Assembly (NCBI RefSeq): GCF_002252525.1
Contig: NZ_NNRM01000039.1
Span: forward strand, 248,001-312,000
Direction: 5' to 3'
DNA length: 64,000 nucleotides
From: Brucella pseudogrignonensis
GTDB lineage: Bacteria; Pseudomonadota; Alphaproteobacteria; Rhizobiales; Rhizobiaceae
The position numbers and the translations under genes are program-made. Positions 1-64,000 of the stretch are shown here, in pieces. The notes below the pieces were generated by a model. The model was not told where the DNA came from. It made no database searches and saw nothing but the letters and a program-made list of their open reading frames with translations. The stretch's first letter is position 1; each line of letters begins with the position of its first letter.

Positions 1-826
1 CCATTGACCTGGTTGATCCGAATGGCCAGATATCACCACCGATCGCATAGACCTGTTTGGCGGCAACCATCGGCAGAACAGACCAGATGGCGCTTTGGCT
101 CAGCTCATCGGGCACAGCGTCACCGAGCATCAGCAGTTTTGTATCGACGCTCACGCTTGCCAACTCTTCAAGCCCAATCGTTGTAAAGCCAAAGGGCTGA
201 GTGCCAAACTCGGCACCAAGCGCGAACCCGGCTTGCAGAAGCGTCCTCATGATCAGAGAATTCGACGTGAAAACGCGCAACCGGGCAACCCCAGGCAACG
301 GCTGTGCAACAATCAGCTTGACGGAATCGCGGTTGTTTTTTCCAACAGCAATCAGTCGCTCCTCAAATGACTGCCATTCTGCCTCCCCGATTCCCGCGCG
401 ATCGATGGCTTTTGCAACAGTTGAAAGATCGCGTTTTGTGGCCTCATAGAAATCCGGAGCATTGGTGCCTGCATCCAGGAGAAGCGTCGGAGCGATTGCT
501 TTCAACCGGGCCGCAATCGTCGCATGGCGCAAGGCAGAGGTCACGATCAGGTCCGGTTTGATGCGCATCAGCGCTTCAAGGCTTGGTTGCTGGCGGCCCC
601 CCACGTCAAGGGCGCCAACCAGCGCTTCATTGTCGATCCCAACCCATCGCCTGTAGCCACCCAGATCAGCCACGCCCGCAGGAACAAGCCCCAGTGAGAG
701 AACCATTTCGGTCTCGGCCCATTCGAGGGTCACGATTTTGCGAGGCACGTCGGCGGCACCTATGCGCGGAAGCGCGGTCAAAGCCGCTCCAACCAGAAAC
801 CCGCGACGGGATAAGCCTGCTACCAT
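1..826 (-). CDS. Iron-siderophore ABC transporter substrate-binding protein (FhuD/FecB type), partial
   Basis: Periplasmic binding protein that would hand a ferric siderophore to an inner-membrane importer. 275 codons are visible; the 3' end lies outside the window. The N-terminus carries a twin-arginine-like signal (SRRGFLVG followed by a hydrophobic stretch), then the usual opening of the family (KIVTLEWAETEMVLSLGLVPAGVAD) and the GGRQQPSLEALMRIKPDLIV segment. The ATG at 826 overlaps the stop of the upstream receptor gene by a few bases, so the two are probably translationally coupled and co-regulated by iron. Seen: frame, signal, family signatures. Inferred: the substrate, probably a hydroxamate- or ferrichrome-type siderophore, which the sequence does not settle. 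Confidence 0.85.
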   Translation of the reverse strand, partial: MVAGLSRRGFLVGAALTALPRIGAADVPRKIVTLEWAETEMVLSLGLVPAGVADLGGYRRWVGIDNEALVGALDVGGRQQPSLEALMRIKPDLIVTSALRHATIAARLKAIAPTLLLDAGTNAPDFYEATKRDLSTVAKAIDRAGIGEAEWQSFEERLIAVGKNNRDSVKLIVAQPLPGVARLRVFTSNSLIMRTLLQAGFALGAEFGTQPFGFTTIGLEELASVSVDTKLLMLGDAVPDELSQSAIWSVLPMVAAKQVYAIGGDIWPFGSTRSM

Positions 827-3030
827 CGAACGCTCGTCGTTGCCACAACGGATCGACCTTGGCCAAAATAGCACTGGCTTGTGGAATTGCACCCTGCCAC
901 ATATTTCTTGTCGCCAAGATTATAGGCGTTGACCTGCAAGCGATAGTTACCAAGATCGTAACGCAGGAACGCGTCAAGCAGTGTATAGGATGGCACGTAG
1001 AATGTATTGAGCGTGTCACCCGCCGTCTTGCCAATACGACGCACCCCGCCGCCAACAATGAGCGTGCCATCGATGCTGTTTGGCAAAGGCATGTCATAGC
1101 TGACGAAAAGTGACTGCTGGTTCTTCGGAACCGTATAAGGCAGTTTGCCGATCTGAGCCGGATTCTGGCTTTCGCTGACTTCCGGATCCTGGAAGCTCAG
1201 TCCACCCGTGAGGTTCAACCGGTCCCACAAGCGTGCCGTTGCTTCCAGTTCAACCCCGCGAACACGCACTTCATCGGTTTGATAGTAAATGCCGGAGATA
1301 CGATTGACGACATTTTGCTGTTCAGCCTCAAATGCCGAGAGTGTTAGCGAATAGTCATCGCCTTCCGGCGCGTATTTCAGACCGACCTCCTTCAAGGTAC
1401 CGGTTGTCGGCTTCAACGGCGTGTCGGCAAGGGTAAGCGTCGGCAGGAACGACGTCGAATAAAGCGCGTAGGGGACAAAACCTGAATCGAAAATATAAGC
1501 TACGCCGACCCGCCCGGTGAATTTATCGGGATTCTGATCATAATCCACGCTGCGGCCCGTAGACAGGGTCGTCTGCTCGGAATCGATGCGGGCAAAATCC
1601 TTGCGTCCACCGAGCGTAACGCGAAGTTTTCCCGCCTCGATTTGATCCTGCACATAGATTCCGGTCTGATACTGCTTTTGCAACAGACGTGTCGTGGGCG
1701 AAAGCCTGGCTATGGATTTGTCGTAGGTCGGGTTGAACAGGTCTTGAGAAGGACCACTCGCAGACGCTGTGTGATTGTCCAACCGCTGCCACTGCTGATC
1801 AACACCAAACAGCAAGGTATGAGACAATGGGCCGGTCTCGAAACGGGATTCCAGTTGCGTGTCAAACGCAATTGCATCCAGTTCCGGCTGAGCGAGGTAA
1901 TTGGTGCGCGGAATGGTATGACCGTCCCAGCCACTCGATGGCAGGACGCCGGTGAACAGGTTGCGGTAGTCGGTTTTCATGTGCGAGTAGCGGAAATTCT
2001 GACGCAGCGTGAAGGTATCATTGAAGCGATGTTCAAATGCATATCCGACGTAGCCGATTTCCTTTTTGTAGACGGCGCTGCGTGGGTCTCCATCGGAAAA
2101 ATCACGGGCAATGTTTTGCCCTGACGGGGTCGGAAGAACACTGCCATAAGCCGGAATGATAACACCGGCCTGTCCCATATCATCTTTGAGATAGCCGCCC
2201 GATACGATCAGGCTCGTCTCCGCATCCGGACGCCATGCGATGCTTGGATTGATCGCAAAACGATTGTTCTTTCCGAAATCATAGGAAGTATCGCTGTCAC
2301 GGAACATGCCATTGAGCCGATAGGTCAGTCGCGGATCATTATTGATCGACCCGGTGGTGTCGAAACCCAATTCTTTGCGCGCGAAGCTGCCACCACGCAG
2401 ATAGACCTCATGCGCGGCTTCAGCCTGCGGCTGTTTGCTGACCATATTGACGATGCCGCCAACGTTACTCTGTCCAAACAAGGCCGAACTTGCCCCGCGC
2501 AGGATTTCCACGCTTTCAAGCGAATAGGGTTCGACGACAAAGCCGGAGTAACCACCCGACTGGCTTGCAATCTGGGGAATGCGCAAACCGTCGAGATAAA
2601 GATCCGCAGGAAAACCGCGGACGGTAAAATAATCAGATCGAACGTCTGCACCGTAACGCTGAGCGTTCACATTTGCGCTGTAAAGCATCGCTTCACTCAC
2701 CGACTGAACAGCTCTGTCATTCATATTATCGCGGGTTACAACGGAGACTGATTGCGGGACTTCACGAAGAGCCATGTCACTTTTGGTGGCGGCGCGGCTG
2801 TAGTCAGAAATATATCCCTTCACCGGGATGCGCGGCCCGGTGCCTCCGCTTGTCTGAACCTCAATAGTATTGAGTTGAATAGCACCCGCTTCCTGAGCCA
2901 TCGCCGGCTTGGACAGCACAAGTGCAGCCACACCCGACAGCAACATCGCCTTGAGTAACGCCTGCAAAGAGAAACGATCTGTTTTGTGATTTGGATTTCG
3001 TTCGCAGGCAGCGACGCCACTCGTCTTCAA
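820..3030 (-). CDS. TonB-dependent siderophore receptor
   Basis: Outer-membrane gated channel of 736 aa for ferric-siderophore uptake. It has a signal peptide ending about residue 45 (SKPAMAQEA), a TonB-box-like stretch just after it (NTIEVQ), a plug domain with REVPQSVSVVT and the RG(F)PADLYLDGLR segment at about 80-200, then a 22-strand-type barrel ending in the aromatic VRW. The layout matches the TonB-siderophor family (FhuA/FoxA/FpvA-like). The start is a TTG preceded by AGGAG at good spacing. An Irr-type inverted repeat lies about 100 bases upstream. It is followed by an overlapping FhuD-like gene. The exact siderophore cannot be read from sequence. Confidence 0.92.
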   Translation of the reverse strand: MKTSGVAACERNPNHKTDRFSLQALLKAMLLSGVAALVLSKPAMAQEAGAIQLNTIEVQTSGGTGPRIPVKGYISDYSRAATKSDMALREVPQSVSVVTRDNMNDRAVQSVSEAMLYSANVNAQRYGADVRSDYFTVRGFPADLYLDGLRIPQIASQSGGYSGFVVEPYSLESVEILRGASSALFGQSNVGGIVNMVSKQPQAEAAHEVYLRGGSFARKELGFDTTGSINNDPRLTYRLNGMFRDSDTSYDFGKNNRFAINPSIAWRPDAETSLIVSGGYLKDDMGQAGVIIPAYGSVLPTPSGQNIARDFSDGDPRSAVYKKEIGYVGYAFEHRFNDTFTLRQNFRYSHMKTDYRNLFTGVLPSSGWDGHTIPRTNYLAQPELDAIAFDTQLESRFETGPLSHTLLFGVDQQWQRLDNHTASASGPSQDLFNPTYDKSIARLSPTTRLLQKQYQTGIYVQDQIEAGKLRVTLGGRKDFARIDSEQTTLSTGRSVDYDQNPDKFTGRVGVAYIFDSGFVPYALYSTSFLPTLTLADTPLKPTTGTLKEVGLKYAPEGDDYSLTLSAFEAEQQNVVNRISGIYYQTDEVRVRGVELEATARLWDRLNLTGGLSFQDPEVSESQNPAQIGKLPYTVPKNQQSLFVSYDMPLPNSIDGTLIVGGGVRRIGKTAGDTLNTFYVPSYTLLDAFLRYDLGNYRLQVNAYNLGDKKYVAGCNSTSQCYFGQGRSVVATTSVRW

Positions 3031-3131
3031 TTCGGCTCTCCTGGTCGTTCATCAAGCGAACGATTTATGTCCCGCTGACGATAACGACCGCAGGCTTTGA
3101 CTGTCATCTTTGAGGTTGCGCAATTGTAGAA

Positions 3132-3148
3132 TTCAGAATAATTCTAAA
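3132..3148. promoter_or_regulatory. Iron control element (Irr box) candidate
   Basis: On the minus strand the sequence reads TTTAGAATTATTCTGAA, one mismatch from the inverted repeat TTTAGAA-N3-TTCTAAA known as the ICE motif bound by Irr/RirA-type control in Rhizobiales. It sits between the receptor start (3030) and the divergent AraC-type regulator (3297), where it could control either or both. Confidence 0.6.
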
Positions 3149-3296
3149 TTACACACGCATATCCATGCGTTGCGCGCCAGAATATATTCATCATCAGCTG
3201 TTGAGTCAGGCCAAACTCGGTTGCAATCGGGTCAAAATTCTGCAATTTCCGTCAAATATGACTTTTTTAGTCAAATTGGGCCAATTGGAAGTTAGA

Positions 3297-4037
3297 ATGC
3301 GACCGAAGCATGCCATCGACTATCAGAACATCGACCGACCGCTGGCTGTGATGCGGCGTGAATACAAAACGACTACAAATTTCGGCTGGCATAGTCATCG
3401 ACGCGGGCAGTTTCTGGTGGGAAACAGCGGCTATATGACCGCGATGACCGAAGAAGGCGCGTTCATGCTACCCGGCGGCTACGCAATACTCATTGCCCCT
3501 GACTTGCCGCATGCGGTTCAAACCTTCGGAGAATGCAGAATGCATTCTGTCTATCTGGAGGAAAGCGTCTTGCGGGGCTTCTGGGGGCCGACAAGGATTG
3601 TGAAAGTTTCAGCGCTGCTTGATGCAAGCATAGAGGCGCTCGCCAATGAACCGGTGCTCTATGATGAAAGCGGCAGAGGACACCATCTTGCGGCGCTCAT
3701 TCTTGATGAAATTCGCAATGCAGATCCACAACCCTATACCGTTCCGCTCCCGTCCGAAAAGCAGCTGCGCAGACTCTGCCGGGATCTGCTCGATAATCCA
3801 GGCAATAAACTCACCATCGATGACTGGGCTGATAAGGTCGGTATGAGCCGTCGGACAATGACGCGCAAATTTCGATCGGAAACAGGCATGAGTTTCATCG
3901 AATGGCGACAGCGACTGCGGGTCTCGCATGTCATGCGTCGCTTAGCAGAGGGGATCCCACTCGCTGTGGCAGGAACGGAAGCCGGCTATCAGAGCCTCTC
4001 AACATTGCGCAAAATACTCAAGACATGGTCCTCTTGA
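3297..4037 (+). CDS. AraC-family transcriptional regulator with abnormal C-terminus
   Basis: Cupin-type N-terminal sensing domain (residues about 25-110, with HSHRRGQFL and LIAPDLPHAV typical of AraC cupins) followed by two helix-turn-helix units (DDWADKVGMSRRTMTRKFRSETGMSFIEWRQRLR, then IPLAVAGTEAGYQSLST). The start at 3297 is preceded by GGAAG at usable spacing; a longer in-frame start at 3165 lacks this support. It is divergent from the siderophore receptor, so likely its regulator. Oddity: family members continue after GY.S.S with a FRK.FG.TP-type helix, whereas here the frame runs into LRKILKTWSS and stops, so the last recognition-helix region is altered, probably by a frameshift, and the protein may be impaired. 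Confidence 0.8.
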   Translation: MRPKHAIDYQNIDRPLAVMRREYKTTTNFGWHSHRRGQFLVGNSGYMTAMTEEGAFMLPGGYAILIAPDLPHAVQTFGECRMHSVYLEESVLRGFWGPTRIVKVSALLDASIEALANEPVLYDESGRGHHLAALILDEIRNADPQPYTVPLPSEKQLRRLCRDLLDNPGNKLTIDDWADKVGMSRRTMTRKFRSETGMSFIEWRQRLRVSHVMRRLAEGIPLAVAGTEAGYQSLSTLRKILKTWSS

Positions 4038-4503
4038 ACCGCCCCATTTGGCGCAGCAGCAGCGATCGCAACGGCTGATCCGATGCAGGGGTTGGGTGAC
4101 CGCAACAAAGCGTTCTTGCTGATCGGATTTGAAAAATCAACTTCAAGCCGATTGAACGCTTTGCGTCGACATGAGCAGACCCAGACGAACCAAGTTCAGC
4201 GGATGAGCAGCACAGTTTATCGCACCCGTTTCAGGCTGAGCCTTCGCAATTGCCTTGTGAATGCTCGCATCCTGATTGTCTGCGGTGATAAGCTGACGAG
4301 CGGCACATTCTTTGGAGCATCCCTGGTTACTCGATGAATTGTCGCTCCCCTCTCACATGGGCGGGGCTCAGAGGACTTTTCGTAAGCAATGGGCCCCTTT
4401 ATTCGCGAGGAATGCATTCACGCTGCAGCTTCCTTTTGACATGAAGCGGGTGATCGATCACCTGATTGCAGACGCGAAGCGGCATATGGAATGAAGCCCG
4501 CTC
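4038..4503. other. Gap with no recognisable gene
   Basis: Short frames exist on both strands (for example 4083-4337 and 4312-4494 on plus) but none has family signatures or a good ribosome binding site. It may be decayed coding sequence downstream of the AraC-type gene. Confidence 0.4.
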
Positions 4504-4680
4504 TTAAATTTTGTGATCGCGCGCGATCCTTGCCGCCCTTAAACGCTGCGTTTTAGCATCCAAGACGGATTTTTCTTGGACCATGATCGCTTTGGCTGTC
4601 TTATCGGTCGCGGCTTTCTGCGCTTCCATCCGAGAGAGTACAGGTTTGAAAAGCGCATTGGTGGTGTGGTGTTTGATCAA
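4504..4680 (-). CDS. Small hypothetical basic protein (58 aa)
   Basis: A short minus-strand frame starting at TTG 4680, with GGGAG eight bases upstream. The product is rich in Lys, Arg, Ala and Gln and is predicted to be mostly helical (segments RMEAQKAATDKTAKAIMVQEK and DAKTQRLRAARIARD), which looks like real coding rather than random sequence. A later in-frame ATG exists (the Met of SRMEAQ). I do not recognise a family. It lies between the AraC-type gene and the cold-shock gene; function unknown. Confidence 0.4.
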   Translation of the reverse strand: MIKHHTTNALFKPVLSRMEAQKAATDKTAKAIMVQEKSVLDAKTQRLRAARIARDHKI

Positions 4681-4943
4681 TTTTCTGATCTCCCGTTTTC
4701 ACCTTTCGTATTGCTAACGCGCACGGCTCCTCGAACAACCGCCGCCACTACGCTGCAAGACGTTAGAAAGTTTAGACCATTCGCTGGAAAATGGCTTCTT
4801 GATATCTAGAGAGCGAATGGGTGCCGGTTGGGCCAAGTGAAGAATAGACTCATTCTTTGACGGGGGATAGTTCCTGACCGAATAATTTGATGGCCTATGC
4901 AATTAAACCTCCCTGTTAACGTTTGATCACCTTTATGATGCAG

Positions 4944-4976
4944 CAAATAAAAAAGGCCGAGCGTGCACTCGACCCT
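4944..4976 (-). terminator. Rho-independent terminator of the cold-shock gene
   Basis: Read on minus: stem GGTCGAG / CTCGGCC (one G-U pair) with a short loop, directly followed by TTTTTTATTT. It lies about 60 bases past the stop of the cold-shock gene. Confidence 0.75.
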
Positions 4977-5037
4977 TTCGACGTAATCTTCAAATCAATG
5001 CCAGTACATCCGTGGTCAAAGATAGAGGAAAACGTCC

Positions 5038-5247
5038 TTATGCAGCCTGAAGATTACACGCCGACATTTTACCGGACTTACGATCCTGTTCGAGATCGTA
5101 AGTCAGCTTCTGGCCTTCTGTGAGTGAAAACAGGCCAGAGCGTTCAACGGCCGAGATGTGAACGAACGCATCCGCACCACCATTGTCAGGCTGAATGAAG
5201 CCAAAGCCTTTTGTCGAATTGAACCACTTAACTGTTCCGGTGTTCAT
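5038..5247 (-). CDS. Cold-shock domain protein
   Basis: 69-aa single-domain CspA-family protein that binds single-stranded RNA/DNA and acts as an RNA chaperone. Both RNA-binding motifs are present: KGFGFIQPD (RNP1-like) and [10 protein letters not shown] (RNP2-like). The start at 5247 follows AAAGGG at seven bases; a 12-residue in-frame extension upstream lacks this support. The A/T-rich leader upstream would allow a long 5' UTR of the type common in csp genes. Expected to be monocistronic, with a clear terminator downstream. Confidence 0.95.
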
Positions 5248-5905
5248 GATGAACCCTTTCGTAAAGATTATAAATAACGACACGAGTTTACGTGGCGTAA
5301 ACAGATACGATTTTTAAAAAGGGGGTTCGTTCAGCGCACCATGCTAACTGTGCAATAAGCAAAAACTCTTCAAGAAAATATCGATGCCCATCATGTAATA
5401 TTTTTGATGGAAGTTGTCAAATAACATTTTCGAAATATTGTAATGAGGCATTTATTATAGAGAAAAATATTTAAAAATAAGACAGATATTTCGAGAAATT
5501 CTATACGATAATTTACTTTTATTCTTTCTTTTTTTATCGTGTCATTCAGCGAGCCACGCGACCACCGGCGATCATAGCGCTGGTGACATGGAGGACGCCT
5601 TCTCGGGGCTGGCGGTGGCTCCTGATCGATCGGTCGAGTGGTCCGCGACCAAGCCAGAATTGTGCGAGGCTCTAGTGACAAGGAATGACAGTATCATTGG
5701 CATGTCGAATTGACATGGCTGAATAATTAGGTTGATATCAATCTATATAAGCAAGATACCAATCGCTTTTCATAGCCGCAGGCCGCGGAGTGGCGAGGCA
5801 GCGTAATCATTGCGACGCTGCATGGGTCAGGGAAACCCTGCTGACGGACAGGCCGACCGGTCGGATGACAGGATATACACGTCAATTTTTAATGGGAGAG
5901 AGATC
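5248..5905. promoter_or_regulatory. AT-rich intergenic region with palindromic operator candidates
   Basis: About 660 bases between the divergent cold-shock and VOC genes. Bases near 5340-5540 are strikingly A/T-rich compared with surroundings. Three palindromes follow: CATGTC-gaatt-GACATG (5701-5717), TTGATATCAA (near 5732) and CCGACCGGTCGG (5853-5864), the last only about 42 bases before the VOC gene and resembling TetR-type operators. No protein-coding frame is convincing. Confidence 0.5.
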
Positions 5906-6352
5906 ATGAAGATCGTCACCAGCCTGAGTTTTCAGGGTCAGTGCCGTGAAGCCTTCGAATTCTATGCAAGAGTTCTCGGTGGAAAGATTACGGCCGCGAT
6001 GCCCTATGGCGACGGCCCGCCGGATATGCCGCTGACCGATGAAAAATACAAAACATGGCTGATGCATTGCTGGCTCGAAGTGGGTGACCAGGCCTTGATG
6101 GGTGCAGACATGGATGTGCAATGGGCTCGCAATGTGGACAAGCCAAAAAACGGCTTTGACGTCACGTTGCACACGTCGGACAAAGCCGAAGCCCAGCGCT
6201 GGTTCGAGCAGCTTTCTGAAGGTGGCAAAGCGGTGATGCCGTTCGGCGAAACCTTCTGGTCACCAGGCTTCGGCTCCCTTGTTGATCGGTTCGGCATTCC
6301 CTGGATGGTGAATACCATTCCAGCATCCGACTGGAAGCCGTCCCAGAGCTGA
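5906..6352 (+). CDS. VOC-family (glyoxalase/PhnB-like) protein
   Basis: 148-aa protein of the vicinal-oxygen-chelate fold, with a PhnB-like arrangement: N-terminal SLSFQGQCREAFEFYARVLGG, central ALMGADM and C-terminal GSLVDRFGIPWMVN. Such proteins occur as small metalloenzymes or as antibiotic-binding proteins; the substrate is not readable here. The start at 5906 follows GGGAGAGAG; a longer in-frame start at 5810 would span the palindromic operator region and is unlikely. The following MFS gene starts 116 bases downstream on the same strand and may be co-transcribed. Confidence 0.88.
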   Translation: MKIVTSLSFQGQCREAFEFYARVLGGKITAAMPYGDGPPDMPLTDEKYKTWLMHCWLEVGDQALMGADMDVQWARNVDKPKNGFDVTLHTSDKAEAQRWFEQLSEGGKAVMPFGETFWSPGFGSLVDRFGIPWMVNTIPASDWKPSQS

Positions 6353-6468
6353 TCCACAAACAAGCACCGAAAACGCGCGCAGGTGCCGAAGGCAGCGCTA
6401 ACCGCACCTGCTGGGAGCAATTCTCCTCCAGCGTCCAAGGATGCCGAAGATACCTATCGGGGAAGAGC

Positions 6469-7677
6469 ATGCGCATTTCCTACCGTTGGATGATCGTCGC
6501 GGCAGGCGGCCTTCTGGGATGTGTCGCCGCCGGGGCCATGTTCTCATTGCCCGTTCTGCTGCGACCCATCGCTCAGGAGACGGGGTGGTCGATCACCGGA
6601 ATATCCTCGGCAATGACGTTCGGCTTTCTCGCGATGGCGGCGGCAAGTATCGTATGGGGAAGCTTCTCCGATCGGTTCGGCCCCCGCCCGATCGTGCTGG
6701 CAGGCTCGGTGATGCTTGCTTTGAGCCTTGCACGCGCCAGCCGGGCTGAAACTCTTGGCGAATTCCAACTGATTTTTGGTCTGCTGGTCGGGACAGCGAC
6801 TGCCGCCGTCTTCGCACCAATGATGGCATGCGTCACCGGCTGGTTCGAAACCAGGCGCGGCCTGGCAGTCTCGTTGGTTTCCGCCGGCATGGGCATGGCT
6901 CCGTTGACCATGGCACCTTTGACGGCGTGGCTGGTGACACTGCACGATTGGCGCAGCGCAATGTTGATTATTGCCGGCATTGCCGCCAGCCTGATGATAC
7001 CTGCAGCTTGCCTGGTGCGTAGCCCTCCAGCGATGCATAAAGGTTCAAACGAAATGCTGGCCGATGCGCTCCAGGCGGATATGTCAGTGCAACAGGCAGT
7101 CCGATCGCCACAATTCTTCACACTGATGTTGACAAATTTCTTTTGCTGTGCAACGCATTCCGGCCTAATCTTTCACACGGTGAGCTATGCCGTGACCTGC
7201 GGCATCCCGATGATTTCAGCGGTCTCGATCTATAGCGTTGAAGGACTGGCCGGCATGTTTGGCCGTATCGGTTTCGGGCTCGCCGGCGACCGGTTCGGCG
7301 CCCAGCGGGCATTGGTAATGGGACTTCTCGCTCAGGCCTTTGGCGTGCTTGCCTATGTTTTTATCTCAACACTTGCACCCTTCTACGCGCTCGCTGCATT
7401 GGTGGGTTTCATCTATGCCGGTACAATGCCACTTTACGCCGTGATCATAAGAGAAAATTTTCCGATGAAAATGATGGGTACCATCATTGGAGGTACAGCC
7501 ATGGCTGGCAGCCTTGGCATGTCGACAGGACCCCTTCTGGGTGGGTTGGTCTATGATCGCTTCGATTCCTATGTCCTGATGTATATTGGCTCATCGGGCA
7601 TGGGGGTGGCGGCCGTGCTGATCCTGATGACGTTTCGCCCATTTCCATCACGCCAAAGCACGATGGCGGCAATTTGA
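6469..7677 (+). CDS. MFS transporter (OFA/monocarboxylate-like)
   Basis: 402-aa inner-membrane transporter with 12 predicted hydrophobic segments. The loop 2-3 signature of the major facilitator superfamily is present (WGSFSDRFGPRPI), with a second copy in the C-terminal half (FGRIGFGLAGDRFGAQRALV). Overall it resembles the CynX/OFA/monocarboxylate groups; substrate unknown. It lies immediately downstream of the VOC gene on the same strand. The start ATG at 6469 follows GGGGAAGAGC. Confidence 0.88.
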   Translation: MRISYRWMIVAAGGLLGCVAAGAMFSLPVLLRPIAQETGWSITGISSAMTFGFLAMAAASIVWGSFSDRFGPRPIVLAGSVMLALSLARASRAETLGEFQLIFGLLVGTATAAVFAPMMACVTGWFETRRGLAVSLVSAGMGMAPLTMAPLTAWLVTLHDWRSAMLIIAGIAASLMIPAACLVRSPPAMHKGSNEMLADALQADMSVQQAVRSPQFFTLMLTNFFCCATHSGLIFHTVSYAVTCGIPMISAVSIYSVEGLAGMFGRIGFGLAGDRFGAQRALVMGLLAQAFGVLAYVFISTLAPFYALAALVGFIYAGTMPLYAVIIRENFPMKMMGTIIGGTAMAGSLGMSTGPLLGGLVYDRFDSYVLMYIGSSGMGVAAVLILMTFRPFPSRQSTMAAI

Positions 7678-7953
7678 AGAACCCTTTGCCCAGGTTCTCC
7701 CCTCATCTATCGGCTTCCATCGACTGTTGATCGCCAGCCAAGTTTTCATGCGCCGCCATTCGTCGCGCATGCGGACGGACTCAGCCTGTTGCTGCCTTAT
7801 GCAGCTTGTCAAACAATTGCCGATGACATCACGCAGATCCTCCGCATGTCCAGTCAAAGCACAACGCGCAGAAAGGGCCTTTCCCGACGCACCGCCCCTT
7901 GAGAAGGCAATGAGCTTGCCTGCGATGGCAAAGCCATTCATAACTACAGTCAT
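7648..7953 (-). CDS. Hypothetical protein, uncertain
   Basis: A minus-strand frame of 101 codons overlapping the 3' end of the MFS gene by 30 bases. The middle part (HAEDLRDVIGNCLTSCIRQQQAESVRMRDEWRRM) reads like a natural amphipathic helix, but upstream only a weak AGGG is seen and I know no family. It could be a true small gene or a chance frame. Confidence 0.25.
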   Translation of the reverse strand: MTVVMNGFAIAGKLIAFSRGGASGKALSARCALTGHAEDLRDVIGNCLTSCIRQQQAESVRMRDEWRRMKTWLAINSRWKPIDEGRTWAKGSSNCRHRALA

Positions 7954-8109
7954 AACCCTGTTCGATTGGATAGAAGGGCGTTCCGACGCCGCGTTTCGCG
8001 CAACCGGAGCCGGACCGGCTATCGCCAGCCAGCAAGTCTACGGCCTCACCGACAGGACATCTGGTTGCCAGCAGATCCTGAAACAGCAGGTTAAGGGACG
8101 GGAAGCGCA

Positions 8110-8205
8110 ATGGATCTGGCCAGTATCATCTCAATTGTTCTCGCCGCCACTTTCATCGGGTTCATCATCCTCTTTCTGATGATCCATTTCGTTCTGCGCG
8201 ACTGA
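8110..8205 (+). CDS. Small single-span membrane protein (31 aa)
   Basis: Starts MDLASIISIVLAAT and ends MIHFVLRD; nearly the whole length is one hydrophobic helix of about 22 residues with a short charged tail. GGGACGGGAAG lies just upstream as ribosome binding site. This is the typical make-up of bacterial small membrane proteins, which often modulate a larger membrane protein. No family recognised. It sits alone between the MFS gene and IS6 debris. Confidence 0.45.
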   Translation: MDLASIISIVLAATFIGFIILFLMIHFVLRD

Positions 8206-8274
8206 AGAACGCCAGCCCCTGTTTGACTGCGGTTCGCATTCCGATCCCATTTTCATTTCGCGACCTTTTCCCAA

Positions 8275-8390
8275 TCACCAAAATGCCAGGTTCCGCCATC
8301 ATTTCCATCAGATTGCGCAGGCCCAATTTTAAGCCAAGATAATATCAGATCATCCACTGACCAAAAGCTTGCAACAAAACCTAGAGGTGG
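8275..8390 (-). mobile_element. IS6-family transposase 5' fragment, degenerate
   Basis: This stretch is a diverged copy of the 5' part of the IS6-type gene at 9691-9875: both contain, on minus, the terminal TTTTGTTGCAAGCT, GGTCAGTGGATGA / GGTCAATGGATGA and the GCCTGCGCAATCTGA-GGAAATGATGGCGGAA segment. The reading frame is shifted and ends in unrelated residues. Together with the larger remnant it brackets the VapBC pair. Confidence 0.6.
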
Positions 8391-8436
8391 AAGGGCGGCA
8401 TAAAAAGCTTGCGTTATGCACATAAATGAGTCAACT

Positions 8437-8459
8437 CTTGTACAAGAAAGGATGTACAA
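8437..8459. promoter_or_regulatory. VapBC autoregulatory operator candidate
   Basis: CTTGTACAAG forms a perfect 10-base palindrome, and TTGTACA (8438-8444) is repeated in inverted form as TGTACAA (8453-8459), directly before the antitoxin ATG. This is the usual location of a toxin-antitoxin operator. Confidence 0.5.
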
Positions 8460-8461
8460 AA

Positions 8462-8713
8462 ATGCCCTTCAATATCAATGATCCTACCGTCGATGCGTTG
8501 CTGGATCAAATAATGAAACAAAGTGGCGTCCGAACAAAAGTCGGTGCGATCCGCATGGCACTACAGCATGAAGCTGATCGTCTCAGCCACCAGACGCCCT
8601 TGCGAGACAAGCTAGCAGCGATCCGTGCGAAAAAAAGGCGGGTTCTGGGTACAGCTGTTCCTGACGTGAACCATAAGCAACAGATGGATGAGTTGTGGGA
8701 GGAAGAGGATTGA
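8462..8713 (+). CDS. VapB-type antitoxin
   Basis: 83-aa antitoxin of the Rv0623-like/VapB group. The N-terminal ribbon-helix-helix-like part (NINDPTVDALLDQIMKQSGVRTKVGAIRMALQHE) would bind the operator, and the acidic C-terminus (QQMDELWEEED) would wrap the toxin. The ATG at 8462 follows GAAAGGATG. Its stop overlaps the TTG start of the toxin gene (TTGA), the coupling typical of such pairs. The module sits between two IS6 relics, suggesting it arrived horizontally. Confidence 0.88.
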   Translation: MPFNINDPTVDALLDQIMKQSGVRTKVGAIRMALQHEADRLSHQTPLRDKLAAIRAKKRRVLGTAVPDVNHKQQMDELWEEED

Positions 8714-9138
8714 GTTTTGTAGATGCCTCCATCATTGTTGCTATTCTAAATGAAGAGCCGGGGTATCAGGAAATCGAGAAGCGGCTAAATGAGGAGAAGA
8801 AGGGCCTGTATGTTTCTCCCCTTGTTCGTTTTGAGGCTACGATGGCGATTGCACGTATCTCAATAGAGGCCGCCAAAGGTAAGGTTGACCGGTCGGCTAT
8901 CATAGCGGAAGCGAAAGCTATCGTTGACGAGATAATTGACGTGCTGGATGCCAAAGACATTTCCATCGATGCGAAAGTCGGCAACCTCGCAACCGAGGCT
9001 GCAATACACTATGGAAAAGTGGCCGGCCATAAAGCTAAGCTGAACTTTGGTGACTGTTTTGCCTACGCTGCGGCCAAAGCATACCGACTGCCGCTTCTAT
9101 ATAAAGGCAATGATTTTTCAGAAACTGATTTGGCTTAA
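8710..9138 (+). CDS. VapC-type PIN-domain ribonuclease toxin
   Basis: 142-aa PIN-domain toxin that is expected to cleave RNA. Conserved acidic residues are visible: Asp in the opening SFVDASIIVAIL, Glu in RFEATMAI, Asp in NFGDCFAYA and Asp in KGNDFSETD, spaced as in VapC proteins. The best start is TTG 8710, because the PIN fold begins at FVDAS; an ATG at 8695 would add residues overlapping the antitoxin gene. All catalytic positions look intact, so the pair is probably functional. Confidence 0.9.
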   Translation: MSFVDASIIVAILNEEPGYQEIEKRLNEEKKGLYVSPLVRFEATMAIARISIEAAKGKVDRSAIIAEAKAIVDEIIDVLDAKDISIDAKVGNLATEAAIHYGKVAGHKAKLNFGDCFAYAAAKAYRLPLLYKGNDFSETDLA

Positions 9139-9875
9139 CGATTTTCCGAAAAGCCGCCAGAGAACGACTCGCGGATATTTCCATTGAGATTAATATAGTC
9201 GCGATATTGTCCAAACATATACAAGGAAGAAACATCGACTCTACTGGATTGTGTTGCGAAGATATGAGTTGAACGGAGGATGGGTTCTCTCTGGGCGCAA
9301 TTATGCTGCGAGTGCTTTGGAGTGTTGTTTGGTAGAGAGTGCATTTGCGCTGAAACGATGCCTTTTTGTTTACACATCCTGTGAACGCGTTCTATACCGG
9401 CGAGCGTGATACCGGCTGCCGTTTCTGACTTGAAACCAAGCACGAAGCGTGTGGGTCGTGTTATGCGACGGCGATCCTGCTCAATCATGTTGTTCATGTA
9501 TTTGCTGGAGCGAATGACAATAGGTCTGCCGATCTGTCTAAGCCGGTTCTCTGCATCACATTGTAGAACAGTAATCCTATTGGTCTCGTTTCCATCGATG
9601 CTGATGCACACTGGCCTGCCATCGCACGCTATATGTACAGCCGCTCGCCTTTGACCTTGATGTACGTCTCATCGCGGTTGCATTTGCGTGTTACCTGACG
9701 CTTTTCCGATTGAACAGTTCAAGCAGTTTTGCACTGAAGCAGATGACCCAGCTGTGGACGGTTGAATGATCGAGATCAATGCCACATTCCGCCATCATTT
9801 CCTTCAGATTGCGCAGGCTCAAATTGAAAGCCCAGATAATATCAGTCATCCATTGACCAACAGCTTGCAACAAAA
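9135..9875 (-). pseudogene. IS6-family transposase remnant
   Basis: Two frames read on minus. The 5' piece (9691-9873) carries QWMTDIIWAFNLSLRNLKEMMAECGIDLDHSTVHSWV, the N-terminal zone of IS6/IS26-type transposases. The 3' piece carries DETYIKVKGE-like codons, then SIDGNETNR and DAENRL...RPIVIRSSKYMNNMIEQDRRRI, which are C-terminal DDE-domain signatures. The centre is deleted and the end is frame-shifted, so the element is dead. It lies directly after vapC, and a further fragment precedes vapB. Confidence 0.8.
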
Positions 9876-10405
9876 ACCGGCCGAGGGACGCGCTAAATTT
9901 GCTCCAGCCCCGACCGCGGCTTTCGATGTCAAGGCAAGCCTAAGCGATCTCATCACGGTTGCGCCGCCGCAGAGACGCTCTGGAACGATGGCCGAAATTA
10001 AGAGGTTGAAGATTAACAAACGAGATGGTTTGAAGGACCTTTTGCAGTTGCCAACTCCAAGAAAGCATCGCTCTGCCGAGCCTATCGCCAAACCTCGCCC
10101 ACAATCTCCGTTTTCTACTCCAGATAACCCATCAAAGGTTTGCGGTCCATGTCATGAACAAAAATGGTCAGCAGGATAAGCTCGCTGTTGTTTGTTCGCG
10201 CGAAGAATACCGCCCCCCCCACGGAACGAGCAGGAAGATCGATTGTCCCCACAGGTATCACAAGGATAAATTATGAGTCGTCTTTGAGGCATAAAACCCA
10301 ACGAATGCAGGGTTTATCGTTCTACATTAAGAAGAGATGGTGCTTCGCTCGCATCCTTTCGATGAGCAACAAGGGCGAGCGGGCCATCTCCGGCGCCAGA
10401 TCGCG
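9876..10405. other. Gap without convincing gene
   Basis: About 530 bases between the IS6 remnant and rnhA. A plus-strand frame continues from the transposase antisense region to 10179, but it begins inside the IS relic and has no ribosome binding site. Nothing else supported. Confidence 0.4.
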
Positions 10406-10921
10406 CTATGCAACGACGCCGTCATCGGACGCTGGATTATTCAGCCGTGTAGCAAAAGCCGTTTGAGCCGCATTGCGTGCCTGCCTGTCAGCCAGTTCGT
10501 TGCCGATCACACCAGCGTGGCCCTTGCACCATGTCATGGCCACATGCGGGTAGCGTTCTAGAAGGTGATCGAGTTTCCGCCAGATCTCCATGTCAGGAAT
10601 GGTGCGCCGCCGGAGGTGACGTTTTGCCGTAAGCCGCTTCCAGCCATTGTTTCGCCAGATCGCTCTCCAGCGATGGCAACCCTCCATGACATAGGCGGAG
10701 TCGGTCCAAAGCGTGACCGCGCAAGTCGGCATGGCGGTGGCGATCCAGTTCATCGCATTCAGCACGGCAAGAACTTCGAAACTGTTGTTGGATATGCCCG
10801 GTGCACTGCCAGACGCAGCATATCGCTGACAATTGCCCTCGTAGACAATGAATGCCCAGCCCCCCGAGTGCGAAGCAACGTCAAAGGAACCGTCCGTATG
10901 GATGTGGTAGCTGCTGTCCAT
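10406..10921 (-). CDS. Ribonuclease HI family protein
   Basis: 171-aa RNase H fold enzyme expected to cut RNA in RNA:DNA hybrids. Active-site residues are seen in order: Asp in HTDGSFD (about residue 10), Glu in NNSFEVLAVLNAM (about 48), Asp in TLWTDSAYVMEG (about 73), His in WCKGHAG and Asp in GNELADRQA. The GNELAD end is diagnostic. Length is near that of RnhA. It may be an accessory copy in addition to a housekeeping rnhA, given its position beside mobile-element debris; that is inference. Confidence 0.88.
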   Translation of the reverse strand: MDSSYHIHTDGSFDVASHSGGWAFIVYEGNCQRYAASGSAPGISNNSFEVLAVLNAMNWIATAMPTCAVTLWTDSAYVMEGCHRWRAIWRNNGWKRLTAKRHLRRRTIPDMEIWRKLDHLLERYPHVAMTWCKGHAGVIGNELADRQARNAAQTAFATRLNNPASDDGVVA

Positions 10922-11448
10922 AATGACGTGATAGCACTGGTTCGTGGGTTGATCGAGCCGTTTCTATCGTCGGCGCCGGACCCGGTCCGGCTTGGTGATC
11001 TGTCTGCTGAGAGAAAGACCAGCGAGGCGAACCAGCTGCACCTATGAGTTTCGAGGTGTCGTCGGCTGCCGTTCTCACCGGATAAAGACGCACGCGCAAG
11101 CAAAAGACAAAAATTTGTCGGGAAGCGTAGGTCAGCACGTACGACAGGCGTCACTTTCCTATTCGCGCCTTGCGGCTCTAATTCCCTGATTGAATTTCTG
11201 TCGCAAGCTTAAGGTGTCACAGTCTGGCCAGAGCGAGGGATCTACGCGCGCCGATCATATTCGCTTGCCATGTCCGCGCCAGTATTACAGTCAAATTTCC
11301 GGCAAGTCATAAAATATGCGGCTAGGTTTGGTTGAGTTGAAAGATAAGACTAAGGAATTTCGGTTGTAAGACAGATGAACTTATGCTCAGATCATGTCGT
11401 TCGGATCTTCTTGATGTATAACCGTGAAGCATTACGAAAGGGAATTGC
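10922..11448. other. Gap upstream of glutaminase, nothing recognised
   Basis: About 530 bases between the divergent rnhA and glsA genes. Overlapping short frames have no family signal. It should hold the promoters of both genes. Confidence 0.4.
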
Positions 11449-12450
11449 ATGGAATTGCTAAATCCCCTTGTCGACCCCGATGCAACATTCATCTCTACAG
11501 GCAGATTACCGCCTGCTGATCGCGTCAAAACACTCGTGACTGAGGCGTATGAGCGGTTCGGCAGCGTCGGACTCGGCAAGAACTCACAAGTATACCCGGC
11601 TCTGGCAAGGGTGCCCGAGCGCCTGTTCGGCATATGTGTGGCCGGTATCGACGGTCAACTGTTCGCCGTGGGAGATGCCGATCATGAATTCACCATTATG
11701 AGCGTCTCCAAACCATTCATCTTTGCGCTCATCTGTGATCTGATCGGCGCAACGGGTGCCCGTGAGCGGTTGGGCGTAAATGCGACAGGCCATGCTTTCA
11801 ATTCGCTTGCAGGTATCGAGCGCGACAAGGATGGGCGCACCAATCCAATGGTCAATGCCGGCGCCATTGCAACGACAAGTCTGGTACCGGGCAAGACCGA
11901 AGCCGAGAAGTGGCATTTCATTCAACAAGGCCTGTCTCGCTTTGCGGGGCGCAATCTTTCCGTCAATGAAGAGGTCTATGTTTCAGCTTCGGAAACGAAT
12001 TTCCGCAACCGGAGCATTGCCTGGATGCTGGAGAGCACCGGTCGTCTCTACAGCAATCCCGTCGAAGCGGTGGAACTCTACACGCGGCAATGTTCATTGA
12101 ACGTGAGTGCCAGAGACCTCGCAGTCATGGGTGCCACCCTGGCGCATGGGGGCGTCAATCCGCTGACAAAAGAGCAGGTGGTCAAACCTGATGTCTGTCA
12201 CTATGCCCTCGCAGTGATGCTCACTGCCGGGCTTTACGAAACGTCAGGAGACTGGCTCTACGAGATCGGACTGCCTGGCAAAAGCGGCATCGGCGGCGGT
12301 ATTGTCACTGTATCGCCCGGTAAAGGCGGTCTGGGGACATTCGCCCCACCGCTCGATGACGCCGGAAACAGCGTCAGGGGACAACTGACCGCGCAATTTT
12401 TGTCGCAACGGCTTGGGCTCGATCTGCTCATGTCGTCACCGACAAGCTAG
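11449..12450 (+). CDS. glsA: Glutaminase A
   Basis: 333-aa enzyme converting glutamine to glutamate and ammonia. It has the beta-lactamase-like serine fold: catalytic S-x-x-K in MSVSKPF (about residue 85), the NPMVNAGAIA motif, the Y/SETNFRNRS zone and the GLPGKSGIGGGI motif. Length is slightly above the usual 305-310 aa, mostly N-terminal. An MFS exporter gene follows after 50 bases on the same strand, so glutamine/glutamate handling or acid resistance through ammonia release could be linked to export; that last point is inference. Confidence 0.95.
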   Translation: MELLNPLVDPDATFISTGRLPPADRVKTLVTEAYERFGSVGLGKNSQVYPALARVPERLFGICVAGIDGQLFAVGDADHEFTIMSVSKPFIFALICDLIGATGARERLGVNATGHAFNSLAGIERDKDGRTNPMVNAGAIATTSLVPGKTEAEKWHFIQQGLSRFAGRNLSVNEEVYVSASETNFRNRSIAWMLESTGRLYSNPVEAVELYTRQCSLNVSARDLAVMGATLAHGGVNPLTKEQVVKPDVCHYALAVMLTAGLYETSGDWLYEIGLPGKSGIGGGIVTVSPGKGGLGTFAPPLDDAGNSVRGQLTAQFLSQRLGLDLLMSSPTS

Positions 12451-12500
12451 GACTGGACTGTATGGATTGATCTGGCTGACGGCGAGAGGGGATATCGGTA

Positions 12501-14114
12501 ATGGCAGTTTCTACACCCGCTTCACACTCCGAAGAACGCACTTCGTGGATTCCAATGGTCGCTATCGCCTTCGGCCAGGCCATCATGTCTTTCAATGTTG
12601 CCTCCCTACCGGTCGCATTGGGTGGCATGGTCGAAAGCTTCGACGTTGCGCCAACAGTCGTTGCCACAGGCATCGTGGCCTATTCCATGATTGTCGCAGG
12701 CTTCGTGATGTTGGGCGCCAAACTTGTGCAACGTTTTGGTGCCTTGCAAGTCTTCCGACTGGCCGTCATCATATTCGGCCTTGCACAGATCCTGATGACA
12801 TTTAGTCCCAACGCAACCGTCATGATTACGGCGCAAGCGCTGTGTGGTGCAGCAGGTGCGGTCATCGTCCCTGCACTCGTTGCCCTGATAGCGGAGAATT
12901 ACCAAGGCAATCAACAGGCAACCGCTCTTGGCGCACTCGGGTCTGCGCGCGCTGGTGCCGGTGTTCTGGCCTTCCTGATCGGTGGCGTTCTTGGAACCTA
13001 TATTGGCTGGCGCCCAGTTTTCGGTATCCTCATTGCTGTATCTGTGCTGGTTCTAGTTCTCAGCTTCCGGTTGAAGCCAGATCGGGGGCGGCCAGATGTG
13101 AAAATCGATCTGGTCGGCGTTGCGCTCGCTGCGGCAGCCATCATCTCAATCAGCTTCGGATTTAACAATCTGAACGGCTGGGGACTCATGCTCGCACGTC
13201 CAACGGCTCCTTTCAATGTTCTGGGGCTCTCCCCTGCACCGATCCTCGTCGTCGCCGGTATCGTATTGGGGCAGGCATTCTTTCTTTGGACCCGTCGCCG
13301 CGAAGCCCACAACAAGACGCCCCTGCTGCCACTGCAGGTGTTGGATTCACCGCAGGAGCGTGCCGCGGTATTTGCCATGTTTGCGGTCGTTGCGCTGGAG
13401 GCTGCGCTGAATTTCTCGGTCCCGCTTTATATACAGATCGTCCAGGGACGCTCGCCACTTGCAACTGCGGTCGCCATGCTTCCGTTCAACCTGACGGTCT
13501 TCTTCGCTGCAATGCTGATCGTGAGGACCTATGGAAAACTCACGCCACGGCAGATCGGTCGTTTCGGCTTCGGGCTCTGTGCTGTAGCGCTTATCTGGCT
13601 GGCCTTTGTCGTCCGTAACGACTGGAGTTCCGTTCCGGTCCTCTTTGGCCTGATCCTGTTCGGCATCGGACAAGGGTCACTTGTCACGCTTTTATTCAAT
13701 GTGCTGGTGACGGCTTCACCAAAGGAACTTGCCGGAGACGTTGGTTCCTTGCGAGGAACCACCAACAACCTTGCAGCCGCTGTCGGTACTGCCGTCGCAG
13801 GAGCCCTTCTCGTCGGCCTGCTCAGCAGCGCCGTCATGCGGCAACTGGCTCAGAACCCGACCTTGCCCATAGAGATTCAAACGGAGGTTAATCTCGACAG
13901 CATCACGTTCGTCAGTAATGATCAGCTGGAAAGTGTCATTAACGCGACATCGGCTAGCCCAGAGCAGAAAGCAGAAGCATTACGGATCAATACAGAATCT
14001 CGCCTGCTTGCCCTTAAGATCGGCTTCCTCATCATGGCGGGCCTCGCTCTCGTCTCGATCCTTCCCGCCAGCCGATTGCCCAACTATCGGCCCGGGGAAA
14101 TCCCCGAACCATAG
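12501..14114 (+). CDS. MFS transporter, 14-span DHA2-like
   Basis: 537-aa inner-membrane transporter with about 14 hydrophobic segments, as in the DHA2 drug:proton antiporter group. Helix-4/5 region shows ALCGAAGAVIVPALVALI and GSARAGAGVLAFLIGGVLGTYIGWRPVFGI, equivalent to motif C (GP-x-GG type). A hydrophilic loop before the last span is unusually long (residues about 455-500). It is located 50 bases after glsA and likely in one transcript. Substrate unknown. Confidence 0.88.
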   Translation: MAVSTPASHSEERTSWIPMVAIAFGQAIMSFNVASLPVALGGMVESFDVAPTVVATGIVAYSMIVAGFVMLGAKLVQRFGALQVFRLAVIIFGLAQILMTFSPNATVMITAQALCGAAGAVIVPALVALIAENYQGNQQATALGALGSARAGAGVLAFLIGGVLGTYIGWRPVFGILIAVSVLVLVLSFRLKPDRGRPDVKIDLVGVALAAAAIISISFGFNNLNGWGLMLARPTAPFNVLGLSPAPILVVAGIVLGQAFFLWTRRREAHNKTPLLPLQVLDSPQERAAVFAMFAVVALEAALNFSVPLYIQIVQGRSPLATAVAMLPFNLTVFFAAMLIVRTYGKLTPRQIGRFGFGLCAVALIWLAFVVRNDWSSVPVLFGLILFGIGQGSLVTLLFNVLVTASPKELAGDVGSLRGTTNNLAAAVGTAVAGALLVGLLSSAVMRQLAQNPTLPIEIQTEVNLDSITFVSNDQLESVINATSASPEQKAEALRINTESRLLALKIGFLIMAGLALVSILPASRLPNYRPGEIPEP

Positions 14115-14403
14115 AGCCTCGCTAAGGATGAGTGTGCCTTTATTGCCATTTTTCGGGTCGATAACACCCGTTGTGATGGGACATCCCTTGGGAAACATAC
14201 GGCATGACAGAGAAAGCTCGTTCGGCGGACCATTCGCGCTGTCTTACTATTGGGGAGCGCCGGCTAACCCGACACGGACTTTTGGAGGGCACGCTGTCGA
14301 TTACCGAAACATGCAGACTCTGACCGCGATACATTGTCTTTAAGCGCACTTGCTCGCATTGCTATTTGCAGCCTGCTGTCAACCGGCACAGGAGCTCCTC
14401 CGT
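14115..14403. other. Gap after the MFS gene
   Basis: About 290 bases with no recognisable gene or clear terminator. Confidence 0.35.
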
Positions 14404-14755
14404 CTACGTGTCCGCCGGACAGAAGGATACAACCGCCAATTCCGCAAGCGTGGCGTTGAGCGGCGTGCCGGACACAGTGACGGTGATGATGAAGGATAGC
14501 AAGTAGCCATCTATCCTGAGTCGTAGTCGTACGGCGATGTTAGCAGCCGCATCATAAGGCCCATCATTGCCGCGCGGTCGACCGGTATAGGTGGTAAACT
14601 CCTTCTCAAGTGCTTGCAATGCAGGATCGGCCGTCGCGTCGATCTGCAATCTCAGGCGCTCGATGAGCTGGATGCTCTATTCGTCGAAGTTGGCAATGCG
14701 TGGCACCAGCCCTTTCGGATGCAGGCTGAGCCGCGTCCGAGCACCGTTCGAGACC
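14404..14755 (-). pseudogene. Remnant of XRE/MmyB-like transcriptional regulator
   Basis: Minus-strand codons read LSLHPKGLVPRIANFDE, then an in-frame TAG, then SIQLIERLRLQIDATADPALQALEKE and, at the end, LRLRIDGYLLSFIITVTVSGTPLNATLAELAVVSFCPAD. This is the C-terminal ligand-binding half of XRE-family regulators with an MmyB-like domain, which typically end in a FGTPVDVTLSELAIE.FFPAD-type segment. The helix-turn-helix half is absent and the TAG falls where Trp is usual, so the gene is dead. Confidence 0.6.
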
Positions 14756-15081
14756 ACTGATCACTTTAACGGTTATTGGCAGGATGTCAGTATGAGGCAC
14801 GATGCGACACGCGCAATCAAAGCCGCGGGTTTATCTCAACGAAGCGATGGGGATGGCCGCGCTGGCGGGCCAGCTTTTCCGGGAATTGCTGGAGACCCCC
14901 ATTCCTGACGGGATGGGTGCCCCCCGGACGCTTTGCTTGCAGGATGCGATGTTGAATGGCCGCTATTTCACATCGATACGGCTTTAGAACGGCATTTGCG
15001 ATGCGACCTCAACCGTCCTCCCTGTGCTACCGCGATGAGGTGGGCGGTTGATGCTCACGAATTTCATCCGATAAAGTGTCG
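14756..15081. other. Gap without supported gene
   Basis: A plus-strand 61-codon frame at 14802-14987 (with LNEAMGMAALAGQLFRELLE) is the only candidate; it has no clear ribosome binding site and no known family. It may be decayed sequence related to the adjacent pseudogene. Confidence 0.3.
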
Positions 15082-16722
15082 CTACGCGGAAACGACCCGA
15101 CTATCACTCAACAGCCCGGCTTCCTCCATTATCGGATAAGCAACGGACACGATATGCGCATTGATGCGTTTGAGATCACGCAACATATCGAGATGGATGG
15201 AGCTTGTCCGAAGGCTCTCGATCCTTCCATCACGAAGCCTTGCCAGATGCTGTTCGGAGGAAAGCTTCTCCATGCGCCGTACTTCGATCTTGATCTCCAT
15301 CAAACGCTTCGCGAGGTTGAAATCTCGAGTCGCAATGATGGTTTGGGCGGTCCGGAGATTGTCGACCGTCAGATCGAAGAGATGGGTCAGCTCCCCAAAT
15401 CCGTCCTCTGAAAACGTCAAGCCCAATGCGGCTTTCTTGGCGAGTGTCGGCAGCAGGCTTTTCTCGACAATGTCGCCGATATGTTCCAGATTAACCGCAT
15501 AATCGATCAGCTCAGCGGATCGCCTTTGATTTTCCGCGCTCATTTCCTGGCGACCGAGTTGCGAAAGATAGACCTTTACCTCCTGATGCAGAAAATCAAC
15601 ACGCTGTTCGAGCTCTGAAATGGTCGTCGCCGCAGCGGGGTCGCTGTTATGAAATGCCGAAGAGGCACGCATCAGCATACGCTCAATCAGATCACCGATG
15701 CCCAATACCTCGCGGGTAGCGCTCGCCAACGCCATCACCGGCGTCGTCAGTTGCTGTCCATCAAGAAAGCGGGGGCCTGTTTCATTTTGCTGAGGTTGGG
15801 GAACCAGTCGAAACATCAGTTTGGAGAACACGCCCGCAAGCGGCCATGCGACGATCGCAAGTACAATGTTGAACACCAGATGTGCATCGACCGGGAGCTT
15901 TATTGGTGACAACGATAAGCTCGCGGCGAGATCTGCGCCATATTGGGCGAAAGGCAGTGCGATCAGACAACCAACCGCACGAACAACCAGATTGCCCAAA
16001 GTGACCCGTCTTGCAGAGGCCTCGCCGCTCAGGGAAGCAATCACCGGCGGCACAGCGCCACCCAGATTGGCGCCAAGAACCAGAACAATGATTAAGGCGG
16101 AAGGCAAAAGGCCGGTCGCCGCAAGCGACAGGATCAGCACCACCGCTGCCAGACTCGATGATGAAATAACCGCAATCGCCGCGGAAAAAAGTAGCGCAAT
16201 TGGCCAAGCATTGTCCAGCATGGCAATGAAACTCGCCACGGCTGGAGAGTGACGCACCGGTTCCGTCGCCATGCTAAGAAGATGCAGGGAAAGCAGCATC
16301 AGCCCGACACCCATCAGCATGGTGCCGACGCCGCGCCGACTGCCCGTTGCCTTCTTTTGCATGCCTATGCCGGCGAGGATGAGCAATGGCGACATCCATT
16401 CTATCCCGGTGGAGACAATCCACGCCGTGACCGCTGTACCAACATTGGCGCCCAGCAGTACAATCTGCGCCATGCTTTGCTGGATAAATTCGCGTTCGAC
16501 AAAGGAAGCAACCATCAGTGCAGTGGCCGTGGAACTCTGAAGACCGATCGTTGCAACAAACCCGGCTGCAAAGGAACGGAGTCGCGTACTGGTGCCGCGC
16601 GCGAGCCCGGCGCGCAAGCTGGCCCCGAACGCCCGTTGGACGCCATCTTTCACCTGTGTCAATCCAAACAGTAGCAGTGCAACCGCACCGCACAGGTTGA
16701 TTATGACGATCGTCGATTCCAT
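15082..16722 (-). CDS. Na/Pi-cotransporter family protein with PhoU-like domain
   Basis: 546-aa membrane protein. The N-terminal half contains the two inverted Na/Pi repeats, with the diagnostic QSSTATALM / GANVGTAVTAW and SSSSLAAVVLIL / GANLGGAVPP motifs. The C-terminal cytosolic part (from about residue 335) is helical and PhoU-like. Bacterial members move phosphate with sodium, and some are believed to export it. It is the last gene of a minus-strand run that begins with an ABC importer, and lies 59 bases after surE. In this setting I infer that it handles phosphate released by the upstream hydrolases; direction is not decided by sequence. Confidence 0.88.
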   Translation of the reverse strand: MESTIVIINLCGAVALLLFGLTQVKDGVQRAFGASLRAGLARGTSTRLRSFAAGFVATIGLQSSTATALMVASFVEREFIQQSMAQIVLLGANVGTAVTAWIVSTGIEWMSPLLILAGIGMQKKATGSRRGVGTMLMGVGLMLLSLHLLSMATEPVRHSPAVASFIAMLDNAWPIALLFSAAIAVISSSSLAAVVLILSLAATGLLPSALIIVLVLGANLGGAVPPVIASLSGEASARRVTLGNLVVRAVGCLIALPFAQYGADLAASLSLSPIKLPVDAHLVFNIVLAIVAWPLAGVFSKLMFRLVPQPQQNETGPRFLDGQQLTTPVMALASATREVLGIGDLIERMLMRASSAFHNSDPAAATTISELEQRVDFLHQEVKVYLSQLGRQEMSAENQRRSAELIDYAVNLEHIGDIVEKSLLPTLAKKAALGLTFSEDGFGELTHLFDLTVDNLRTAQTIIATRDFNLAKRLMEIKIEVRRMEKLSSEQHLARLRDGRIESLRTSSIHLDMLRDLKRINAHIVSVAYPIMEEAGLLSDSRVVSA

Positions 16723-16781
16723 AAAACTGCTCCGACAGCCTTCTTCAGACGGTTCGCGCGACGTTGCTCATCGCAAAAGCT

Positions 16782-17528
16782 TCAATTCGGTCCCATGACA
16801 GCTAAACTCTGCGCGTCAAGCACTGTCTCCCCGAACCAGTTCAAGCGACTAACGCAAACATTGCCCCGATCAATCAGGTCATTGTCGTCACCCGCCTGCG
16901 CGGCATGCGCACGTCCACGCGGGACGATAATCTCTGTCTTGTCACCCTTCTTCGACAGGATTTCCGCCCGGGTTCCAATTTTATCGCGACCGATGCGGGG
17001 TTGAACGATTGCAGCAGGTAGACCCTCTGGCAGATTGACGCTCAACCAGTGCCCTTCCAGAAAAATCGCTTCCCGCTGCGCCAATATCCGACGGATAAAG
17101 CCGGCAAGCCAATCAGTATCGCTTTCGGCTTCTGCCGCCTGTTTGACGCGCGAAAACCCGATGGCCGGAATACCCCAGAATGTCGCCTCACGCGCGATCC
17201 CCAACGTGCCGGAATAAGCAAGATCCTCAGCGACATTGCGACCGTCATTGATCCCGGACAGCACCAGATCCGGCTTCTTCTGTCCGTCAAAAAGCCAGGC
17301 CATTGCCGCAACCACGCAGTCGGCCGGTGTCCCTGAACAGGCGTATCGGCGCTCGGTATGCTCAACCATCGTCAGCGGTCGCCCGATGGTGATCGATGCT
17401 CCGGCAGCGGTCCGCTTGCCATCAGGGGCCACCACCCAAACATCATCACTGAGGTACCGTGCAGCTCTGGCCAGCCGGTCAAGGCCTGGTGCGTCAATGC
17501 CATCATCGTTTGCAACAAGAATTCTCAT
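16782..17528 (-). CDS. surE: SurE 5'/3'-nucleotidase
   Basis: 248-aa SurE-fold phosphatase that removes phosphate from nucleoside monophosphates and related phosphoesters. The signature NDDGIDAPGL at the N-terminus (metal-binding double Asp), the SGTPADCV segment and the SGIN.G.N motif (VLSGINDGRNVAEDLAYSGT) are all present. In many alphaproteobacteria surE is next to pcm and serS; here it stands instead in an ABC-importer operon, 11 bases after an MBL-fold hydrolase gene. This is therefore probably a second, pathway-specific SurE. Start ATG 17528 opens with MRILVANDDG as in the family. Confidence 0.93.
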   Translation of the reverse strand: MRILVANDDGIDAPGLDRLARAARYLSDDVWVVAPDGKRTAAGASITIGRPLTMVEHTERRYACSGTPADCVVAAMAWLFDGQKKPDLVLSGINDGRNVAEDLAYSGTLGIAREATFWGIPAIGFSRVKQAAEAESDTDWLAGFIRRILAQREAIFLEGHWLSVNLPEGLPAAIVQPRIGRDKIGTRAEILSKKGDKTEIIVPRGRAHAAQAGDDNDLIDRGNVCVSRLNWFGETVLDAQSLAVMGPN

Positions 17529-17539
17529 TTCATCTCCAT

Positions 17540-18691
17540 TCAGATCGACAGCTGCGATCCTGACATTGCCGTGGTCACAAGAGTGGTCAGATAGGGCTTT
17601 AGTTCTTCAAGTTTTTCGGATGTGCACGAATGCCCCAGTGCCATGGGTTTTCCAGCCGCCTGCCACAGCGCCAGGTTCTCGGACCGGGTTGGATGCGTGG
17701 GAAGGCGAATCCAGGTTGCCCGCCCTTGTTCGAGCAGGGCCTGAGCCGGCGTGTTTTCGGGAACGTGCCCCGTCAGCAGAACCGCTGCCTGTTCATCGAC
17801 AGCTTGTCTGAGCGCGCCTATCGATGGCCCGGCACTGCCCATGCCGTCATAGGTCATCAAAGGGCAGTCCGGCAAAGCCGATCCTTCCCGCCAGTCCAAG
17901 GCGCGTTCCAGTTTGTGGCGTAAACTTCTTGCTGTCTGTGCAGAGACTGCGTCAGGGACGCCGATCTGGGCGATCAGTGACCGGCGCATATCGTGATGAA
18001 TTGCAAAAGATCCGGGCAAGATCGCCATCAGCTCCAGTGGCTTCCCGGATAATGGCACCGGAAGGACCAGCTTGCCTCTATGAGCCTCGATGAAATCTCC
18101 GATCTGACCAATGCGATCGCCCGCAGAAACCGGGTCGCCGCCATAAGAAGCGTCCAGAATGACCAAATCACAACGAGGCAGTGCGTCCATCACGAAAACC
18201 TCGCTGTTTGGAACCACATCCGCGCAATACACAACACGCTTTGATGGTGTCGTAACCGAAAACCAGACCCCGCCCGCCACATGTCCCGAACGGCCGGATA
18301 GGATCTCGCTCTCACCCATCCGGATGGATTGCCCCGGCGTGAACAGTTTTATGCGCGCATCTTTTAATGGATGCGCCCGACGATGCGACGGATCAGCATA
18401 TTGGTTCAGCATCGCTTCCGCGTCGTCATGCGTTTCACGCGTCATATAGAAGGTACCTTGAAACCCGCATGCGCGAAGCCAATACAAACCTCCGATATGA
18501 TCTTCATGGGCGTGCGAGATAAACACCGCATCTAGCGTCGCCACATCGCGTTCAGCAATGGCCGGATAATAGTCCCGTCCTTTTGCGCCCACCTTGATGC
18601 CCACATCGAACAGAAGGCGGCGATCACTGTGGATGCCGACGCTGGTTCGACCCTTTTCGCCAAAACCGCCATAGAGTTCAATCATCATCAT
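17540..18691 (-). CDS. MBL-fold metallo-hydrolase, beta-CASP/RNase J-like
   Basis: 383-aa metallo-beta-lactamase-fold protein. The zinc motif HAHEDHIGG is at about residue 60; a further His is in SGRSGHVAGG and an Asp in VVYCADV. The middle resembles the beta-CASP insertion (DLVILDASYGG, then GKLVLPVPLSGKPLELM) and the end shows LTGHVPENTPA and MALGHSCTSEKLEEL, similar to the terminal histidine motifs of RNase J-like proteins. It is shorter than RNase J and lacks its C-terminal domain. The ATG overlaps the ATPase stop. Substrate is not readable; operon position next to SurE favours a phosphodiester. Confidence 0.8.
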   Translation of the reverse strand: MMMIELYGGFGEKGRTSVGIHSDRRLLFDVGIKVGAKGRDYYPAIAERDVATLDAVFISHAHEDHIGGLYWLRACGFQGTFYMTRETHDDAEAMLNQYADPSHRRAHPLKDARIKLFTPGQSIRMGESEILSGRSGHVAGGVWFSVTTPSKRVVYCADVVPNSEVFVMDALPRCDLVILDASYGGDPVSAGDRIGQIGDFIEAHRGKLVLPVPLSGKPLELMAILPGSFAIHHDMRRSLIAQIGVPDAVSAQTARSLRHKLERALDWREGSALPDCPLMTYDGMGSAGPSIGALRQAVDEQAAVLLTGHVPENTPAQALLEQGRATWIRLPTHPTRSENLALWQAAGKPMALGHSCTSEKLEELKPYLTTLVTTAMSGSQLSI

Positions 18692-19761
18692 CGCGACGCT
18701 CCATCCGGAATGACCCAGCCGGAATTGATAGCGATATGGATCGTTTCGCCTTGCTGGCCACCCAAGCCATCGGCAAGGTCAAACGTGAGTTCCGTGCTGG
18801 GATGATTGACCGGACAGGCTTCAATCCGCGCGCCGCCACCCCGATAGATGCGGCGCCTGACCGAAAGCGCGATGCCCGTATCGTCGCACAGCTCAATATT
18901 CTGCGATCGAATACAGATTTTTGCGTCAGCCTGCACCGCCTGCCCCGGCACGCAGCGCATGACCGCCTTCTGTCCCAACACCTCAACTGCACATTGGCCA
19001 TCTTTTTCCGCACCGATGACTTGCGCAGGAAGCACCATGCCATGGGCTATGAACGAAGCCACCATCTCGCTCTGAGGTCGCTCATAAAGCTCCCGCGGCG
19101 TTGCGAATTGGATAAGCTTTCCCCTGTCCATCACCGCAATTCGGTCCGCCAGGGCCATGGCTTCTGCCTGATCATGGGTGATGTAGACAATTGTTGTGCC
19201 TGTGCGCTTGTGGAAAGATGCAAACTCATCCTCCATCGAAGCGCGCAGGTGCACATCCAAATTGGCGAGAGGTTCATCAAACAAGACCAGCGAAGGCGCA
19301 GCTACCAGACATCGCGCAAGTGCCACGCGCTGACGCTGGCCGCCAGACAGACTGGCGGGGCGCCGATCACCAAGGCCCGTGAGATCAACCAATGTGAGTG
19401 CTTCCGTCACGCGGCGTTCCAGTTCTGGCTTTGCAACGCGTGCCACGCGAAGGCTGTAACCGACGTTTTCTGCAACCGTCATATGCGGCCATAATGCATA
19501 GTTCTGAAACACGATGCCGACCCTGCGGTTTTCTGGCTCGACATGCCTGTCGGCGGCTGACATGACATTGTCACCCACCTGGATTGCCCCACTGGTGATC
19601 TTTTCAAAGCCCGCGATCGCACGCAATAAGGTGGTTTTCCCGCAGCCTGACGGTCCAAGAACCGCTACAAATTCACCATTTTTAATGTCCAGTGTCACAT
19701 CCGAAAGCGCATCGAAGTTTCCGAAGCTTTTGGTGACATTGTTAATTTTCAATCCCGCCAT
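18688..19761 (-). CDS. ABC transporter ATP-binding protein (Fbp/Afu/Pot type)
   Basis: 357-aa nucleotide-binding subunit. Walker A GPSGCGKTT, Q-loop VFQNYALWPH, signature LSGGQRQRVALARC, Walker B LVLFDEPLANLD and the switch His in YITHDQAEA are complete. The C-terminal 120 residues form a TOBE-type domain. This build (CUT1/Fbp/Afu/spermidine class) is shared by importers of iron, polyamines, phosphonates and sugar phosphates. It overlaps the permease gene by 13 bases and the next hydrolase gene by 4. Confidence 0.95.
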   Translation of the reverse strand: MAGLKINNVTKSFGNFDALSDVTLDIKNGEFVAVLGPSGCGKTTLLRAIAGFEKITSGAIQVGDNVMSAADRHVEPENRRVGIVFQNYALWPHMTVAENVGYSLRVARVAKPELERRVTEALTLVDLTGLGDRRPASLSGGQRQRVALARCLVAAPSLVLFDEPLANLDVHLRASMEDEFASFHKRTGTTIVYITHDQAEAMALADRIAVMDRGKLIQFATPRELYERPQSEMVASFIAHGMVLPAQVIGAEKDGQCAVEVLGQKAVMRCVPGQAVQADAKICIRSQNIELCDDTGIALSVRRRIYRGGGARIEACPVNHPSTELTFDLADGLGGQQGETIHIAINSGWVIPDGASR

Positions 19762-21455
19762 GGCAGCACTCCATCAGGCAGACGCCGCGCGAACAGGTTC
19801 GTCGACAGCATGAGAAAGATTGTGACCACGATCGTTACAATCGACGTGGCAGCGGCATAGGTGGAATCGCCACCCTGTTCGAAGGAGAAAATGACGACAC
19901 CGATCGTTTCAGAACCTGACGCCCACAAGAGTGCAGATACTGTCAGCTCACTGAACGCAGTCAGAAAGATGAGAACCCCACCGGCAAGCGTCGCCGGCGC
20001 AACAAGGGGAAAGATGATCGTCCGCAAGCGCATGAACAATGATGCGCCCGCCACCTGGGCTGCCTCTTCCAGCGACCTGTCAATCTGGTGAAGCCCGCTC
20101 ACGGTCGGTCGCAGGGCAAGGACAAAGAAGCGCGCAAGATAGGCGTAGAGAATGATCCAGATCGTGTTGTAGATATGAAAGCCCAACAGCGGTAGCGGCT
20201 TTAGAAACAGCAGCAGCGACGCAATCGCCATAACAACACCCGGCAATGCGTAGGGCAGCTCAGCAGTCAGATTGAACAGTCTGGTCCACCAGCGCTTACG
20301 CCAGGTTGTGATATAGGCCAGAGGTACAGCGATCAGCACTGCGAAGAATGCTGCCGCAAGCGACAGTCCAAAACTGTTGAGGAATGCGCGTTTGGTTGCG
20401 GCATGTTCGAACAGGATGAAGGAGTAGTTCGAGAATGTCAGGGTTTCCCATCTCAACGGCGTGCCATAGGCATTGACGAGAGAAGTCAGAACAAGGCCAA
20501 AAATCGGCAATAGAAGCACCGCCACGACAATCAGCATCATCACGATCTCGGTCCATATCCTGTAACCTCCCAGTTCAAACGGACTGGCCGGAAGCGATGT
20601 GGAGGCGATCCGGTAATCGCGCCAGCGGGAAACATAATCCTGTGCGACAATCCCCGCGATCGCGATAACGCCGATCAAAGTCGACAATGTTGCGACATCG
20701 CTGAGAACAGCAGGTCCACCACCGCTCAATCGCTGGTAAATCAAGGTTGGCAGCACGAGATAGTTGGCGGGAATCCCCAGAAAGGCCGGAATACCAAAAT
20801 TACCAACACAGGACACGAAAGTCAGGGCGGTCGCACCGATGATCGACGGCGCCATTAGGGGGACAATGATCGTTCGCAATACAGTCAGTTTGTTTGCGCC
20901 ACTGCTCAACGCAGCTTCGATCAGTTCACGGGGGAGCTTACGCAGTCCCGCTCTGACGATTAGAAACACCAGCGGCCCGTACTGAACACCAAGAAGCGCA
21001 ATGATGCCGGTGGATGAATAGAGCGGGTTGCGCGATCCGAGTGGCGGGGCCATTCCGATCATTTTGAGGAAGGGACTTGCCGGACCAAACAATTGCAGCC
21101 AGGCAAGCGCTGTCACCTGCGGGGCGATCAGCAGCGGAGTGACATACAGAAAGATGAAAATCGCCCGCCCGCGAATATCGGTCAGGCTGACGAGCAGAGC
21201 AACACTGGTCCCCAGCACCACCGCAAAAAGGGTTCCAAAAATCCCGACATAGATCGAATTCCAGGTTGCCGCCCAGGTCGCAGACGAGGAAAAGACCCGG
21301 CTCATTGCTTCGAGCGCCGTGCCTTGGGCCGGGAACACAACCTCGACAAGCAGGCGCCCCATCGGCAAAAGCGAAAGCAGCGACACGACAATAATCGTCA
21401 CGGCGATCAGAGCCCTGTCCCGGCCCTGACCGCTGGTTACAGCGATTTTTTCCAT
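19749..21455 (-). CDS. ABC transporter permease, fused double-domain (FbpB/AfuB type)
   Basis: 568-aa inner-membrane protein with about 12 spans in two halves, each with its own EAA loop: ELIEAALSSGANKLTVLRTIIVPLMAPS in the first and RSLEEAAQVAGASLFMRLRTIIFPLVAPAT in the second. One polypeptide thus supplies both channel subunits, as in FbpB, AfuB and the phosphonate PhnV/U-like permeases. Lies 12 bases after the binding-protein gene. Confidence 0.94.
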   Translation of the reverse strand: MEKIAVTSGQGRDRALIAVTIIVVSLLSLLPMGRLLVEVVFPAQGTALEAMSRVFSSSATWAATWNSIYVGIFGTLFAVVLGTSVALLVSLTDIRGRAIFIFLYVTPLLIAPQVTALAWLQLFGPASPFLKMIGMAPPLGSRNPLYSSTGIIALLGVQYGPLVFLIVRAGLRKLPRELIEAALSSGANKLTVLRTIIVPLMAPSIIGATALTFVSCVGNFGIPAFLGIPANYLVLPTLIYQRLSGGGPAVLSDVATLSTLIGVIAIAGIVAQDYVSRWRDYRIASTSLPASPFELGGYRIWTEIVMMLIVVAVLLLPIFGLVLTSLVNAYGTPLRWETLTFSNYSFILFEHAATKRAFLNSFGLSLAAAFFAVLIAVPLAYITTWRKRWWTRLFNLTAELPYALPGVVMAIASLLLFLKPLPLLGFHIYNTIWIILYAYLARFFVLALRPTVSGLHQIDRSLEEAAQVAGASLFMRLRTIIFPLVAPATLAGGVLIFLTAFSELTVSALLWASGSETIGVVIFSFEQGGDSTYAAATSIVTIVVTIFLMLSTNLFARRLPDGVLPWRD

Positions 21456-21467
21456 CTGTCTCTGGTC

Positions 21468-22454
21468 CTAGCCGCCAAACATTCCCGTGAAGCGCGATTT
21501 GTCGGCATCCGTGTTCTTTAGAACCTTCTGCGTATCGATCGGCATGATCTTCACAGTCAAGCCGTCAGGAAGCCATGCGGGTTTTCCGACCGACGTCTTA
21601 GCCGGCAAATAGCCCTGCTTCAAAGCAAGTTGCTGGCCAGCATCGGAGAGGATGAAACGAATGAATTTCTTGGCATCCTCAGGATTTTTGCTTGATGAAA
21701 GAATGGCGACAGGTTCGGTGACCGCGGGAACCCCTTCTTCAGGAAAGACAAACTCGACCGGAGAGCCTTTCGCTTTGGCATTGAGCGCCATGAAATCAAC
21801 CAGAATTCCATAGGGCTTTTCCCCGCTGGCGATTGATTTGAGCACCGCGCCATTTCCGCGAACGCTGACCACTTCATTCGCCTTGAGCGCCTCAAAAAAC
21901 TTCCAGCCTAGATTGTCATTGGCGACAAATCCACTGAGCAGAAAAGCCGCCGCCCCCGAATAAAGTGGGCTCGGCATGACCACCATCCCCTTATATCCCG
22001 GCTTTTCCAAATCGGACCAATGTTGGGGCTTTTGATCGGCAGCTGAGTTATAGGCGATGCCCGTGGTGATCAGCTTGCTGCCAAAGTAATATCTGTCAGG
22101 ATCAAATGAACCGGCTTCAAATCCGTCGAGGCTCGCCTCGGAAAACTGCAACAAACGCTTATCGGCTTTCAGGCTTTCCATACTCACCGCGTCGGCAATC
22201 AGAAGCACATCGGCTTGCGGAGCGCCGGCTGAAAACTCAGCAGCAAGCTTACTCATAATATCGCTGGTCCCGGAACGGTACACCTGAACATCAATGTCGG
22301 GATTAAGCTTCTTGAATTCTTCAACTGTACGTGCAGCATCGGCATCGGGTTGCGATGTGTAAAGCGTCAGCGTTCCCGCGAAAGCGGTCCCGGTCATCAT
22401 CAGACTGGCAAGCCCTGCCGTGAGGATTCTCATCCCCCAGATTCTTCTCTTCAT
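21468..22454 (-). CDS. ABC transporter substrate-binding protein (Fbp/Afu family)
   Basis: 328-aa periplasmic binding protein. Signal peptide about residues 1-27 (ends GTAFAG), mature start TLTLYTSQPDAD, then SAGAPQADVLLIADAVS, KPGYKGMVVMPSPLYSGAAAF and the C-terminal KNPEDAKKFIRFILSDAGQQLA typical of the iron(III)/AfuA/2-AEP family. I do not see the paired tyrosines that bind iron in FbpA in the expected place after KGMVVMP, so a ligand other than iron is plausible. AfuA from Actinobacillus, a relative, is known to bind hexose phosphates. The start at 22454 has AAGGGAGGAAGC upstream; a longer reading from 22481 would use that site as codons. Confidence 0.9.
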   Translation of the reverse strand: MKRRIWGMRILTAGLASLMMTGTAFAGTLTLYTSQPDADAARTVEEFKKLNPDIDVQVYRSGTSDIMSKLAAEFSAGAPQADVLLIADAVSMESLKADKRLLQFSEASLDGFEAGSFDPDRYYFGSKLITTGIAYNSAADQKPQHWSDLEKPGYKGMVVMPSPLYSGAAAFLLSGFVANDNLGWKFFEALKANEVVSVRGNGAVLKSIASGEKPYGILVDFMALNAKAKGSPVEFVFPEEGVPAVTEPVAILSSSKNPEDAKKFIRFILSDAGQQLALKQGYLPAKTSVGKPAWLPDGLTVKIMPIDTQKVLKNTDADKSRFTGMFGG

Positions 22455-22541
22455 TGCTTCCTCCCTTAGAAACGACGTCAAACGGCGTTCCTGTTCCTCC
22501 CTGTAGCGGGACGTTAATCACGTCCTCAGCAATCATAATAG

Positions 22542-22575
22542 TGTTCATTTGTTCTTTGTCAAATACAATTGAACA
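22542..22575. promoter_or_regulatory. Operator candidate for the SorC-family regulator
   Basis: TGTTCATTTG (22542-22551) and CAATTGAACA (22566-22575) form an inverted repeat matching at nine of ten positions, separated by 14 bases. It lies between the divergent transporter operon (start 22454) and regulator (start 22647), so one site could control both. Confidence 0.6.
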
Positions 22576-22646
22576 GTTGACGACAGGGGGATGATTGTTG
22601 CTATAGATCGACTTGTAACGGAAAAACCGGGGAGCGAGCAGCAGGA

Positions 22647-23597
22647 ATGGCAGGCAATAACTGGCCGTTGAGATCCTCTGATCTCAAAGTTAAGACCGTC
22701 TGGCTCTACTATGTTGAGGGCATGACTCAGGAACAAATCGCCGAGCAGCTCGGTGTCAGTCGCGTCAAGATCATGCGCACACTTGCAGCTGCAACCTCGG
22801 AAGGGATCGTTGTCACGCGGATCAATGCCGCAACAGCCGAACAAGTCGAACTGGAACGTCGGCTGGAGGAAAAATGGGGCCTCTCATCCGCCATAGTTGT
22901 ACCCACGCCAGAGAATGGCGGCAATCTGGAAAAGGCTCTCGGCAACGCCGTCGCTTCCTATCTTGACCAGGAAATGCAGGATGGAATGACCCTGGCTATC
23001 GGCGGGGGTGCCACGCTCTACGCCTGCGTTCAATTTCTAGAGCAAAGAAAACTTAACGACGCTTGCGTTGTCGCCTTGGTGGGAAGCCTTCCGCATTCAC
23101 GCTGGATAAATCCGTCTGTTGTTGCGGCAAGAGTCGCCGAAGTCTACCAGGTCGACAGTTATCAGATCACCGCACCCGTTATTCTCGACGAACAGGGGCT
23201 TCGCAACTTGTTGTGGCGCCAGACAGAACTTCGAAGTTTAAAGGCGCTCGCGGCAAAAGCCGACATCGCGCTTCTGACGGTCGGTGAAATCTCGGAAAAT
23301 GCCACAATTTTCCGCCATGGCATTGTTCCCTCCGACCTCATCAGCCCATTGCAGGCTTGCGGTGCCGTCGCCAATATTCTGTGTTACTTCGTCGACGAAA
23401 ATGGACATCTCGTCGATCACGAAATCAACCAGCGGGTGATGTCGATCGAACTGAGCACAGTTGCGGGCGTCGAAAGGGTCGTGCTCGCGGCGGGAGGTCC
23501 CACAAAGGTCACCGCGATGAAGGCCGCACTTAAAATTGTCAAAGCGAGCGTGCTCATCACCGACAGCCAGACGGCAGCCGCTCTTTTGCAAGATTGA
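22647..23597 (+). CDS. SorC/DeoR-type sugar-binding transcriptional regulator
   Basis: 316-aa regulator. The N-terminal HTH is clear (YYVEGMTQEQIAEQLGVSRVKIMRTLAAA, residues about 22-52). The rest is the SorC sugar-binding domain: AIGGGATLYACVQFL, VALVGSLPHSRWINPSVVAARVA, and the GIVPSDLISPLQACGAVANILCYFVDENG segment near the C-terminus. Family members (CggR, SorC, DeoR of B. subtilis) are controlled by phosphorylated sugars or related metabolites. It is divergent from the ABC-MBL-SurE operon, which strongly suggests it senses that pathway's substrate or product. Confidence 0.92.
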   Translation: MAGNNWPLRSSDLKVKTVWLYYVEGMTQEQIAEQLGVSRVKIMRTLAAATSEGIVVTRINAATAEQVELERRLEEKWGLSSAIVVPTPENGGNLEKALGNAVASYLDQEMQDGMTLAIGGGATLYACVQFLEQRKLNDACVVALVGSLPHSRWINPSVVAARVAEVYQVDSYQITAPVILDEQGLRNLLWRQTELRSLKALAAKADIALLTVGEISENATIFRHGIVPSDLISPLQACGAVANILCYFVDENGHLVDHEINQRVMSIELSTVAGVERVVLAAGGPTKVTAMKAALKIVKASVLITDSQTAAALLQD

Positions 23598-23641
23598 CCG
23601 CACCTCGCTATCACCTTGATGAGTGCGATGCCGCCAGCGGT

Positions 23642-24004
23642 CTAGACTTTGCGACTACGCAGGAAATCGACAAGACCGACATGGGTGATGGCTTCGAACT
23701 CACGGGTTGCCTGATCGAACTGTTGTCGCTGGGCCAGCATCATCAGCAATACTGCCCGCATTTCCGAGGAAACGCCGAACCTTTCCCAACGCTTGGCGAC
23801 GTGGGTGGGAATACCTGCCGCATCACAAAAATCGGCAATGCTACTGTATCCCAGTTCCAGCAAAGCCACGCGCAGATCAGACGCGGACATCCGCTCTTCG
23901 ACGGCATGGTCGTGCAGTCGCTCAGCAAAAAGCTGGATATCTCGCGGTGACGATTCCGCAATTTTTGTCAGAAATCCCCCGACTTCGTTCAGTAATCTTG
24001 ACAT
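23642..24004 (-). CDS. Hypothetical protein with HTH-like segment (120 aa)
   Basis: Helical protein without signal peptide or membrane span. The middle (GYSSIADFCDAAGIPTHVAKRWERFGV) looks like a helix-turn-helix of the kind that reads DNA, but I do not recognise the family. GGAGAGATTAAA precedes the ATG, and codon use looks natural. It is convergent with the SorC-type gene. Confidence 0.6.
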   Translation of the reverse strand: MSRLLNEVGGFLTKIAESSPRDIQLFAERLHDHAVEERMSASDLRVALLELGYSSIADFCDAAGIPTHVAKRWERFGVSSEMRAVLLMMLAQRQQFDQATREFEAITHVGLVDFLRSRKV

Positions 24005-24536
24005 TTTAATCTCTCCTCACATTCAAACGCTCCTGATCATTGAATAGGAGTATCAGGGGATAGCGGACAATAGTCTGACACGTGAACAAGCGCAATCGTA
24101 ATCACTATGCAGGGGTCTGGGCTGCCGGTGGTCCGACAATGATAATGCTCGTCCGTCTATGCACGGGTCCCGCCAATTCTCCGTCGCATTCTGGCAAGAT
24201 TTGATATCGACAACATCTCAAACCCACCATGGGTGACTGCGGTTCGAAAACTGCATCAACTGCGAGAGGTGGATCGCGTGCGACAGCGGGCGTGCGATAT
24301 TGTCCTGCACGGAATTTCGGGATTCCGTTGTGCAAGCCTGCCAAGCCGGTTGAAAGAATATGATCGCGATTTCAGTCAAAACCCGGTAACTGAAAATAGT
24401 CTTTCACGCTGCGATACGCATTCGCAATGAGCTAAGTGAAATTAATACGCTATCGATGATGGGAATCAATCCATACTGCCTCCAACGAAGTGTGACTGGT
24501 TTCCGCTGTTGATAGTTCTATACGGAAGGAAACCTG
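24005..24536. other. Gap without supported gene
   Basis: About 530 bases; short frames on both strands around 24105-24430 lack ribosome binding sites and family signals. Confidence 0.35.
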
Positions 24537-24797
24537 ATGAGCGTATTCATCCAAACGGGCTTGGCACATTTAATCTGCAATGGAGTTAACGTGGGAGAAG
24601 TTGAATATAACGTGTCCCTCGCGTCTGATGGGCTTGAACACTCTATGCGCGGTCGTATCTGGGCGAACAAAGGGGTGATTGCCAAAGCGCTTGATGCCTC
24701 CGTGATAGGCCTTCTGTTAACGGATCAAACTTTGATTGGGCTTCAGGTCGAAGAACTGGATCGGGATGGGGCGGCGCTGGTAACTGCACGCATCTGA
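24537..24797 (+). CDS. Hypothetical protein (86 aa)
   Basis: Small soluble protein beginning MSVFIQTGLAHLIC, preceded by GGAAGGAAACCTG as ribosome binding site. Alternating hydrophobic pattern suggests a beta-rich fold (VGEVEYNVSLAS, LIGLQVEELDRDGAALVTARI). No family recognised. Probably monocistronic. Confidence 0.6.
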   Translation: MSVFIQTGLAHLICNGVNVGEVEYNVSLASDGLEHSMRGRIWANKGVIAKALDASVIGLLLTDQTLIGLQVEELDRDGAALVTARI

Positions 24798-24929
24798 TAC
24801 GGTCACTCACTCATGGCCAGCATCCGCCCCAACAATGACAGATGTCTGTGTCGCAGGTGAAAAGTCTACCCATAAAAGCGTCACGTTATTCAGCCGTTGT
24901 CTAACTCGCTGCCTATCGTTTTTTTATGC

Positions 24930-25045
24930 GAAAGACTTCTATCGCAGCCGGATTGGCGATAGGTTGCTTTTCGGTGTTGGTCCCATGCCCTAAGCCCTCT
25001 CCAACACCCCGACCCCAGCGGCGACAAACAACCGCTGGGGTTGTT
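24930..25045 (+). ncRNA. Candidate structured small RNA (three hairpins)
   Basis: Three perfect stems in a row: CTATCGC/GCGATAG (24939-24962), GGTGTTGG/CCAACACC (24973-25008) and CCCCAGCGG/CCGCTGGGG (25013-25040). The second has a 20-base loop containing CCCTCTCC, able to pair with purine-rich ribosome binding sites. The third is terminator-like and is followed by TTGTTGTCT, a weak U-tract. No open frame runs through it. Strand is inferred from the last hairpin. I cannot assign it to a named RNA family. Confidence 0.4.
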
Positions 25046-25416
25046 GTCTGAGGATGAATATCAAGGAATGTCGACCCTGTTCTTGCCCGCTCTGGCCTTT
25101 TTTGTTCACCGAGTTTGGAACTGAAGAAACGAGTGGATCAACAACAGTATAAAACATCGAGCCTTCGCACCAGAGATGTTTCTACTGTCCTATTCTCTCG
25201 CACAGAGATCAACAGTCTGGGAGCTGATAAAGACATATCTTTCCCCGCATGCGAATAACGCCGGACTCTACGTCAGCCTTCCCTTGCTGTGCCCCTATCA
25301 TCGGTTCCAATCGTCGAAAAAGCGCGGCATGATTAGAAATTGACGATGTTGACTTTCCAAAACTATCACAACTTACAATCGAAGTCCCGCGTGTCAAATC
25401 CGGACCCACGCATATC
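25046..25416. other. Gap without supported gene
   Basis: About 370 bases with no convincing frame; a minus-strand frame at 25209-25448 lacks any signature. Confidence 0.3.
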
Positions 25417-25883
25417 GTGAAAACTATCCTGTTCCATTTTCTACTCATGCTGTTTGCCCTGCTTTCTCCGGCGAAGGCGAGCGATAGTATGAAGCTCAGC
25501 GCCTACCTTGAACGACTGAATGACGGCGCTGCCGCTCAGCGGCTGGCGATCGAAGTGGCGGAGTTAATTCGGCTGAACGATAAAGCTTCGATGGCAAAGC
25601 TCGCAGAGGTGTTTGAGGGAAGGATGGAGAATTGCTCGACTATGTCAGCCGATTTGACGACAGCGCCGCGCACCGCTTCGCTCTGCCCCTGCAGCCGTGC
25701 CAATATGCCAGTATTTCTCTCAGAATGATCGTTATGAGGCTTCTCGATGGCGGGAAGCCACACTTGAGAAGCCGTAGCATCATGCTCGAGGGCACGGATA
25801 TTGACGCGATTTTTGCCGAGCATATGTGGCGCTGCGAAACATTGTCAGGATTAACTTATTTAACCACAATCGGGACGAGATGA
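25417..25883 (+). pseudogene. Frameshifted secreted hypothetical protein
   Basis: The first frame has a good signal peptide (MKTILFHFLLMLFALLSPAKAS) and an acidic helical mature part ending LAEVFEG. It then loses sense, while the frame one base back continues sensibly as KDGELLDYVSRFDDSAAHRFALPL and on to CETLSGL. The shift lies at about 25615-25620. Joined, the protein would be about 155 aa and exported. This is either a recent pseudogene or a base-calling error. Family not recognised. Confidence 0.5.
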
Positions 25884-26360
25884 TCGATGACGGGCGAGAG
25901 TTGCCTTGACAACCAAGAGGGGAATTAGGACGCCGGCTACAATAACGCCAGTGACATAATGTTCAAACACTGTCGAATTGAAAGCAAAAGCAGTTGGACG
26001 CGTCGATAGGTGGGGCGCCACCGGAGCCGTTCTGGTGTGCACAAGGGTGCCAACATGTTGCCGGACGGGCTCTTCAGTGCAACTGTTGCACAGCAAGCGT
26101 AGCCATGCTTGCATCTTGATGATCCAACACTTTGATTGCGTCAGTGCAACTGCAGGGCTTGTTTCAAAGATGAGATGGCACAGGTCGGCTTCCGTCCTGT
26201 CGCATCCGTCACACGGTCTGGCGCCTGGCACCCGGAAAGCTCGGCCTGCGCCTAAGCGCACTTAGCCTGGATGGCGTTATAGCTGCTTGTGCACTGCCGG
26301 CTTCGATAACATCCCCCGTCGAAACAAGCCATGTAACAGCTTTCGGAAGAAGATACAGCG
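25884..26360. other. Gap without supported gene
   Basis: About 480 bases. A minus-strand frame (25860-26261) ends with a hydrophobic stretch (VTGVIVAGVLIPLLVV) but has no start with ribosome binding site near it; not accepted as a gene. Confidence 0.3.
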
Positions 26361-26660
26361 TCAATGCACAACCCGATATTTAGGCGAAGACCTCTGTGCG
26401 CTGTACGACGCAGGCGCTTCCGTTACAAGCAGATTGTGACGCTCAGAGAACGCGGCAAAAAGACTACGAGCTGTCTCGGACTCGATTTCACCGCGGAGCG
26501 CTGCCACACAGGCCTGCAAAGTAATATGATGGGTTGAATCCCGCAATGATGGCGGCAACTCTAAAAGATATTGATAGGCATGCTGCACGGTGTTGATCTC
26601 TATCGGAAAGCCAAGGCCCACGAGGATGGATAGGGGTTTGTTAAAAAGATCACATGTCAT
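26361..26660 (-). CDS. DUF982 domain protein
   Basis: 99-aa protein with the pattern of DUF982, a small-protein family common in Rhizobiales: KPLSILVGLGFPIEINTVQHAYQYLLELP, then LQACVAALRGEIESETARSLFAAF. Function of the family is not known. The start at 26660 follows AAAGGAGAATGCG; a 39-residue upstream extension in frame is ignored for that reason. It is likely in one transcript with the small acidic-protein gene upstream at 26792-27010. Confidence 0.75.
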   Translation of the reverse strand: MTCDLFNKPLSILVGLGFPIEINTVQHAYQYLLELPPSLRDSTHHITLQACVAALRGEIESETARSLFAAFSERHNLLVTEAPASYSAQRSSPKYRVVH

Positions 26661-26791
26661 CGCATTCTCCTTTCTGTCCGATAAGCTCGATCTTCTGTCG
26701 TTCCTCAACAATGGGAGGCTCAGGCTCACTCTTCTCTGTCTTGTCGGGTGTGGCGATAAAATACCGAAATGGCGCATAAACTCTAAATAGA

Positions 26792-27010
26792 TTAATCCGC
26801 GTCTCGCTGATCAGCAGCTTCGAGAATATCAATAAGATCGGCGACTTTGCCGGAAGGCGGCCGCCGTCCCTCATTGACAAGGGCCTCGTCCGCATTCAGC
26901 CATGCCAAAGCCTCCGCGAGCTCGGCTGCCGACGCGCCTGTTGCGGTTAGCTCTGCGGCCAATACCTCGTCAGTTGACCCCAGAACCGCGATTATTTCCT
27001 GCATTTTCAT
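26792..27010 (-). CDS. Small acidic hypothetical protein (72 aa)
   Basis: Alanine- and glutamate-rich helical protein (MKMQEIIAVLGSTDEVLAAEL...LAEALAWLNADEALVNEG). The start at 27010 has GGAGG eight bases upstream (the six codons before it in frame contain that site). Probably first gene of a two-gene unit with the DUF982 gene. No family recognised. Confidence 0.6.
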   Translation of the reverse strand: MKMQEIIAVLGSTDEVLAAELTATGASAAELAEALAWLNADEALVNEGRRPPSGKVADLIDILEAADQRDAD

Positions 27011-27539
27011 ACGAACGTCCTCCGTCATACTGTCGGATTAGCTCACCTATAAACCGCTTAGGAAATAGTTCTCGGTCGCGGCATGACAAGGAGCGGGACG
27101 CTCATTTTTAATGTCGGCGTTTCTAATAGATCGGCCCGACAGGCACGCCGCGCGTTTAAGTCTTTTCAACACCCGCCGCCGCTCAAACTTAGCCAGCCGG
27201 ACTTCCGAACTCTACGACAGTTGATGAATCTTTCATGAAGAGATGCAGAAGCGCTTGTGCGGAGGGGTGGTTAAATTCATTCAACTCCCGGCGATGAGAA
27301 GCTCAAACGCCAGCTATTGCGACCAAAAGAGAAGCGGAGGCTCCACCTCCCGCTGTTGAGCCTCGCAACATCGTCTCCCTAAATCGTTGCGCGCCTTATA
27401 CCCTGGATGCTTCACACAAAGACTTGCTGTTTCTTAAAGCATTCAAGCTTCGATCCAAATCCAGAAATCCAGAAATCCAGAGACAACATTCAGCTCAAAT
27501 TCCACACGTGAAAGGCGCGATTGAAAGACAGTCAAAGAT
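27011..27539. other. Gap without supported gene
   Basis: About 530 bases between the small acidic-protein gene and the end of the diguanylate cyclase gene. No frame of interest seen; a short direct repeat ATCCAGAAATCCAGAAATCCAG lies near 27460. Confidence 0.35.
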
Positions 27540-28706
27540 CTACTCGCCCTCTCGTTTAACCGGTAAGGAATGAATTTGGCGCTGCTGCGCTCTGCTTCTT
27601 TTATCCGCATATAAATGGGAATCGGCCTTGTTGAGAAGGTCAGAGAGCGGCTCTCCCGGCTCCCATTCGGCAGCCCCCATACTCGCCGATAACGAAATCA
27701 TTTGTCCTGCCAACTCAACCTCATTTTTTTCCAAGCTGCCTCTGATCTGGTTGACCAACTCCAACGCTTCAACTCGTTCTGCAGAAGGGAGAACTATGCC
27801 GAATTCGTCACCACCCAGGCGAGCGACAAGATCCCGAGGTCCGACCGTATCCGCGACTAACCGCGAAAATTCGATCAGAACTCGGTCACCTTGTGCGTGC
27901 CCATAGGTGTCGTTGATTGCTTTGAACTGATCGAGATCGGTAACTATAACCGAGAACGTCGTGTTCGAGGCGAGCGCCCTCTGTTCCTCAAGCGTCAACA
28001 ATCGATAGAATGCTCTTCGATTTGCCACGCCTGTCAACTCGTCCGTTTCAGACAAGCGGCTCAGTCCATTCTGAAGCTTTTCGACCATCATTATAGCGAA
28101 GCCTAGGTTCCAGACACTGCTGCAAAATATCGTGCAAAGCAAAGCGAAAGACGCCAGCTGATAAAAAAGGGAAAACGATATAATATTTGCAATCACACAA
28201 ATATTGCCGATAATTACTAGTATTTGTCCCAAAGAGGCGCCCACAAAGGCTGCTGAGGAAACTTTTGCGCCCACCTCCCCATGCCAATTGATAAACAGGT
28301 AATATGCACAGCTGGCCATGACGGTTGTCTGTCCTGTTGCATAGATAATACTTCTGATACGATCGTGGTCCTTGAAGATGACCATGCAAAAAAAAGCGCA
28401 GAGCGAGAACCCAATTGCTACAATTCGCCCGCCCGCACAGTCATTGAAGCGCCGCAACCCAATAAGGTAGTGGCAGAATGCAAACACAATGATCGTATTA
28501 CCGAATACGGCGGGCCAGAACCGGCCCTGGGCACCCTGGGAAATGAGGACTGCCCCTCCGAGCAATGACAACAAATTGGCCTGGAACCAATTCAGAGCGG
28601 CACTATCGGTGCGGTATTTAAGCGCGAAAGCGCACCAAACAATTGATATTGTTGTGCCTTTTAGGAAAATGACCGCATAAAGAGTTACAAAGTCGAGGTG
28701 AAACAT
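27540..28706 (-). CDS. Membrane-anchored diguanylate cyclase (GGDEF)
   Basis: 388-aa protein making the second messenger c-di-GMP from two GTP. N-terminal ~190 residues hold about six to seven membrane spans of a MASE-like sensor. The C-terminal GGDEF domain (from about residue 225) has DELTGVANRRAFY, DLDQFKAINDTYGHAQGD and the intact active-site motif RLGGDEFGI. No RxxD product-inhibition site was checked with certainty. It lies some 4 kb from an EAL-domain protein, so synthesis and breakdown genes flank the IS relic zone. Confidence 0.93.
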   Translation of the reverse strand: MFHLDFVTLYAVIFLKGTTISIVWCAFALKYRTDSAALNWFQANLLSLLGGAVLISQGAQGRFWPAVFGNTIIVFAFCHYLIGLRRFNDCAGGRIVAIGFSLCAFFCMVIFKDHDRIRSIIYATGQTTVMASCAYYLFINWHGEVGAKVSSAAFVGASLGQILVIIGNICVIANIISFSLFYQLASFALLCTIFCSSVWNLGFAIMMVEKLQNGLSRLSETDELTGVANRRAFYRLLTLEEQRALASNTTFSVIVTDLDQFKAINDTYGHAQGDRVLIEFSRLVADTVGPRDLVARLGGDEFGIVLPSAERVEALELVNQIRGSLEKNEVELAGQMISLSASMGAAEWEPGEPLSDLLNKADSHLYADKRSRAQQRQIHSLPVKREGE

Positions 28707-29338
28707 TGGCGACTTATTCTGTTGATCCGCATTTTACTTATTAATTAATGTGAATGAACTCAATCAGTATTGTACGCCATCGATGACCACACCCCGTTGA
28801 TGTCGTTAAACATCGTCGCTTGCCGCACCGATCTATGTTTTCCGGGTGGTCGAAAGCGGACAATGCACCTGTCCACTCTGCTCTTGGTCGTACCGAGTAC
28901 ATTACCAAAAGTAACCCAAGCAGCATTGTTTTGCGTTTCTCTAATCGTTATGCGGTCTGGAAAGGCCATCCCCTCTGAAACGCCTGAAGATGTCCTCACC
29001 AAGGAAGCTGCTGGGGAAGTATTTTCTGTAGATACGTACGGCAATCCTCAAGTTGGCAGAGCGTCCTGCACTTCTTGCGGAGATCAACAAGCAAAATCGA
29101 CAGGTTCCGACGGGACTCAATTCTCTCGAAATCCGCAGCGGTCGGACGAACCAGCAATCGTTCCCTTGCATCAATTTGTTAGATTGGACGAACTGAATTT
29201 TCAAACACCTAGAAAAATCACGCTTCGAATATGGTAGTGGTTGAAGCCGTGTAGAGACATACTCTCGGGTGACACATTTGGGAGGATAAAAAAGTTTTGT
29301 CTCAGGCTTGAAACCTCTTTTAGCCTAATTAAATTTCT
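28707..29338. other. Gap without supported gene
   Basis: Over 600 bases. A plus frame (28770-29237) and two minus frames overlap here; none has a ribosome binding site plus recognisable domain. Possibly decayed coding sequence. Confidence 0.35.
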
Positions 29339-29420
29339 TCTGTCGGCTGCTCAATGAGGGCTGATGCTGAACGCGAGGCTTTCAGCTGTTTAACCATGTT
29401 GCTTTAAGGAGAATGTGGCT
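29339..29420 (+). promoter_or_regulatory. ROSE-type RNA thermometer in the Hsp20 leader
   Basis: The last hairpin (29394-29418) reads CCATGTT-G-CTTTAAGGAGAATGTGG. CCATGTT pairs with AATGTGG, the G at 29401 is left bulged, and CTT faces the AGGAG ribosome binding site. A UUGCU motif opposite the Shine-Dalgarno with a bulged G is the hallmark of ROSE elements of rhizobial small heat-shock genes. Upstream bases can form further stems. At low temperature the site would be masked and at heat shock opened. Confidence 0.7.
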
Positions 29421-29885
29421 ATGACAACAACACATGATTACTCACCGCTGTTTCGCTCCAGCGTGGGCTTTGACCGAATTTTTAGTCGACTGGAAAATGC
29501 TCAGCGCGGGAGAACCATTAGTGACTGGCCGCCTTACGATATAACGAAAAACGGCGAAGACAGTTATTCTATCACAATAGCTGTTGCGGGATTCGCTGAT
29601 AATGATCTCGATATCACCTATCAGTCAAATCTCGTCACCGTAACAGGCAAGAAGCAAGAGGCCGATGATGCAGAATACTTGTATCGTGGGATTGCAGGAC
29701 GTTCTTTTGAACACCGCTTTCAGCTCGCTGATCACGTCAGGGTTGCAGGCGCAGATTTGAACAAAGGCCTGCTGACGATCAATCTTGTACAGGAAATTCC
29801 TGAAGAGATGAAGCCGCGAAAGATCGAGATTGGCAAAATCTCAGCACTTGAGGATAAGTCAATCAACGCAAAGCATGCCGCATAA
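29421..29885 (+). CDS. Small heat-shock protein (Hsp20/IbpA type)
   Basis: 154-aa holdase chaperone with an alpha-crystallin domain (about residues 33-125): WPPYDITKNGEDSYSITIAVAGF at its start, VTGKKQEADDAEYLYRGIAGRSFEHRFQLADHV in the middle and DLNKGLLTINLVQEIPEE near the end, with the IpE-type tail (IPEEMKP). The start at ATG 29421 fits the AAGGAG ten bases upstream; a GTG at 29415 is too close to it. A ROSE-type leader predicts translation on heat shock. Confidence 0.94.
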   Translation: MTTTHDYSPLFRSSVGFDRIFSRLENAQRGRTISDWPPYDITKNGEDSYSITIAVAGFADNDLDITYQSNLVTVTGKKQEADDAEYLYRGIAGRSFEHRFQLADHVRVAGADLNKGLLTINLVQEIPEEMKPRKIEIGKISALEDKSINAKHAA

Positions 29886-29906
29886 ACTATCACAGACGAT
29901 CGGCAG

Positions 29907-29940
29907 GGTTGCTCCGCAGCAATGCGGAGCAACCTTCTCT
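29907..29940 (+). terminator. Terminator of the Hsp20 gene
   Basis: Perfect 12-base stem GGTTGCTCCGCA / TGCGGAGCAACC with loop GCAA, followed by TTCTCT, 21 bases past the stop. Confidence 0.8.
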
Positions 29941-30569
29941 GAGGACCATTGCTTTGGTCAATTGGCACGTGCGATTTTGCCTAACAGGGCCTTGGTAGGA
30001 GATGGCGAAGGACAAAAGACGCAGAAACCAATATTGTCAAATTCGCATAAGCGAAGTTAAGAACCAGCATTTGTAAAACATCTTCCAAAGAGACTTCAGC
30101 ATACCGGAAGCTTTTCACATTCTTATCGCAATCATCGTACATTCAACGAGGGCGGTTACCGACAGTTTGAAACGCTGTCCCGTACAGCCGAAATCAATTC
30201 CCATGCATCGTTGGAGTATGCCTTCCGTTGTACAATGGGTGGCAAAATCCCAGCACATCAACTCCGAAGGCCAAATCTTAAACGAGGTACCTCGGCGTTG
30301 TCTCGATCCAGAATACGCCGGATTGAATTCATGAAGCGAACCCACAATAAAGACGTATGGCCCGCCCCGTTGCAAGAGGATTTTACGCTGTTCTGATCAG
30401 TCTACGTCAACATATACGGTCTCATGAGCAAGCTCATGACTAAGATGGACATCCGCACGCTTAGAGCCCCAGTAACAACTTCGGAAACAGGTGCCATTTT
30501 TTGCCCGGGCTTTCCAAACGCCGTTCTACTGTCAGGCCATCTTCACGATCCTTCTTGCAAACTTCGTTG
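29941..30569. other. Gap without supported gene
   Basis: About 630 bases with only short incoherent frames; leads into insertion-sequence relics. Confidence 0.35.
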
Positions 30570-31442
30570 GCTACGCGTTCCTTGTATGTAGCCGATCCTA
30601 TTACACAGCCACTGGGTAGCTGCGTTAAAGCCAAGTTCCTTGCGCAATGCAGCCCATGCTATCCGCGCCAACTTATTTGCTTACGCTACAACCACGGCGT
30701 TACGGTGTACGCTCGCGCTCGATCATGGACTTCAGCCAATGCCCCAGAGGCGTGTCAGTACTTGAAAGGGACGGAAACGCTGCGCGAGTTCCCTGAATGA
30801 GCAGAGTGCGTAAATAAGTGTTGCCACGTTTTGATATTCCAAGCAGCCGGGGGGTGCCGCCGGTGCTGTGCTGTTTAGGGACCAGTCCGAGCCAGGCACC
30901 CAGATCGCGCGCTTTCTTGAAGCTGCTTGCATCTCCCACTGTAGCCACCAGGGCCGTAGCATTGAGAAAACCTATGCTGGGGATACACGTCAGTCTACGC
31001 ATGGCCGCATCATTGCGTGCAAGTTGGATAAATTCAGAATTCAAGGCTTCGATCTTCGTATCGAGGCCCTTCCATTCCACACGCAAATCGCCAACCAGCT
31101 GACGCATACGTGGAGATAATATTTCGTTGCTCTCTGCGAGCAGAGCATCCATGCCGATCTCGAACTCTTTCCGTCCGACCGGGAAGATGATCCCACGTTC
31201 CAACAGAATTGCGCGAAGCTGAATGATTAGATTCCTTCGCTCTGCAACAAGGCGACTATGCACCCGATGCAGTGTCTGGATATCCAATTGCTCTTGGCTC
31301 TTAAGATCGATAAACGCATGGTATAATCAATTAGGGTCTAACGACGCATCGTCCTGCGAGTAACTACCGCGCCAGTTGCATCAACACCCACGACGCTACA
31401 AGATGTCTTGCCCAGATCAACTCCGAGGATCACAATAGTCAT
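30570..31442 (-). pseudogene. IS110-family transposase remnant
   Basis: N-terminal piece from 31442 reads MTIVILGVDLGKTSCSVVGVDATG, the DEDD RuvC-like opening of IS110 transposases, then hits a stop. After a deletion the second piece (31287-30700) carries LTCIPSIGFLNATALVATVGDASSFKKARDLGAWLGLVPKQHSTGGTPRLLGISKRGN, the Transposase_20 domain. Past 30700 the codons AVVVA-stop-ANKLARIAWAAL show that the C-terminus continues in another frame with stops. Dead element. Confidence 0.85.
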
Positions 31443-31712
31443 TGGCTCGTTCCTTTCTTCTTCGCACACGACAGCATCTTAACAGACGCTGGGGAAAGGG
31501 CCGGGCCATTCCATAATAACTGGGTTTTGTGGCAAGCGTTAGCAACTCTAATGAGCTTCAGTCACTTACTCCACCGAAAACTCTTGGGCGAGAGGGCACA
31601 AAAGGCCTTTCTGACGCTTGTAATTGAGAGTCGAGAGTTTCGCAGCTAGCCTGTCGGAACTAAAATAAGCCTCATACTATTTGGCTTCTGTCAGAGTAAC
31701 AGGAGTTTAATC

Positions 31713-32269
31713 GTGACTGGCGGGCCAGCGGCCGTCGTCATCCTGAGTGAGCGGGATAAGAACTTCCTTGATTCGCAGGTGCGTAAGTATAAAGCGCCGC
31801 GTTCCTTGTCAGATCGTTGCCTGATGATTTTACTGTGCGCTCAGGGTTTGCACATCAATTACGTTGCCGAACGTCTGAGTATTCACGAACATACCGTTGG
31901 TAAGTGGCGCCGCCCGTTTTGCTCAGGATGGTATTGAAGGTTTAAAAGAAGAGTATCGTGCAGGTCGACCGCGAAGGGTTTACAACGCGCAGGTTGCTCA
32001 GGTTGTTGAACGCACGTTTAACACTATACCCAGAGATGCACGCGCTGGTCCATTCATTCGACAGCGGCCCATAGTGGGCTTTCGCACACAGCTATCCGGC
32101 GGATGGCGCACACCGTTCATCTGCAGAACTCGAAACCGACATTAACGACTTTATAAAAGCCCATAACGAAAACCCTGCACCCTATAAATGGGCTAAGTCT
32201 GCCGATCAAATTCCCGCGTTCGCCAAGCGTTTCTGCCAGAAAAGAATGAGCCGAACTTTAGATTCTGGT
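31713..32269 (+). pseudogene. IS630-family transposase remnant
   Basis: The opening MTGGPAAVVILSERDKNFLDSQVRKYKAPRSLSDRCLMILLCAQGL and HEHTVGKWRR match the HTH part of IS630 transposases. A frame change follows (FAQDGIEGLKEEYRAGRPRRVYNAQVAQVVERT), the catalytic centre is deleted, and the C-terminus appears as ETDINDFIKAHNENPAPYKWAKSADQI. At least two shifts and one large deletion make it inactive. Confidence 0.85.
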
Positions 32270-32379
32270 GATTGGAGACCGCCCGCATTTGTCAGATAAA
32301 GGATCTTGAGGCTGTTGCTCTTTCGGGCAGCCCCAATTTAGGCGGCGTCTTAACGCTCGGAAAAGCATATGGGCCCAAT

Positions 32380-32565
32380 AGTACTAACGTGGCAATATCA
32401 CGTTAGTGATTGATGCGGTTGAAGAAGTTCTGGTCGAGATTTCTCTGGCAATGTTTCCATGGCACTCAGTAAATACGTTCCGCAGGTTAGATTTGGGGGA
32501 ATGTTGGGCAAGATTTACCTTACTGTGCTATCCTCCGGATCGCCTACGTATCATAACCTTTGTCC
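32380..32565 (-). pseudogene. Probable IS5-family transposase C-terminal scrap
   Basis: Minus-strand codons read DKGYDT-stop-AIRR and, in the same frame, NLDQNFFNRINH-stop-RDIATL, resembling the DKGYDA...NLVERFFNKIKHFRRIATRYD end of IS5-type transposases. Several stops interrupt. Identification is tentative because the pieces are short. Confidence 0.4.
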
Positions 32566-32933
32566 TCAAGTAGCGTGGGCCCGATTAACGCACTCCACCG
32601 AGACCTCTACGTTCGAGTAGTCACCAACCTGATCACCCGTGATTAAAGAATGATCAGGCGGCCCTCTGCATCAACATTTCGAGGATTATGCCCGAGAGGC
32701 CGCTCCAGAACGCCGCAGGGCTATCACCGGCATCTCTTTTTCCTGTTGCTCGGGGCAGATGAAGACGAGCATAAGTCCTAGCATTTGCCACGATACTAGA
32801 GTTACAGTCTGGTAGACCTACACGAGCAGTTGATCCCAGTCACCAGCACGTTGCCAACTACCCGTTGTGATAGATCGTTTCTTTATGACAGTTCAGAGTG
32901 TGAGCGCTAACATAGTCGATTGCAATAAGTTGA
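32566..32933. other. Gap, probably decayed mobile-element DNA
   Basis: About 370 bases without an acceptable frame, between the IS5-like scrap and the EAL gene. Confidence 0.3.
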
Positions 32934-33731
32934 TTATTTGCAACGCGTTCCGTCAAAACTCGCTCTAAAGTCACTCACCATTGCATTTAACAAGGTTGGT
33001 TGTGACAAATAGTATCCCTGAGTATGAGTCGCCCCAGCGATCATAGCGTCAATAAGATGAGTCCGGGTTTCCACACCTTCTACTACCACTATTGGAGCGA
33101 CGCATTTTGCGAAACCAATTAAAAAATCCAGACTGTTTCCGCCAGAAATGTTCTCTTTTATTTCACGCACAAATCCTCCATCGATTTTAATAATATCGAC
33201 CTTCATTCTTAAAAGCTGCCACGGCGTCACCTGACCGCGGCCGAAATCGTCGATGGCAACCAGACATCCCAGTTGACGTGCGGATGATAAAAATTCATTT
33301 GCAGTAAATACGTCGCCGAAAGCATGAGTTTCAGTAATCTCCAAGATCAAGCGATCAGCTAAGTGTGAACGCGCGAGAAGCTGATTGTAGATTAAATTCC
33401 AGCTTGACTTATTCCGAAGGCTATCCGTCGATATATTGCAGCCTAAAACCGCGCGCTGATCTGCTTCTAATTCATCCAGAATGAGCTTAATCATATGTCT
33501 GTCAAGGACGGGCGTTTTTCTAAGAAGTTCGAGAGAAGGAATAAAATCTCCAGCATTTAATACGGTATTATTCTCCGAAACCAAACGAGCTAGACACTCA
33601 CCATAAAACAGACAATCTCTGTTAGCTGTCGAATGAATTCCTTGGACCGCGATATGAATACGATTTTCTGTGATCGCATTCAATGCTTTTGAAGCGATCC
33701 TCTCGTCTTCTATTCCTACTTCACTGCACAT
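32934..33731 (-). CDS. EAL-domain protein (c-di-GMP phosphodiesterase-like)
   Basis: 265-aa stand-alone EAL domain with no visible sensor or membrane part. The signature is ECLARL in place of EALLR, so the catalytic Glu remains. Other site residues are present: Asn in LGCNIS, Glu in LEITE, the double Asp in AIDDFGRG, Lys in IIKIDGGFV, Glu in VVEGVET and the QGYYLSQP end. It is therefore probably able to bind c-di-GMP and may cut it. Its place just beyond the autotransporter cluster suggests a role in adhesion or biofilm behaviour, by inference. Confidence 0.88.
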   Translation of the reverse strand: MCSEVGIEDERIASKALNAITENRIHIAVQGIHSTANRDCLFYGECLARLVSENNTVLNAGDFIPSLELLRKTPVLDRHMIKLILDELEADQRAVLGCNISTDSLRNKSSWNLIYNQLLARSHLADRLILEITETHAFGDVFTANEFLSSARQLGCLVAIDDFGRGQVTPWQLLRMKVDIIKIDGGFVREIKENISGGNSLDFLIGFAKCVAPIVVVEGVETRTHLIDAMIAGATHTQGYYLSQPTLLNAMVSDFRASFDGTRCK

Positions 33732-33807
33732 CAGCCACCTCTAGAAAGGTTAGGTATTACCTATCATAAGATCAATATAAGTGAGATTATCATGGGTATA
33801 TAAATTC

Positions 33808-33836
33808 AAGCCGCCGATATGGGAAATCGGCGACTT
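33808..33836 (-). terminator. Terminator of autotransporter 1
   Basis: On minus: stem GTCGCCGAT / ATCGGCGGC with a 7-base loop, followed by a T-rich stretch (TTGAATTTAT). Lies just past the autotransporter stop. Confidence 0.6.
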
Positions 33837-33843
33837 TTATTTA

Positions 33844-36800
33844 TCAGAACTTCATATTCAAAGTTGCATTGAACCCATTCTGCTTGGCTCCGCTGCCAAA
33901 CTGACCGACATAACTCAAACCAAACTTCGCACTATCCGTAAGAGCCATATCAAATCCCGCTTCAACCAAAGCAGCATCCCTGGCAATGGCTACACCTTCA
34001 ACGGTGAAAGGATTGCTTCCCGCAAAGAGATGGGTGGATTCAGGTGTTATATCACCGTAGGAGCGACGCCATCCCAACGTACCTTTAAGGCTCGCGTTGG
34101 CACCATCGAGTGGAAGTGGTGCCGATGCATGCATACCAAGCGTGGTGAATGTTGTGTTTGTATTGTTGCCATCGACAGTAAGTGCAGCCGCTCCACCCCT
34201 CTCTGTGACGCCATCAGTGTGAAGGCGTACATGTGAGAAATTCGCAAAAGGCTCAAAGGCAGCGACAGTTGTATCTATACGATATCCCAGTTCGCCGAAT
34301 GCCTGCAGCGTTCTAGCATGATAATCTGCACCGAGGCTGTCACTGAAGCCACTGTAAGAGACCGAACGAGAAGAGTCTATGCTGTGCCAGGTATGAACAA
34401 GACCAGCACGAAGACCGATTGGTCCCCACTGATTGCCCCCATAAATGCCCAGATGCCAGTTGTCACTGTCTGCGGAAGCATTGCGGCCCTTCCCATTTAG
34501 GTCCGTTTGGCTATAGCCACCAACAACACCCAAACGCCAGCCAGAGTTAAGGCCAACATCGACACCTGAAAGGAAACCACCAGTGATTGTCTTAAGTCCA
34601 CCAGCTTTAGAATTTCCGTCATGGTTTACCCAGGAACCAAAACCGGAGGCCCATACACCGTAGTCCAGAGACGCCGGTTTAACTGCGTCAAAAGGCTTTG
34701 GAGCACGGCCATTTGGTGACTGAGCAAAATTCAGAACCGGCACGTTTTGTGAACCAACACCGTCAAACGCGGAACGAAGACGATTGTTAATCGCGTCTGC
34801 AGTCAGGTTTGCTGTATCAATTAAACCAGTATTGACGGAGTCATGTACATCGCCCGAAAGCTGATTGAAAGCATCGCGTGCTTCAGCCTCATCTGTAAGG
34901 AACAGAATGGAATTATAAAGCTCTAAAGCGGAACCCTCTTGAGCAAGGCTATGAAGAGCGCGGGCTGTTGAAATTTCATTGTTCGATTTTGCCACTTTTT
35001 CGAAGACGACATCATCAATGGGATCGGCGACCAAACCTATTTTCAAATCGACCTTGTTGACCTGATGGTCCAAAGAAGTCGTCAAAAATATTGATTTAGA
35101 TATGGCTTCGGAGAATGTTCCCTCAATACCATTTACGGCAGTCAGGATCGTGTATGTCTGACCATCCTGATAGCTGACCTTGTTGTCCAAAGCGAAGACG
35201 TCAAGGCGCCCCCCCTCAAGGCTTGCCTTACCAGTTGCGTCAATGCGGTCACTTGCTCCATTTCCTGCTACCTCGACTTCATAAACTGAGTCAGCACCGA
35301 ATGTCACATCGCCACCAACGGTGACAGTTCCGATCGAATTGCCCGGGCGAAGTGTGCCTTGAGCAGTCAAATCGCCACCGATATCCCAGTTGCCTCCCAT
35401 AAAAGAGGTTTGATCGACAAGAACATTCCCGGAAACTGTGATCGGGGTATCCGTTGTTCCACCACCAGTTGATGATCCGGAATACAGCTCTACGTTTCCT
35501 GCAATCAATGCACCAGTCGAATGGAAGGAATACGTACTACCTGTCGCAACGATATTCCCGCCGATTGACGTGCCTTCAGCGAAAGACATTTGAGTACCAG
35601 ATTCAGTTTTAAGGTCCTGGATACCCGAAATCTTTCCGTTGAACTTTGCATTCTCTTCGACATTAACGTGCGTCTGACCTGAGCCTTTTTGGTCCGTATC
35701 GACGATATCTCCGCTTGCTTCAGATCCAGCCTTTAAGGTGATGTTCATGTTGGCGTCTGAACCGCCTTCATAGCGGGCAACGTTCACTAACATTCCATTG
35801 TTATCGACAGCAACAGTACCGGCTCCAAATGTAACATTCGCGATCTCTTCTGCTGAAGAAAAAGTAACGAAAATCGTGGGCCCTTGCGCGCTCTTAAGAA
35901 CAGTACCTTCAATATTTAAGGTGCCGGATCCGTTTATTTCGAGTGCAGCTGCATCGAGACCGCTGGCCGCAACAGTGCCACCTATAAGGGATACTGTTCC
36001 GCCATCCCTTACAGAAACGCCTGATGCAGCCTTACCAGTGGTCTTGATGACTGTATCGGTTACAAAAATGACGCCAGCAGTGCCGGATACATCATTATTT
36101 GCAATTATCCCGTAGCCTTTCGCACCAGAGGTTTCGATAACAGAGTTTGATAGATTGATGGTTGAGAACGTTTCCGCAAATACACCGAAACCATTAATTC
36201 CTGATGTTGTGACGTTAACGGTTCCGTCGATTTTACCGCCATCAATGGCATGCAGACCAAAAGCATCATTACCTGTAGTCGTAACTTTGGCAGCATTCTT
36301 AAGCGTGATAACTGATTGATCTAAGCCGTGTGGCGTGCTGCCGTTCAAACCCGCCTGAATACCATGAGCCTTTGACCCTTTTGTAGAAACATCCGCATCA
36401 GAAATGATCATCGATTTTTTGCCTGCTAGCAAACCAAATGAGCGATCGCCTTCCGTAGTGACACTTCCACCATTCAGCTTAATGTGACCGCCATTATCTG
36501 CAAAAGCACCATAAGACCAATCCTTATTAGTTTGAACTTTTACATCAGTGGCGACCACTTTACCGCCAGTCGTTTTACGATCATCGTTGGCTATTAAGCC
36601 ATGGCCGTATCCGCCATCCGTGGTTACTGAACCACCAGTTTGATTGATGGTTGATGCCGATTCAGCAAAAATACCGAAACCATTCTTTCCGGATGTCTTA
36701 ATATCAGCGGAGCTATTAATGGTTCCGCCGTCGATGGCATGAAGTGCAAAAGCGTCACTGCCCGCAGTTGACACAGTTGAACCTGCATTCAAATTAACGA

Positions 36801-37659
36801 CAGACTTATCTGAACCATCACCTGTTGACCCGTTTGCGCCAGCCTGAACAGCGTGTGATTTATCATTTATCGTGAATACTGCGGCTTGGCCGCTAACAGT
36901 TGAGTTCTTGGCGGCCAAGATACCGAAAGCTCGTGAGCCTTCAGTTGTTATTTTCGCTCCGTCAAGGAAGATAGCTCCGCCATTGTCCGCGAATGCACCG
37001 TGCGCCCAATCTCCACCTGTTTCGATAACCGTACCAATGGCCGTAACTTTTCCAGCTTCAGCATTCGCAATATCATTATTAGCGATCAGCGCATGACCAT
37101 AGTAACCAGTGGTTACAATATTTCCCCCGTCCTGAGTAATTTTCGAATAGGATTCAGCAAAGATACCGAAGCCATTCATGCCGGATGTCTCAATATCAGC
37201 GGAGCTGTTAATGGTTCCACCGTCGATTGCATGAAGACCAACTGAATGTGAACCGGTCGTCACTACCTTGATATTGTCAGCCAAACTGATTTCAGATTTG
37301 TCCTGGCCGTTAGCATTCGAGCCTTTTGCGCCAGCCTGAACGCCATGCGCTTTGCCGCCTTCGGTGGCAATACTGATAGGACCATTTTTACCCGAAATCT
37401 CGAGATGGCTAGCCGCACTCACCCCCTGAGATACCAAAACACCCCAGGCGCGCCTAGACGGTCCAGTCGTGCCAGCCTTAACTTTTGAAACTTCTTCAGA
37501 AGTGATAATTCTTGTGGTGCCGTCCCGGTGAATGACTGCGGCTTTGTCTGTTACAACTATTGAAATAGGATCTGCCTGAGCAGTTGAAGCCAAGCCGAAG
37601 ACCAACAGCATAGCTGTTGAGGCCAAGGTTGATTTCTTATTTCTAGAAAAAATAGACAT
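33844..37659 (-). CDS. Autotransporter adhesin 1 (type Va) with 160-aa passenger repeats
   Basis: 1271-aa secreted surface protein. Signal peptide ends at about residue 30 (LASTAQADP). The passenger is beta-helical; its first half is built of three repeats of about 160 residues, each opening with (V/I)QAG.(K/N)GS and containing LHAIDGG, TSG.NGFG(I/V)FAE and GH/YG-(L)IAN(N/D)D. A PL1-like autochaperone zone follows (about 790-900; GGTTDTPITVSGNVLV, RPGNSIGTVTVGGD). The last 270 residues are the 12-strand translocator barrel, from SLDYGVWASGFGS to the terminal LNMKF. The start at 37659 has TGGGGGG upstream. Repeats are close enough at DNA level to recombine. Receptor unknown. Confidence 0.93.
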   Translation of the reverse strand: MSIFSRNKKSTLASTAMLLVFGLASTAQADPISIVVTDKAAVIHRDGTTRIITSEEVSKVKAGTTGPSRRAWGVLVSQGVSAASHLEISGKNGPISIATEGGKAHGVQAGAKGSNANGQDKSEISLADNIKVVTTGSHSVGLHAIDGGTINSSADIETSGMNGFGIFAESYSKITQDGGNIVTTGYYGHALIANNDIANAEAGKVTAIGTVIETGGDWAHGAFADNGGAIFLDGAKITTEGSRAFGILAAKNSTVSGQAAVFTINDKSHAVQAGANGSTGDGSDKSVVNLNAGSTVSTAGSDAFALHAIDGGTINSSADIKTSGKNGFGIFAESASTINQTGGSVTTDGGYGHGLIANDDRKTTGGKVVATDVKVQTNKDWSYGAFADNGGHIKLNGGSVTTEGDRSFGLLAGKKSMIISDADVSTKGSKAHGIQAGLNGSTPHGLDQSVITLKNAAKVTTTGNDAFGLHAIDGGKIDGTVNVTTSGINGFGVFAETFSTINLSNSVIETSGAKGYGIIANNDVSGTAGVIFVTDTVIKTTGKAASGVSVRDGGTVSLIGGTVAASGLDAAALEINGSGTLNIEGTVLKSAQGPTIFVTFSSAEEIANVTFGAGTVAVDNNGMLVNVARYEGGSDANMNITLKAGSEASGDIVDTDQKGSGQTHVNVEENAKFNGKISGIQDLKTESGTQMSFAEGTSIGGNIVATGSTYSFHSTGALIAGNVELYSGSSTGGGTTDTPITVSGNVLVDQTSFMGGNWDIGGDLTAQGTLRPGNSIGTVTVGGDVTFGADSVYEVEVAGNGASDRIDATGKASLEGGRLDVFALDNKVSYQDGQTYTILTAVNGIEGTFSEAISKSIFLTTSLDHQVNKVDLKIGLVADPIDDVVFEKVAKSNNEISTARALHSLAQEGSALELYNSILFLTDEAEARDAFNQLSGDVHDSVNTGLIDTANLTADAINNRLRSAFDGVGSQNVPVLNFAQSPNGRAPKPFDAVKPASLDYGVWASGFGSWVNHDGNSKAGGLKTITGGFLSGVDVGLNSGWRLGVVGGYSQTDLNGKGRNASADSDNWHLGIYGGNQWGPIGLRAGLVHTWHSIDSSRSVSYSGFSDSLGADYHARTLQAFGELGYRIDTTVAAFEPFANFSHVRLHTDGVTERGGAAALTVDGNNTNTTFTTLGMHASAPLPLDGANASLKGTLGWRRSYGDITPESTHLFAGSNPFTVEGVAIARDAALVEAGFDMALTDSAKFGLSYVGQFGSGAKQNGFNATLNMKF

Positions 37660-38124
37660 ATGTGCCCCCCAGGCTCCATTGAAAATTTTCGGGGGCGGAA
37701 CGGTCAACGCCTTATAGGAATCCCGGTTACTAAACCCCAACTAATAGGGAGTAGTAGACAAAATTAATTGTTTATCTAATAAAAAAAATCTGCATTTGCG
37801 TCTTTCTTGCCGGCGTTGCGCTTAAGCAACAACTCTACTGCGCTTCTCTAGTCCGTCATACTGAAAAAATTTCTAACAAGCTTTAATATCTTTGTATTTC
37901 AATATGTTATAAAAATCCGAGATCATAATGAAATGGATTCTGTTATTCAACGACCGTAAACTATTGAGCGAGCAACGAATGCCACTCGCTTAAATCGTAG
38001 TCCGTTAAGAAATATCTTGGCAAGAGAACCGGAAACGACCAACGACAAAGCGTCTAGAACAGTGTTCTGCCTTCGATAAGAGTTTTACTGCAACGGTATA
38101 TTCGGTGGCTCTAGCAATGGGGTT
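37660..38124. promoter_or_regulatory. Upstream region of autotransporter 1
   Basis: About 465 bases, A/T-rich near 37740-37930, expected to carry the autotransporter promoter. No gene seen. Confidence 0.4.
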
Positions 38125-38649
38125 CTACTTGATACTCTCAAAAGCTTCTGCAAAACCTTTCAAAGAGACTTCCATTGTTTTCTCTCTTCGATCGGACGCA
38201 CCTTCAAACCCCACGGAAATCCTGCTCGCTTTCTTAAGGGCATCTACTGCCTGAGGACCAAATTCAAGGGGTACGATGCAACCGGCAGGTATGCATGTTT
38301 TAAATGGGATGCGCGGTGCATTTTCTGGAGTTTTATCGAGGCCCAAAGAGACGCCCTTGCTCACATTAATTCCGAAAGGCAATATCATACTTCCCGTTGC
38401 AGAATCTCCTGAACGTATGATTTCTACGGCGATTAGGCGCTGCTTGGTGTTAGGTTGGCCCTCAATCTGCCCGGCCACCTGCTGAACAGCCGCGCAAAGC
38501 CGTTTTCCGCTCGCTTCCTTACAAACAACCTGCCAGTCGTCATATGTTTGGGTTACGGCATTTGCATCGTCAGATGCTGCAAGAGCAGGAAAGCTGATAG
38601 CGAAGACGATGACGCAACTTGCCCCGGCAGATTTCATCAGATTGAACAT
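38125..38649 (-). CDS. Invasion-associated locus B (IalB) family protein
   Basis: 174-aa periplasmic protein. Signal peptide about residues 1-24 (FAISFPALAAS), then the family pattern: YDDWQVVCKEASGKRLCAAVQQ, LPFGINVSKGVSLGLD, and the two-cysteine segment FKTCIPAGCIVPLEF. IalB was first described in Bartonella as needed for red-cell entry; in free-living relatives its job is unclear. The start at 38649 follows CGAGGGGTCGC. A palindromic repeat lies in its leader. It is placed between two autotransporters. Confidence 0.9.
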   Translation of the reverse strand: MFNLMKSAGASCVIVFAISFPALAASDDANAVTQTYDDWQVVCKEASGKRLCAAVQQVAGQIEGQPNTKQRLIAVEIIRSGDSATGSMILPFGINVSKGVSLGLDKTPENAPRIPFKTCIPAGCIVPLEFGPQAVDALKKASRISVGFEGASDRREKTMEVSLKGFAEAFESIK

Positions 38650-38667
38650 GCGACCCCTCGTATATGA

Positions 38668-38764
38668 CAGCGCATCGCGAAAAAGTAAAACTGTTTTCGT
38701 GATGCGCGTTAAGAACAAATGACTAGAGCGCTGATCTGGCCCAATAAGATCGGAAGCGCTCTAG
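38668..38764. repeat. Palindromic intergenic repeat (Brucellaceae-type)
   Basis: Two palindromes in tandem: GCGCATC-gc-GAAAA ... TTTTC-gt-GATGCGC (about 38669-38706), and CTAGAGCGCT ... AGCGCTCTAG (38723-38764). The TAGAGCGC-type ends resemble the short palindromic repeats scattered between genes in Brucella and Ochrobactrum (Bru-RS-like). Membership is inferred from appearance only. Confidence 0.5.
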
Positions 38765-38768
38765 AAGT

Positions 38769-38791
38769 GCCGGAGAATAGCATTCTCCGGC
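38769..38791 (-). terminator. Hairpin downstream of autotransporter 2
   Basis: Perfect 10-base stem GCCGGAGAAT / ATTCTCCGGC with a 3-base loop, 24 bases beyond the stop of autotransporter 2. There is no clean U-tract on minus; on plus it is followed by TTCTCTCTAT, so it may act in both directions. Confidence 0.5.
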
Positions 38792-38814
38792 TTCTCTCTA
38801 TAATGTATTACAGC

Positions 38815-41800
38815 TTAGAATTTCCACTGCAGCCGCGCCTTAGCGCCATTATCCTGGGACCCCTTGCTAAACTGTCCAGAATACGAGACGCCGATGCTCA
38901 AACCATCGTTTAGTTTCCGATCAAGCCCGAACTCCAGCACTCCAACGTCTTGTGCAATCGGCACACCACCAGTCGAGAATGCATTTCCTCCTACCACAAA
39001 GCTTGTAGTAGCGGCAGGGTTGAGATCATTATAAGCATGCCGCCAACCGGCAGAACCATAGAATTTTGTTGCTCCATCCTCAGACACTGCGAAACTCGCA
39101 CGTAAACCAAGGGTTGAGAAAACGGTACTGGAATTGCTGCTATCAGCCCTCAATGCAGCCGCGCCACCATCCTCTGTAAAGCTTCCGCTATTCAGATGCA
39201 CATATGCCAAGTTTGCAAACGGCTCTGCCACGACACTCATGACATCGAATTGATGCGATACTTCACCATAAACCTGCGTGACATGATTGCGATAACTGGC
39301 GGACAACGCATCGGTATAGCCTGTGAAGCTGATAGAACGTGAGGTATCAATCTCCTGCCAGCTATAGGCAGCACCCAACTTCACATCGAGCATGCCGGCT
39401 TTACCGCCGCCATAGACACCTACGTGATAGCCAGCCGCCTCGCCACTTGAATCCAACCATCGTGTATTGAAGTTTGAATGGCTATAGCCAGCAAGTGCGC
39501 CTATGCGCCAAGAATTGTTAAGCGCGGCGTCTACTCCTGCAAATCCTCCACCAATGGTGCGGTCAAGATCAGACGCACCATTGTTTGTTGTGTTTTCAAA
39601 CCGTCCGCCCGAGCCGAAACCATGGCTCCACCAAGAAACGCCATCGTCTTTAACCGCTTCTCCCGCTCCAATACCTCCCAAGCTGCTGCGCAAACGTCCA
39701 AAGGCTGCTTCACGAACGAAACGACTGTCTTCTATTGCAACAGCTTGACCAGAAGAATGTATCTCACCACCCAATTGTGTGAACGCACGTTTTGCCTCAT
39801 TCTCGTCAGTCAAATAACCGATTGCCTGATACAGTGGATTGTGAATATCCAGGAACTGCAGAGCACCTGCAACAGCATTCTGATTTTTATTTAGCCCGCT
39901 GATTTGATCAAATGAACGGCTCTGAGACACGCGCAACACAACAGCGTTAGGATTGCTATAATCAGCGGTCAATCCATAGAATGTCGAGATATAAGTGTCA
40001 CCAGTTAGCGTGTATGTGCCCGAAACACCGTTTTGTGCAGTAAGCACCTGGAATGAAGCATCCAGTGCATATCTTTCACCCGTCAGGTTTTCAACATTCA
40101 GAACGGAACCGTTCTCAATTGAGGCGCTTCCGCCGGCAATAAGGCTGTCATTCACACCTGATTGTGCAACCTCGACCTGCCAGAGAGATCCGCTTTGCTG
40201 TTGAATGTTCCCAGTCACATTCAAAGTGCCAATGCTTTGGCCGGTAGCAAGCACAGAACCATTTTCAAGAGTTAGGTTGCCAACTCGTCCTGTTCCACGC
40301 AAAATTGCACCGTTGCCGATCTCAAAATTACTTTGACCTAATTGAGAGTTGGCAATCACGGCTCCCTCTTCGACATAAAATGTGCCGTTAAAATCGCCGT
40401 CGCCAGAAAGTGTTAGCGCTCCGGCTCCCGCTTTCACGAAGGAACCCGCGCCAGCAAGGACATTGCTCAGTTCGCCAGCCTGTTGCTGACCAAAAACAAC
40501 AAGGCCGTTATTGCTAATCTTCCCCTTACCAAAGCTTGAGGCTGTTCCCAGAGCAACACTGCTGGCAACGTTCGTGCTGCCTTCATATTGGTTGTTGTTT
40601 CCAAGCTGGGTTACTCCACCTCCTGTAAGGACAAAGGAGCCAGTGCCCGAGATATCACCCGTAAAATCAACTCTGTCCGATCGGTTAAGAACAAGCGTAC
40701 CATTATTGGCAACGTCACCAATAATCGATCCACCGGTAGCGCCATTGCCGACAACGAGTGCTCCACCCTCGATTGTTGTGCCACCGGTGTAACTATTGGC
40801 ATTGGTCAGTGTGACGGTACCGCTTCCGGTCTTGGTCAGCTCTGCTGCGCCATTCAGCACGCCATCAACTTGTCCTGCACTGACAGAAATCGCGTCCGTT
40901 GCATTGATCACCGCAGTGCTCGCAAGTGTGCCGCCTGAAAGCGTATAATCGTCAACATTTACAGTGCCGTTCTGGACAGTGCCCGACGACTGAACCAGTG
41001 CCTGCTGCGTCTGCGACGTACCGCCGAGTTCCAGCGTGCCGCCATTGATGGTGGTCGTGCCACTTTCAGCACCCAGTGTCCCATTGCCGGAAACAGCCAG
41101 CGTGCCGCTCGTCACGGTTGTGCCACCGGTATGTGTGTTTTTACCCGTAAGAATAACTGTGCCGTCTCCGCCCGAGGAACTGTCAGCAAACGTTATTTTG
41201 CCGGCTTGCGCTGAATTGGCATCCGAGAATTCGCCCGTAAAGGTGTTATTGTTACCATTTGCGTCGAGCGTGTTGGTTGCTGAAGAATCAAGCGTAAAGT
41301 CATTTGAGTATGTCTTATCATTCTCGTTTGCAACTAACGTCCCGCCAGTAAAAACAGGATTTACACTGTCTCCCAATTTACTGGCATCATATTCCGTTCC
41401 CGCACCCGCAATATCTGTTGCTGTTCCTGGAACGATAATCCCGCCATCAGCTGTTATAGTGAACTTTCCCTGGCTGATCGCAGACCCTGCCGGCGTCCAG
41501 TTCGCAGAAAGACCAGAGGTCGATGCGTATCCAAATGTGTAAGTTCCTGGTTGAAGATCGAGGAATTCGGCATACTGAAAATTATAAACGCCGCTCGGAT
41601 GCGGTGTATCTGTCAAGGTCTGTCCATCAGAACTTGCGTAAAAATAATTCTGCCCGAGGATAAGGCCTTCCGGCATGTTACCGTTGGTATAAGGTCCGGG
41701 GTACATCACAAAATTCTGGGTTCCGACTTCACTTTCATCTTTGGAAAGTTTCGCAGCGCCTTCTGCCGCGATTGTACCGGTGTGCCAACTGCCATAGACA

Positions 41801-42081
41801 ATTCGGGCAGTATAGAGACCATCTGAGCTACCGGGGGAAAGTATATATCCCAGAGAATCGGTGTGTGCATGCGCGGCCATTGGCGCAGCCATTACACCCA
41901 GAGTTACCAATCCAACCTTGTTGAAATACCTGTATTGCTGATTAAAACTTGCAACAGAGGCGAGAATATTGATTGAAACAGAGGCGAGCAAACTCGTCCT
42001 GCGTCGTTTCGCTCCACTCAGGTCCTCGCCACAAGCGATTGCATCCCGACCAATCAGGAAATTTTCGATATTTGAAGACAT
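38815..42081 (-). CDS. Autotransporter adhesin 2 (type Va) with PATR repeats
   Basis: 1088-aa surface protein. A long N-terminal extension of about 50 residues precedes the hydrophobic signal (VGLVTLGVMAAPMAAHAH), as in extended-signal autotransporters. Residues about 75-230 form a non-repetitive domain of unknown type (SDGLYTARIVYGSWHTGT...LDLQPGTYTFGYAST). The passenger then has autotransporter-associated (PATR) repeats such as GTVILTGKNTHTGGTTVTSG and GTVTLTNANSYTGGTTIEGG. The C-terminal 270 residues are the barrel, ending RLQWKF, related to the barrel of autotransporter 1. Direct repeats upstream suggest control by the neighbouring two-component system. Confidence 0.93.
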   Translation of the reverse strand: MSSNIENFLIGRDAIACGEDLSGAKRRRTSLLASVSINILASVASFNQQYRYFNKVGLVTLGVMAAPMAAHAHTDSLGYILSPGSSDGLYTARIVYGSWHTGTIAAEGAAKLSKDESEVGTQNFVMYPGPYTNGNMPEGLILGQNYFYASSDGQTLTDTPHPSGVYNFQYAEFLDLQPGTYTFGYASTSGLSANWTPAGSAISQGKFTITADGGIIVPGTATDIAGAGTEYDASKLGDSVNPVFTGGTLVANENDKTYSNDFTLDSSATNTLDANGNNNTFTGEFSDANSAQAGKITFADSSSGGDGTVILTGKNTHTGGTTVTSGTLAVSGNGTLGAESGTTTINGGTLELGGTSQTQQALVQSSGTVQNGTVNVDDYTLSGGTLASTAVINATDAISVSAGQVDGVLNGAAELTKTGSGTVTLTNANSYTGGTTIEGGALVVGNGATGGSIIGDVANNGTLVLNRSDRVDFTGDISGTGSFVLTGGGVTQLGNNNQYEGSTNVASSVALGTASSFGKGKISNNGLVVFGQQQAGELSNVLAGAGSFVKAGAGALTLSGDGDFNGTFYVEEGAVIANSQLGQSNFEIGNGAILRGTGRVGNLTLENGSVLATGQSIGTLNVTGNIQQQSGSLWQVEVAQSGVNDSLIAGGSASIENGSVLNVENLTGERYALDASFQVLTAQNGVSGTYTLTGDTYISTFYGLTADYSNPNAVVLRVSQSRSFDQISGLNKNQNAVAGALQFLDIHNPLYQAIGYLTDENEAKRAFTQLGGEIHSSGQAVAIEDSRFVREAAFGRLRSSLGGIGAGEAVKDDGVSWWSHGFGSGGRFENTTNNGASDLDRTIGGGFAGVDAALNNSWRIGALAGYSHSNFNTRWLDSSGEAAGYHVGVYGGGKAGMLDVKLGAAYSWQEIDTSRSISFTGYTDALSASYRNHVTQVYGEVSHQFDVMSVVAEPFANLAYVHLNSGSFTEDGGAAALRADSSNSSTVFSTLGLRASFAVSEDGATKFYGSAGWRHAYNDLNPAATTSFVVGGNAFSTGGVPIAQDVGVLEFGLDRKLNDGLSIGVSYSGQFSKGSQDNGAKARLQWKF

Positions 42082-42123
42082 TTTTTCCCCACCGCCGCAC
42101 AGAAGAATGCTAGCTAAAAATTA

Positions 42124-42212
42124 CTGTAACTTCTCGTGTAGCGGGCTGTTACCAAGGGAACAATACTTGCGAATGTAACGAAAGTTGCTCAATGTAACGA
42201 AATGCAACGAAT
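42124..42212. promoter_or_regulatory. OmpR-type direct repeats upstream of autotransporter 2
   Basis: AATGTAACGAAA occurs twice (42172-42183 and 42191-42202), followed by a weaker TGCAACGAAT (from 42203) and preceded by CTGTAACTTC (from about 42124). The 10- and 19-base spacing puts copies on one helix face, as for OmpR/PhoB-family response regulators. It lies between autotransporter 2 and the sensor kinase gene. Confidence 0.5.
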
Positions 42213-42245
42213 AGTGTAGGATTCTGGTTACACGTCACTTAGAAT

Positions 42246-44342
42246 CTAACTATTTAGCCTTCGTGGGATAAGCATTCGAATTTGAGTTCCGTGAGATGGA
42301 GCGCTTTCTGACTCGATGGTCCCGCGATGTATGGCCACAATTTTCGACACAAGGTATAACCCCAAGCCAGAACCTTCAACTGTATCCGCGTTACTGCCTC
42401 TGGTAAATTTGTTAAATATATCAGGCAGTTCATCAGTAAGAATACCTTTTCCCTCATCTGAAACTTCGATCACCACGTCCTGTTCTCGTGAGAACACTGA
42501 TAGCTGGATCACTGGCACTTCACCCGTGACGCTATATTTAACAGAATTATCGACTAAATTGGTCAAAGCGAGGTCAAGCATGCCTGGGTCTGCTGTAATT
42601 TCAGCATCCCCAAGTTCTTCGCTTATAATCAAATGGATCTCCACACCGTGCATATCAGCAACGCGTCGATGAGATTTTCGAATAAACTCGCCAACGTGAA
42701 TAATTCTCATTTTTGGCTTGTAAGATGGTCCCTGAATCCGACTCCGAACTAAATTTGCTTCTAGTAAGTCGATCAGTCTGACAATTGAGCGTCGAATGCG
42801 GGATATGCGTGTGCGGTTCTCCACGTCGTTTACTGGCAATGCCAATTCAATACTGTCTACGCTTGAACGAATTGCGGCGAGCGGTGTTCTGTATTGATGT
42901 GAAACCACTTCCAAAAATCTTATCTGAGATGTTTGAGACTGAATTTCGGCGCGCAATGCATTCTCCGCAGTGGTTCGCGCTTCCACAAGCTCTTTCGTTC
43001 TTTCCTCGACAAGCATCCCGGCCAACCGCTCTGCTGATCTCGCCTGCCTCAGGGCGTCTTTGTGCATTTTGTGGTTCTTAATTTCCAAATCACGCAATCT
43101 GACGGCGAGTGAACCCGTGAGCAAAAGTGTCTGGACGAGAATGGCCGCTCCATAGGCATGTAAAGTCCAGTTTGGAAGCCCTTGTATACCGAGCCTTTGA
43201 AGCATTGTGAGAGTAGCACCAACTCCCATGCTGCAGAACGCAGCGGTTCGCATTTTACTAGCAGTTCCCTCTTTATTAACTAAATATAAACTGCACAAAA
43301 CAGTTACAAATACACCGCTAATACTCAAAATCGATCCGAAGGGACCAAACACAACAGTATTGCCGGTTAGAGCAAAGCCAACACCAACAAGGCCACAAAA
43401 AGCGGTAAACAAGTAGAAAAAGCGTACTTTCGGTGCGTAACGCCTGAGGTTAAGTATTTTCATATATGCGAGAGCGCTTGCTGCTAGTCCCGCCCACGCA
43501 CTAAACCCTATAAATGCATCATTGCCTGCACCCCATCGACTGAATAAATATATATGACTTAAACCGAGATTACCGAAGTAAATCATTATGACGCCCAGAG
43601 TGCTAAGCGCGAGCAGTGGATATTCCGACTTACGTGAAAAGAAATAAAAAACAAGCTGCGTAAGCAGCAAGATAAACATTCCTCCAAACCATGTCCCATA
43701 TACAAGTCCCCGTGTCGCAGAATACTGACTACTTTTCTCTAGAAGTCCCAGATTCAGGCTTAACTGAGTGGCGGAGTTCAGATTAACGACATGAACATAA
43801 ACGGTAGTGATTTTTCCCGGAGCATGCGATACTGCAACGGCAGGATCAATGCCGGATATGCCATTATTCAGCAAGGGGCGATGATCACCTGTTTCAAATT
43901 TAACAAAGTCGGAAACGTCTTGGTCAAACCCAGGCCTCGCCACATAAACATCGACAAAATCGAGGTAATTCGGCGAAATCGATAAAACGCCCTCGCCCTG
44001 CGTTACGCTCGGAATAGACAATTTTAGCCATAGCGCAGCTTCTAAGAAGCCACTGTTAAACGTCGATCCGGCAATCGGCATAAACTCGCCGGCGAATTCG
44101 CCTCGAAGAATATCCTCGAATTGCACATTAAAACTTCTGTCAATCAGAACAGAAACACTACCAGGTAGTTGAGGCTCTTTGTCCATTTCTTGTGCAGCGA
44201 GCTTGCTTGTACCAGTAAAGTGCACTAACAATAAAAGGAGAATAGAACCTAAAAGACTCCTAAGAGAAGCAACCGGCATCATAATTTTGGTCTTATTAAC
44301 GTTCAGTTGTTGATCTCTAATGCTCCCCATTGCCTTGCCCAT
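42246..44342 (-). CDS. 7TM-DISM sensor histidine kinase
   Basis: 698-aa inner-membrane kinase. Signal/anchor at about residues 25-50, periplasmic 7TMR-DISM extracellular domain 2 (about 55-200), seven membrane spans (about 215-410), a coiled-coil linker (KNHKMHKDALRQARSAERLAGMLVEERTKELVEA), then HisKA with the phospho-His in VSHQYRTPLAAIRSS and a HATPase with N box LTNLVDNSVKYS, G1 DEGKGI and G2 GSGLGLYLVS. DISM domains often sense sugars or other small ligands. It is divergent from its presumed regulator, 54 bases apart. Confidence 0.93.
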   Translation of the reverse strand: MGKAMGSIRDQQLNVNKTKIMMPVASLRSLLGSILLLLLVHFTGTSKLAAQEMDKEPQLPGSVSVLIDRSFNVQFEDILRGEFAGEFMPIAGSTFNSGFLEAALWLKLSIPSVTQGEGVLSISPNYLDFVDVYVARPGFDQDVSDFVKFETGDHRPLLNNGISGIDPAVAVSHAPGKITTVYVHVVNLNSATQLSLNLGLLEKSSQYSATRGLVYGTWFGGMFILLLTQLVFYFFSRKSEYPLLALSTLGVIMIYFGNLGLSHIYLFSRWGAGNDAFIGFSAWAGLAASALAYMKILNLRRYAPKVRFFYLFTAFCGLVGVGFALTGNTVVFGPFGSILSISGVFVTVLCSLYLVNKEGTASKMRTAAFCSMGVGATLTMLQRLGIQGLPNWTLHAYGAAILVQTLLLTGSLAVRLRDLEIKNHKMHKDALRQARSAERLAGMLVEERTKELVEARTTAENALRAEIQSQTSQIRFLEVVSHQYRTPLAAIRSSVDSIELALPVNDVENRTRISRIRRSIVRLIDLLEANLVRSRIQGPSYKPKMRIIHVGEFIRKSHRRVADMHGVEIHLIISEELGDAEITADPGMLDLALTNLVDNSVKYSVTGEVPVIQLSVFSREQDVVIEVSDEGKGILTDELPDIFNKFTRGSNADTVEGSGLGLYLVSKIVAIHRGTIESESAPSHGTQIRMLIPRRLNS

Positions 44343-44396
44343 CGAAGCTCCCGAACTTTCATCTGAAAAATTAAATCGTCAAACTGATACACGCGA

Positions 44397-45113
44397 ATGA
44401 ACCTATCCGCACCAGATAAACCACCCCTTCAAATTATTCTCGTAGAGGATGACTTCGATTTGAGGCAAAGTCTCGCAGATTATCTGAGGCTACGGGAAAT
44501 GATCGTGACAGAAGCAGCCTCGGGACTGGAGTTTTACAAAGAACTAAACAAAGGAACCTTTGATGTGGCGGTTGTCGACATTAATCTTCCCGACACCACC
44601 GGATACGAAATAGTCCGAGAGCTTTCATCGCTCAATTCCATTGGAATCATTATGTTGACAGCCCGTACCGCACGCCAGGATCGAGTGGATGGGTATAGTA
44701 CGGGCGCTGACTTGTACATGACTAAGCCCGTCGATGGCGAGGAACTAGGACTGGCTATTACTAATCTGGCAAAGAGAACTCGCGCAAACAAAAAGATTGT
44801 TAGCACAAATAAAGACGATACACTCCGGTTTAATCGTCATGAGCGAGCTGTTTACAATTCGGACAACCAAAAGGTACTACTTTCAGTCAGAGAATCGTTG
44901 ATCTTTGATTATCTAACATTGAACTCCGGGAGGACGGTTAAAAGAGATGAGATCAGTAAACTATTATTCGATGACACTATAAAGCCGGAGAGCAGAAGCC
45001 TCGATGCAGCATTAGCACGTCTACGTTTTAAATTTAAGAATTCAGGAATTCGCTTTCCCATTCAAATTGTACATGGTTTGGGAATAAAGATAGACAAAAC
45101 TGTCATTTTTTAG
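44397..45113 (+). CDS. OmpR-family response regulator
   Basis: 238-aa regulator with receiver domain: acidic pocket VEDDFD, phospho-acceptor Asp in VAVVDINLPDT (about residue 60), Thr in IIMLTAR and Lys in YMTKPVD. The C-terminal winged helix (about 145-235; LSVRESLIFDYLTLNSGRTVKRDEISKLLF, RSLDAALARLRFKF) is of the OmpR type. Partner of the divergent DISM kinase. The likely target is the autotransporter 2 promoter with its direct repeats; that is inference. The IS3 remnant begins shortly after its stop. Confidence 0.92.
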   Translation: MNLSAPDKPPLQIILVEDDFDLRQSLADYLRLREMIVTEAASGLEFYKELNKGTFDVAVVDINLPDTTGYEIVRELSSLNSIGIIMLTARTARQDRVDGYSTGADLYMTKPVDGEELGLAITNLAKRTRANKKIVSTNKDDTLRFNRHERAVYNSDNQKVLLSVRESLIFDYLTLNSGRTVKRDEISKLLFDDTIKPESRSLDAALARLRFKFKNSGIRFPIQIVHGLGIKIDKTVIF

Positions 45114-45189
45114 ATCAGGACTATTACTCAATTTGCTCCTCTCGACGTGCTCCCGTTAATTAGGCCATTCAGAACTGGAATTCCAGTTA

Positions 45190-45334
45190 TGTTGAGGTGC
45201 ACCCCGAATTTGTACCACGGAGAGCTGGAATTTTCCGGGTTTAAGGCTCAAAGCGGCGGGGATGCCGTTGAGCCATTCATAAGCGAAATCGGCACCTTAT
45301 TGCCAATGGCGCTATGTGGCCGGAATTCGTTATA
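45190..45334 (-). pseudogene. IS3-family OrfB, third fragment (C-terminus)
   Basis: Minus-strand codons YNEFRPHSAIGNKVPISLMNGSTASPPL then stop at 45248: the C-terminal end of an IS3-type DDE transposase. The preceding codons WRRD are found at 46809 onward. The IS110 element at 45335-46808 sits between them. The element's 3' end lies near 45190 (GTGCACCCCGAATTTGTACC). Confidence 0.85.
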
Positions 45335-46808
45335 GATCCTATGCAAGCTCGCCGCGGAGCTTGATAATTTGCCTCCGCTTTTCCATGGAGGATGATCATG
45401 AGCGCTGAACGTGTCAACGATTGTTATGTCGCCCTCGAACTCAGCCAACGCACATGGCTGATCGGCTTTCTTTTGCCCGGCACGGATAAGGTTCAGATAA
45501 TGACGGTTGCCGGTGGTGACGCCGAAGCTCTTCTGTCGGCGCTCGGAAGGATTGAAAGCCTGGCAGGAACTCGGTTGGCTGCAGAATGCACCATGGTGTC
45601 GATGCGGGTCTGCTACGAGGCCGGTTATGACGGCTTCTGGCTTGCCCGTTATCTTATCGATCGCGGCATCGATACCACAATCCTGGACCCATCCAGCTTT
45701 CTGGTTTCGCGACGAGGCCGACGTGTGAAGACAGATCGCATCGATGTCGAAGCGATGGTGTTTACGCTGAAGGCGTATTTGCTCGGAGACAGGTCAGTTT
45801 GTCGACCAGTTCGGCTGCCCTCAGTCGCGGAAGAAGACGCGAAGCGTCTTTCTCGGGAACGCACGCAATTGAAGAGGGAGCGCACGCGGCACGTCAATCG
45901 CATCCGCGCCTTGCTCGTGCTTCACGGTATCCGCTCTGTTCCTGGTCTTTGGGGAGGACGCTGGAAGGAGGCACTTTCGAATATCCGGACCGGTGATGGC
46001 AGGGAATTAGGGCGGTTCATCTTCCGTGAGCTTTGCCGCCAGTTTGAACGGCTCGATCTCGTGCACTCGCAGCTCAAGAGCTTAGAGAAGGAGCGCATTC
46101 AGGCTTGCGAGACCGAAGGAGCCATCAACGACAGCGGGAAGATCAGGGTGCTGAAGCAGCTTGACGGCATCGGTGAAGTGGGTGCCACACAGTTGGTCGC
46201 CGAAGTGTACCATCGAACATTCAAAAACCGAAAGCATCTGGCCTCTTACCTAGGACTGTCACCCAGCCCCTATTCCAGTGGCGAGGTCCATCGGGATCAA
46301 GGCATCAGCAAAGCCGGAAACAAACAGGCTCGAGTGATGCTCGTCGAACTGGCGTGGTGCTGGCTTAAATACCAGCCACAGAGCGAACTGACGCGATGGT
46401 ATCGCGCCCGCTTCTCGGGGCATGGAAGTCGGTCCGGGAAGGTCGGAATAGTCGCCTTGGCCCGCAAACTCGCAATAGCGTTCTGGCGGTTTATCGAAGA
46501 TGGCGTAGTCCCTGAAGGGGCTACACTAGCAGTCGCCACCAAGTAAGGTTTGACTGCCGACGGGCAGTTGAAGGGGAAGCGCGGCTACCGTGCGTAGAGA
46601 TGGACATCAGACGCCGAGTTGTAGTTTGGTAACGCGCTTCAAGCAGACGCCTGGCCACCATGAATCGGGATTATGGTCGGGAGCAATGGCTCCAGCCGAA
46701 TACAAGTCGAGGCACCAGTGTGCCAGATCGCCAGACGACTGCGAATAACTGGAGGAAAGCAATTTTGGGCAAGATGGAAGAAGGATTGACAAACACCGCT
46801 TCATACAA
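45335..46808 (+). mobile_element. IS110-family element A inserted in IS3 OrfB
   Basis: Boundaries are set by rejoining the interrupted transposase gene: GGAATTCGTTATA | GATCCTATGC on the left and TTCATACAA | GTCTCTACG on the right, restoring the codons WRRD-YNEFRPHS. About 1474 bases. No target duplication is evident, as expected for IS110. Confidence 0.8.
45398..46546 (+). CDS. IS110-family transposase A
   Basis: 382-aa DEDD recombinase that moves IS110-type elements through a circular intermediate. N-terminal RuvC-like domain (CYVALELSQRTWLIGF, LAAECTMVS, VKTDRIDVEAM) and C-terminal Transposase_20 domain (LKQLDGIGEVGATQLVAEVYHRTFKNRKHLASYLGLSPSPYSSG...GISKAGNKQARVMLVELAW). Start 45398 has GGAGG six bases upstream; an ATG at 45392 is too close. 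Note the first acidic residue lies in ALELS rather than the usual GIDVS/GLDLA. Complete and without stops, so possibly active. Confidence 0.9.
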   Translation: MSAERVNDCYVALELSQRTWLIGFLLPGTDKVQIMTVAGGDAEALLSALGRIESLAGTRLAAECTMVSMRVCYEAGYDGFWLARYLIDRGIDTTILDPSSFLVSRRGRRVKTDRIDVEAMVFTLKAYLLGDRSVCRPVRLPSVAEEDAKRLSRERTQLKRERTRHVNRIRALLVLHGIRSVPGLWGGRWKEALSNIRTGDGRELGRFIFRELCRQFERLDLVHSQLKSLEKERIQACETEGAINDSGKIRVLKQLDGIGEVGATQLVAEVYHRTFKNRKHLASYLGLSPSPYSSGEVHRDQGISKAGNKQARVMLVELAWCWLKYQPQSELTRWYRARFSGHGSRSGKVGIVALARKLAIAFWRFIEDGVVPEGATLAVATK

Positions 46809-46898
46809 GTCTCTACGCCAATCCTCCATCTTAATGCGGGCGTCGTCAAGACTCATGAACCAGTGGGCGTTCAGGCACTCGGCTCTGAACTTGCCATT
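46809..46898 (-). pseudogene. IS3-family OrfB, second fragment
   Basis: 90 bases encoding, on minus, NGKFRAECLNAHWFMSLDDARIKMEDWRRD, the part of an IS3 transposase just after the catalytic Glu. It is held between IS110 element A on the left and element B on the right. Confidence 0.85.
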
Positions 46899-48254
46899 GA
46901 TGGGGGAGACGGTCCCGCTCCAACCCGGTTCGTCGTATGATGAATAGCCAACTCAACCAGGAGCCATTGATATGATTGCCAGCACAATCGGCCTTGATCT
47001 GGCCAAGCATAACTTTCACGTCCATGCGGTGGATGCCGCGGGTTTAGTGATTAAAACCGCTGCGCTCCGGCGAAGCGAGATGATCAAGTTCTTTCAGAGT
47101 GCTAAGCCATGCCTTGTTGGCATGGAAGCTTGCGCTACCGCACACTACTGGGCCCGCGAACTGACGAAGCTTGGCCACGAAGTCAAATTGATCCCGCCTT
47201 CGTACGTTAAGCCGTTTGTACGGCGCGGCGCTAAGAATGATGCTGCGGACGCTGCAGCCATCTGCGAAGCCGTCCGTCGACCTGATATGCGTTTCGTTGC
47301 GATCAAATCGGAAGCCAACCAGGGCTTCCTGATGTTACATCGAGCTCGAGGTCTGCTGGTGAGACAACGGACCATGGCAGTATGTGCGATCCGCGCTCAC
47401 CTTGCTGAGTTTGGAATTATCTTCGGTCAAGGTCGACAACGCATCGAGACCATAATCCCTTCGATAGAGGAAGTCGCAGCGTCGTTACCAGAACATGCCC
47501 GGTTCGCATTGAACAGTCTTATGCGAACGGTCGGCGAGTTGAACACGCAGATAGAGGGAATTGAGACGAAGCTGGCGGAAGTGGGCCGATCAGATCCAGT
47601 CTCCAATCTGCTATCTTCGATCCCAGGTGTCGGCCCAATCACGTCTACGGCTATCGCTGCGACCGTTCCGAACGCGAGAATGTTTCGCTCTGGTCGAGAG
47701 TTTGCCGCCTGGCTGGGCTTGACCCCACGTCAAAACTCCAGCGGTGGCACAACTCGATTAGGAGGCATAACGAAGCAAGGAGATGCGTACCTGCGTCATC
47801 TGCTTGTGATCGGTGCCAGAAACATCGTTCGGTATCCAAAAGCGCGAGCGAAAGTCGGCGGAGCTTGGATCGACGCTTTGCTGCAACGACGGCGTCCTAT
47901 GATTGTGGCCGTCGCCGTGGCCAACAAGCTTGCCCGGATCATCTGGGCGATGATGACGAATGGAGAAATGTTCAGAGAGGCACACGTTAAGGCCGCATAA
48001 GGCCGCAACCCAATCCAGTTGGTGTAAGGTGCAGAAGCAACAGATGGTCATCCAGCGGAGCTGAGGATCGAGCAAACCCGGAGAGCTTTAGGCGCCATTC
48101 AAGCGCGACCCGTTGATGAGGCCTCGATCCGCGTACTCCATCAGGGCCAGCGACCATTGTATCGGTCGCAGTTAAAGGCCGAATACATGAACGCACCCGA
48201 ATGATGACCTGAACTTGCAGAAAGCCTCTTGCGCCCGCGGGGCCGTCTATACAT
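46899..48254 (+). mobile_element. IS110-family element B inserted in IS3 OrfB
   Basis: Edges follow from rejoining the host gene: TTGCCATT | GATGGGGG on the left and CTATACAT | GAAGCTCTC on the right, restoring YIESF-NGKFRAEC. About 1356 bases. It has 73 bases before the transposase ATG and about 254 after the stop. Confidence 0.8.
46972..48000 (+). CDS. IS110-family transposase B
   Basis: 342-aa DEDD transposase of the IS1111/IS110 group, different from transposase A. N-terminal STIGLDLAKHNFHVHAVDAAG and VGMEACATAHYWAREL, then VRRGAKNDAADAAAICEA; C-terminal LSSIPGVGPITSTAIAATV, FAAWLGLTPRQNSSGGTTRLGGITKQGDAYLR and ANKLARIIWAMM. Start 46972 follows CAGGAGCC. All acidic positions look intact, so it is likely mobile. 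Confidence 0.93.
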   Translation: MIASTIGLDLAKHNFHVHAVDAAGLVIKTAALRRSEMIKFFQSAKPCLVGMEACATAHYWARELTKLGHEVKLIPPSYVKPFVRRGAKNDAADAAAICEAVRRPDMRFVAIKSEANQGFLMLHRARGLLVRQRTMAVCAIRAHLAEFGIIFGQGRQRIETIIPSIEEVAASLPEHARFALNSLMRTVGELNTQIEGIETKLAEVGRSDPVSNLLSSIPGVGPITSTAIAATVPNARMFRSGREFAAWLGLTPRQNSSGGTTRLGGITKQGDAYLRHLLVIGARNIVRYPKARAKVGGAWIDALLQRRRPMIVAVAVANKLARIIWAMMTNGEMFREAHVKAA

Positions 48255-48620
48255 GAAGCTCTCGATGTAGCTGTTATCTGTCGGCTTGCCGGGCCGGGAG
48301 AAGTCGAGCACCACCCCCTTATGGTAAGCCCATAGATCCAGGTCACGAGAGATAAATTCGCTGCCATTATCCACACGAATAACCGCAGGATAACCGACCT
48401 GACGACATATCCGTTCGAGGGTCTGCACCACATCCTCACCACGATAACTGAAGCGGGCATCAACTGCTGGCGAGAAGCGTGAGAATGTATCAACCACCGT
48501 CAGGATGCGGATCTTCCGTCCTGTCGCCAATTGATCATGGACAAAATCCATTGCCCAAACATGGTTGGAATGGGTCGCATCTGTGCGATCAGCGCGAGGC
48601 TTCGCCTTCACCGCCGTAAC
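48255..48620 (-). pseudogene. IS3-family OrfB, first fragment
   Basis: Minus-strand codons KPRADRTDATHSNHVWAMDFVHDQLATGRK, VVDTFSRFSPAVDARFSY, VIRVDNGSEFISRDL and PGKPTDNSYIESF, the DDE core of an IS3-type transposase (Asp in AMDFV, Asp in VDNGSEF, Glu in YIESF). The gene is cut right after the catalytic Glu by element B, and its own N-terminal ~100 residues are missing at the junction with the phosphoketolase relic. Confidence 0.9.
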
Positions 48621-48621
48621 G

Positions 48622-50212
48622 TGTTGCTACGATCAAGAAGTATGCCGATGCAAAATCACCAGAACGTCCGTTCTGGCCCATGACCATCGTGCGAAGCCCG
48701 AAAGGCTGGCGGGTCCCAAAACAGTCGACGGTCAAATTGTAGAGAACTACTGGCGCTCGCATCAGGTGCCTGTTGCTAACTGCCGGAAAACAGTGGACAC
48801 AGACAAATCCTCGAAGACTGGCTGAAAAGCTACGTTCCGGAGGATCTATTTAACGAGAACGGTTCATTGAAACCCGAATTGCGTGAGCTCGCTCCAAAGG
48901 GCAAGTTACGTATGGCTGCCAACCCACATACCAATGGTGGATTGCTGCGCACCGAACTTTACACACCCGATATCCGTGGTTATGCTGTGGCTGTGGATCA
49001 ACCCGGCCTGATCAAGGCCCAATCAACCAAAATTCTTGGTGAATATCTCCGCGACGTTTTAAAGCTGAACGAACGGGAAAAGAACTTTCGCATCTTTGGC
49101 CCAGATGAAACAGCTTCCAACCGTCTAAGTGCTGTTTTCGACGTAAGCGACCGTGTTTGGATGGCGGAAACGTTTGATACCGATGATCATCTGTCCTCAG
49201 ACGGGCGAGTAATGGAAATACTGAGCGAGAACTTATGCCAAGGTTGGCTCGAAGGCTATTTGCTGACTGGAAGGCACGGCTTTTTCTCTTGCTATGAGGC
49301 TTTTGTTCACATCGTTGATGCGATATTCAATCAGCATGCCAAATGGTTGCAGGTTGCGCAAAATTCGAATGGCGAGAGCCAATATCATCGCTCAACTATC
49401 TCCTGACATCCCACGTATGGCGTCAGTATCATAACGGCTTTTCCCATCAGGACCCAGGTTTTGTTGATCTTGTTGCGAACAAAAGTGCAGACGTGGTTCG
49501 AGTATATTTTCCACCGGACGCCAACACGTTGCTGTGGATTGGCGATCATTGCCTGAAAACCTGGGACCGCGTCAATGTGATCGTGGCGGGCAAGCAACCC
49601 GAACCACAATGGCTTGCAATGGAGAACGCCATACGCCATTGCGAAGCGGGTCTGGGCATATGGGATTGGGCCGGCGCTGAAGACGGTCTGGAACCAGACA
49701 TTCTGATAGCTTGCGCGGGCCATGTCCCGACAATGGAAACCCTCGCTGCTGTTGATCTACTGCGTCACTCTCTACCGCATCTGCGCACCCGCGTCGTCAA
49801 CGTCGTGGACCTGATGATTTTACAGTCACCTCAGCATCATCCTCACGGCATTTCTGATGAAGATTTTGATCAGATTCTCACAACCCACCGTCCGGTCATC
49901 TTCGCATATCACGGCTATCCTTATCTCATTCATAGGCTCATTTATAACCGGGCCAACCACCCAAACTTCCATGTGCGAGGCTTCATCGAAAAGGGAACAA
50001 CAACAACGCCTTTCGATATAGCGGTTCTCAACGAACTGGATCGCTTTCATCTAGCGATTGAGGCGATAAGACGTCTGCCACTAGGTAACGAGATTGCGTT
50101 CCCTCTGATTGCCGGTTTAGAAGAAAAACTGGCCTTGCATAAGAAATATGTTTGCGAGCACGGAGAGGACATGCCCGAAATCAGGGATTGGAAATGGCCT
50201 TACACGAGATGA
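48622..50212 (+). pseudogene. xfp: Phosphoketolase (xylulose-5-P/fructose-6-P), truncated and frameshifted
   Basis: Thiamine-diphosphate enzyme that splits xylulose-5-P or fructose-6-P to acetyl-P. The surviving part starts at TIKKYADAKSPERPFWPMTIVRSPKGW; roughly the first 240 residues, with the ThDP diphosphate site, are absent at the IS3 junction. Frame changes are needed near 48716, near 48795 and near 49370 (after QVAQNSNGE the sense continues as [13 protein letters not shown]). The rest is well conserved: [40 protein letters not shown]-like, [23 protein letters not shown]-like, [17 protein letters not shown] and [12 protein letters not shown]. Clearly inactive. Confidence 0.93.
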
Positions 50213-50418
50213 GCATTCTGAACCGGATCAGACCTACTTGTCATTTTTGGCTAGGACTAATTGTGATGAACTCGGAGGTCTCCGAGCAGGAGCGACAACC
50301 GGCCTCCTATTATTGCTATATGCGCGAGCATTAACTCTCAGCTGACTGCAGTCTTTTTCAGCGCTCGGAAGACCTGCGCTGACAAAATGAAACTATGGTT
50401 CCGTTACGACAAAAACTG

Positions 50419-50919
50419 CTAATCTAGTGGTTCTTTTGGCCAGCGGCGCTTAACGAACCCTGCCGGAACAATCGTGGAAGGATGAGAACAACTCCGTCGT
50501 TGCCAAGTTTTGTCATGTATGATCATTCCGACCAGCATTGCGATGACGAAGAGAACAGTTTGAGGAAGCCCCATCGACAATGCCGCGAGGGCGGGACCGG
50601 GACAGAAGCCGCCAATGCCCCATCCCAGACCGAACAGCGCCGAGCCAATGATAAGAGGGGCATCGATCCGTCGGCGCGTTGGCACATGAAAACTGTCGTC
50701 GAATATTGGATGCTGCATCCGCTTCGTTATATGAACACCAATGAAGGCCATGACAACCGCGCCACCAAGAACAAAAGCAAGACTTGGGTCCCATACGCCG
50801 AAAATGTCTAGAAAGCCTTGTACACGAACGGGATTGAGCATTCCAGACATAGACAGTCCAAAACCAAAAACGGCACCGGATGCAAGAGCGCTGCAGAATT
50901 GATAAAACTTTAAGTTCAT
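50419..50919 (-). CDS. YeeE/YedE-type sulfur transporter half, DUF6691-like
   Basis: 166-aa inner-membrane protein with four to five spans. Conserved family segments: ALASGAVFGFGLSMSGMLNPVRVQGFLDIFGVWDPSLAFVLGG and GLGWGIGGFCPGPALAAL, including the channel cysteine in GGFCPGP. Thiosulfate or related sulfur uptake/efflux is the known theme of YeeE proteins. The ATG at 50919 overlaps the stop of the companion half gene. A 60-residue upstream in-frame extension overlaps that gene and is not real. Confidence 0.88.
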   Translation of the reverse strand: MNLKFYQFCSALASGAVFGFGLSMSGMLNPVRVQGFLDIFGVWDPSLAFVLGGAVVMAFIGVHITKRMQHPIFDDSFHVPTRRRIDAPLIIGSALFGLGWGIGGFCPGPALAALSMGLPQTVLFVIAMLVGMIIHDKTWQRRSCSHPSTIVPAGFVKRRWPKEPLD

Positions 50920-51326
50920 AGCCCCAGACCTCGCAGCACAGTAACAGCAATCACTCCTGTTCCCAGAAAGGTAACAACCGCTGCAATTGATCGCGGTGAG
51001 AGACGAGCCAGCCCTAACACACCGTGCCCGCTCGTGCAGCCTGACCCCATGCGCGCACCGAAGCCGACAAGAAGTCCGGCGACGATGATCAGTGGCCATC
51101 CAGTAGTAATTTGCACAGCGGGCCAGGTGCCGAAAACGGTCAGATAACTAATTGGCCCGATTACCAATCCCACGACGAACGCAAGGTTTGTTAACGACGC
51201 GCTTCTCTGTAAAAGTCGCCCGACGATTCCACTTACTCCAGCAATCCTGCCGTTAAGGATCAGGAGCATCGCTGCTGAAACCCCGATTAACATCCCGCCG
51301 ATAAGTGAGGATAGATAAGTGATCAT
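50916..51326 (-). CDS. YeeE/YedE-type sulfur transporter half
   Basis: 136-aa membrane protein, N-terminal half of a split YeeE-type transporter: GGMLIGVSAAMLLILNGRIAGVSGIVGRLL and GFGARMGSGCTSGHGVLGLARLSPRSIAAVVTFLGTGV, with the conserved Cys in GSGCTSGHG. Together with the following gene it makes the complete pore. GGAGGGTGTAGA lies before the ATG at 51326. Part of the bigR operon. Confidence 0.9.
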   Translation of the reverse strand: MITYLSSLIGGMLIGVSAAMLLILNGRIAGVSGIVGRLLQRSASLTNLAFVVGLVIGPISYLTVFGTWPAVQITTGWPLIIVAGLLVGFGARMGSGCTSGHGVLGLARLSPRSIAAVVTFLGTGVIAVTVLRGLGL

Positions 51327-51664
51327 TCTACACCCTCCACGCAAAAGATGTCATAAAGGGCAGCGACCAATTGAGCCGCCTTGTCTTCTGTGAGACGATA
51401 GAAAATCTGTTTTCCATCTCGTCGCGTCTCGACTATTCTGGAGCTGCGCAATACGGTTAGGTGCTGCGACAGGTGTGGTTGACCAACCCCGATTTTTTCT
51501 TCAAGTTCACCTACGGAGTATTCGCTCTCCACCAGGCAGCATACGATCATCAGACGCGCTGGATGGGACAGTGTCTTGAGCAGGTCTGCCACTTCGCCCG
51601 CGCGCAGAGATAGTTCAATGGAAGATAGCCCCGCTTTCATTATTGCCATCCTGTCTACGGTCAT
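51323..51664 (-). CDS. bigR: BigR-type ArsR-family repressor
   Basis: 113-aa winged-helix repressor. The HTH is VGELEEKIGVGQPHLSQHLTVLRSSRIV with the beta wing RRDGKQIFYRL. Two cysteines lie where BigR has its redox pair (CCLVE at about 43-45, and FCVEG near the C-terminus), known to form a di- or polysulfide bond that releases DNA. The ATG at 51664 overlaps the TGA of the upstream blh gene; another ATG lies six bases earlier. It should repress its own operon through the A/T-rich box near 52980 and sense sulfide. Confidence 0.87.
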   Translation of the reverse strand: MTVDRMAIMKAGLSSIELSLRAGEVADLLKTLSHPARLMIVCCLVESEYSVGELEEKIGVGQPHLSQHLTVLRSSRIVETRRDGKQIFYRLTEDKAAQLVAALYDIFCVEGVE

Positions 51665-52959
51665 TCCCATGCAGCCCCTTCCAATGCATCCAGTGGAAAC
51701 TTCAGATAACGCTTACCGTCGGCTTCTGGCTCAGGTAGACGTCCACCACTTATGTTCACCTGCAAAGCATGCAGGATGAGCCTTGGCATTGGCAGCGTTT
51801 TGTCGCGCTCTTTCCGCAATGCAACGAATGTTTCTTCCAACTCGCCAGCAATGTGCGAATTGAAGTTTCTCTGGTTCGCTACAGTGCTCTCCCAACGCGG
51901 CGTACGGCCACCAGGCTGGTAATCATGTCCGGTGGATAGCCGCGTCTCATCAGGAAGTGCTATGATATTCTGGATTGACTCCCACAATGCTCGCGCATCG
52001 CCGCCGGGAAAATCGGCCCGCGCCGTACCGCTATCTGGCATAAAAACTGTCTCATGCACAAAGGCGGCATCGCCAACCACGTAAGTGATGGAGGCGAGCG
52101 TATGCCCCGGCGAGAACAGAACCCTGGCATCAATGGAACCGATGTTGAACGTCTCGCCATCGGCAAACAGCCGATCCCATTGTGAGCCATCGGTGGCAAG
52201 CTCGGGCCAGTTGTAGATCTCCTTCCACAGCTTCTGGACTCTGATTACATGCTCGCCTATCGCCGTCTTTGCGCCCGTTTTCTCCTTAAGGTACTGAGCT
52301 GCGGAAAAGTGGTCGGCGTGTGGATGGGTGTCGAGAATCCATTCGACTGTCAGTCCACTATCACGGACGTATTCGAGAATTGTGTCTGCATTGATCTCCG
52401 CCGTTGACCCCGACTTTTCATCAAAGTCGAGAACGGGATCTACAATTGCGCACATACCGGTCGTCGGATCGGACACCACTTCCTGAACACTGGAGGTTCG
52501 CCTATCGAAAAAGCCTTTTACCTGCGGGCGACGGTCAGCGAAGCGTTGAAGCCACGATGCTGCGACACTGGTATCAAAGCCGAGCTGCTGTCCGAATGGT
52601 ACGACGTCTTCAACAGATATGCGTCCGTCCAACACCTCACCGATCAGATGAAGGCTGAGCGAACGCGTACCTGTTTTGCAATGCGCAAGCACGGGGCCAT
52701 CGGATTTTCTGACCACCGCCTGAAACGCACGCACATCAGCTTCAGTGATCGTATTCATTGCGACCGGAATATACGCATAAGAGAGATCGCATTGGTGGGC
52801 TGCATCGCATTCAGCCTGGTTTCCAGGTTGGTCTGCATCCTCACCGTCGGGACGGTTGTTGACCAGCGTTCTGAAGCCACTTCGATCTAGTACCCTGAGC
52901 TCTTCCGGGCCTGGCTGCGAAGATACCGACAGCCTCTCGGATATTCTGGTGACGGGCAT
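51661..52959 (-). CDS. blh: Blh: rhodanese-like/DUF442 plus persulfide dioxygenase fusion
   Basis: 432-aa bifunctional sulfur enzyme. Residues about 1-115 are the TIGR01244/DUF442 phosphatase-like sulfurtransferase domain with the P-loop HCKTGTRS. The rest is an ETHE1-like MBL dioxygenase: THPHADHFSAA zinc motif, His in FSPGHTLASI, MPDSGTARADFPGGDA with the Asp ligand and STGHDY. Known Blh proteins detoxify sulfide by oxidising persulfide to sulfite. The start at 52959 follows CGGAGGGTAAG; 29 codons upstream in frame are A/T-rich promoter sequence. First gene of an operon with bigR and the YeeE-type halves. Confidence 0.92.
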   Translation of the reverse strand: MPVTRISERLSVSSQPGPEELRVLDRSGFRTLVNNRPDGEDADQPGNQAECDAAHQCDLSYAYIPVAMNTITEADVRAFQAVVRKSDGPVLAHCKTGTRSLSLHLIGEVLDGRISVEDVVPFGQQLGFDTSVAASWLQRFADRRPQVKGFFDRRTSSVQEVVSDPTTGMCAIVDPVLDFDEKSGSTAEINADTILEYVRDSGLTVEWILDTHPHADHFSAAQYLKEKTGAKTAIGEHVIRVQKLWKEIYNWPELATDGSQWDRLFADGETFNIGSIDARVLFSPGHTLASITYVVGDAAFVHETVFMPDSGTARADFPGGDARALWESIQNIIALPDETRLSTGHDYQPGGRTPRWESTVANQRNFNSHIAGELEETFVALRKERDKTLPMPRLILHALQVNISGGRLPEPEADGKRYLKFPLDALEGAAWE

Positions 52960-52969
52960 CTTACCCTCC

Positions 52970-53012
52970 GATAATAACATTATATAATATACTATAATGT
53001 ATAATATTTTGG
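52970..53012. promoter_or_regulatory. BigR box and promoter of the blh operon
   Basis: An almost pure A/T stretch, ATTATATAATATACTATAAT then GTATAATAT, forming an imperfect palindrome just before the blh ribosome binding site. BigR operators in Xylella and Agrobacterium are A/T-rich palindromes of this kind overlapping the -10 region. Confidence 0.6.
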
Positions 53013-53174
53013 TTTTCAAGCCCCCCTCGAAAATGCAGATTTTCACAACCTGCGCAGAAGCTCTAACGAAAAAGATCGCCGGAGAAGAACGCTATACCTT
53101 TAAATTTTTAGGCCACTGGCAAAGGGTCTCGATAGAGGTATGATGATATGCATCCAATGTCCGGAGGTACCTCA

Positions 53175-53870
53175 ATGGGCCGATTGCATACAGAAAAACA
53201 CCTCGTATACCGGATCGGATGGCTTCGTGCAGCGGTACTCGGCGCCAATGATGGTATTGTCTCAACGGCAAGCCTCATTTTGGGCGTCGCATCTGCTTCA
53301 ACGGGAACGACGCAGATAGTAGTCGCTGGCATCGCGGGCCTTGTCGCAGGCGCGATGTCTATGGCGGCGGGTGAGTATGTTTCTGTCAGCTCTCAATCCG
53401 ATACGGAGTTGGCAGATCTTGCCAGAGAACGCAAGGAACTCGAAACTCAGCCCGGAGCAGAGCTCAATGAATTGATGCAAGCCTATATTGATCGCGGCCT
53501 AACCCCGGAATTGGCCCGGCAGGTGGCAATACAGCTGACCTCACGCAATGCTCTGGAAGCGCATGCCCGTGACGAACTGGGAATTGTCGAACACATGGAA
53601 GCACGGCCTGTGCAAGCAGCGCTGACCTCAGCGGTCACGTTCTCGATCGGGGCCGTCCTACCCTTACTGATGGCGGTCATCGCGCCTGCCTCCATCTTGC
53701 TTTACGCGGTTGCTATCTCTTCCTTGTTGTTTCTGGCGTTTCTAGGCGCCATCGGCGCCAAGGCGGGAGGAGCTAATATACTTAAGGCAACCGTTCGCGT
53801 CACCTTTTGGGGCGCATTGGCGATGGCAATCACGGCTGGTATTGGGGCCCTGGTCGGCACAGCGGTCTGA
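53175..53870 (+). CDS. VIT1/CCC1-family iron/manganese transporter
   Basis: 231-aa membrane protein with five spans. The family opening is clear: WLRAAVLGANDGIVSTASLILGVASA, then VAGAMSMAAGEYVSVSSQSDTELADLARE with the metal-binding Met/Glu positions, the cytosolic helical segment (ERKELETQPGAELNELMQAYIDRGLTPELARQVA) and the closing ILKATVRVTFWGALAMAITAGIGALVG. Eukaryotic relatives move Fe2+/Mn2+ into the vacuole; bacterial ones are presumed exporters. Start 53175 has GGAGG seven bases upstream. A P-type metal ATPase follows on the same strand. Confidence 0.93.
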   Translation: MGRLHTEKHLVYRIGWLRAAVLGANDGIVSTASLILGVASASTGTTQIVVAGIAGLVAGAMSMAAGEYVSVSSQSDTELADLARERKELETQPGAELNELMQAYIDRGLTPELARQVAIQLTSRNALEAHARDELGIVEHMEARPVQAALTSAVTFSIGAVLPLLMAVIAPASILLYAVAISSLLFLAFLGAIGAKAGGANILKATVRVTFWGALAMAITAGIGALVGTAV

Positions 53871-53977
53871 CCGTCGATCTGAGTTTTTAGGGAATACATA
53901 TGTAAAGAAAAATTAAAGTAGTCGGTGAGAGGCATGGCTCTAGAATTTGCTCATTCTATAGGTCGGGGAGACTGAAG

Positions 53978-55822
53978 ATGCGGTTCTCGGTTGAAGATCG
54001 ATCAAAAACAATCCTGCTGATTTTTGCCTTGTGTGGACTTGTGATGGGGCTCGGCCTTCACTTTTCCGGCTATTCATCGGGAGCACGGATAATCTGGGCA
54101 ATTGCCACTTTGCCTGTGCTGGCAACTTTGTTTGTCGAGATTTTCAGGAGTTTATGGCGAACAGAGTTCGGGTTGGATATTGTCGCGGCGTTGTCAATGT
54201 CGGCCGCACTGGCATTTGGGGAAATGCTGGCGGCTTCGATTGTCGCCCTCATGTACACCGGCGGAGCCTTCCTTGAAAGCTTCGCCGAAGGACGAGCACG
54301 TCGTGAGATTCACGCTTTGCTGTCCCGTGCACCGCGAACAACAATGCGTTATATCGACGACAATCTCGAAGAGATTGCCGTTGATACTGTTCGTCCGGGT
54401 GACCGCCTGCTAATTCGTCAGGGGGATGTCATCCCTGTCGACGGAAGTATTGCGTCTGCAAAGGCCTTTGTGAACACGTCTGCGCTGACGGGAGAATCCC
54501 TTCCGGTCTCGCTTGCGGCCGGAGCCGATGTATTGAGCGGATCAATGAATGCTGGTAATGCATTCGATATCGTTGCCAGACACGAAGCGAAAGACAGTAC
54601 CTACGCTGGCATTGTTCGCCTCGTTGAAGAGGCCCAGCATTCGAAGGCTCCAATGTCGAGACTGGCGGATCGGTGGTCTGTCGGTTTTCTGATCGTGACA
54701 GTCGTGATTGCCTTCGGTGCATGGTGGTTCACGGCAGACCCGATAAGGTCGGTTGCCGTCCTCGTCGTGGCGACGCCATGTCCTCTCATCCTGGCGGTAC
54801 CTGTCGCTCTTGTTGCCGGTCTATCGCGCACCGCTCATTTCGGCGTGCTGGTGAAGGGTGCTGGTCCCTTGGAAAACATGGCTCGTATCAACACGTTGGT
54901 GCTGGACAAGACTGGAACACTGACAGATGGTCGCCCACAAATTACTTCGATCCACCCGCAGCCTGGATTGAGCGAAAATGATCTACTGCGTTTCGCCGCC
55001 TCCCTTGACCAGGTGTCCAAACATCCGATGGCGCAGGCTCTTGTACTAGCCGCTCAGCGGCGCGGTATAAATCTTGTATTGCCGACCGATGTGAGCGAAC
55101 TGGCAGGAGATGGAGTGGCGGGCTGGGTCGATGGCAAAAGCGTCGTTGTCGGCGGACACAGCTTCGTTGAGAGGCAGGTCAACGCAATACTGAGTGAAAT
55201 CCCCCATACAGAAGCTGGAGCGGCCCTGGTTGCAGTCGCGATAGACGGTAGCATCACGGGTTATATCATTATGGCCGATCCCTTGCGCGGCGAAGTGGTC
55301 GATACGTTACGGGGCTTACGCAAAGATGGCGTCAAGCGAATAGTGCTGGCGACAGGTGATCGTGCTGCAGTGGCCAAACGCATCACTAAGGGTTTGGGAT
55401 TTGATGCCATCTACTCCGAACTTTCACCCGATCAAAAGGTGCTGACCGTGCTCAGCGAGCGTAAGAACGGCCCCGTGATGATGGTCGGAGATGGGGTCAA
55501 CGACGCGCCCGCACTTGCAGCGGCTGATGTTGGCGTTGCCATGGGTGCGAGGGGAGCGGCGGCTTCGGCAGAGGCGGCCGATGTCGTTCTTCTCGTAGAT
55601 AGAATAGACAGACTTCGCACCGGGATAGAAATTGCCAAGCGATCAAGACGCATTGCTGTCGAAAGTGTTGTGGTTGGGATTGGTCTTTCAGTTATCGCCA
55701 TGATCGCAGCAGCGTTGGGTTATCTGCTGCCTGTCCGGGGCGCATTGCTCCAGGAAGCGATTGATGTCACCGTCATTGTTAATGCGCTGCGAGTGTTGAG
55801 AATCTCACCAACCGCCAGCTGA
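53978..55822 (+). CDS. P1B-type heavy-metal ATPase with TPCP motif
   Basis: 614-aa metal pump. Actuator TGES (ALTGESLP), phosphorylation DKTGTLT, nucleotide-binding HP (SKHPMAQAL), GDGVNDAPALAAADVGVAMG hinge. The transmembrane metal site is ATPCPLILA: TPCP rather than CPC or SPC, which is the mark of the P1B-5 subgroup (the Sinorhizobium Nia pump for Ni/Fe belongs there). It has no N-terminal metal-binding domain and no C-terminal hemerythrin domain. It stands 107 bases after the VIT gene. Metal identity remains open. Confidence 0.9.
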   Translation: MRFSVEDRSKTILLIFALCGLVMGLGLHFSGYSSGARIIWAIATLPVLATLFVEIFRSLWRTEFGLDIVAALSMSAALAFGEMLAASIVALMYTGGAFLESFAEGRARREIHALLSRAPRTTMRYIDDNLEEIAVDTVRPGDRLLIRQGDVIPVDGSIASAKAFVNTSALTGESLPVSLAAGADVLSGSMNAGNAFDIVARHEAKDSTYAGIVRLVEEAQHSKAPMSRLADRWSVGFLIVTVVIAFGAWWFTADPIRSVAVLVVATPCPLILAVPVALVAGLSRTAHFGVLVKGAGPLENMARINTLVLDKTGTLTDGRPQITSIHPQPGLSENDLLRFAASLDQVSKHPMAQALVLAAQRRGINLVLPTDVSELAGDGVAGWVDGKSVVVGGHSFVERQVNAILSEIPHTEAGAALVAVAIDGSITGYIIMADPLRGEVVDTLRGLRKDGVKRIVLATGDRAAVAKRITKGLGFDAIYSELSPDQKVLTVLSERKNGPVMMVGDGVNDAPALAAADVGVAMGARGAAASAEAADVVLLVDRIDRLRTGIEIAKRSRRIAVESVVVGIGLSVIAMIAAALGYLLPVRGALLQEAIDVTVIVNALRVLRISPTAS

Positions 55823-56383
55823 TGGTCGCGGTGGTTTTGTTGCGCCACAGCTCACCCTTTGACGCATACAGTTTTCTATCGCCAAAACGCGATTTTCGGT
55901 CGGTTCCGCCGCTTCAAAAGCCACTGAATGAAATGATTGTCAGTCAGGTTTTTGAAGCCGCTCTCTGTTTCTTTTTCCGCAGCCTAAGTGCTGGTGTTTA
56001 TCGGCGATTATGAGGGCACCACCCGTCACCACTACCTGGGCCCTTCAGGACTAGGCCCCGACAATGGCATCGTGACGCTCAACAGCCCGTTGTGTTTGTA
56101 ACCCGGCAGCTAAGTTAGCAGATAGTAGATTTAGTGTGCCAGTCAGAGACATTGGTTCCTTTAAAGCGGGCATAAACTGGTAGCACGAACTGATCCGTTA
56201 TGTGTGTTTTCCGGAAGATTTTTACGTAGAGTCAAGAACACCCAGTGTGTCTCAGGCGGTTTTGGCCTGTTGTGTGCTTTTGTTCGAAGTCGCAAGTAAT
56301 GATCTTTAGAGTGAGCAAACCGAATCGTGTTGATTTTGGCATCATTTGGTGATACTTGTGACGCCTCTGCAGGGAGTCGAATT
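55823..56383. other. Gap before VapBC 2
   Basis: About 560 bases without a supported gene; promoter of the toxin-antitoxin pair expected near 56340. Confidence 0.35.
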
Positions 56384-56584
56384 ATGCGCTCAACCATCAA
56401 TCTTGATGACAAGCTTTTAGAAAAAGCCAGATTGTTGACCGGAACGAAAGAGACAGCCGCTTTAGTCCGACAAGCGCTAGAAACACTTGTGCGACTAGAG
56501 ACTGGTAAACGCCTTATTGCTCTTGGAGGCACGATGCCGGACGTTGAAGCAGCTCCTCGCCGTCGGAGCTCAGAGAAGAAGTGA
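56384..56584 (+). CDS. VapB-type antitoxin 2
   Basis: 66-aa antitoxin of the VapB/DUF2191 kind: MRSTINLDDKLLEKARLLTG, KETAALVRQALETLVRLETGKRLIALGG. The N-terminus is the ribbon-helix-helix. Start 56384 follows CAGGGAGTCG. Its TGA overlaps the GTG of the toxin gene. Ends in a basic tail (RRRSSEKK), shorter than usual. Confidence 0.9.
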   Translation: MRSTINLDDKLLEKARLLTGTKETAALVRQALETLVRLETGKRLIALGGTMPDVEAAPRRRSSEKK

Positions 56585-56958
56585 TTTTGGCAGACACTTC
56601 AATTTGGATTGACCATTTCCGCAGCGGCGATAATGAGCTTATTAAGATTATCGCTGATGACCTTTTGCTTTGCCATCCAGCGATTATAGGCGAACTTGCG
56701 TTGGGCAGTCTCCGAGACAGGACGAGTGTATTGGCTTTTTTGAATGTGCAGCGTGAAGCTGAAGTCGCAACACATGACGAAGTCATGACCATGATTGAAA
56801 AGCACTGCATTTTTAGCATGGGCATTGGCTATACTGATGCCCAACTGCTGGCATCAGTTCTTCTCGACCGGCGAACTTCACTGTGGACCCGAGACAAGCG
56901 CTTAAAGGTTACGGCTGAAAAAGCCGGTGCACGGCTTTACGAGCGGCTGCACAATTAA
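56581..56958 (+). CDS. VapC-type PIN toxin 2
   Basis: 125-aa PIN ribonuclease. Opening ILADTSIWIDHFRSGD gives the first Asp; the Glu is in IIGELALGSL, the next Asp in GYTDAQLLAS and the last in LWTRDKRL. Start is GTG 56581, overlapping the antitoxin stop (GTGA). All four acidic positions are intact. It differs clearly from VapC 1, so the two pairs are independent modules. Confidence 0.92.
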   Translation: MILADTSIWIDHFRSGDNELIKIIADDLLLCHPAIIGELALGSLRDRTSVLAFLNVQREAEVATHDEVMTMIEKHCIFSMGIGYTDAQLLASVLLDRRTSLWTRDKRLKVTAEKAGARLYERLHN

Positions 56959-57396
56959 TAATGAAATGACATTATCCATTTCACGGCTTGTTTTGAGGAA
57001 GAATATTGCGATCAACATTTAAAATGATCAATCCAATCATCTGATTGCCGGCCAAGATTCTTGCCAGCTATCTCCCATCAAAAGCAATATGGCCCCTAAA
57101 TACCTTGAAGGGAAATGAACCCGCGATCTGAGCCTTTGGTCTTTCCAAGCTATTGATAGAGTTGCGCAATGAGCTGAAAGCACTCATCAGTCCGAAGCAG
57201 CCCGCGAGAATTGCAGACATTGCAATAAAGTCTGAAGCAATAATCACCACGTCATTCCGCAAAGGTGGCCAGTTAGTATCGCCCACGCGCTGATCCCAAC
57301 ATCAATCAGGATATTTTTCTCCTGCTTGCTTTTGCAATCGATATTGCGGAGGCTGTTGCCGGGCTCCCATCCGGGAGAGCTCTTGGGAGGAAAGAC
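56959..57396. other. Gap upstream of gamma-glutamyltransferase
   Basis: About 440 bases with no supported gene; holds the promoter of ggt. The end reads GGGAGAGCTCTTGGGAGGAAAGAC before the ATG, a strong ribosome binding site. Confidence 0.4.
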
Positions 57397-59136
57397 ATGC
57401 AGCATTACAGACTGAAATCGCTTTCCCTTGCCGCAGTCATTGCCGTTGCAGGTCATCTGCCTTCGGCTCAAGCGGCATCGCCAGCTCCGGCAGAAGGCCG
57501 GAATGGTATGGTGGTTACAGCCCAGCATCTTGCCTCGCAGGTCGGTATCGATGTGCTGAAGAACGGCGGCAACGCCGTCGATGCTGCGGTTGCGGTCGGC
57601 TACGCGCTGGCGGTTGTCTATCCAACGGCCGGTAATCTCGGCGGCGGCGGCTTCATGACGATCCGCTTCAAGGACGGCAAGAGCACCTTTCTGGATTTTC
57701 GCGAGCGCGCGCCGCTTGCCGCCACTAAGACCATGTATCTGGACAAGGATGGCAAGCCGATCAATGGCGCCAGCACTGAAACCTATCTGGCCATCGGTGT
57801 ACCAGGAACGGTGGCTGGCCTTGAGGAAGCACGCGAAAAATATGGCACCCGCAAGCGCGAGGAGTTGATCGACCCGGCGCTGAAACTCGCCAAAAACGGT
57901 TTCACACTTGAACTTGGCGATATTCTCTCCTTAGCCGATGGCAACGAAAGACTGGCGAAAGACCCGGCAGCGGCGAGAATCTTCCTGAAAGACGGCAAGC
58001 CGCTTCCTCTGGGTGAAAAGCTTGTCCAGCCCGATTTGGCAAAGTCGCTTTCGGCCATTTCGGAAAAGGGTCCGGCAGCCTTCTATCAGGGCGATATCGC
58101 CGATCTGATCGTCAAGTCGAGCAAGGAATATGGCGGCATTCTCGCCAAGGCCGATTTCGAGCAGTACAAGGTTCGAGAGCTGGAACCGGTGAAGTGCAGC
58201 TATCGCGGCTATGACATCGTCTCATCGCCGCCGCCTTCTTCGGGCGGACTGATCATCTGTGAAATCCTGAACGTGCTTGAAGGCTACCCGATTTCTTATC
58301 TCGGCTATGGCTCGGCGGAAACCACGCGTTTGATGGTGGAAGCGATGCGCCATGCCTATGTCGACCGCAACGCGGCATTGGGCGACCCTGATTTCGTCGA
58401 TAATCCAATCGAGAAGCTCACCAGCAAGGCCTATGCCGCAGAAATCCGCAGTCGCATTGATCCTTATCGCGCCGGTGTCAGCGAGGCGCTGAAACCAGCC
58501 GAGTTCAAGGAGTCCACAGAAACCACGCATTATTCCATTGTGGATAAGGACGGCAATGCTGTCGCCGTGACCTATACGCTTAATGGATCGTTCGGCACGG
58601 CCAAGGTGGCCGAGGGCACCGGCATTCTTCTCAACAACGAGATGGACGACTTCACCATCAAGCCGGGCGTAGCCAATCTCTATGGCCTCATACAAGGCGA
58701 AGCCAACGCCATCGAACCACGGAAGTCACCGCTGTCCTCAATGAGCCCTACCATCGTATCGAAGGATGGCAAGCCGTTCATGGTCATCGGTAGCCCCGGC
58801 GGTTCGCGCATCATCACGATCACGCTCGAGGCAATCATGAATATCATCGATCATGGTATGGACATTCAGGAGGCAATTGACGCCCCGCGCATCCACCACC
58901 AGTGGCTGCCCGACCAGGTCTATATGGAAGCAAACGCGCTTTCGCCGGATACGATCCGGCTACTGACGCGTATGGGCTATACGGTTGGAGTAGACGCTGA
59001 CTGGCCGGTCTGGGGTGAGGCAGCCGGCATACTTGTCGGTGGCAAGGATATGGCGGCCATCGAAAAGGGCGGCAATAGCCGCTATTACGGTGCTATTGAC
59101 AGTCGTGCAGTCGGTGGTGCCGCCATAGGATATTAG
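57397..59136 (+). CDS. ggt: Gamma-glutamyltransferase
   Basis: 579-aa periplasmic enzyme of glutathione breakdown and gamma-glutamyl transfer, made as a proenzyme that cuts itself into two subunits. Signal peptide about 1-26 (LPSAQAA). Large subunit features: GMVVTAQHLASQVGIDVLKNGGNAVDAAVAVGYAL, LGGGGFMTIRF and the FRERAP substrate Arg. The nucleophile is the Thr of STETTHYSIVDKDGNAVAVTYTLN (about residue 372). GSPGGSRIITITLEAIMNI is the oxyanion zone. GGGAGGAAAGAC precedes the ATG. It is convergent with the siderophore operon. Confidence 0.96.
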   Translation: MQHYRLKSLSLAAVIAVAGHLPSAQAASPAPAEGRNGMVVTAQHLASQVGIDVLKNGGNAVDAAVAVGYALAVVYPTAGNLGGGGFMTIRFKDGKSTFLDFRERAPLAATKTMYLDKDGKPINGASTETYLAIGVPGTVAGLEEAREKYGTRKREELIDPALKLAKNGFTLELGDILSLADGNERLAKDPAAARIFLKDGKPLPLGEKLVQPDLAKSLSAISEKGPAAFYQGDIADLIVKSSKEYGGILAKADFEQYKVRELEPVKCSYRGYDIVSSPPPSSGGLIICEILNVLEGYPISYLGYGSAETTRLMVEAMRHAYVDRNAALGDPDFVDNPIEKLTSKAYAAEIRSRIDPYRAGVSEALKPAEFKESTETTHYSIVDKDGNAVAVTYTLNGSFGTAKVAEGTGILLNNEMDDFTIKPGVANLYGLIQGEANAIEPRKSPLSSMSPTIVSKDGKPFMVIGSPGGSRIITITLEAIMNIIDHGMDIQEAIDAPRIHHQWLPDQVYMEANALSPDTIRLLTRMGYTVGVDADWPVWGEAAGILVGGKDMAAIEKGGNSRYYGAIDSRAVGGAAIGY

Positions 59137-59217
59137 AGCACAAATCTCATCGACTGCCTTGACTGCCAGTTAAAATTCTCAGGTGCTAACGACCGGAATG
59201 GGGCCGTCTCCGGAAGA

Positions 59218-59249
59218 TCCGCTTTGGGCCTGAACAAGCCGAAAGCGGA
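59218..59249. terminator. Bidirectional hairpin between ggt and siderophore operon
   Basis: Stem TCCGCTTTGGGC / GCC-GAAAGCGGA with an 8-base loop, between the convergent stops at 59136 and 59303. No U-tract. Confidence 0.45.
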
Positions 59250-59302
59250 CACTCCTGTTACGCACCAGTGCCTTTGATTCTTATCCGCACCCATTCCCCC
59301 CT

Positions 59303-60343
59303 TCATTTTCTCCCCTCTTTTACGAGCAGCGAGATAAAGTAGATGCCACCAATGCTCACCGTCATGATGCCGACGGGGAGTTGTGTTTGGAAGGCGTGCT
59401 GGGCTGCGTAATCAGCGGCTGCAAGCAGACTGCTGCCTGTAAGGGCTGATGCAATGAGGGTGACGCCTGCAGAACGAGTGATCCGCCGTGCAATCTGTGG
59501 AGCTGCAAGCGCAATGAAGGTGATGGGGCCTGCCGCAGCCGTGACGGTTGCGGTGAGTGCTACACCAAGGATCATTACTGACACCCGCGTAATATTGGCA
59601 TTAACGCCTGAGGCTCGTGCCGCATCATCACCCATTTCGAGCTGCCGCATGGGTCTTGCAAGCAGGATGGTGAAAGGCATGATGATGATAAGAACAATTA
59701 CAACCGGTATGAGCTGATCAAAACTGAGACCATTGAGAGAACCCGCTCCCCAGATAGCCGCCGACATCGCAACATTGAGATCAGCCACCTTGATCATCCA
59801 GCCATTGAAGGCGGATAACATCGCCGAGATGCCGATGCCGACAATGATCAACCGGAAGCCCTGCATGCCATTGCGCCAGGCAAGTCCATAAACTGCTAAA
59901 GCTGTGAGAATACCACCTATGAGCGCGCCAGCGGCGATCTCATAATAGCCGCCCGACAAAAGCAGAATGACAAACAGTGCACCTGTATATGATCCTGCTG
60001 CAAAACCGATAATGTCGGGACTGCCTAACGGATTGCGCGTGAGCGACTGGAAGATCGCACCACTCATGCCAAGTGCTGCACCTAACAAAATGGCGAGAAG
60101 CACTCGCGGCAGCCGCCATTCGACAACAATCATCCGCACCATATCATCGCCATGACCACGCAAGGCATCAAGCACATTGAGGACCGGAATCTGGTAACTG
60201 CCAGAAGTGAGCGATGCCAATATTATGAGCAGGATCAGCACGATGAGGATCACGCCAGTCAGCAGGCTACGACGATGCAGGCGCAAGGAGAGCTGATCAC
60301 CAAACAGGCGGAGCGTGGCTGTATATCCGTGTTTGTCGGTCAT
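59303..60343 (-). CDS. Iron-siderophore ABC permease (FecCD family), second
   Basis: 346-aa inner-membrane protein with about ten spans. Family marks: WRLPRVLLAILLGAALGMSGAIFQSLTRNPLGSPDIIGFAAG, GMQGFRLIIVGIGISAMLSA, and AAAGPITFIALAAPQIARRI for the ATPase contact. Its ATG overlaps the upstream permease stop by four bases. It is the last gene of the operon; no ATPase gene follows before ggt. Confidence 0.94.
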   Translation of the reverse strand: MTDKHGYTATLRLFGDQLSLRLHRRSLLTGVILIVLILLIILASLTSGSYQIPVLNVLDALRGHGDDMVRMIVVEWRLPRVLLAILLGAALGMSGAIFQSLTRNPLGSPDIIGFAAGSYTGALFVILLLSGGYYEIAAGALIGGILTALAVYGLAWRNGMQGFRLIIVGIGISAMLSAFNGWMIKVADLNVAMSAAIWGAGSLNGLSFDQLIPVVIVLIIIMPFTILLARPMRQLEMGDDAARASGVNANITRVSVMILGVALTATVTAAAGPITFIALAAPQIARRITRSAGVTLIASALTGSSLLAAADYAAQHAFQTQLPVGIMTVSIGGIYFISLLVKEGRK

Positions 60344-61437
60344 AATCCGCTGACCTTTCTGCGGCGTGCCAGCGCGATAAGAACGGGTGCACCAATGAAG
60401 GCTGTCACGATTCCGGCTTCAAGCTCTCCGGGATAAAGCACCAGACGTCCTGCAATATCCGCACTCAACAGAAGGACCGGTGAGAAGATCAGCGTGAAGG
60501 CAATAATCCGTCGCTGATCGGGGCCAGTAAACCATCGCACCATATGCGGCACAATCAGTCCGACAAAGCCAATCGGACCGCAAGCAGCAGTCCCTGCCCC
60601 CGCAAGCAGTGTGACAGCAATCACCACAAGAATGCGCGCTTTGAGAATATCTGAACCCAAAGCACGAGCCAGATCATCCCCAAGTGCGACAGCATTTAGC
60701 GATCGGGCTGCCAGCAGTGCAATGACCAGCCCTGCCAGAATAAACGGCGCAACCAGTGTCACCACATGCATGTCACGACCGGCGATAGAGCCAATCGACC
60801 ACATACGTAGCGCATCAAAGGTCTGAGGATTGAGTAATGTCATGGCGGAGCCAATGCCGCTCAGGACAGCAGACAAAGCCACCCCTGCCAGAACCAGCCT
60901 GACGGGTGTTGCACCTTCGCGACCTGTTGCACCCAATGCATAGACAATCAGCGTGATGACAATAGCCCCGGCAAAGGCCGCCCAGATATATGTACCAATC
61001 GACTGCCAGCCCAGAAGGCCGACGGCCAGTGTGACAAAGAAGGCAGACCCAGCATTCACACCCAAAATTCCCGGATCTGCCAGAGGGTTTCTCGTCGCAG
61101 CCTGTATCAGCGCACCCGAAACGCCAAAGGCTGCACCGCATAACAGCCCAAGCAGGGTGCGAGGCAGCCGATAATCAAGCAAAATGATCTGCTCAGCCGA
61201 TCTTCTGTCCTGGCCTGACAAGGCTTGAAGCAGAACATCAGGCGACAGCATCCGCGTCCCCAAAAGAAGGCTTAAAAGGCTCAGCGCAATCAGCAAGCCA
61301 AAGCCGCACAGCATCCACACAAGGCTCAGCTGCATTGCTGGCGCAGAGATATTGATGCGACCTTCAGCTTTCACTGACAAGGCTGCTGTAGCCAAACCAG
61401 CTGCCTCTCGCCCTGTCGTATCTTCAATCCTCTTCAC
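60340..61437 (-). CDS. Iron-siderophore ABC permease (FecCD family), first
   Basis: 365-aa permease: DYRLPRTLLGLLCGAAFGVSGALIQAATRNPLADPGILGVNAG, GATPVRLVLAGVALSAVLSG and CGPIGFVGLIVPHMVRWFTGPDQRR. The start is GTG 61437, just after the reductase stop; an ATG about 35 codons later (MQLSLVWML) is possible. Pairs with the next gene to form the heterodimeric channel. Confidence 0.93.
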   Translation of the reverse strand: MKRIEDTTGREAAGLATAALSVKAEGRINISAPAMQLSLVWMLCGFGLLIALSLLSLLLGTRMLSPDVLLQALSGQDRRSAEQIILLDYRLPRTLLGLLCGAAFGVSGALIQAATRNPLADPGILGVNAGSAFFVTLAVGLLGWQSIGTYIWAAFAGAIVITLIVYALGATGREGATPVRLVLAGVALSAVLSGIGSAMTLLNPQTFDALRMWSIGSIAGRDMHVVTLVAPFILAGLVIALLAARSLNAVALGDDLARALGSDILKARILVVIAVTLLAGAGTAACGPIGFVGLIVPHMVRWFTGPDQRRIIAFTLIFSPVLLLSADIAGRLVLYPGELEAGIVTAFIGAPVLIALARRRKVSGL

Positions 61438-61444
61438 TTAAGCC

Positions 61445-62317
61445 CTAAACCCGCGCCTGTCCTTCGATCCAGTAACCGATTGCATCAATGCACCTTTTTT
61501 CAAAGCCAAGGGTATCGCGGAAATGTTTGCGACACTGCGAAACGGCAAGTGCTTCACCGGCAATGTAGATATAGCCCGGACCTTCTGGCAGCTGATCGAT
61601 GCTCTCGGCAATCCGCGGCAGCTCTGTATAGCCAGGGCGATCTGGCTTCAAACCATGACAGACATGCCAGTGAATGCTGGCATCTGCTTTTGTCGCAATC
61701 TCTTGCTGGTCCTCATCGAGCGGAACTTCCACATGCACAATCGCCTGAAACCGATCGGGCAGTTCTTCCAAAACACGACCAACAGCGGGCAGGCCGGTAA
61801 TATCCGTGAGCATCAAAATCCATGTGCTGCCCTTCGGGATCCATAGCCGGCCTTCCGGATTACAAATGCCCACAACATCGCCAACTTTGGCAGACATCGC
61901 CCAGCCTGTAGCAACTCCACCCTCATGCACGACGATATCTATCGTCATCTCGCAGCGTGATGCATCCCAGCGACGGACCGTATAGGGACGGTTTGGACAA
62001 TGTTGAGAACCATCTGGTCTGCCCCATTTGCCATTCTCCATCAGAACCGGCAGCGTCACGGCCGTGTCAGGGTCAGGCCGCAACGCAAGCCGCACCCATT
62101 CATCCGCATGACCGGATGGGAGCAGCCGTTCTCCGCCAACAACCTTCAGAACAACCCGGATGAGAGATGGAGAGAGTTGTTCAATATCAATCGTCTCTCC
62201 TAAGAAATAGTCCTCCACATAAGGATCGTGATGATGACCATAATCCTCATCGTGGGCGTGATTATGGTCATGTGAGTGGGTTTCGTGACTATGCGTATCG
62301 TCGTGCATCTGTATCAT
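61445..62317 (-). CDS. Siderophore-interacting protein (NAD(P)H-dependent ferric reductase)
   Basis: 290-aa cytosolic flavoenzyme of the SIP/ViuB family that frees iron from siderophores by reduction. FAD-binding PNRPYTVRRWD, then VHEGGVATGWAMSAKVGDVVGICNPEGR and the SIP C-terminal part with WHVCHGL, YIAGEALAVSQCRKHFRDTLG. Oddity: the first 32 residues hold about eleven histidines (DDTHSHETHSHDHNHAHDEDYGHHHD), a likely metal-binding tail not general in the family. Its ATG overlaps the stop of the binding-protein gene (62314). Confidence 0.93.
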   Translation of the reverse strand: MIQMHDDTHSHETHSHDHNHAHDEDYGHHHDPYVEDYFLGETIDIEQLSPSLIRVVLKVVGGERLLPSGHADEWVRLALRPDPDTAVTLPVLMENGKWGRPDGSQHCPNRPYTVRRWDASRCEMTIDIVVHEGGVATGWAMSAKVGDVVGICNPEGRLWIPKGSTWILMLTDITGLPAVGRVLEELPDRFQAIVHVEVPLDEDQQEIATKADASIHWHVCHGLKPDRPGYTELPRIAESIDQLPEGPGYIYIAGEALAVSQCRKHFRDTLGFEKRCIDAIGYWIEGQARV

Positions 62318-63297
62318 GGATGCTGCTCCGCTTTGCGTGCGGCGTCAGCCAGACGCGGGACAAACTTCGGAAAACCATAGGGAATAGAGAGAACGCTCAA
62401 AGCCGATGTCGACCAGACCGACACCGGATCATCGAGCGCTACGTATGATCCTCGCTTCACGGCATCAAGCGCCGCAAACAAGGGCTGCGCCTCCGCTGCT
62501 GACCGTGCACCCTCCCCGTACCACATGATCAGAATATCAGCGTCAATGCTCCCAATATTCTCAAGGCTTACTGAGGTGGATGTCTCATCAGGGTCTAAGG
62601 TGGCGAGTGCCTCGACGCCTGAAGACACTTTCAAGCCCATTTTTGTCAGTGCCTGAACACGTGGGTCGGAAGGAAGATAAACAATAATTCCTGAACTGCC
62701 GGGGATATAAGAGCCGAACGTAAATGTTTTACCCTGAAGTTCGGGGTGTTCTTTGCCAAACTCCTCCAAAAGAGCTTCTGTTTTGGTGATCAGAGTTTTG
62801 GCTTCTTTGGGCTTGCCCAGAGCCTCACCGATGATTTTAGTTTGCTCTCGCCAATCTGCCTGCCACGGTCCAGAACGATAGACAACTGTCGGCGCAATTG
62901 CTGAAAGCCTCTTGTAAGCAACTGCGTCAATACCGGAATAGATACCAAGAATAAGATCGGGATTTAAAGCCGCTATAGCCTCGTAGTTAAGATCACCACT
63001 TAGCAAAAGTGGCGTTTCTCCATCCAGCTTCGCTTCATCCCATGGAAACATTCCACTCGGAAATGAACCATAGCGGGTCATCGCTATTGGTACTGTTCCC
63101 AGAGCGAGTACAACGTCTTCACCGCTCCATCCGAGCGTGATGATGCGCTTTGGCTCGGATGGGATTTCGGTTTTCCCAAGTGCATGCGAAACCCTCACAA
63201 TAGCAGTTGCATCCTCGCTCTGGGCTAAAGTCACAGGATGAACAAGCAGCAGGGTAATGAAAATCCAGCGGATGATCCGAATATAGTGCTTCAGCAT
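62314..63297 (-). CDS. Iron-siderophore ABC substrate-binding protein
   Basis: 327-aa periplasmic protein of the FecB/FhuD class: signal peptide about 1-26 (LLVHPVTLAQS), then KTEIPSEPKRIITLGWSGEDVVLALGTVP, NYEAIAALNPDLILGIYSG and the helical backbone. Start 63297 has AGAGGCATAAC; fifteen codons upstream in frame are leader. It lies 60 bases after the receptor gene. Confidence 0.93.
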   Translation of the reverse strand: MLKHYIRIIRWIFITLLLVHPVTLAQSEDATAIVRVSHALGKTEIPSEPKRIITLGWSGEDVVLALGTVPIAMTRYGSFPSGMFPWDEAKLDGETPLLLSGDLNYEAIAALNPDLILGIYSGIDAVAYKRLSAIAPTVVYRSGPWQADWREQTKIIGEALGKPKEAKTLITKTEALLEEFGKEHPELQGKTFTFGSYIPGSSGIIVYLPSDPRVQALTKMGLKVSSGVEALATLDPDETSTSVSLENIGSIDADILIMWYGEGARSAAEAQPLFAALDAVKRGSYVALDDPVSVWSTSALSVLSIPYGFPKFVPRLADAARKAEQHP

Positions 63298-63357
63298 AGT
63301 TATGCCTCTAATCCAAAGTAAAAAGCCTTTGGGAGCGCTCACGCGCTCCGGAAAACT

Positions 63358-64000
63358 CTAGAATTTATAAGTGCCCGTTACAGTGAAGCTTCGTGGCGCT
63401 CCGATCAGATTAGCGTTGTCCGTATAGCCGACACCTTTGTAATAATATTTATCAAACACATTATAGACATTGAGTCTGAAGTCCGTGTTTTCGGTCGGGC
63501 TGTAAGCAACCATCAAATCCAGAAGGCCAAATGCATCCTGCTTTGCGTTAACGTAACCGTTCACGTTGCCTTCGATTGCGCTCTGAAAGCGACCAGACGC
63601 CCCCACTCGCCAACCGTTTAAATCTCCAGGAAGCGTGTATACGGTTGATAGTGTAAGCAGATGCTGAGGCTTATCTCGCCCATATCGGTCGCCCGCTTTA
63701 CCGCCTGTCGAATTTTCAAGATACTTTGCATTGATGTAGGTGTATCCCGCGAAAACGCGCCAGTCTTCAGTGATCAGACCCGATACTTCGGCCTCAAATC
63801 CACGGCTGCGAACCTTACCCGCCGCTGAATAACACTCAATACCTCCGTCACAGGGAGGCAGTTGATCCGGTAGATTTTTCTGGTCGATCTGAAACGCTGC
63901 AAGACTTGCATTAAGCCTGCCACCAAGAAACTCACCTTTGATACCGGCTTCATAATTCGTGCCGGTCACCGGATTAAGCAATGCGCCATTACTCCCGGTA
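63358..64000 (-). CDS. TonB-dependent siderophore receptor, C-terminal part
   Basis: About 214 codons of the barrel end of a ferric-siderophore receptor, continuing past the window edge. Strand pairs such as NYEAGIKGEFLGGRLNASLAAFQID, RSRGFEAEVSGLITEDWRVFAGYTYINAKY and the ending APRSFTVTGTYKF are typical of the TonB-siderophor family. It heads the operon with binding protein, reductase and permeases. It is not closely similar to the receptor at 820-3030. Confidence 0.92.
   Translation of the reverse strand, partial: TGSNGALLNPVTGTNYEAGIKGEFLGGRLNASLAAFQIDQKNLPDQLPPCDGGIECYSAAGKVRSRGFEAEVSGLITEDWRVFAGYTYINAKYLENSTGGKAGDRYGRDKPQHLLTLSTVYTLPGDLNGWRVGASGRFQSAIEGNVNGYVNAKQDAFGLLDLMVAYSPTENTDFRLNVYNVFDKYYYKGVGYTDNANLIGAPRSFTVTGTYKF

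What the first reader, a model, noticed from the sequence alone, without database searches (positions are those of the whole stretch)
15082..23597. Six-gene SorC-controlled operon joining an Afu/Fbp-type importer to MBL hydrolase, SurE and a Na/Pi protein
Seen: binding protein, fused permease, ATPase, MBL-fold hydrolase, SurE and Na/Pi-PhoU protein lie head to tail with overlaps or gaps of 4-60 bases, facing a SorC-family regulator across an inverted repeat. Known: SorC regulators respond to phosphorylated metabolites, AfuA relatives bind sugar phosphates, SurE is a phosphomonoesterase, Na/Pi proteins move phosphate. Inference: the operon imports a phosphorylated or phosphodiester-containing compound, cleaves it (MBL, then SurE) and disposes of or stores phosphate. 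I know no described pathway with exactly this set.
Basis: partly seen in the sequence, partly recalled or inferred. Interest (0 to 1): 0.78.

Follow-up and report, generated by a model that had tools for sequence, protein, structure and literature searches.

The report
Phosphodiester-import operon with nuclease-fold enzyme
This bacterial operon probably imports a phosphate-linked compound, cuts it with an enzyme of the RNA-cutting CPSF-73 fold and removes the phosphate, and related operons keep the importer and cutter while using unrelated phosphatases and regulators.

The parts
21468..22454 (-). Fbp/AfuA-type periplasmic binding protein (start at ATG 22454; an in-frame TTG lies at 22481)
   Evidence: best solved matches by sequence VcA0625, P5PA, AfuA; by fold VcA0625 and AfuA first, with ferric-binding proteins close behind
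19749..21455 (-). fused two-domain ABC permease (568 aa)
   Evidence: two BPD_transp_1 stretches
18688..19761 (-). ABC ATPase (357 aa; UgpC best among NCBIfam models, below its cut-off)
17540..18691 (-). beta-CASP metallo-hydrolase, proposed phosphodiesterase (383 aa)
16782..17528 (-). SurE phosphomonoesterase, operon-specific paralogue (248 aa)
   Evidence: split from housekeeping SurE at 100/100
15082..16722 (-). Na/Pi cotransporter-PhoU protein, proposed Pi exporter
   Evidence: Na_Pi_cotrans and PhoU; YjbB promotes Pi export per PMC11389368 passages; that YjbB has this domain make-up is recalled
22647..23597 (+). SorC-family regulator, closest solved relative B. subtilis DeoR
22542..22575 (.). 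palindromic operator TGTTCAATTGT-N12-ACAAATGAACA enclosing a -35-like TTGACA (22557-22562, minus strand)
   Evidence: only occurrence in the genome at up to 3 mismatches with this spacing
22580..22597 (-). weak PHO-box-like site (11 of 14)
   Evidence: suggestive only
23642..24004 (-). conserved 120-aa protein of unknown function, convergent with SorC
   Evidence: no Pfam/NCBIfam match; a relative within 7.5 kb of the MBL gene in 27 of the 44 closest loci

Best explanation
A substrate-inducible operon for using a small phosphodiester. (1) The AfuA-like binding protein and ABC importer bring an organic phosphate diester into the cytoplasm intact (inferred). (2) The compact beta-CASP metallo-hydrolase cleaves the diester to a phosphomonoester and an alcohol (inferred). 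(3) The operon-specific SurE removes the phosphate (inferred). (4) SorC binds a palindrome that straddles the -35 element of the operon promoter and is released by the phosphomonoester intermediate (conserved palindrome shown; binding and effector inferred). (5) Where present, the Na/Pi-PhoU protein releases surplus Pi (inferred from YjbB). The parts, their co-conservation, the folds and the exchange of phosphatases are shown; ligand and reactions are not.
For: Importer beside the MBL gene in 73 of 79 named loci. Phosphatase detected in 69 of the 98 loci (of 112 tallied) with a complete same-strand importer: SurE in 44 (one also with a histidine phosphatase), dual-specificity phosphatase in 13, histidine phosphatase and/or HAD in 12 (loci). 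Different folds in one operon slot point to a phosphomonoester step. Catalytic signatures in copies near the MBL gene: SurE 47 of 47, HisPhos 11 of 12, DSP 11 of 13, HAD 6 of 7. 47 importer-operon and 10 unlinked beta-CASP proteins split at 100/99. Operon SurE is a dedicated paralogue. SBP: by sequence VcA0625, P5PA and AfuA lead; T63, S166 and G167 align with AfuA phosphate-shell S37, S148 and G149 and are conserved in 41, 44 and 43 of 44 rows. Parallel SorC, SurE, phosphoesterase and Ugp-like importer in two same-genus genomes. Precedent: acc operon, where the phosphodiesterase product is the regulator's ligand (PMC4526662 passages).
Confidence: 0.65

Rival explanations
1. Nucleotide-type ligand: the importer takes up a nucleic-acid fragment (2',3'-cyclic nucleotide, dinucleotide or similar) that the beta-CASP enzyme cuts as a nuclease and SurE converts to nucleoside. 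A narrower form of the best explanation.
For: Whole-length match to RNase TTHA0252 and CPSF-73; SurE is named 5'/3'-nucleotidase; the one HAD tested (L033) is best matched by the PNKP phosphatase domain; SorC closest to DeoR of deoxynucleoside catabolism; the one LacI tested (L031) scores best with RbsR, CytR third; a urate-catabolism gene (uraH) lies just upstream of two DSP-type operons, L032 and L034.
Against: AfuA-type pockets are small (inference); apart from uraH I saw no nucleoside or purine catabolic genes in the annotated importer-operon regions; DeoR binds its effector covalently and the lysine of the aligned segment is V145 here (that it is the bonding residue is recalled); DeoR/GlpR and Ugp-like partners point to glycerol or sugar phosphates.
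Confidence: 0.25
2. Phosphomonoester importer: the ligand is a sugar phosphate; SurE removes its phosphate and the MBL enzyme performs another hydrolysis.
For: SBP closest in sequence to VcA0625, P5PA and AfuA, which bind phosphomonoesters.
Against: AfuA sugar residues H205 and E229 are V219 and V245; the MBL gene stays where no phosphatase is seen (Firmicutes) and has a phosphodiesterase fold; the parallel module also holds a phosphoesterase.
Confidence: 0.15
3. Phosphonate (2-aminoethylphosphonate-like) uptake.
For: Best NCBIfam matches of SBP and permease are PhnS2 and PhnU2.
Against: Scores far below cut-offs (143.6 vs 392.75; 161.1 vs 593.25 bits); no phn gene names in the annotated regions; a C-P bond needs neither a phosphodiesterase nor SurE.
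Confidence: 0.04
4. Ferric iron importer with unrelated passenger enzymes.
For: 'Iron ABC transporter permease' is the annotation in most plasmid records read (for example); FbpA-type fold, practically tied with AfuA.
Against: The MBL gene stays with the importer across phyla; the AfuA paper shows that such annotation can be wrong (passages); phosphate-side residues conserved.
Confidence: 0.02

Closest known systems
acc (agrocinopine/agrocin 84) operon of Agrobacterium
   Same: Importer for a phosphodiester, phosphodiesterase (AccF), phosphatase (AccG), repressor whose ligand is the phosphomonoester product (PMC4526662 passages).
   Different: Here AfuA-type SBP, beta-CASP enzyme, SurE and SorC. 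I did not compare the Acc sequences.
AfuABC (hexose-phosphate) and P5PAB (PLP) importers
   Same: SBP fold and phosphate-side residues.
   Different: Sugar-binding H205 and E229 not kept; operons here carry hydrolases.
Ugp system (ugpBAEC-Q)
   Same: Imports glycerol phosphates and diesters and pairs import with a phosphodiesterase (recalled); a Ugp-like importer stands beside SorC-SurE in same-genus loci L183/L184.
   Different: The window's importer and phosphodiesterase are of other families.
beta-CASP nucleases (RNase TTHA0252, CPSF-73, aCPSF1, RNase J)
   Same: Whole-chain fold, metal ligands, C-terminal histidines.
   Different: Shorter (383 aa), Beta-Casp Pfam model not matched in the window protein, separate importer-linked branch.
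B. subtilis DeoR (SorC family)
   Same: Whole-length sequence match, E 7.7e-39; TTGAACA/TTCAA-type half-sites in the operator.
   Different: The palindrome here straddles the -35 element; the lysine of the aligned effector segment is V145.

Membership tests
beta-CASP metallo-hydrolases | HxHxDH, later His and Asp metal ligands | tested here: met
   H60, H62, D64, H65, H137, D158, H333 in 41 of 41 rows; H309 in 39 of 41
beta-CASP metallo-hydrolases | beta-CASP domain inserted in the MBL fold | tested here: met
beta-CASP metallo-hydrolases | nuclease activity | not testable with these tools
   needs an enzyme assay
AfuA hexose-phosphate binding proteins | phosphate-side residues S37, S148, G149, T150 | tested here: met
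   T63, S166, G167 (T150 is A168) by the alignment; conservation
AfuA hexose-phosphate binding proteins | sugar residues H205, D206, E229 (each essential for binding in the paper) | tested here: not met
   V219, D220, V245
Fbp ferric-binding proteins | iron-ligand tyrosine pair | not tested
   fold shared; tyrosine positions were not mapped
PhnS2/T2/U2 2-aminoethylphosphonate transporter | curated NCBIfam scores | tested here: not met
   143.6 vs 392.75, 312.2 vs 457.7, 161.1 vs 593.25 bits
SorC regulators | N-terminal DNA-binding part plus Sugar-bind domain | tested here: met
   PF04198 E 8.7e-58 and weak HTH-type matches; whole-length match to DeoR 8r7y
SurE nucleotidases | SurE domain with NDDG motif | tested here: met
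   PF01975 E 5.8e-48; NDDG in 47 of 47 copies near the MBL gene
Na/Pi-PhoU (YjbB-like) proteins | Na_Pi_cotrans and PhoU domains | tested here: met
   two stretches of each; direction of transport not testable
acc-type phosphodiester operon | importer, phosphodiesterase-fold enzyme, phosphatase and regulator in one locus | tested here: met
   gene content; a likeness of layout, not of descent
acc-type phosphodiester operon | homology to AccA/AccF/AccG/AccR | not tested
   Acc sequences were not fetched

The most novel reading that the evidence does not exclude
The nuclease fold that cuts eukaryotic mRNA ends (beta-CASP) has a separate bacterial branch used for nutrition: importer-coupled enzymes that take apart imported phosphodiesters, possibly short RNA/DNA fragments or cyclic nucleotides, with exchangeable phosphatase and regulator modules.
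Probability: 0.3. Interest if true: 0.8.

Novelty: new variant of a known kind. Interest (0 to 1): 0.62.

Why it matters
Proteins now annotated 'iron ABC transporter' and 'MBL fold hydrolase' in soil, plant-associated and marine bacteria would be a route for using organic phosphodiesters, a poorly explained part of environmental phosphorus and carbon. It would also be a beta-CASP branch outside RNA/DNA processing, or an importer system for nucleic-acid fragments. The exchange of phosphatases makes the pathway logic directly testable.

Tried and rejected
An apparent fusion in L125 (open frame 730 aa) had an N-terminal half without family match and was dropped. The genus name was sought through 16S (no match in the assembly) and plasmid DNA (the ten listed of 32 records match at IS elements or are unannotated); not settled. 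Published accounts: (listings and abstract starts only) showed nothing on this gene set; this covers only the held open-access library. Fe(III) and phosphonate readings are scored low above; the AepX paper (PMC8316502, passages) showed no link to such hydrolases. Pho control: PHO-box-like sites of 11-12 of 14 in 22 of 46 upstream regions, window included, but many rows are close relatives, the site lies downstream of the operator in Mesorhizobium and upstream of it in the window, and the two same-genus rows score 8 and 9; left as a lead. Pfam and NCBIfam gave no name for the 120-aa neighbour. In one search types C and D do not form single branches.

Full report
Observation. The junctions are 12 (gap), 13 and 4 (overlaps), 11 and 59 (gaps) bases. 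The SBP start is better set at 22454.

Conservation. The MBL protein was the bait. Plasmid records gave 119 matches (30 listed), of which I read ten regions; eight more came and six, mostly as outgroup. A script placed the window's families on them by tblastn (tallies). In 73 of 79 the SBP, permease and ATPase lie on the same strand within 7.5 kb. The six others are L058, L070, L078, L081, L093 and L100; in L058, L081 and L093 the stretch before or around the gene is cut short, and L100 has an importer on the opposite strand. Of the 44 loci of the window's type (L044-L087), 42 have SurE, 29 a SorC gene within 7.5 kb (27 of them facing this SBP gene; not L070 and L087), 27 a relative of the 120-aa neighbour and 5 a Na/Pi protein (three on the same strand, of which L075's lies upstream). 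Na/Pi is also seen in L026, L028 (opposite strand), L130 and L131. In an even sample of the class 8 of 385 genomes, the window's own included, match at 1e-30, so the system is scattered.

Exchanged parts. Other operons keep the importer and the MBL gene but carry a LacI regulator with a dual-specificity phosphatase (L031, L032, L034, L106, L107, L111, L113, L114), that phosphatase without a detected regulator (L124, L132, L133, L135, L140), a DeoR/GlpR regulator with a histidine phosphatase and a HAD (L033, L123, L127, L129, L134, L144; L139 with only the HAD detected), or a histidine phosphatase alone (L029, L030, L141, and L138 on an Enterobacter plasmid; L142 with LacI). Among the 98 of 112 tallied loci with a complete same-strand importer, a phosphatase was detected in 69. 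The 112 are not an unbiased sample: they include chosen plasmid regions and relatives of the window. Paenibacillus and Clostridia make up 28 of the 79 loci, 26 with the same-strand importer, and showed no phosphatase with my queries; the three checked have a LysR gene upstream on the opposite strand, and L100 an AraC-type one. Among 35 same-genus genomes (own included) three carry the SurE type (G000, G003, G008), G002, G014 and G020 the DSP type (L133, L132, L135), and G003 has both (L131, L182).

The phosphatase. The genome has a second, ordinary SurE. In a tree of 48 operon and 30 housekeeping copies the two split at 100/100 (the tool warns of long branches). Of 34 genomes searched, 33 have SurE; of the 21 in the genus, 16 have one match, G000, G003, G008 and G012 have two or three, and G006 has pieces.

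Regulation. SorC is closest to B. subtilis DeoR (E 8e-39), whose effector deoxyribose-5-phosphate binds covalently (PMC11229326 passages); the lysine of the aligned segment is V145 here. The palindrome encloses a -35-like TTGACA, which fits repression, and is unique in the genome at up to three mismatches with this spacing. PHO-box-like sites appear in 22 of 46 upstream regions and may add phosphate control in some species.

A parallel module. The extra SurE genes of the genus led to L183 (G012) and L184 (G008): SorC (43%), SurE (46% and 44%), a phosphoesterase gene on the opposite strand, and a four-gene importer. Families were run on L184 only: the phosphoesterase is calcineurin-like (Pfam 72.9 bits; best NCBIfam CpdA far below cut-off) and the importer is UgpC-, UgpB-, UgpA- and UgpE-like, all below NCBIfam cut-offs; its SBP matches solved E. 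coli UgpB at 3.5e-44, while the phosphoesterase has no solved relative at 1e-5. Their SurE is sister to the window type and apart from housekeeping SurE at 99/98. A regulator-phosphatase pair thus stands beside two unrelated importers, each with a phosphodiesterase-like enzyme. This is the strongest single hint that the substrate class is phosphodiesters.

Mechanism. I propose import, beta-CASP cleavage, SurE dephosphorylation, induction by the phosphomonoester and Pi release through the Na/Pi-PhoU protein; YjbB, a protein of that kind, promotes Pi export (PMC11389368 passages). The acc operon works in this way with its own parts (PMC4526662 passages). The arrangement is shown; every chemical step is inferred. 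A nucleotide-type ligand remains open: uraH upstream of L032 and L034, the PNKP-like HAD and the nuclease fold favour it; the Ugp-like partner and GlpR-type regulators favour glycerol or sugar phosphates.

Novelty. The logic is known; the combination and the importer-linked beta-CASP branch are, as far as reach, undescribed.

Noticed in passing
window 23642-24004: Conserved 120-aa protein without Pfam or NCBIfam match, tail-to-tail with SorC; a relative lies within 7.5 kb of the MBL gene in 27 of the 44 closest loci.
   Followed up: partly
L183:6796-14128 and L184:6696-14015: Sister SorC-SurE pair beside a calcineurin-like phosphoesterase and a Ugp-like importer in two same-genus genomes.
   Followed up: yes
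L088-L122 (Paenibacillus, Clostridia): Same importer plus MBL gene, with LysR genes beside the three checked, Beta-Casp matched in L088 and L100, RMMBL in L088, and no phosphatase found nearby.
   Followed up: partly
L070: Limoniibacter: MBL-SurE lies next to a peptide-type importer with a gamma-glutamyltranspeptidase instead of the AfuA-type importer.
   Followed up: partly
L032:3600-3953 and L034:3668-4021: A urate-catabolism gene (uraH) lies just upstream of two DSP-type operons, a weak hint at purine-related ligands.
   Followed up: no
L053: A record titled Bacillus subtilis SK6B4 holds a locus whose SurE groups with Pseudochrobactrum; probably mislabelled or contaminated.
   Followed up: no
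window about 46808-48617: DNA 86.5% identical to a plasmid stretch annotated as IS110 and IS3 family transposases.
   Followed up: no
window 22580-22597 and 21 other upstream regions: PHO-box-like direct repeats (11-12 of 14) near the SorC operator.
   Followed up: partly
L131 and L182: One same-genus genome (G003) carries both the SurE-type and the DSP-type operon.
   Followed up: partly
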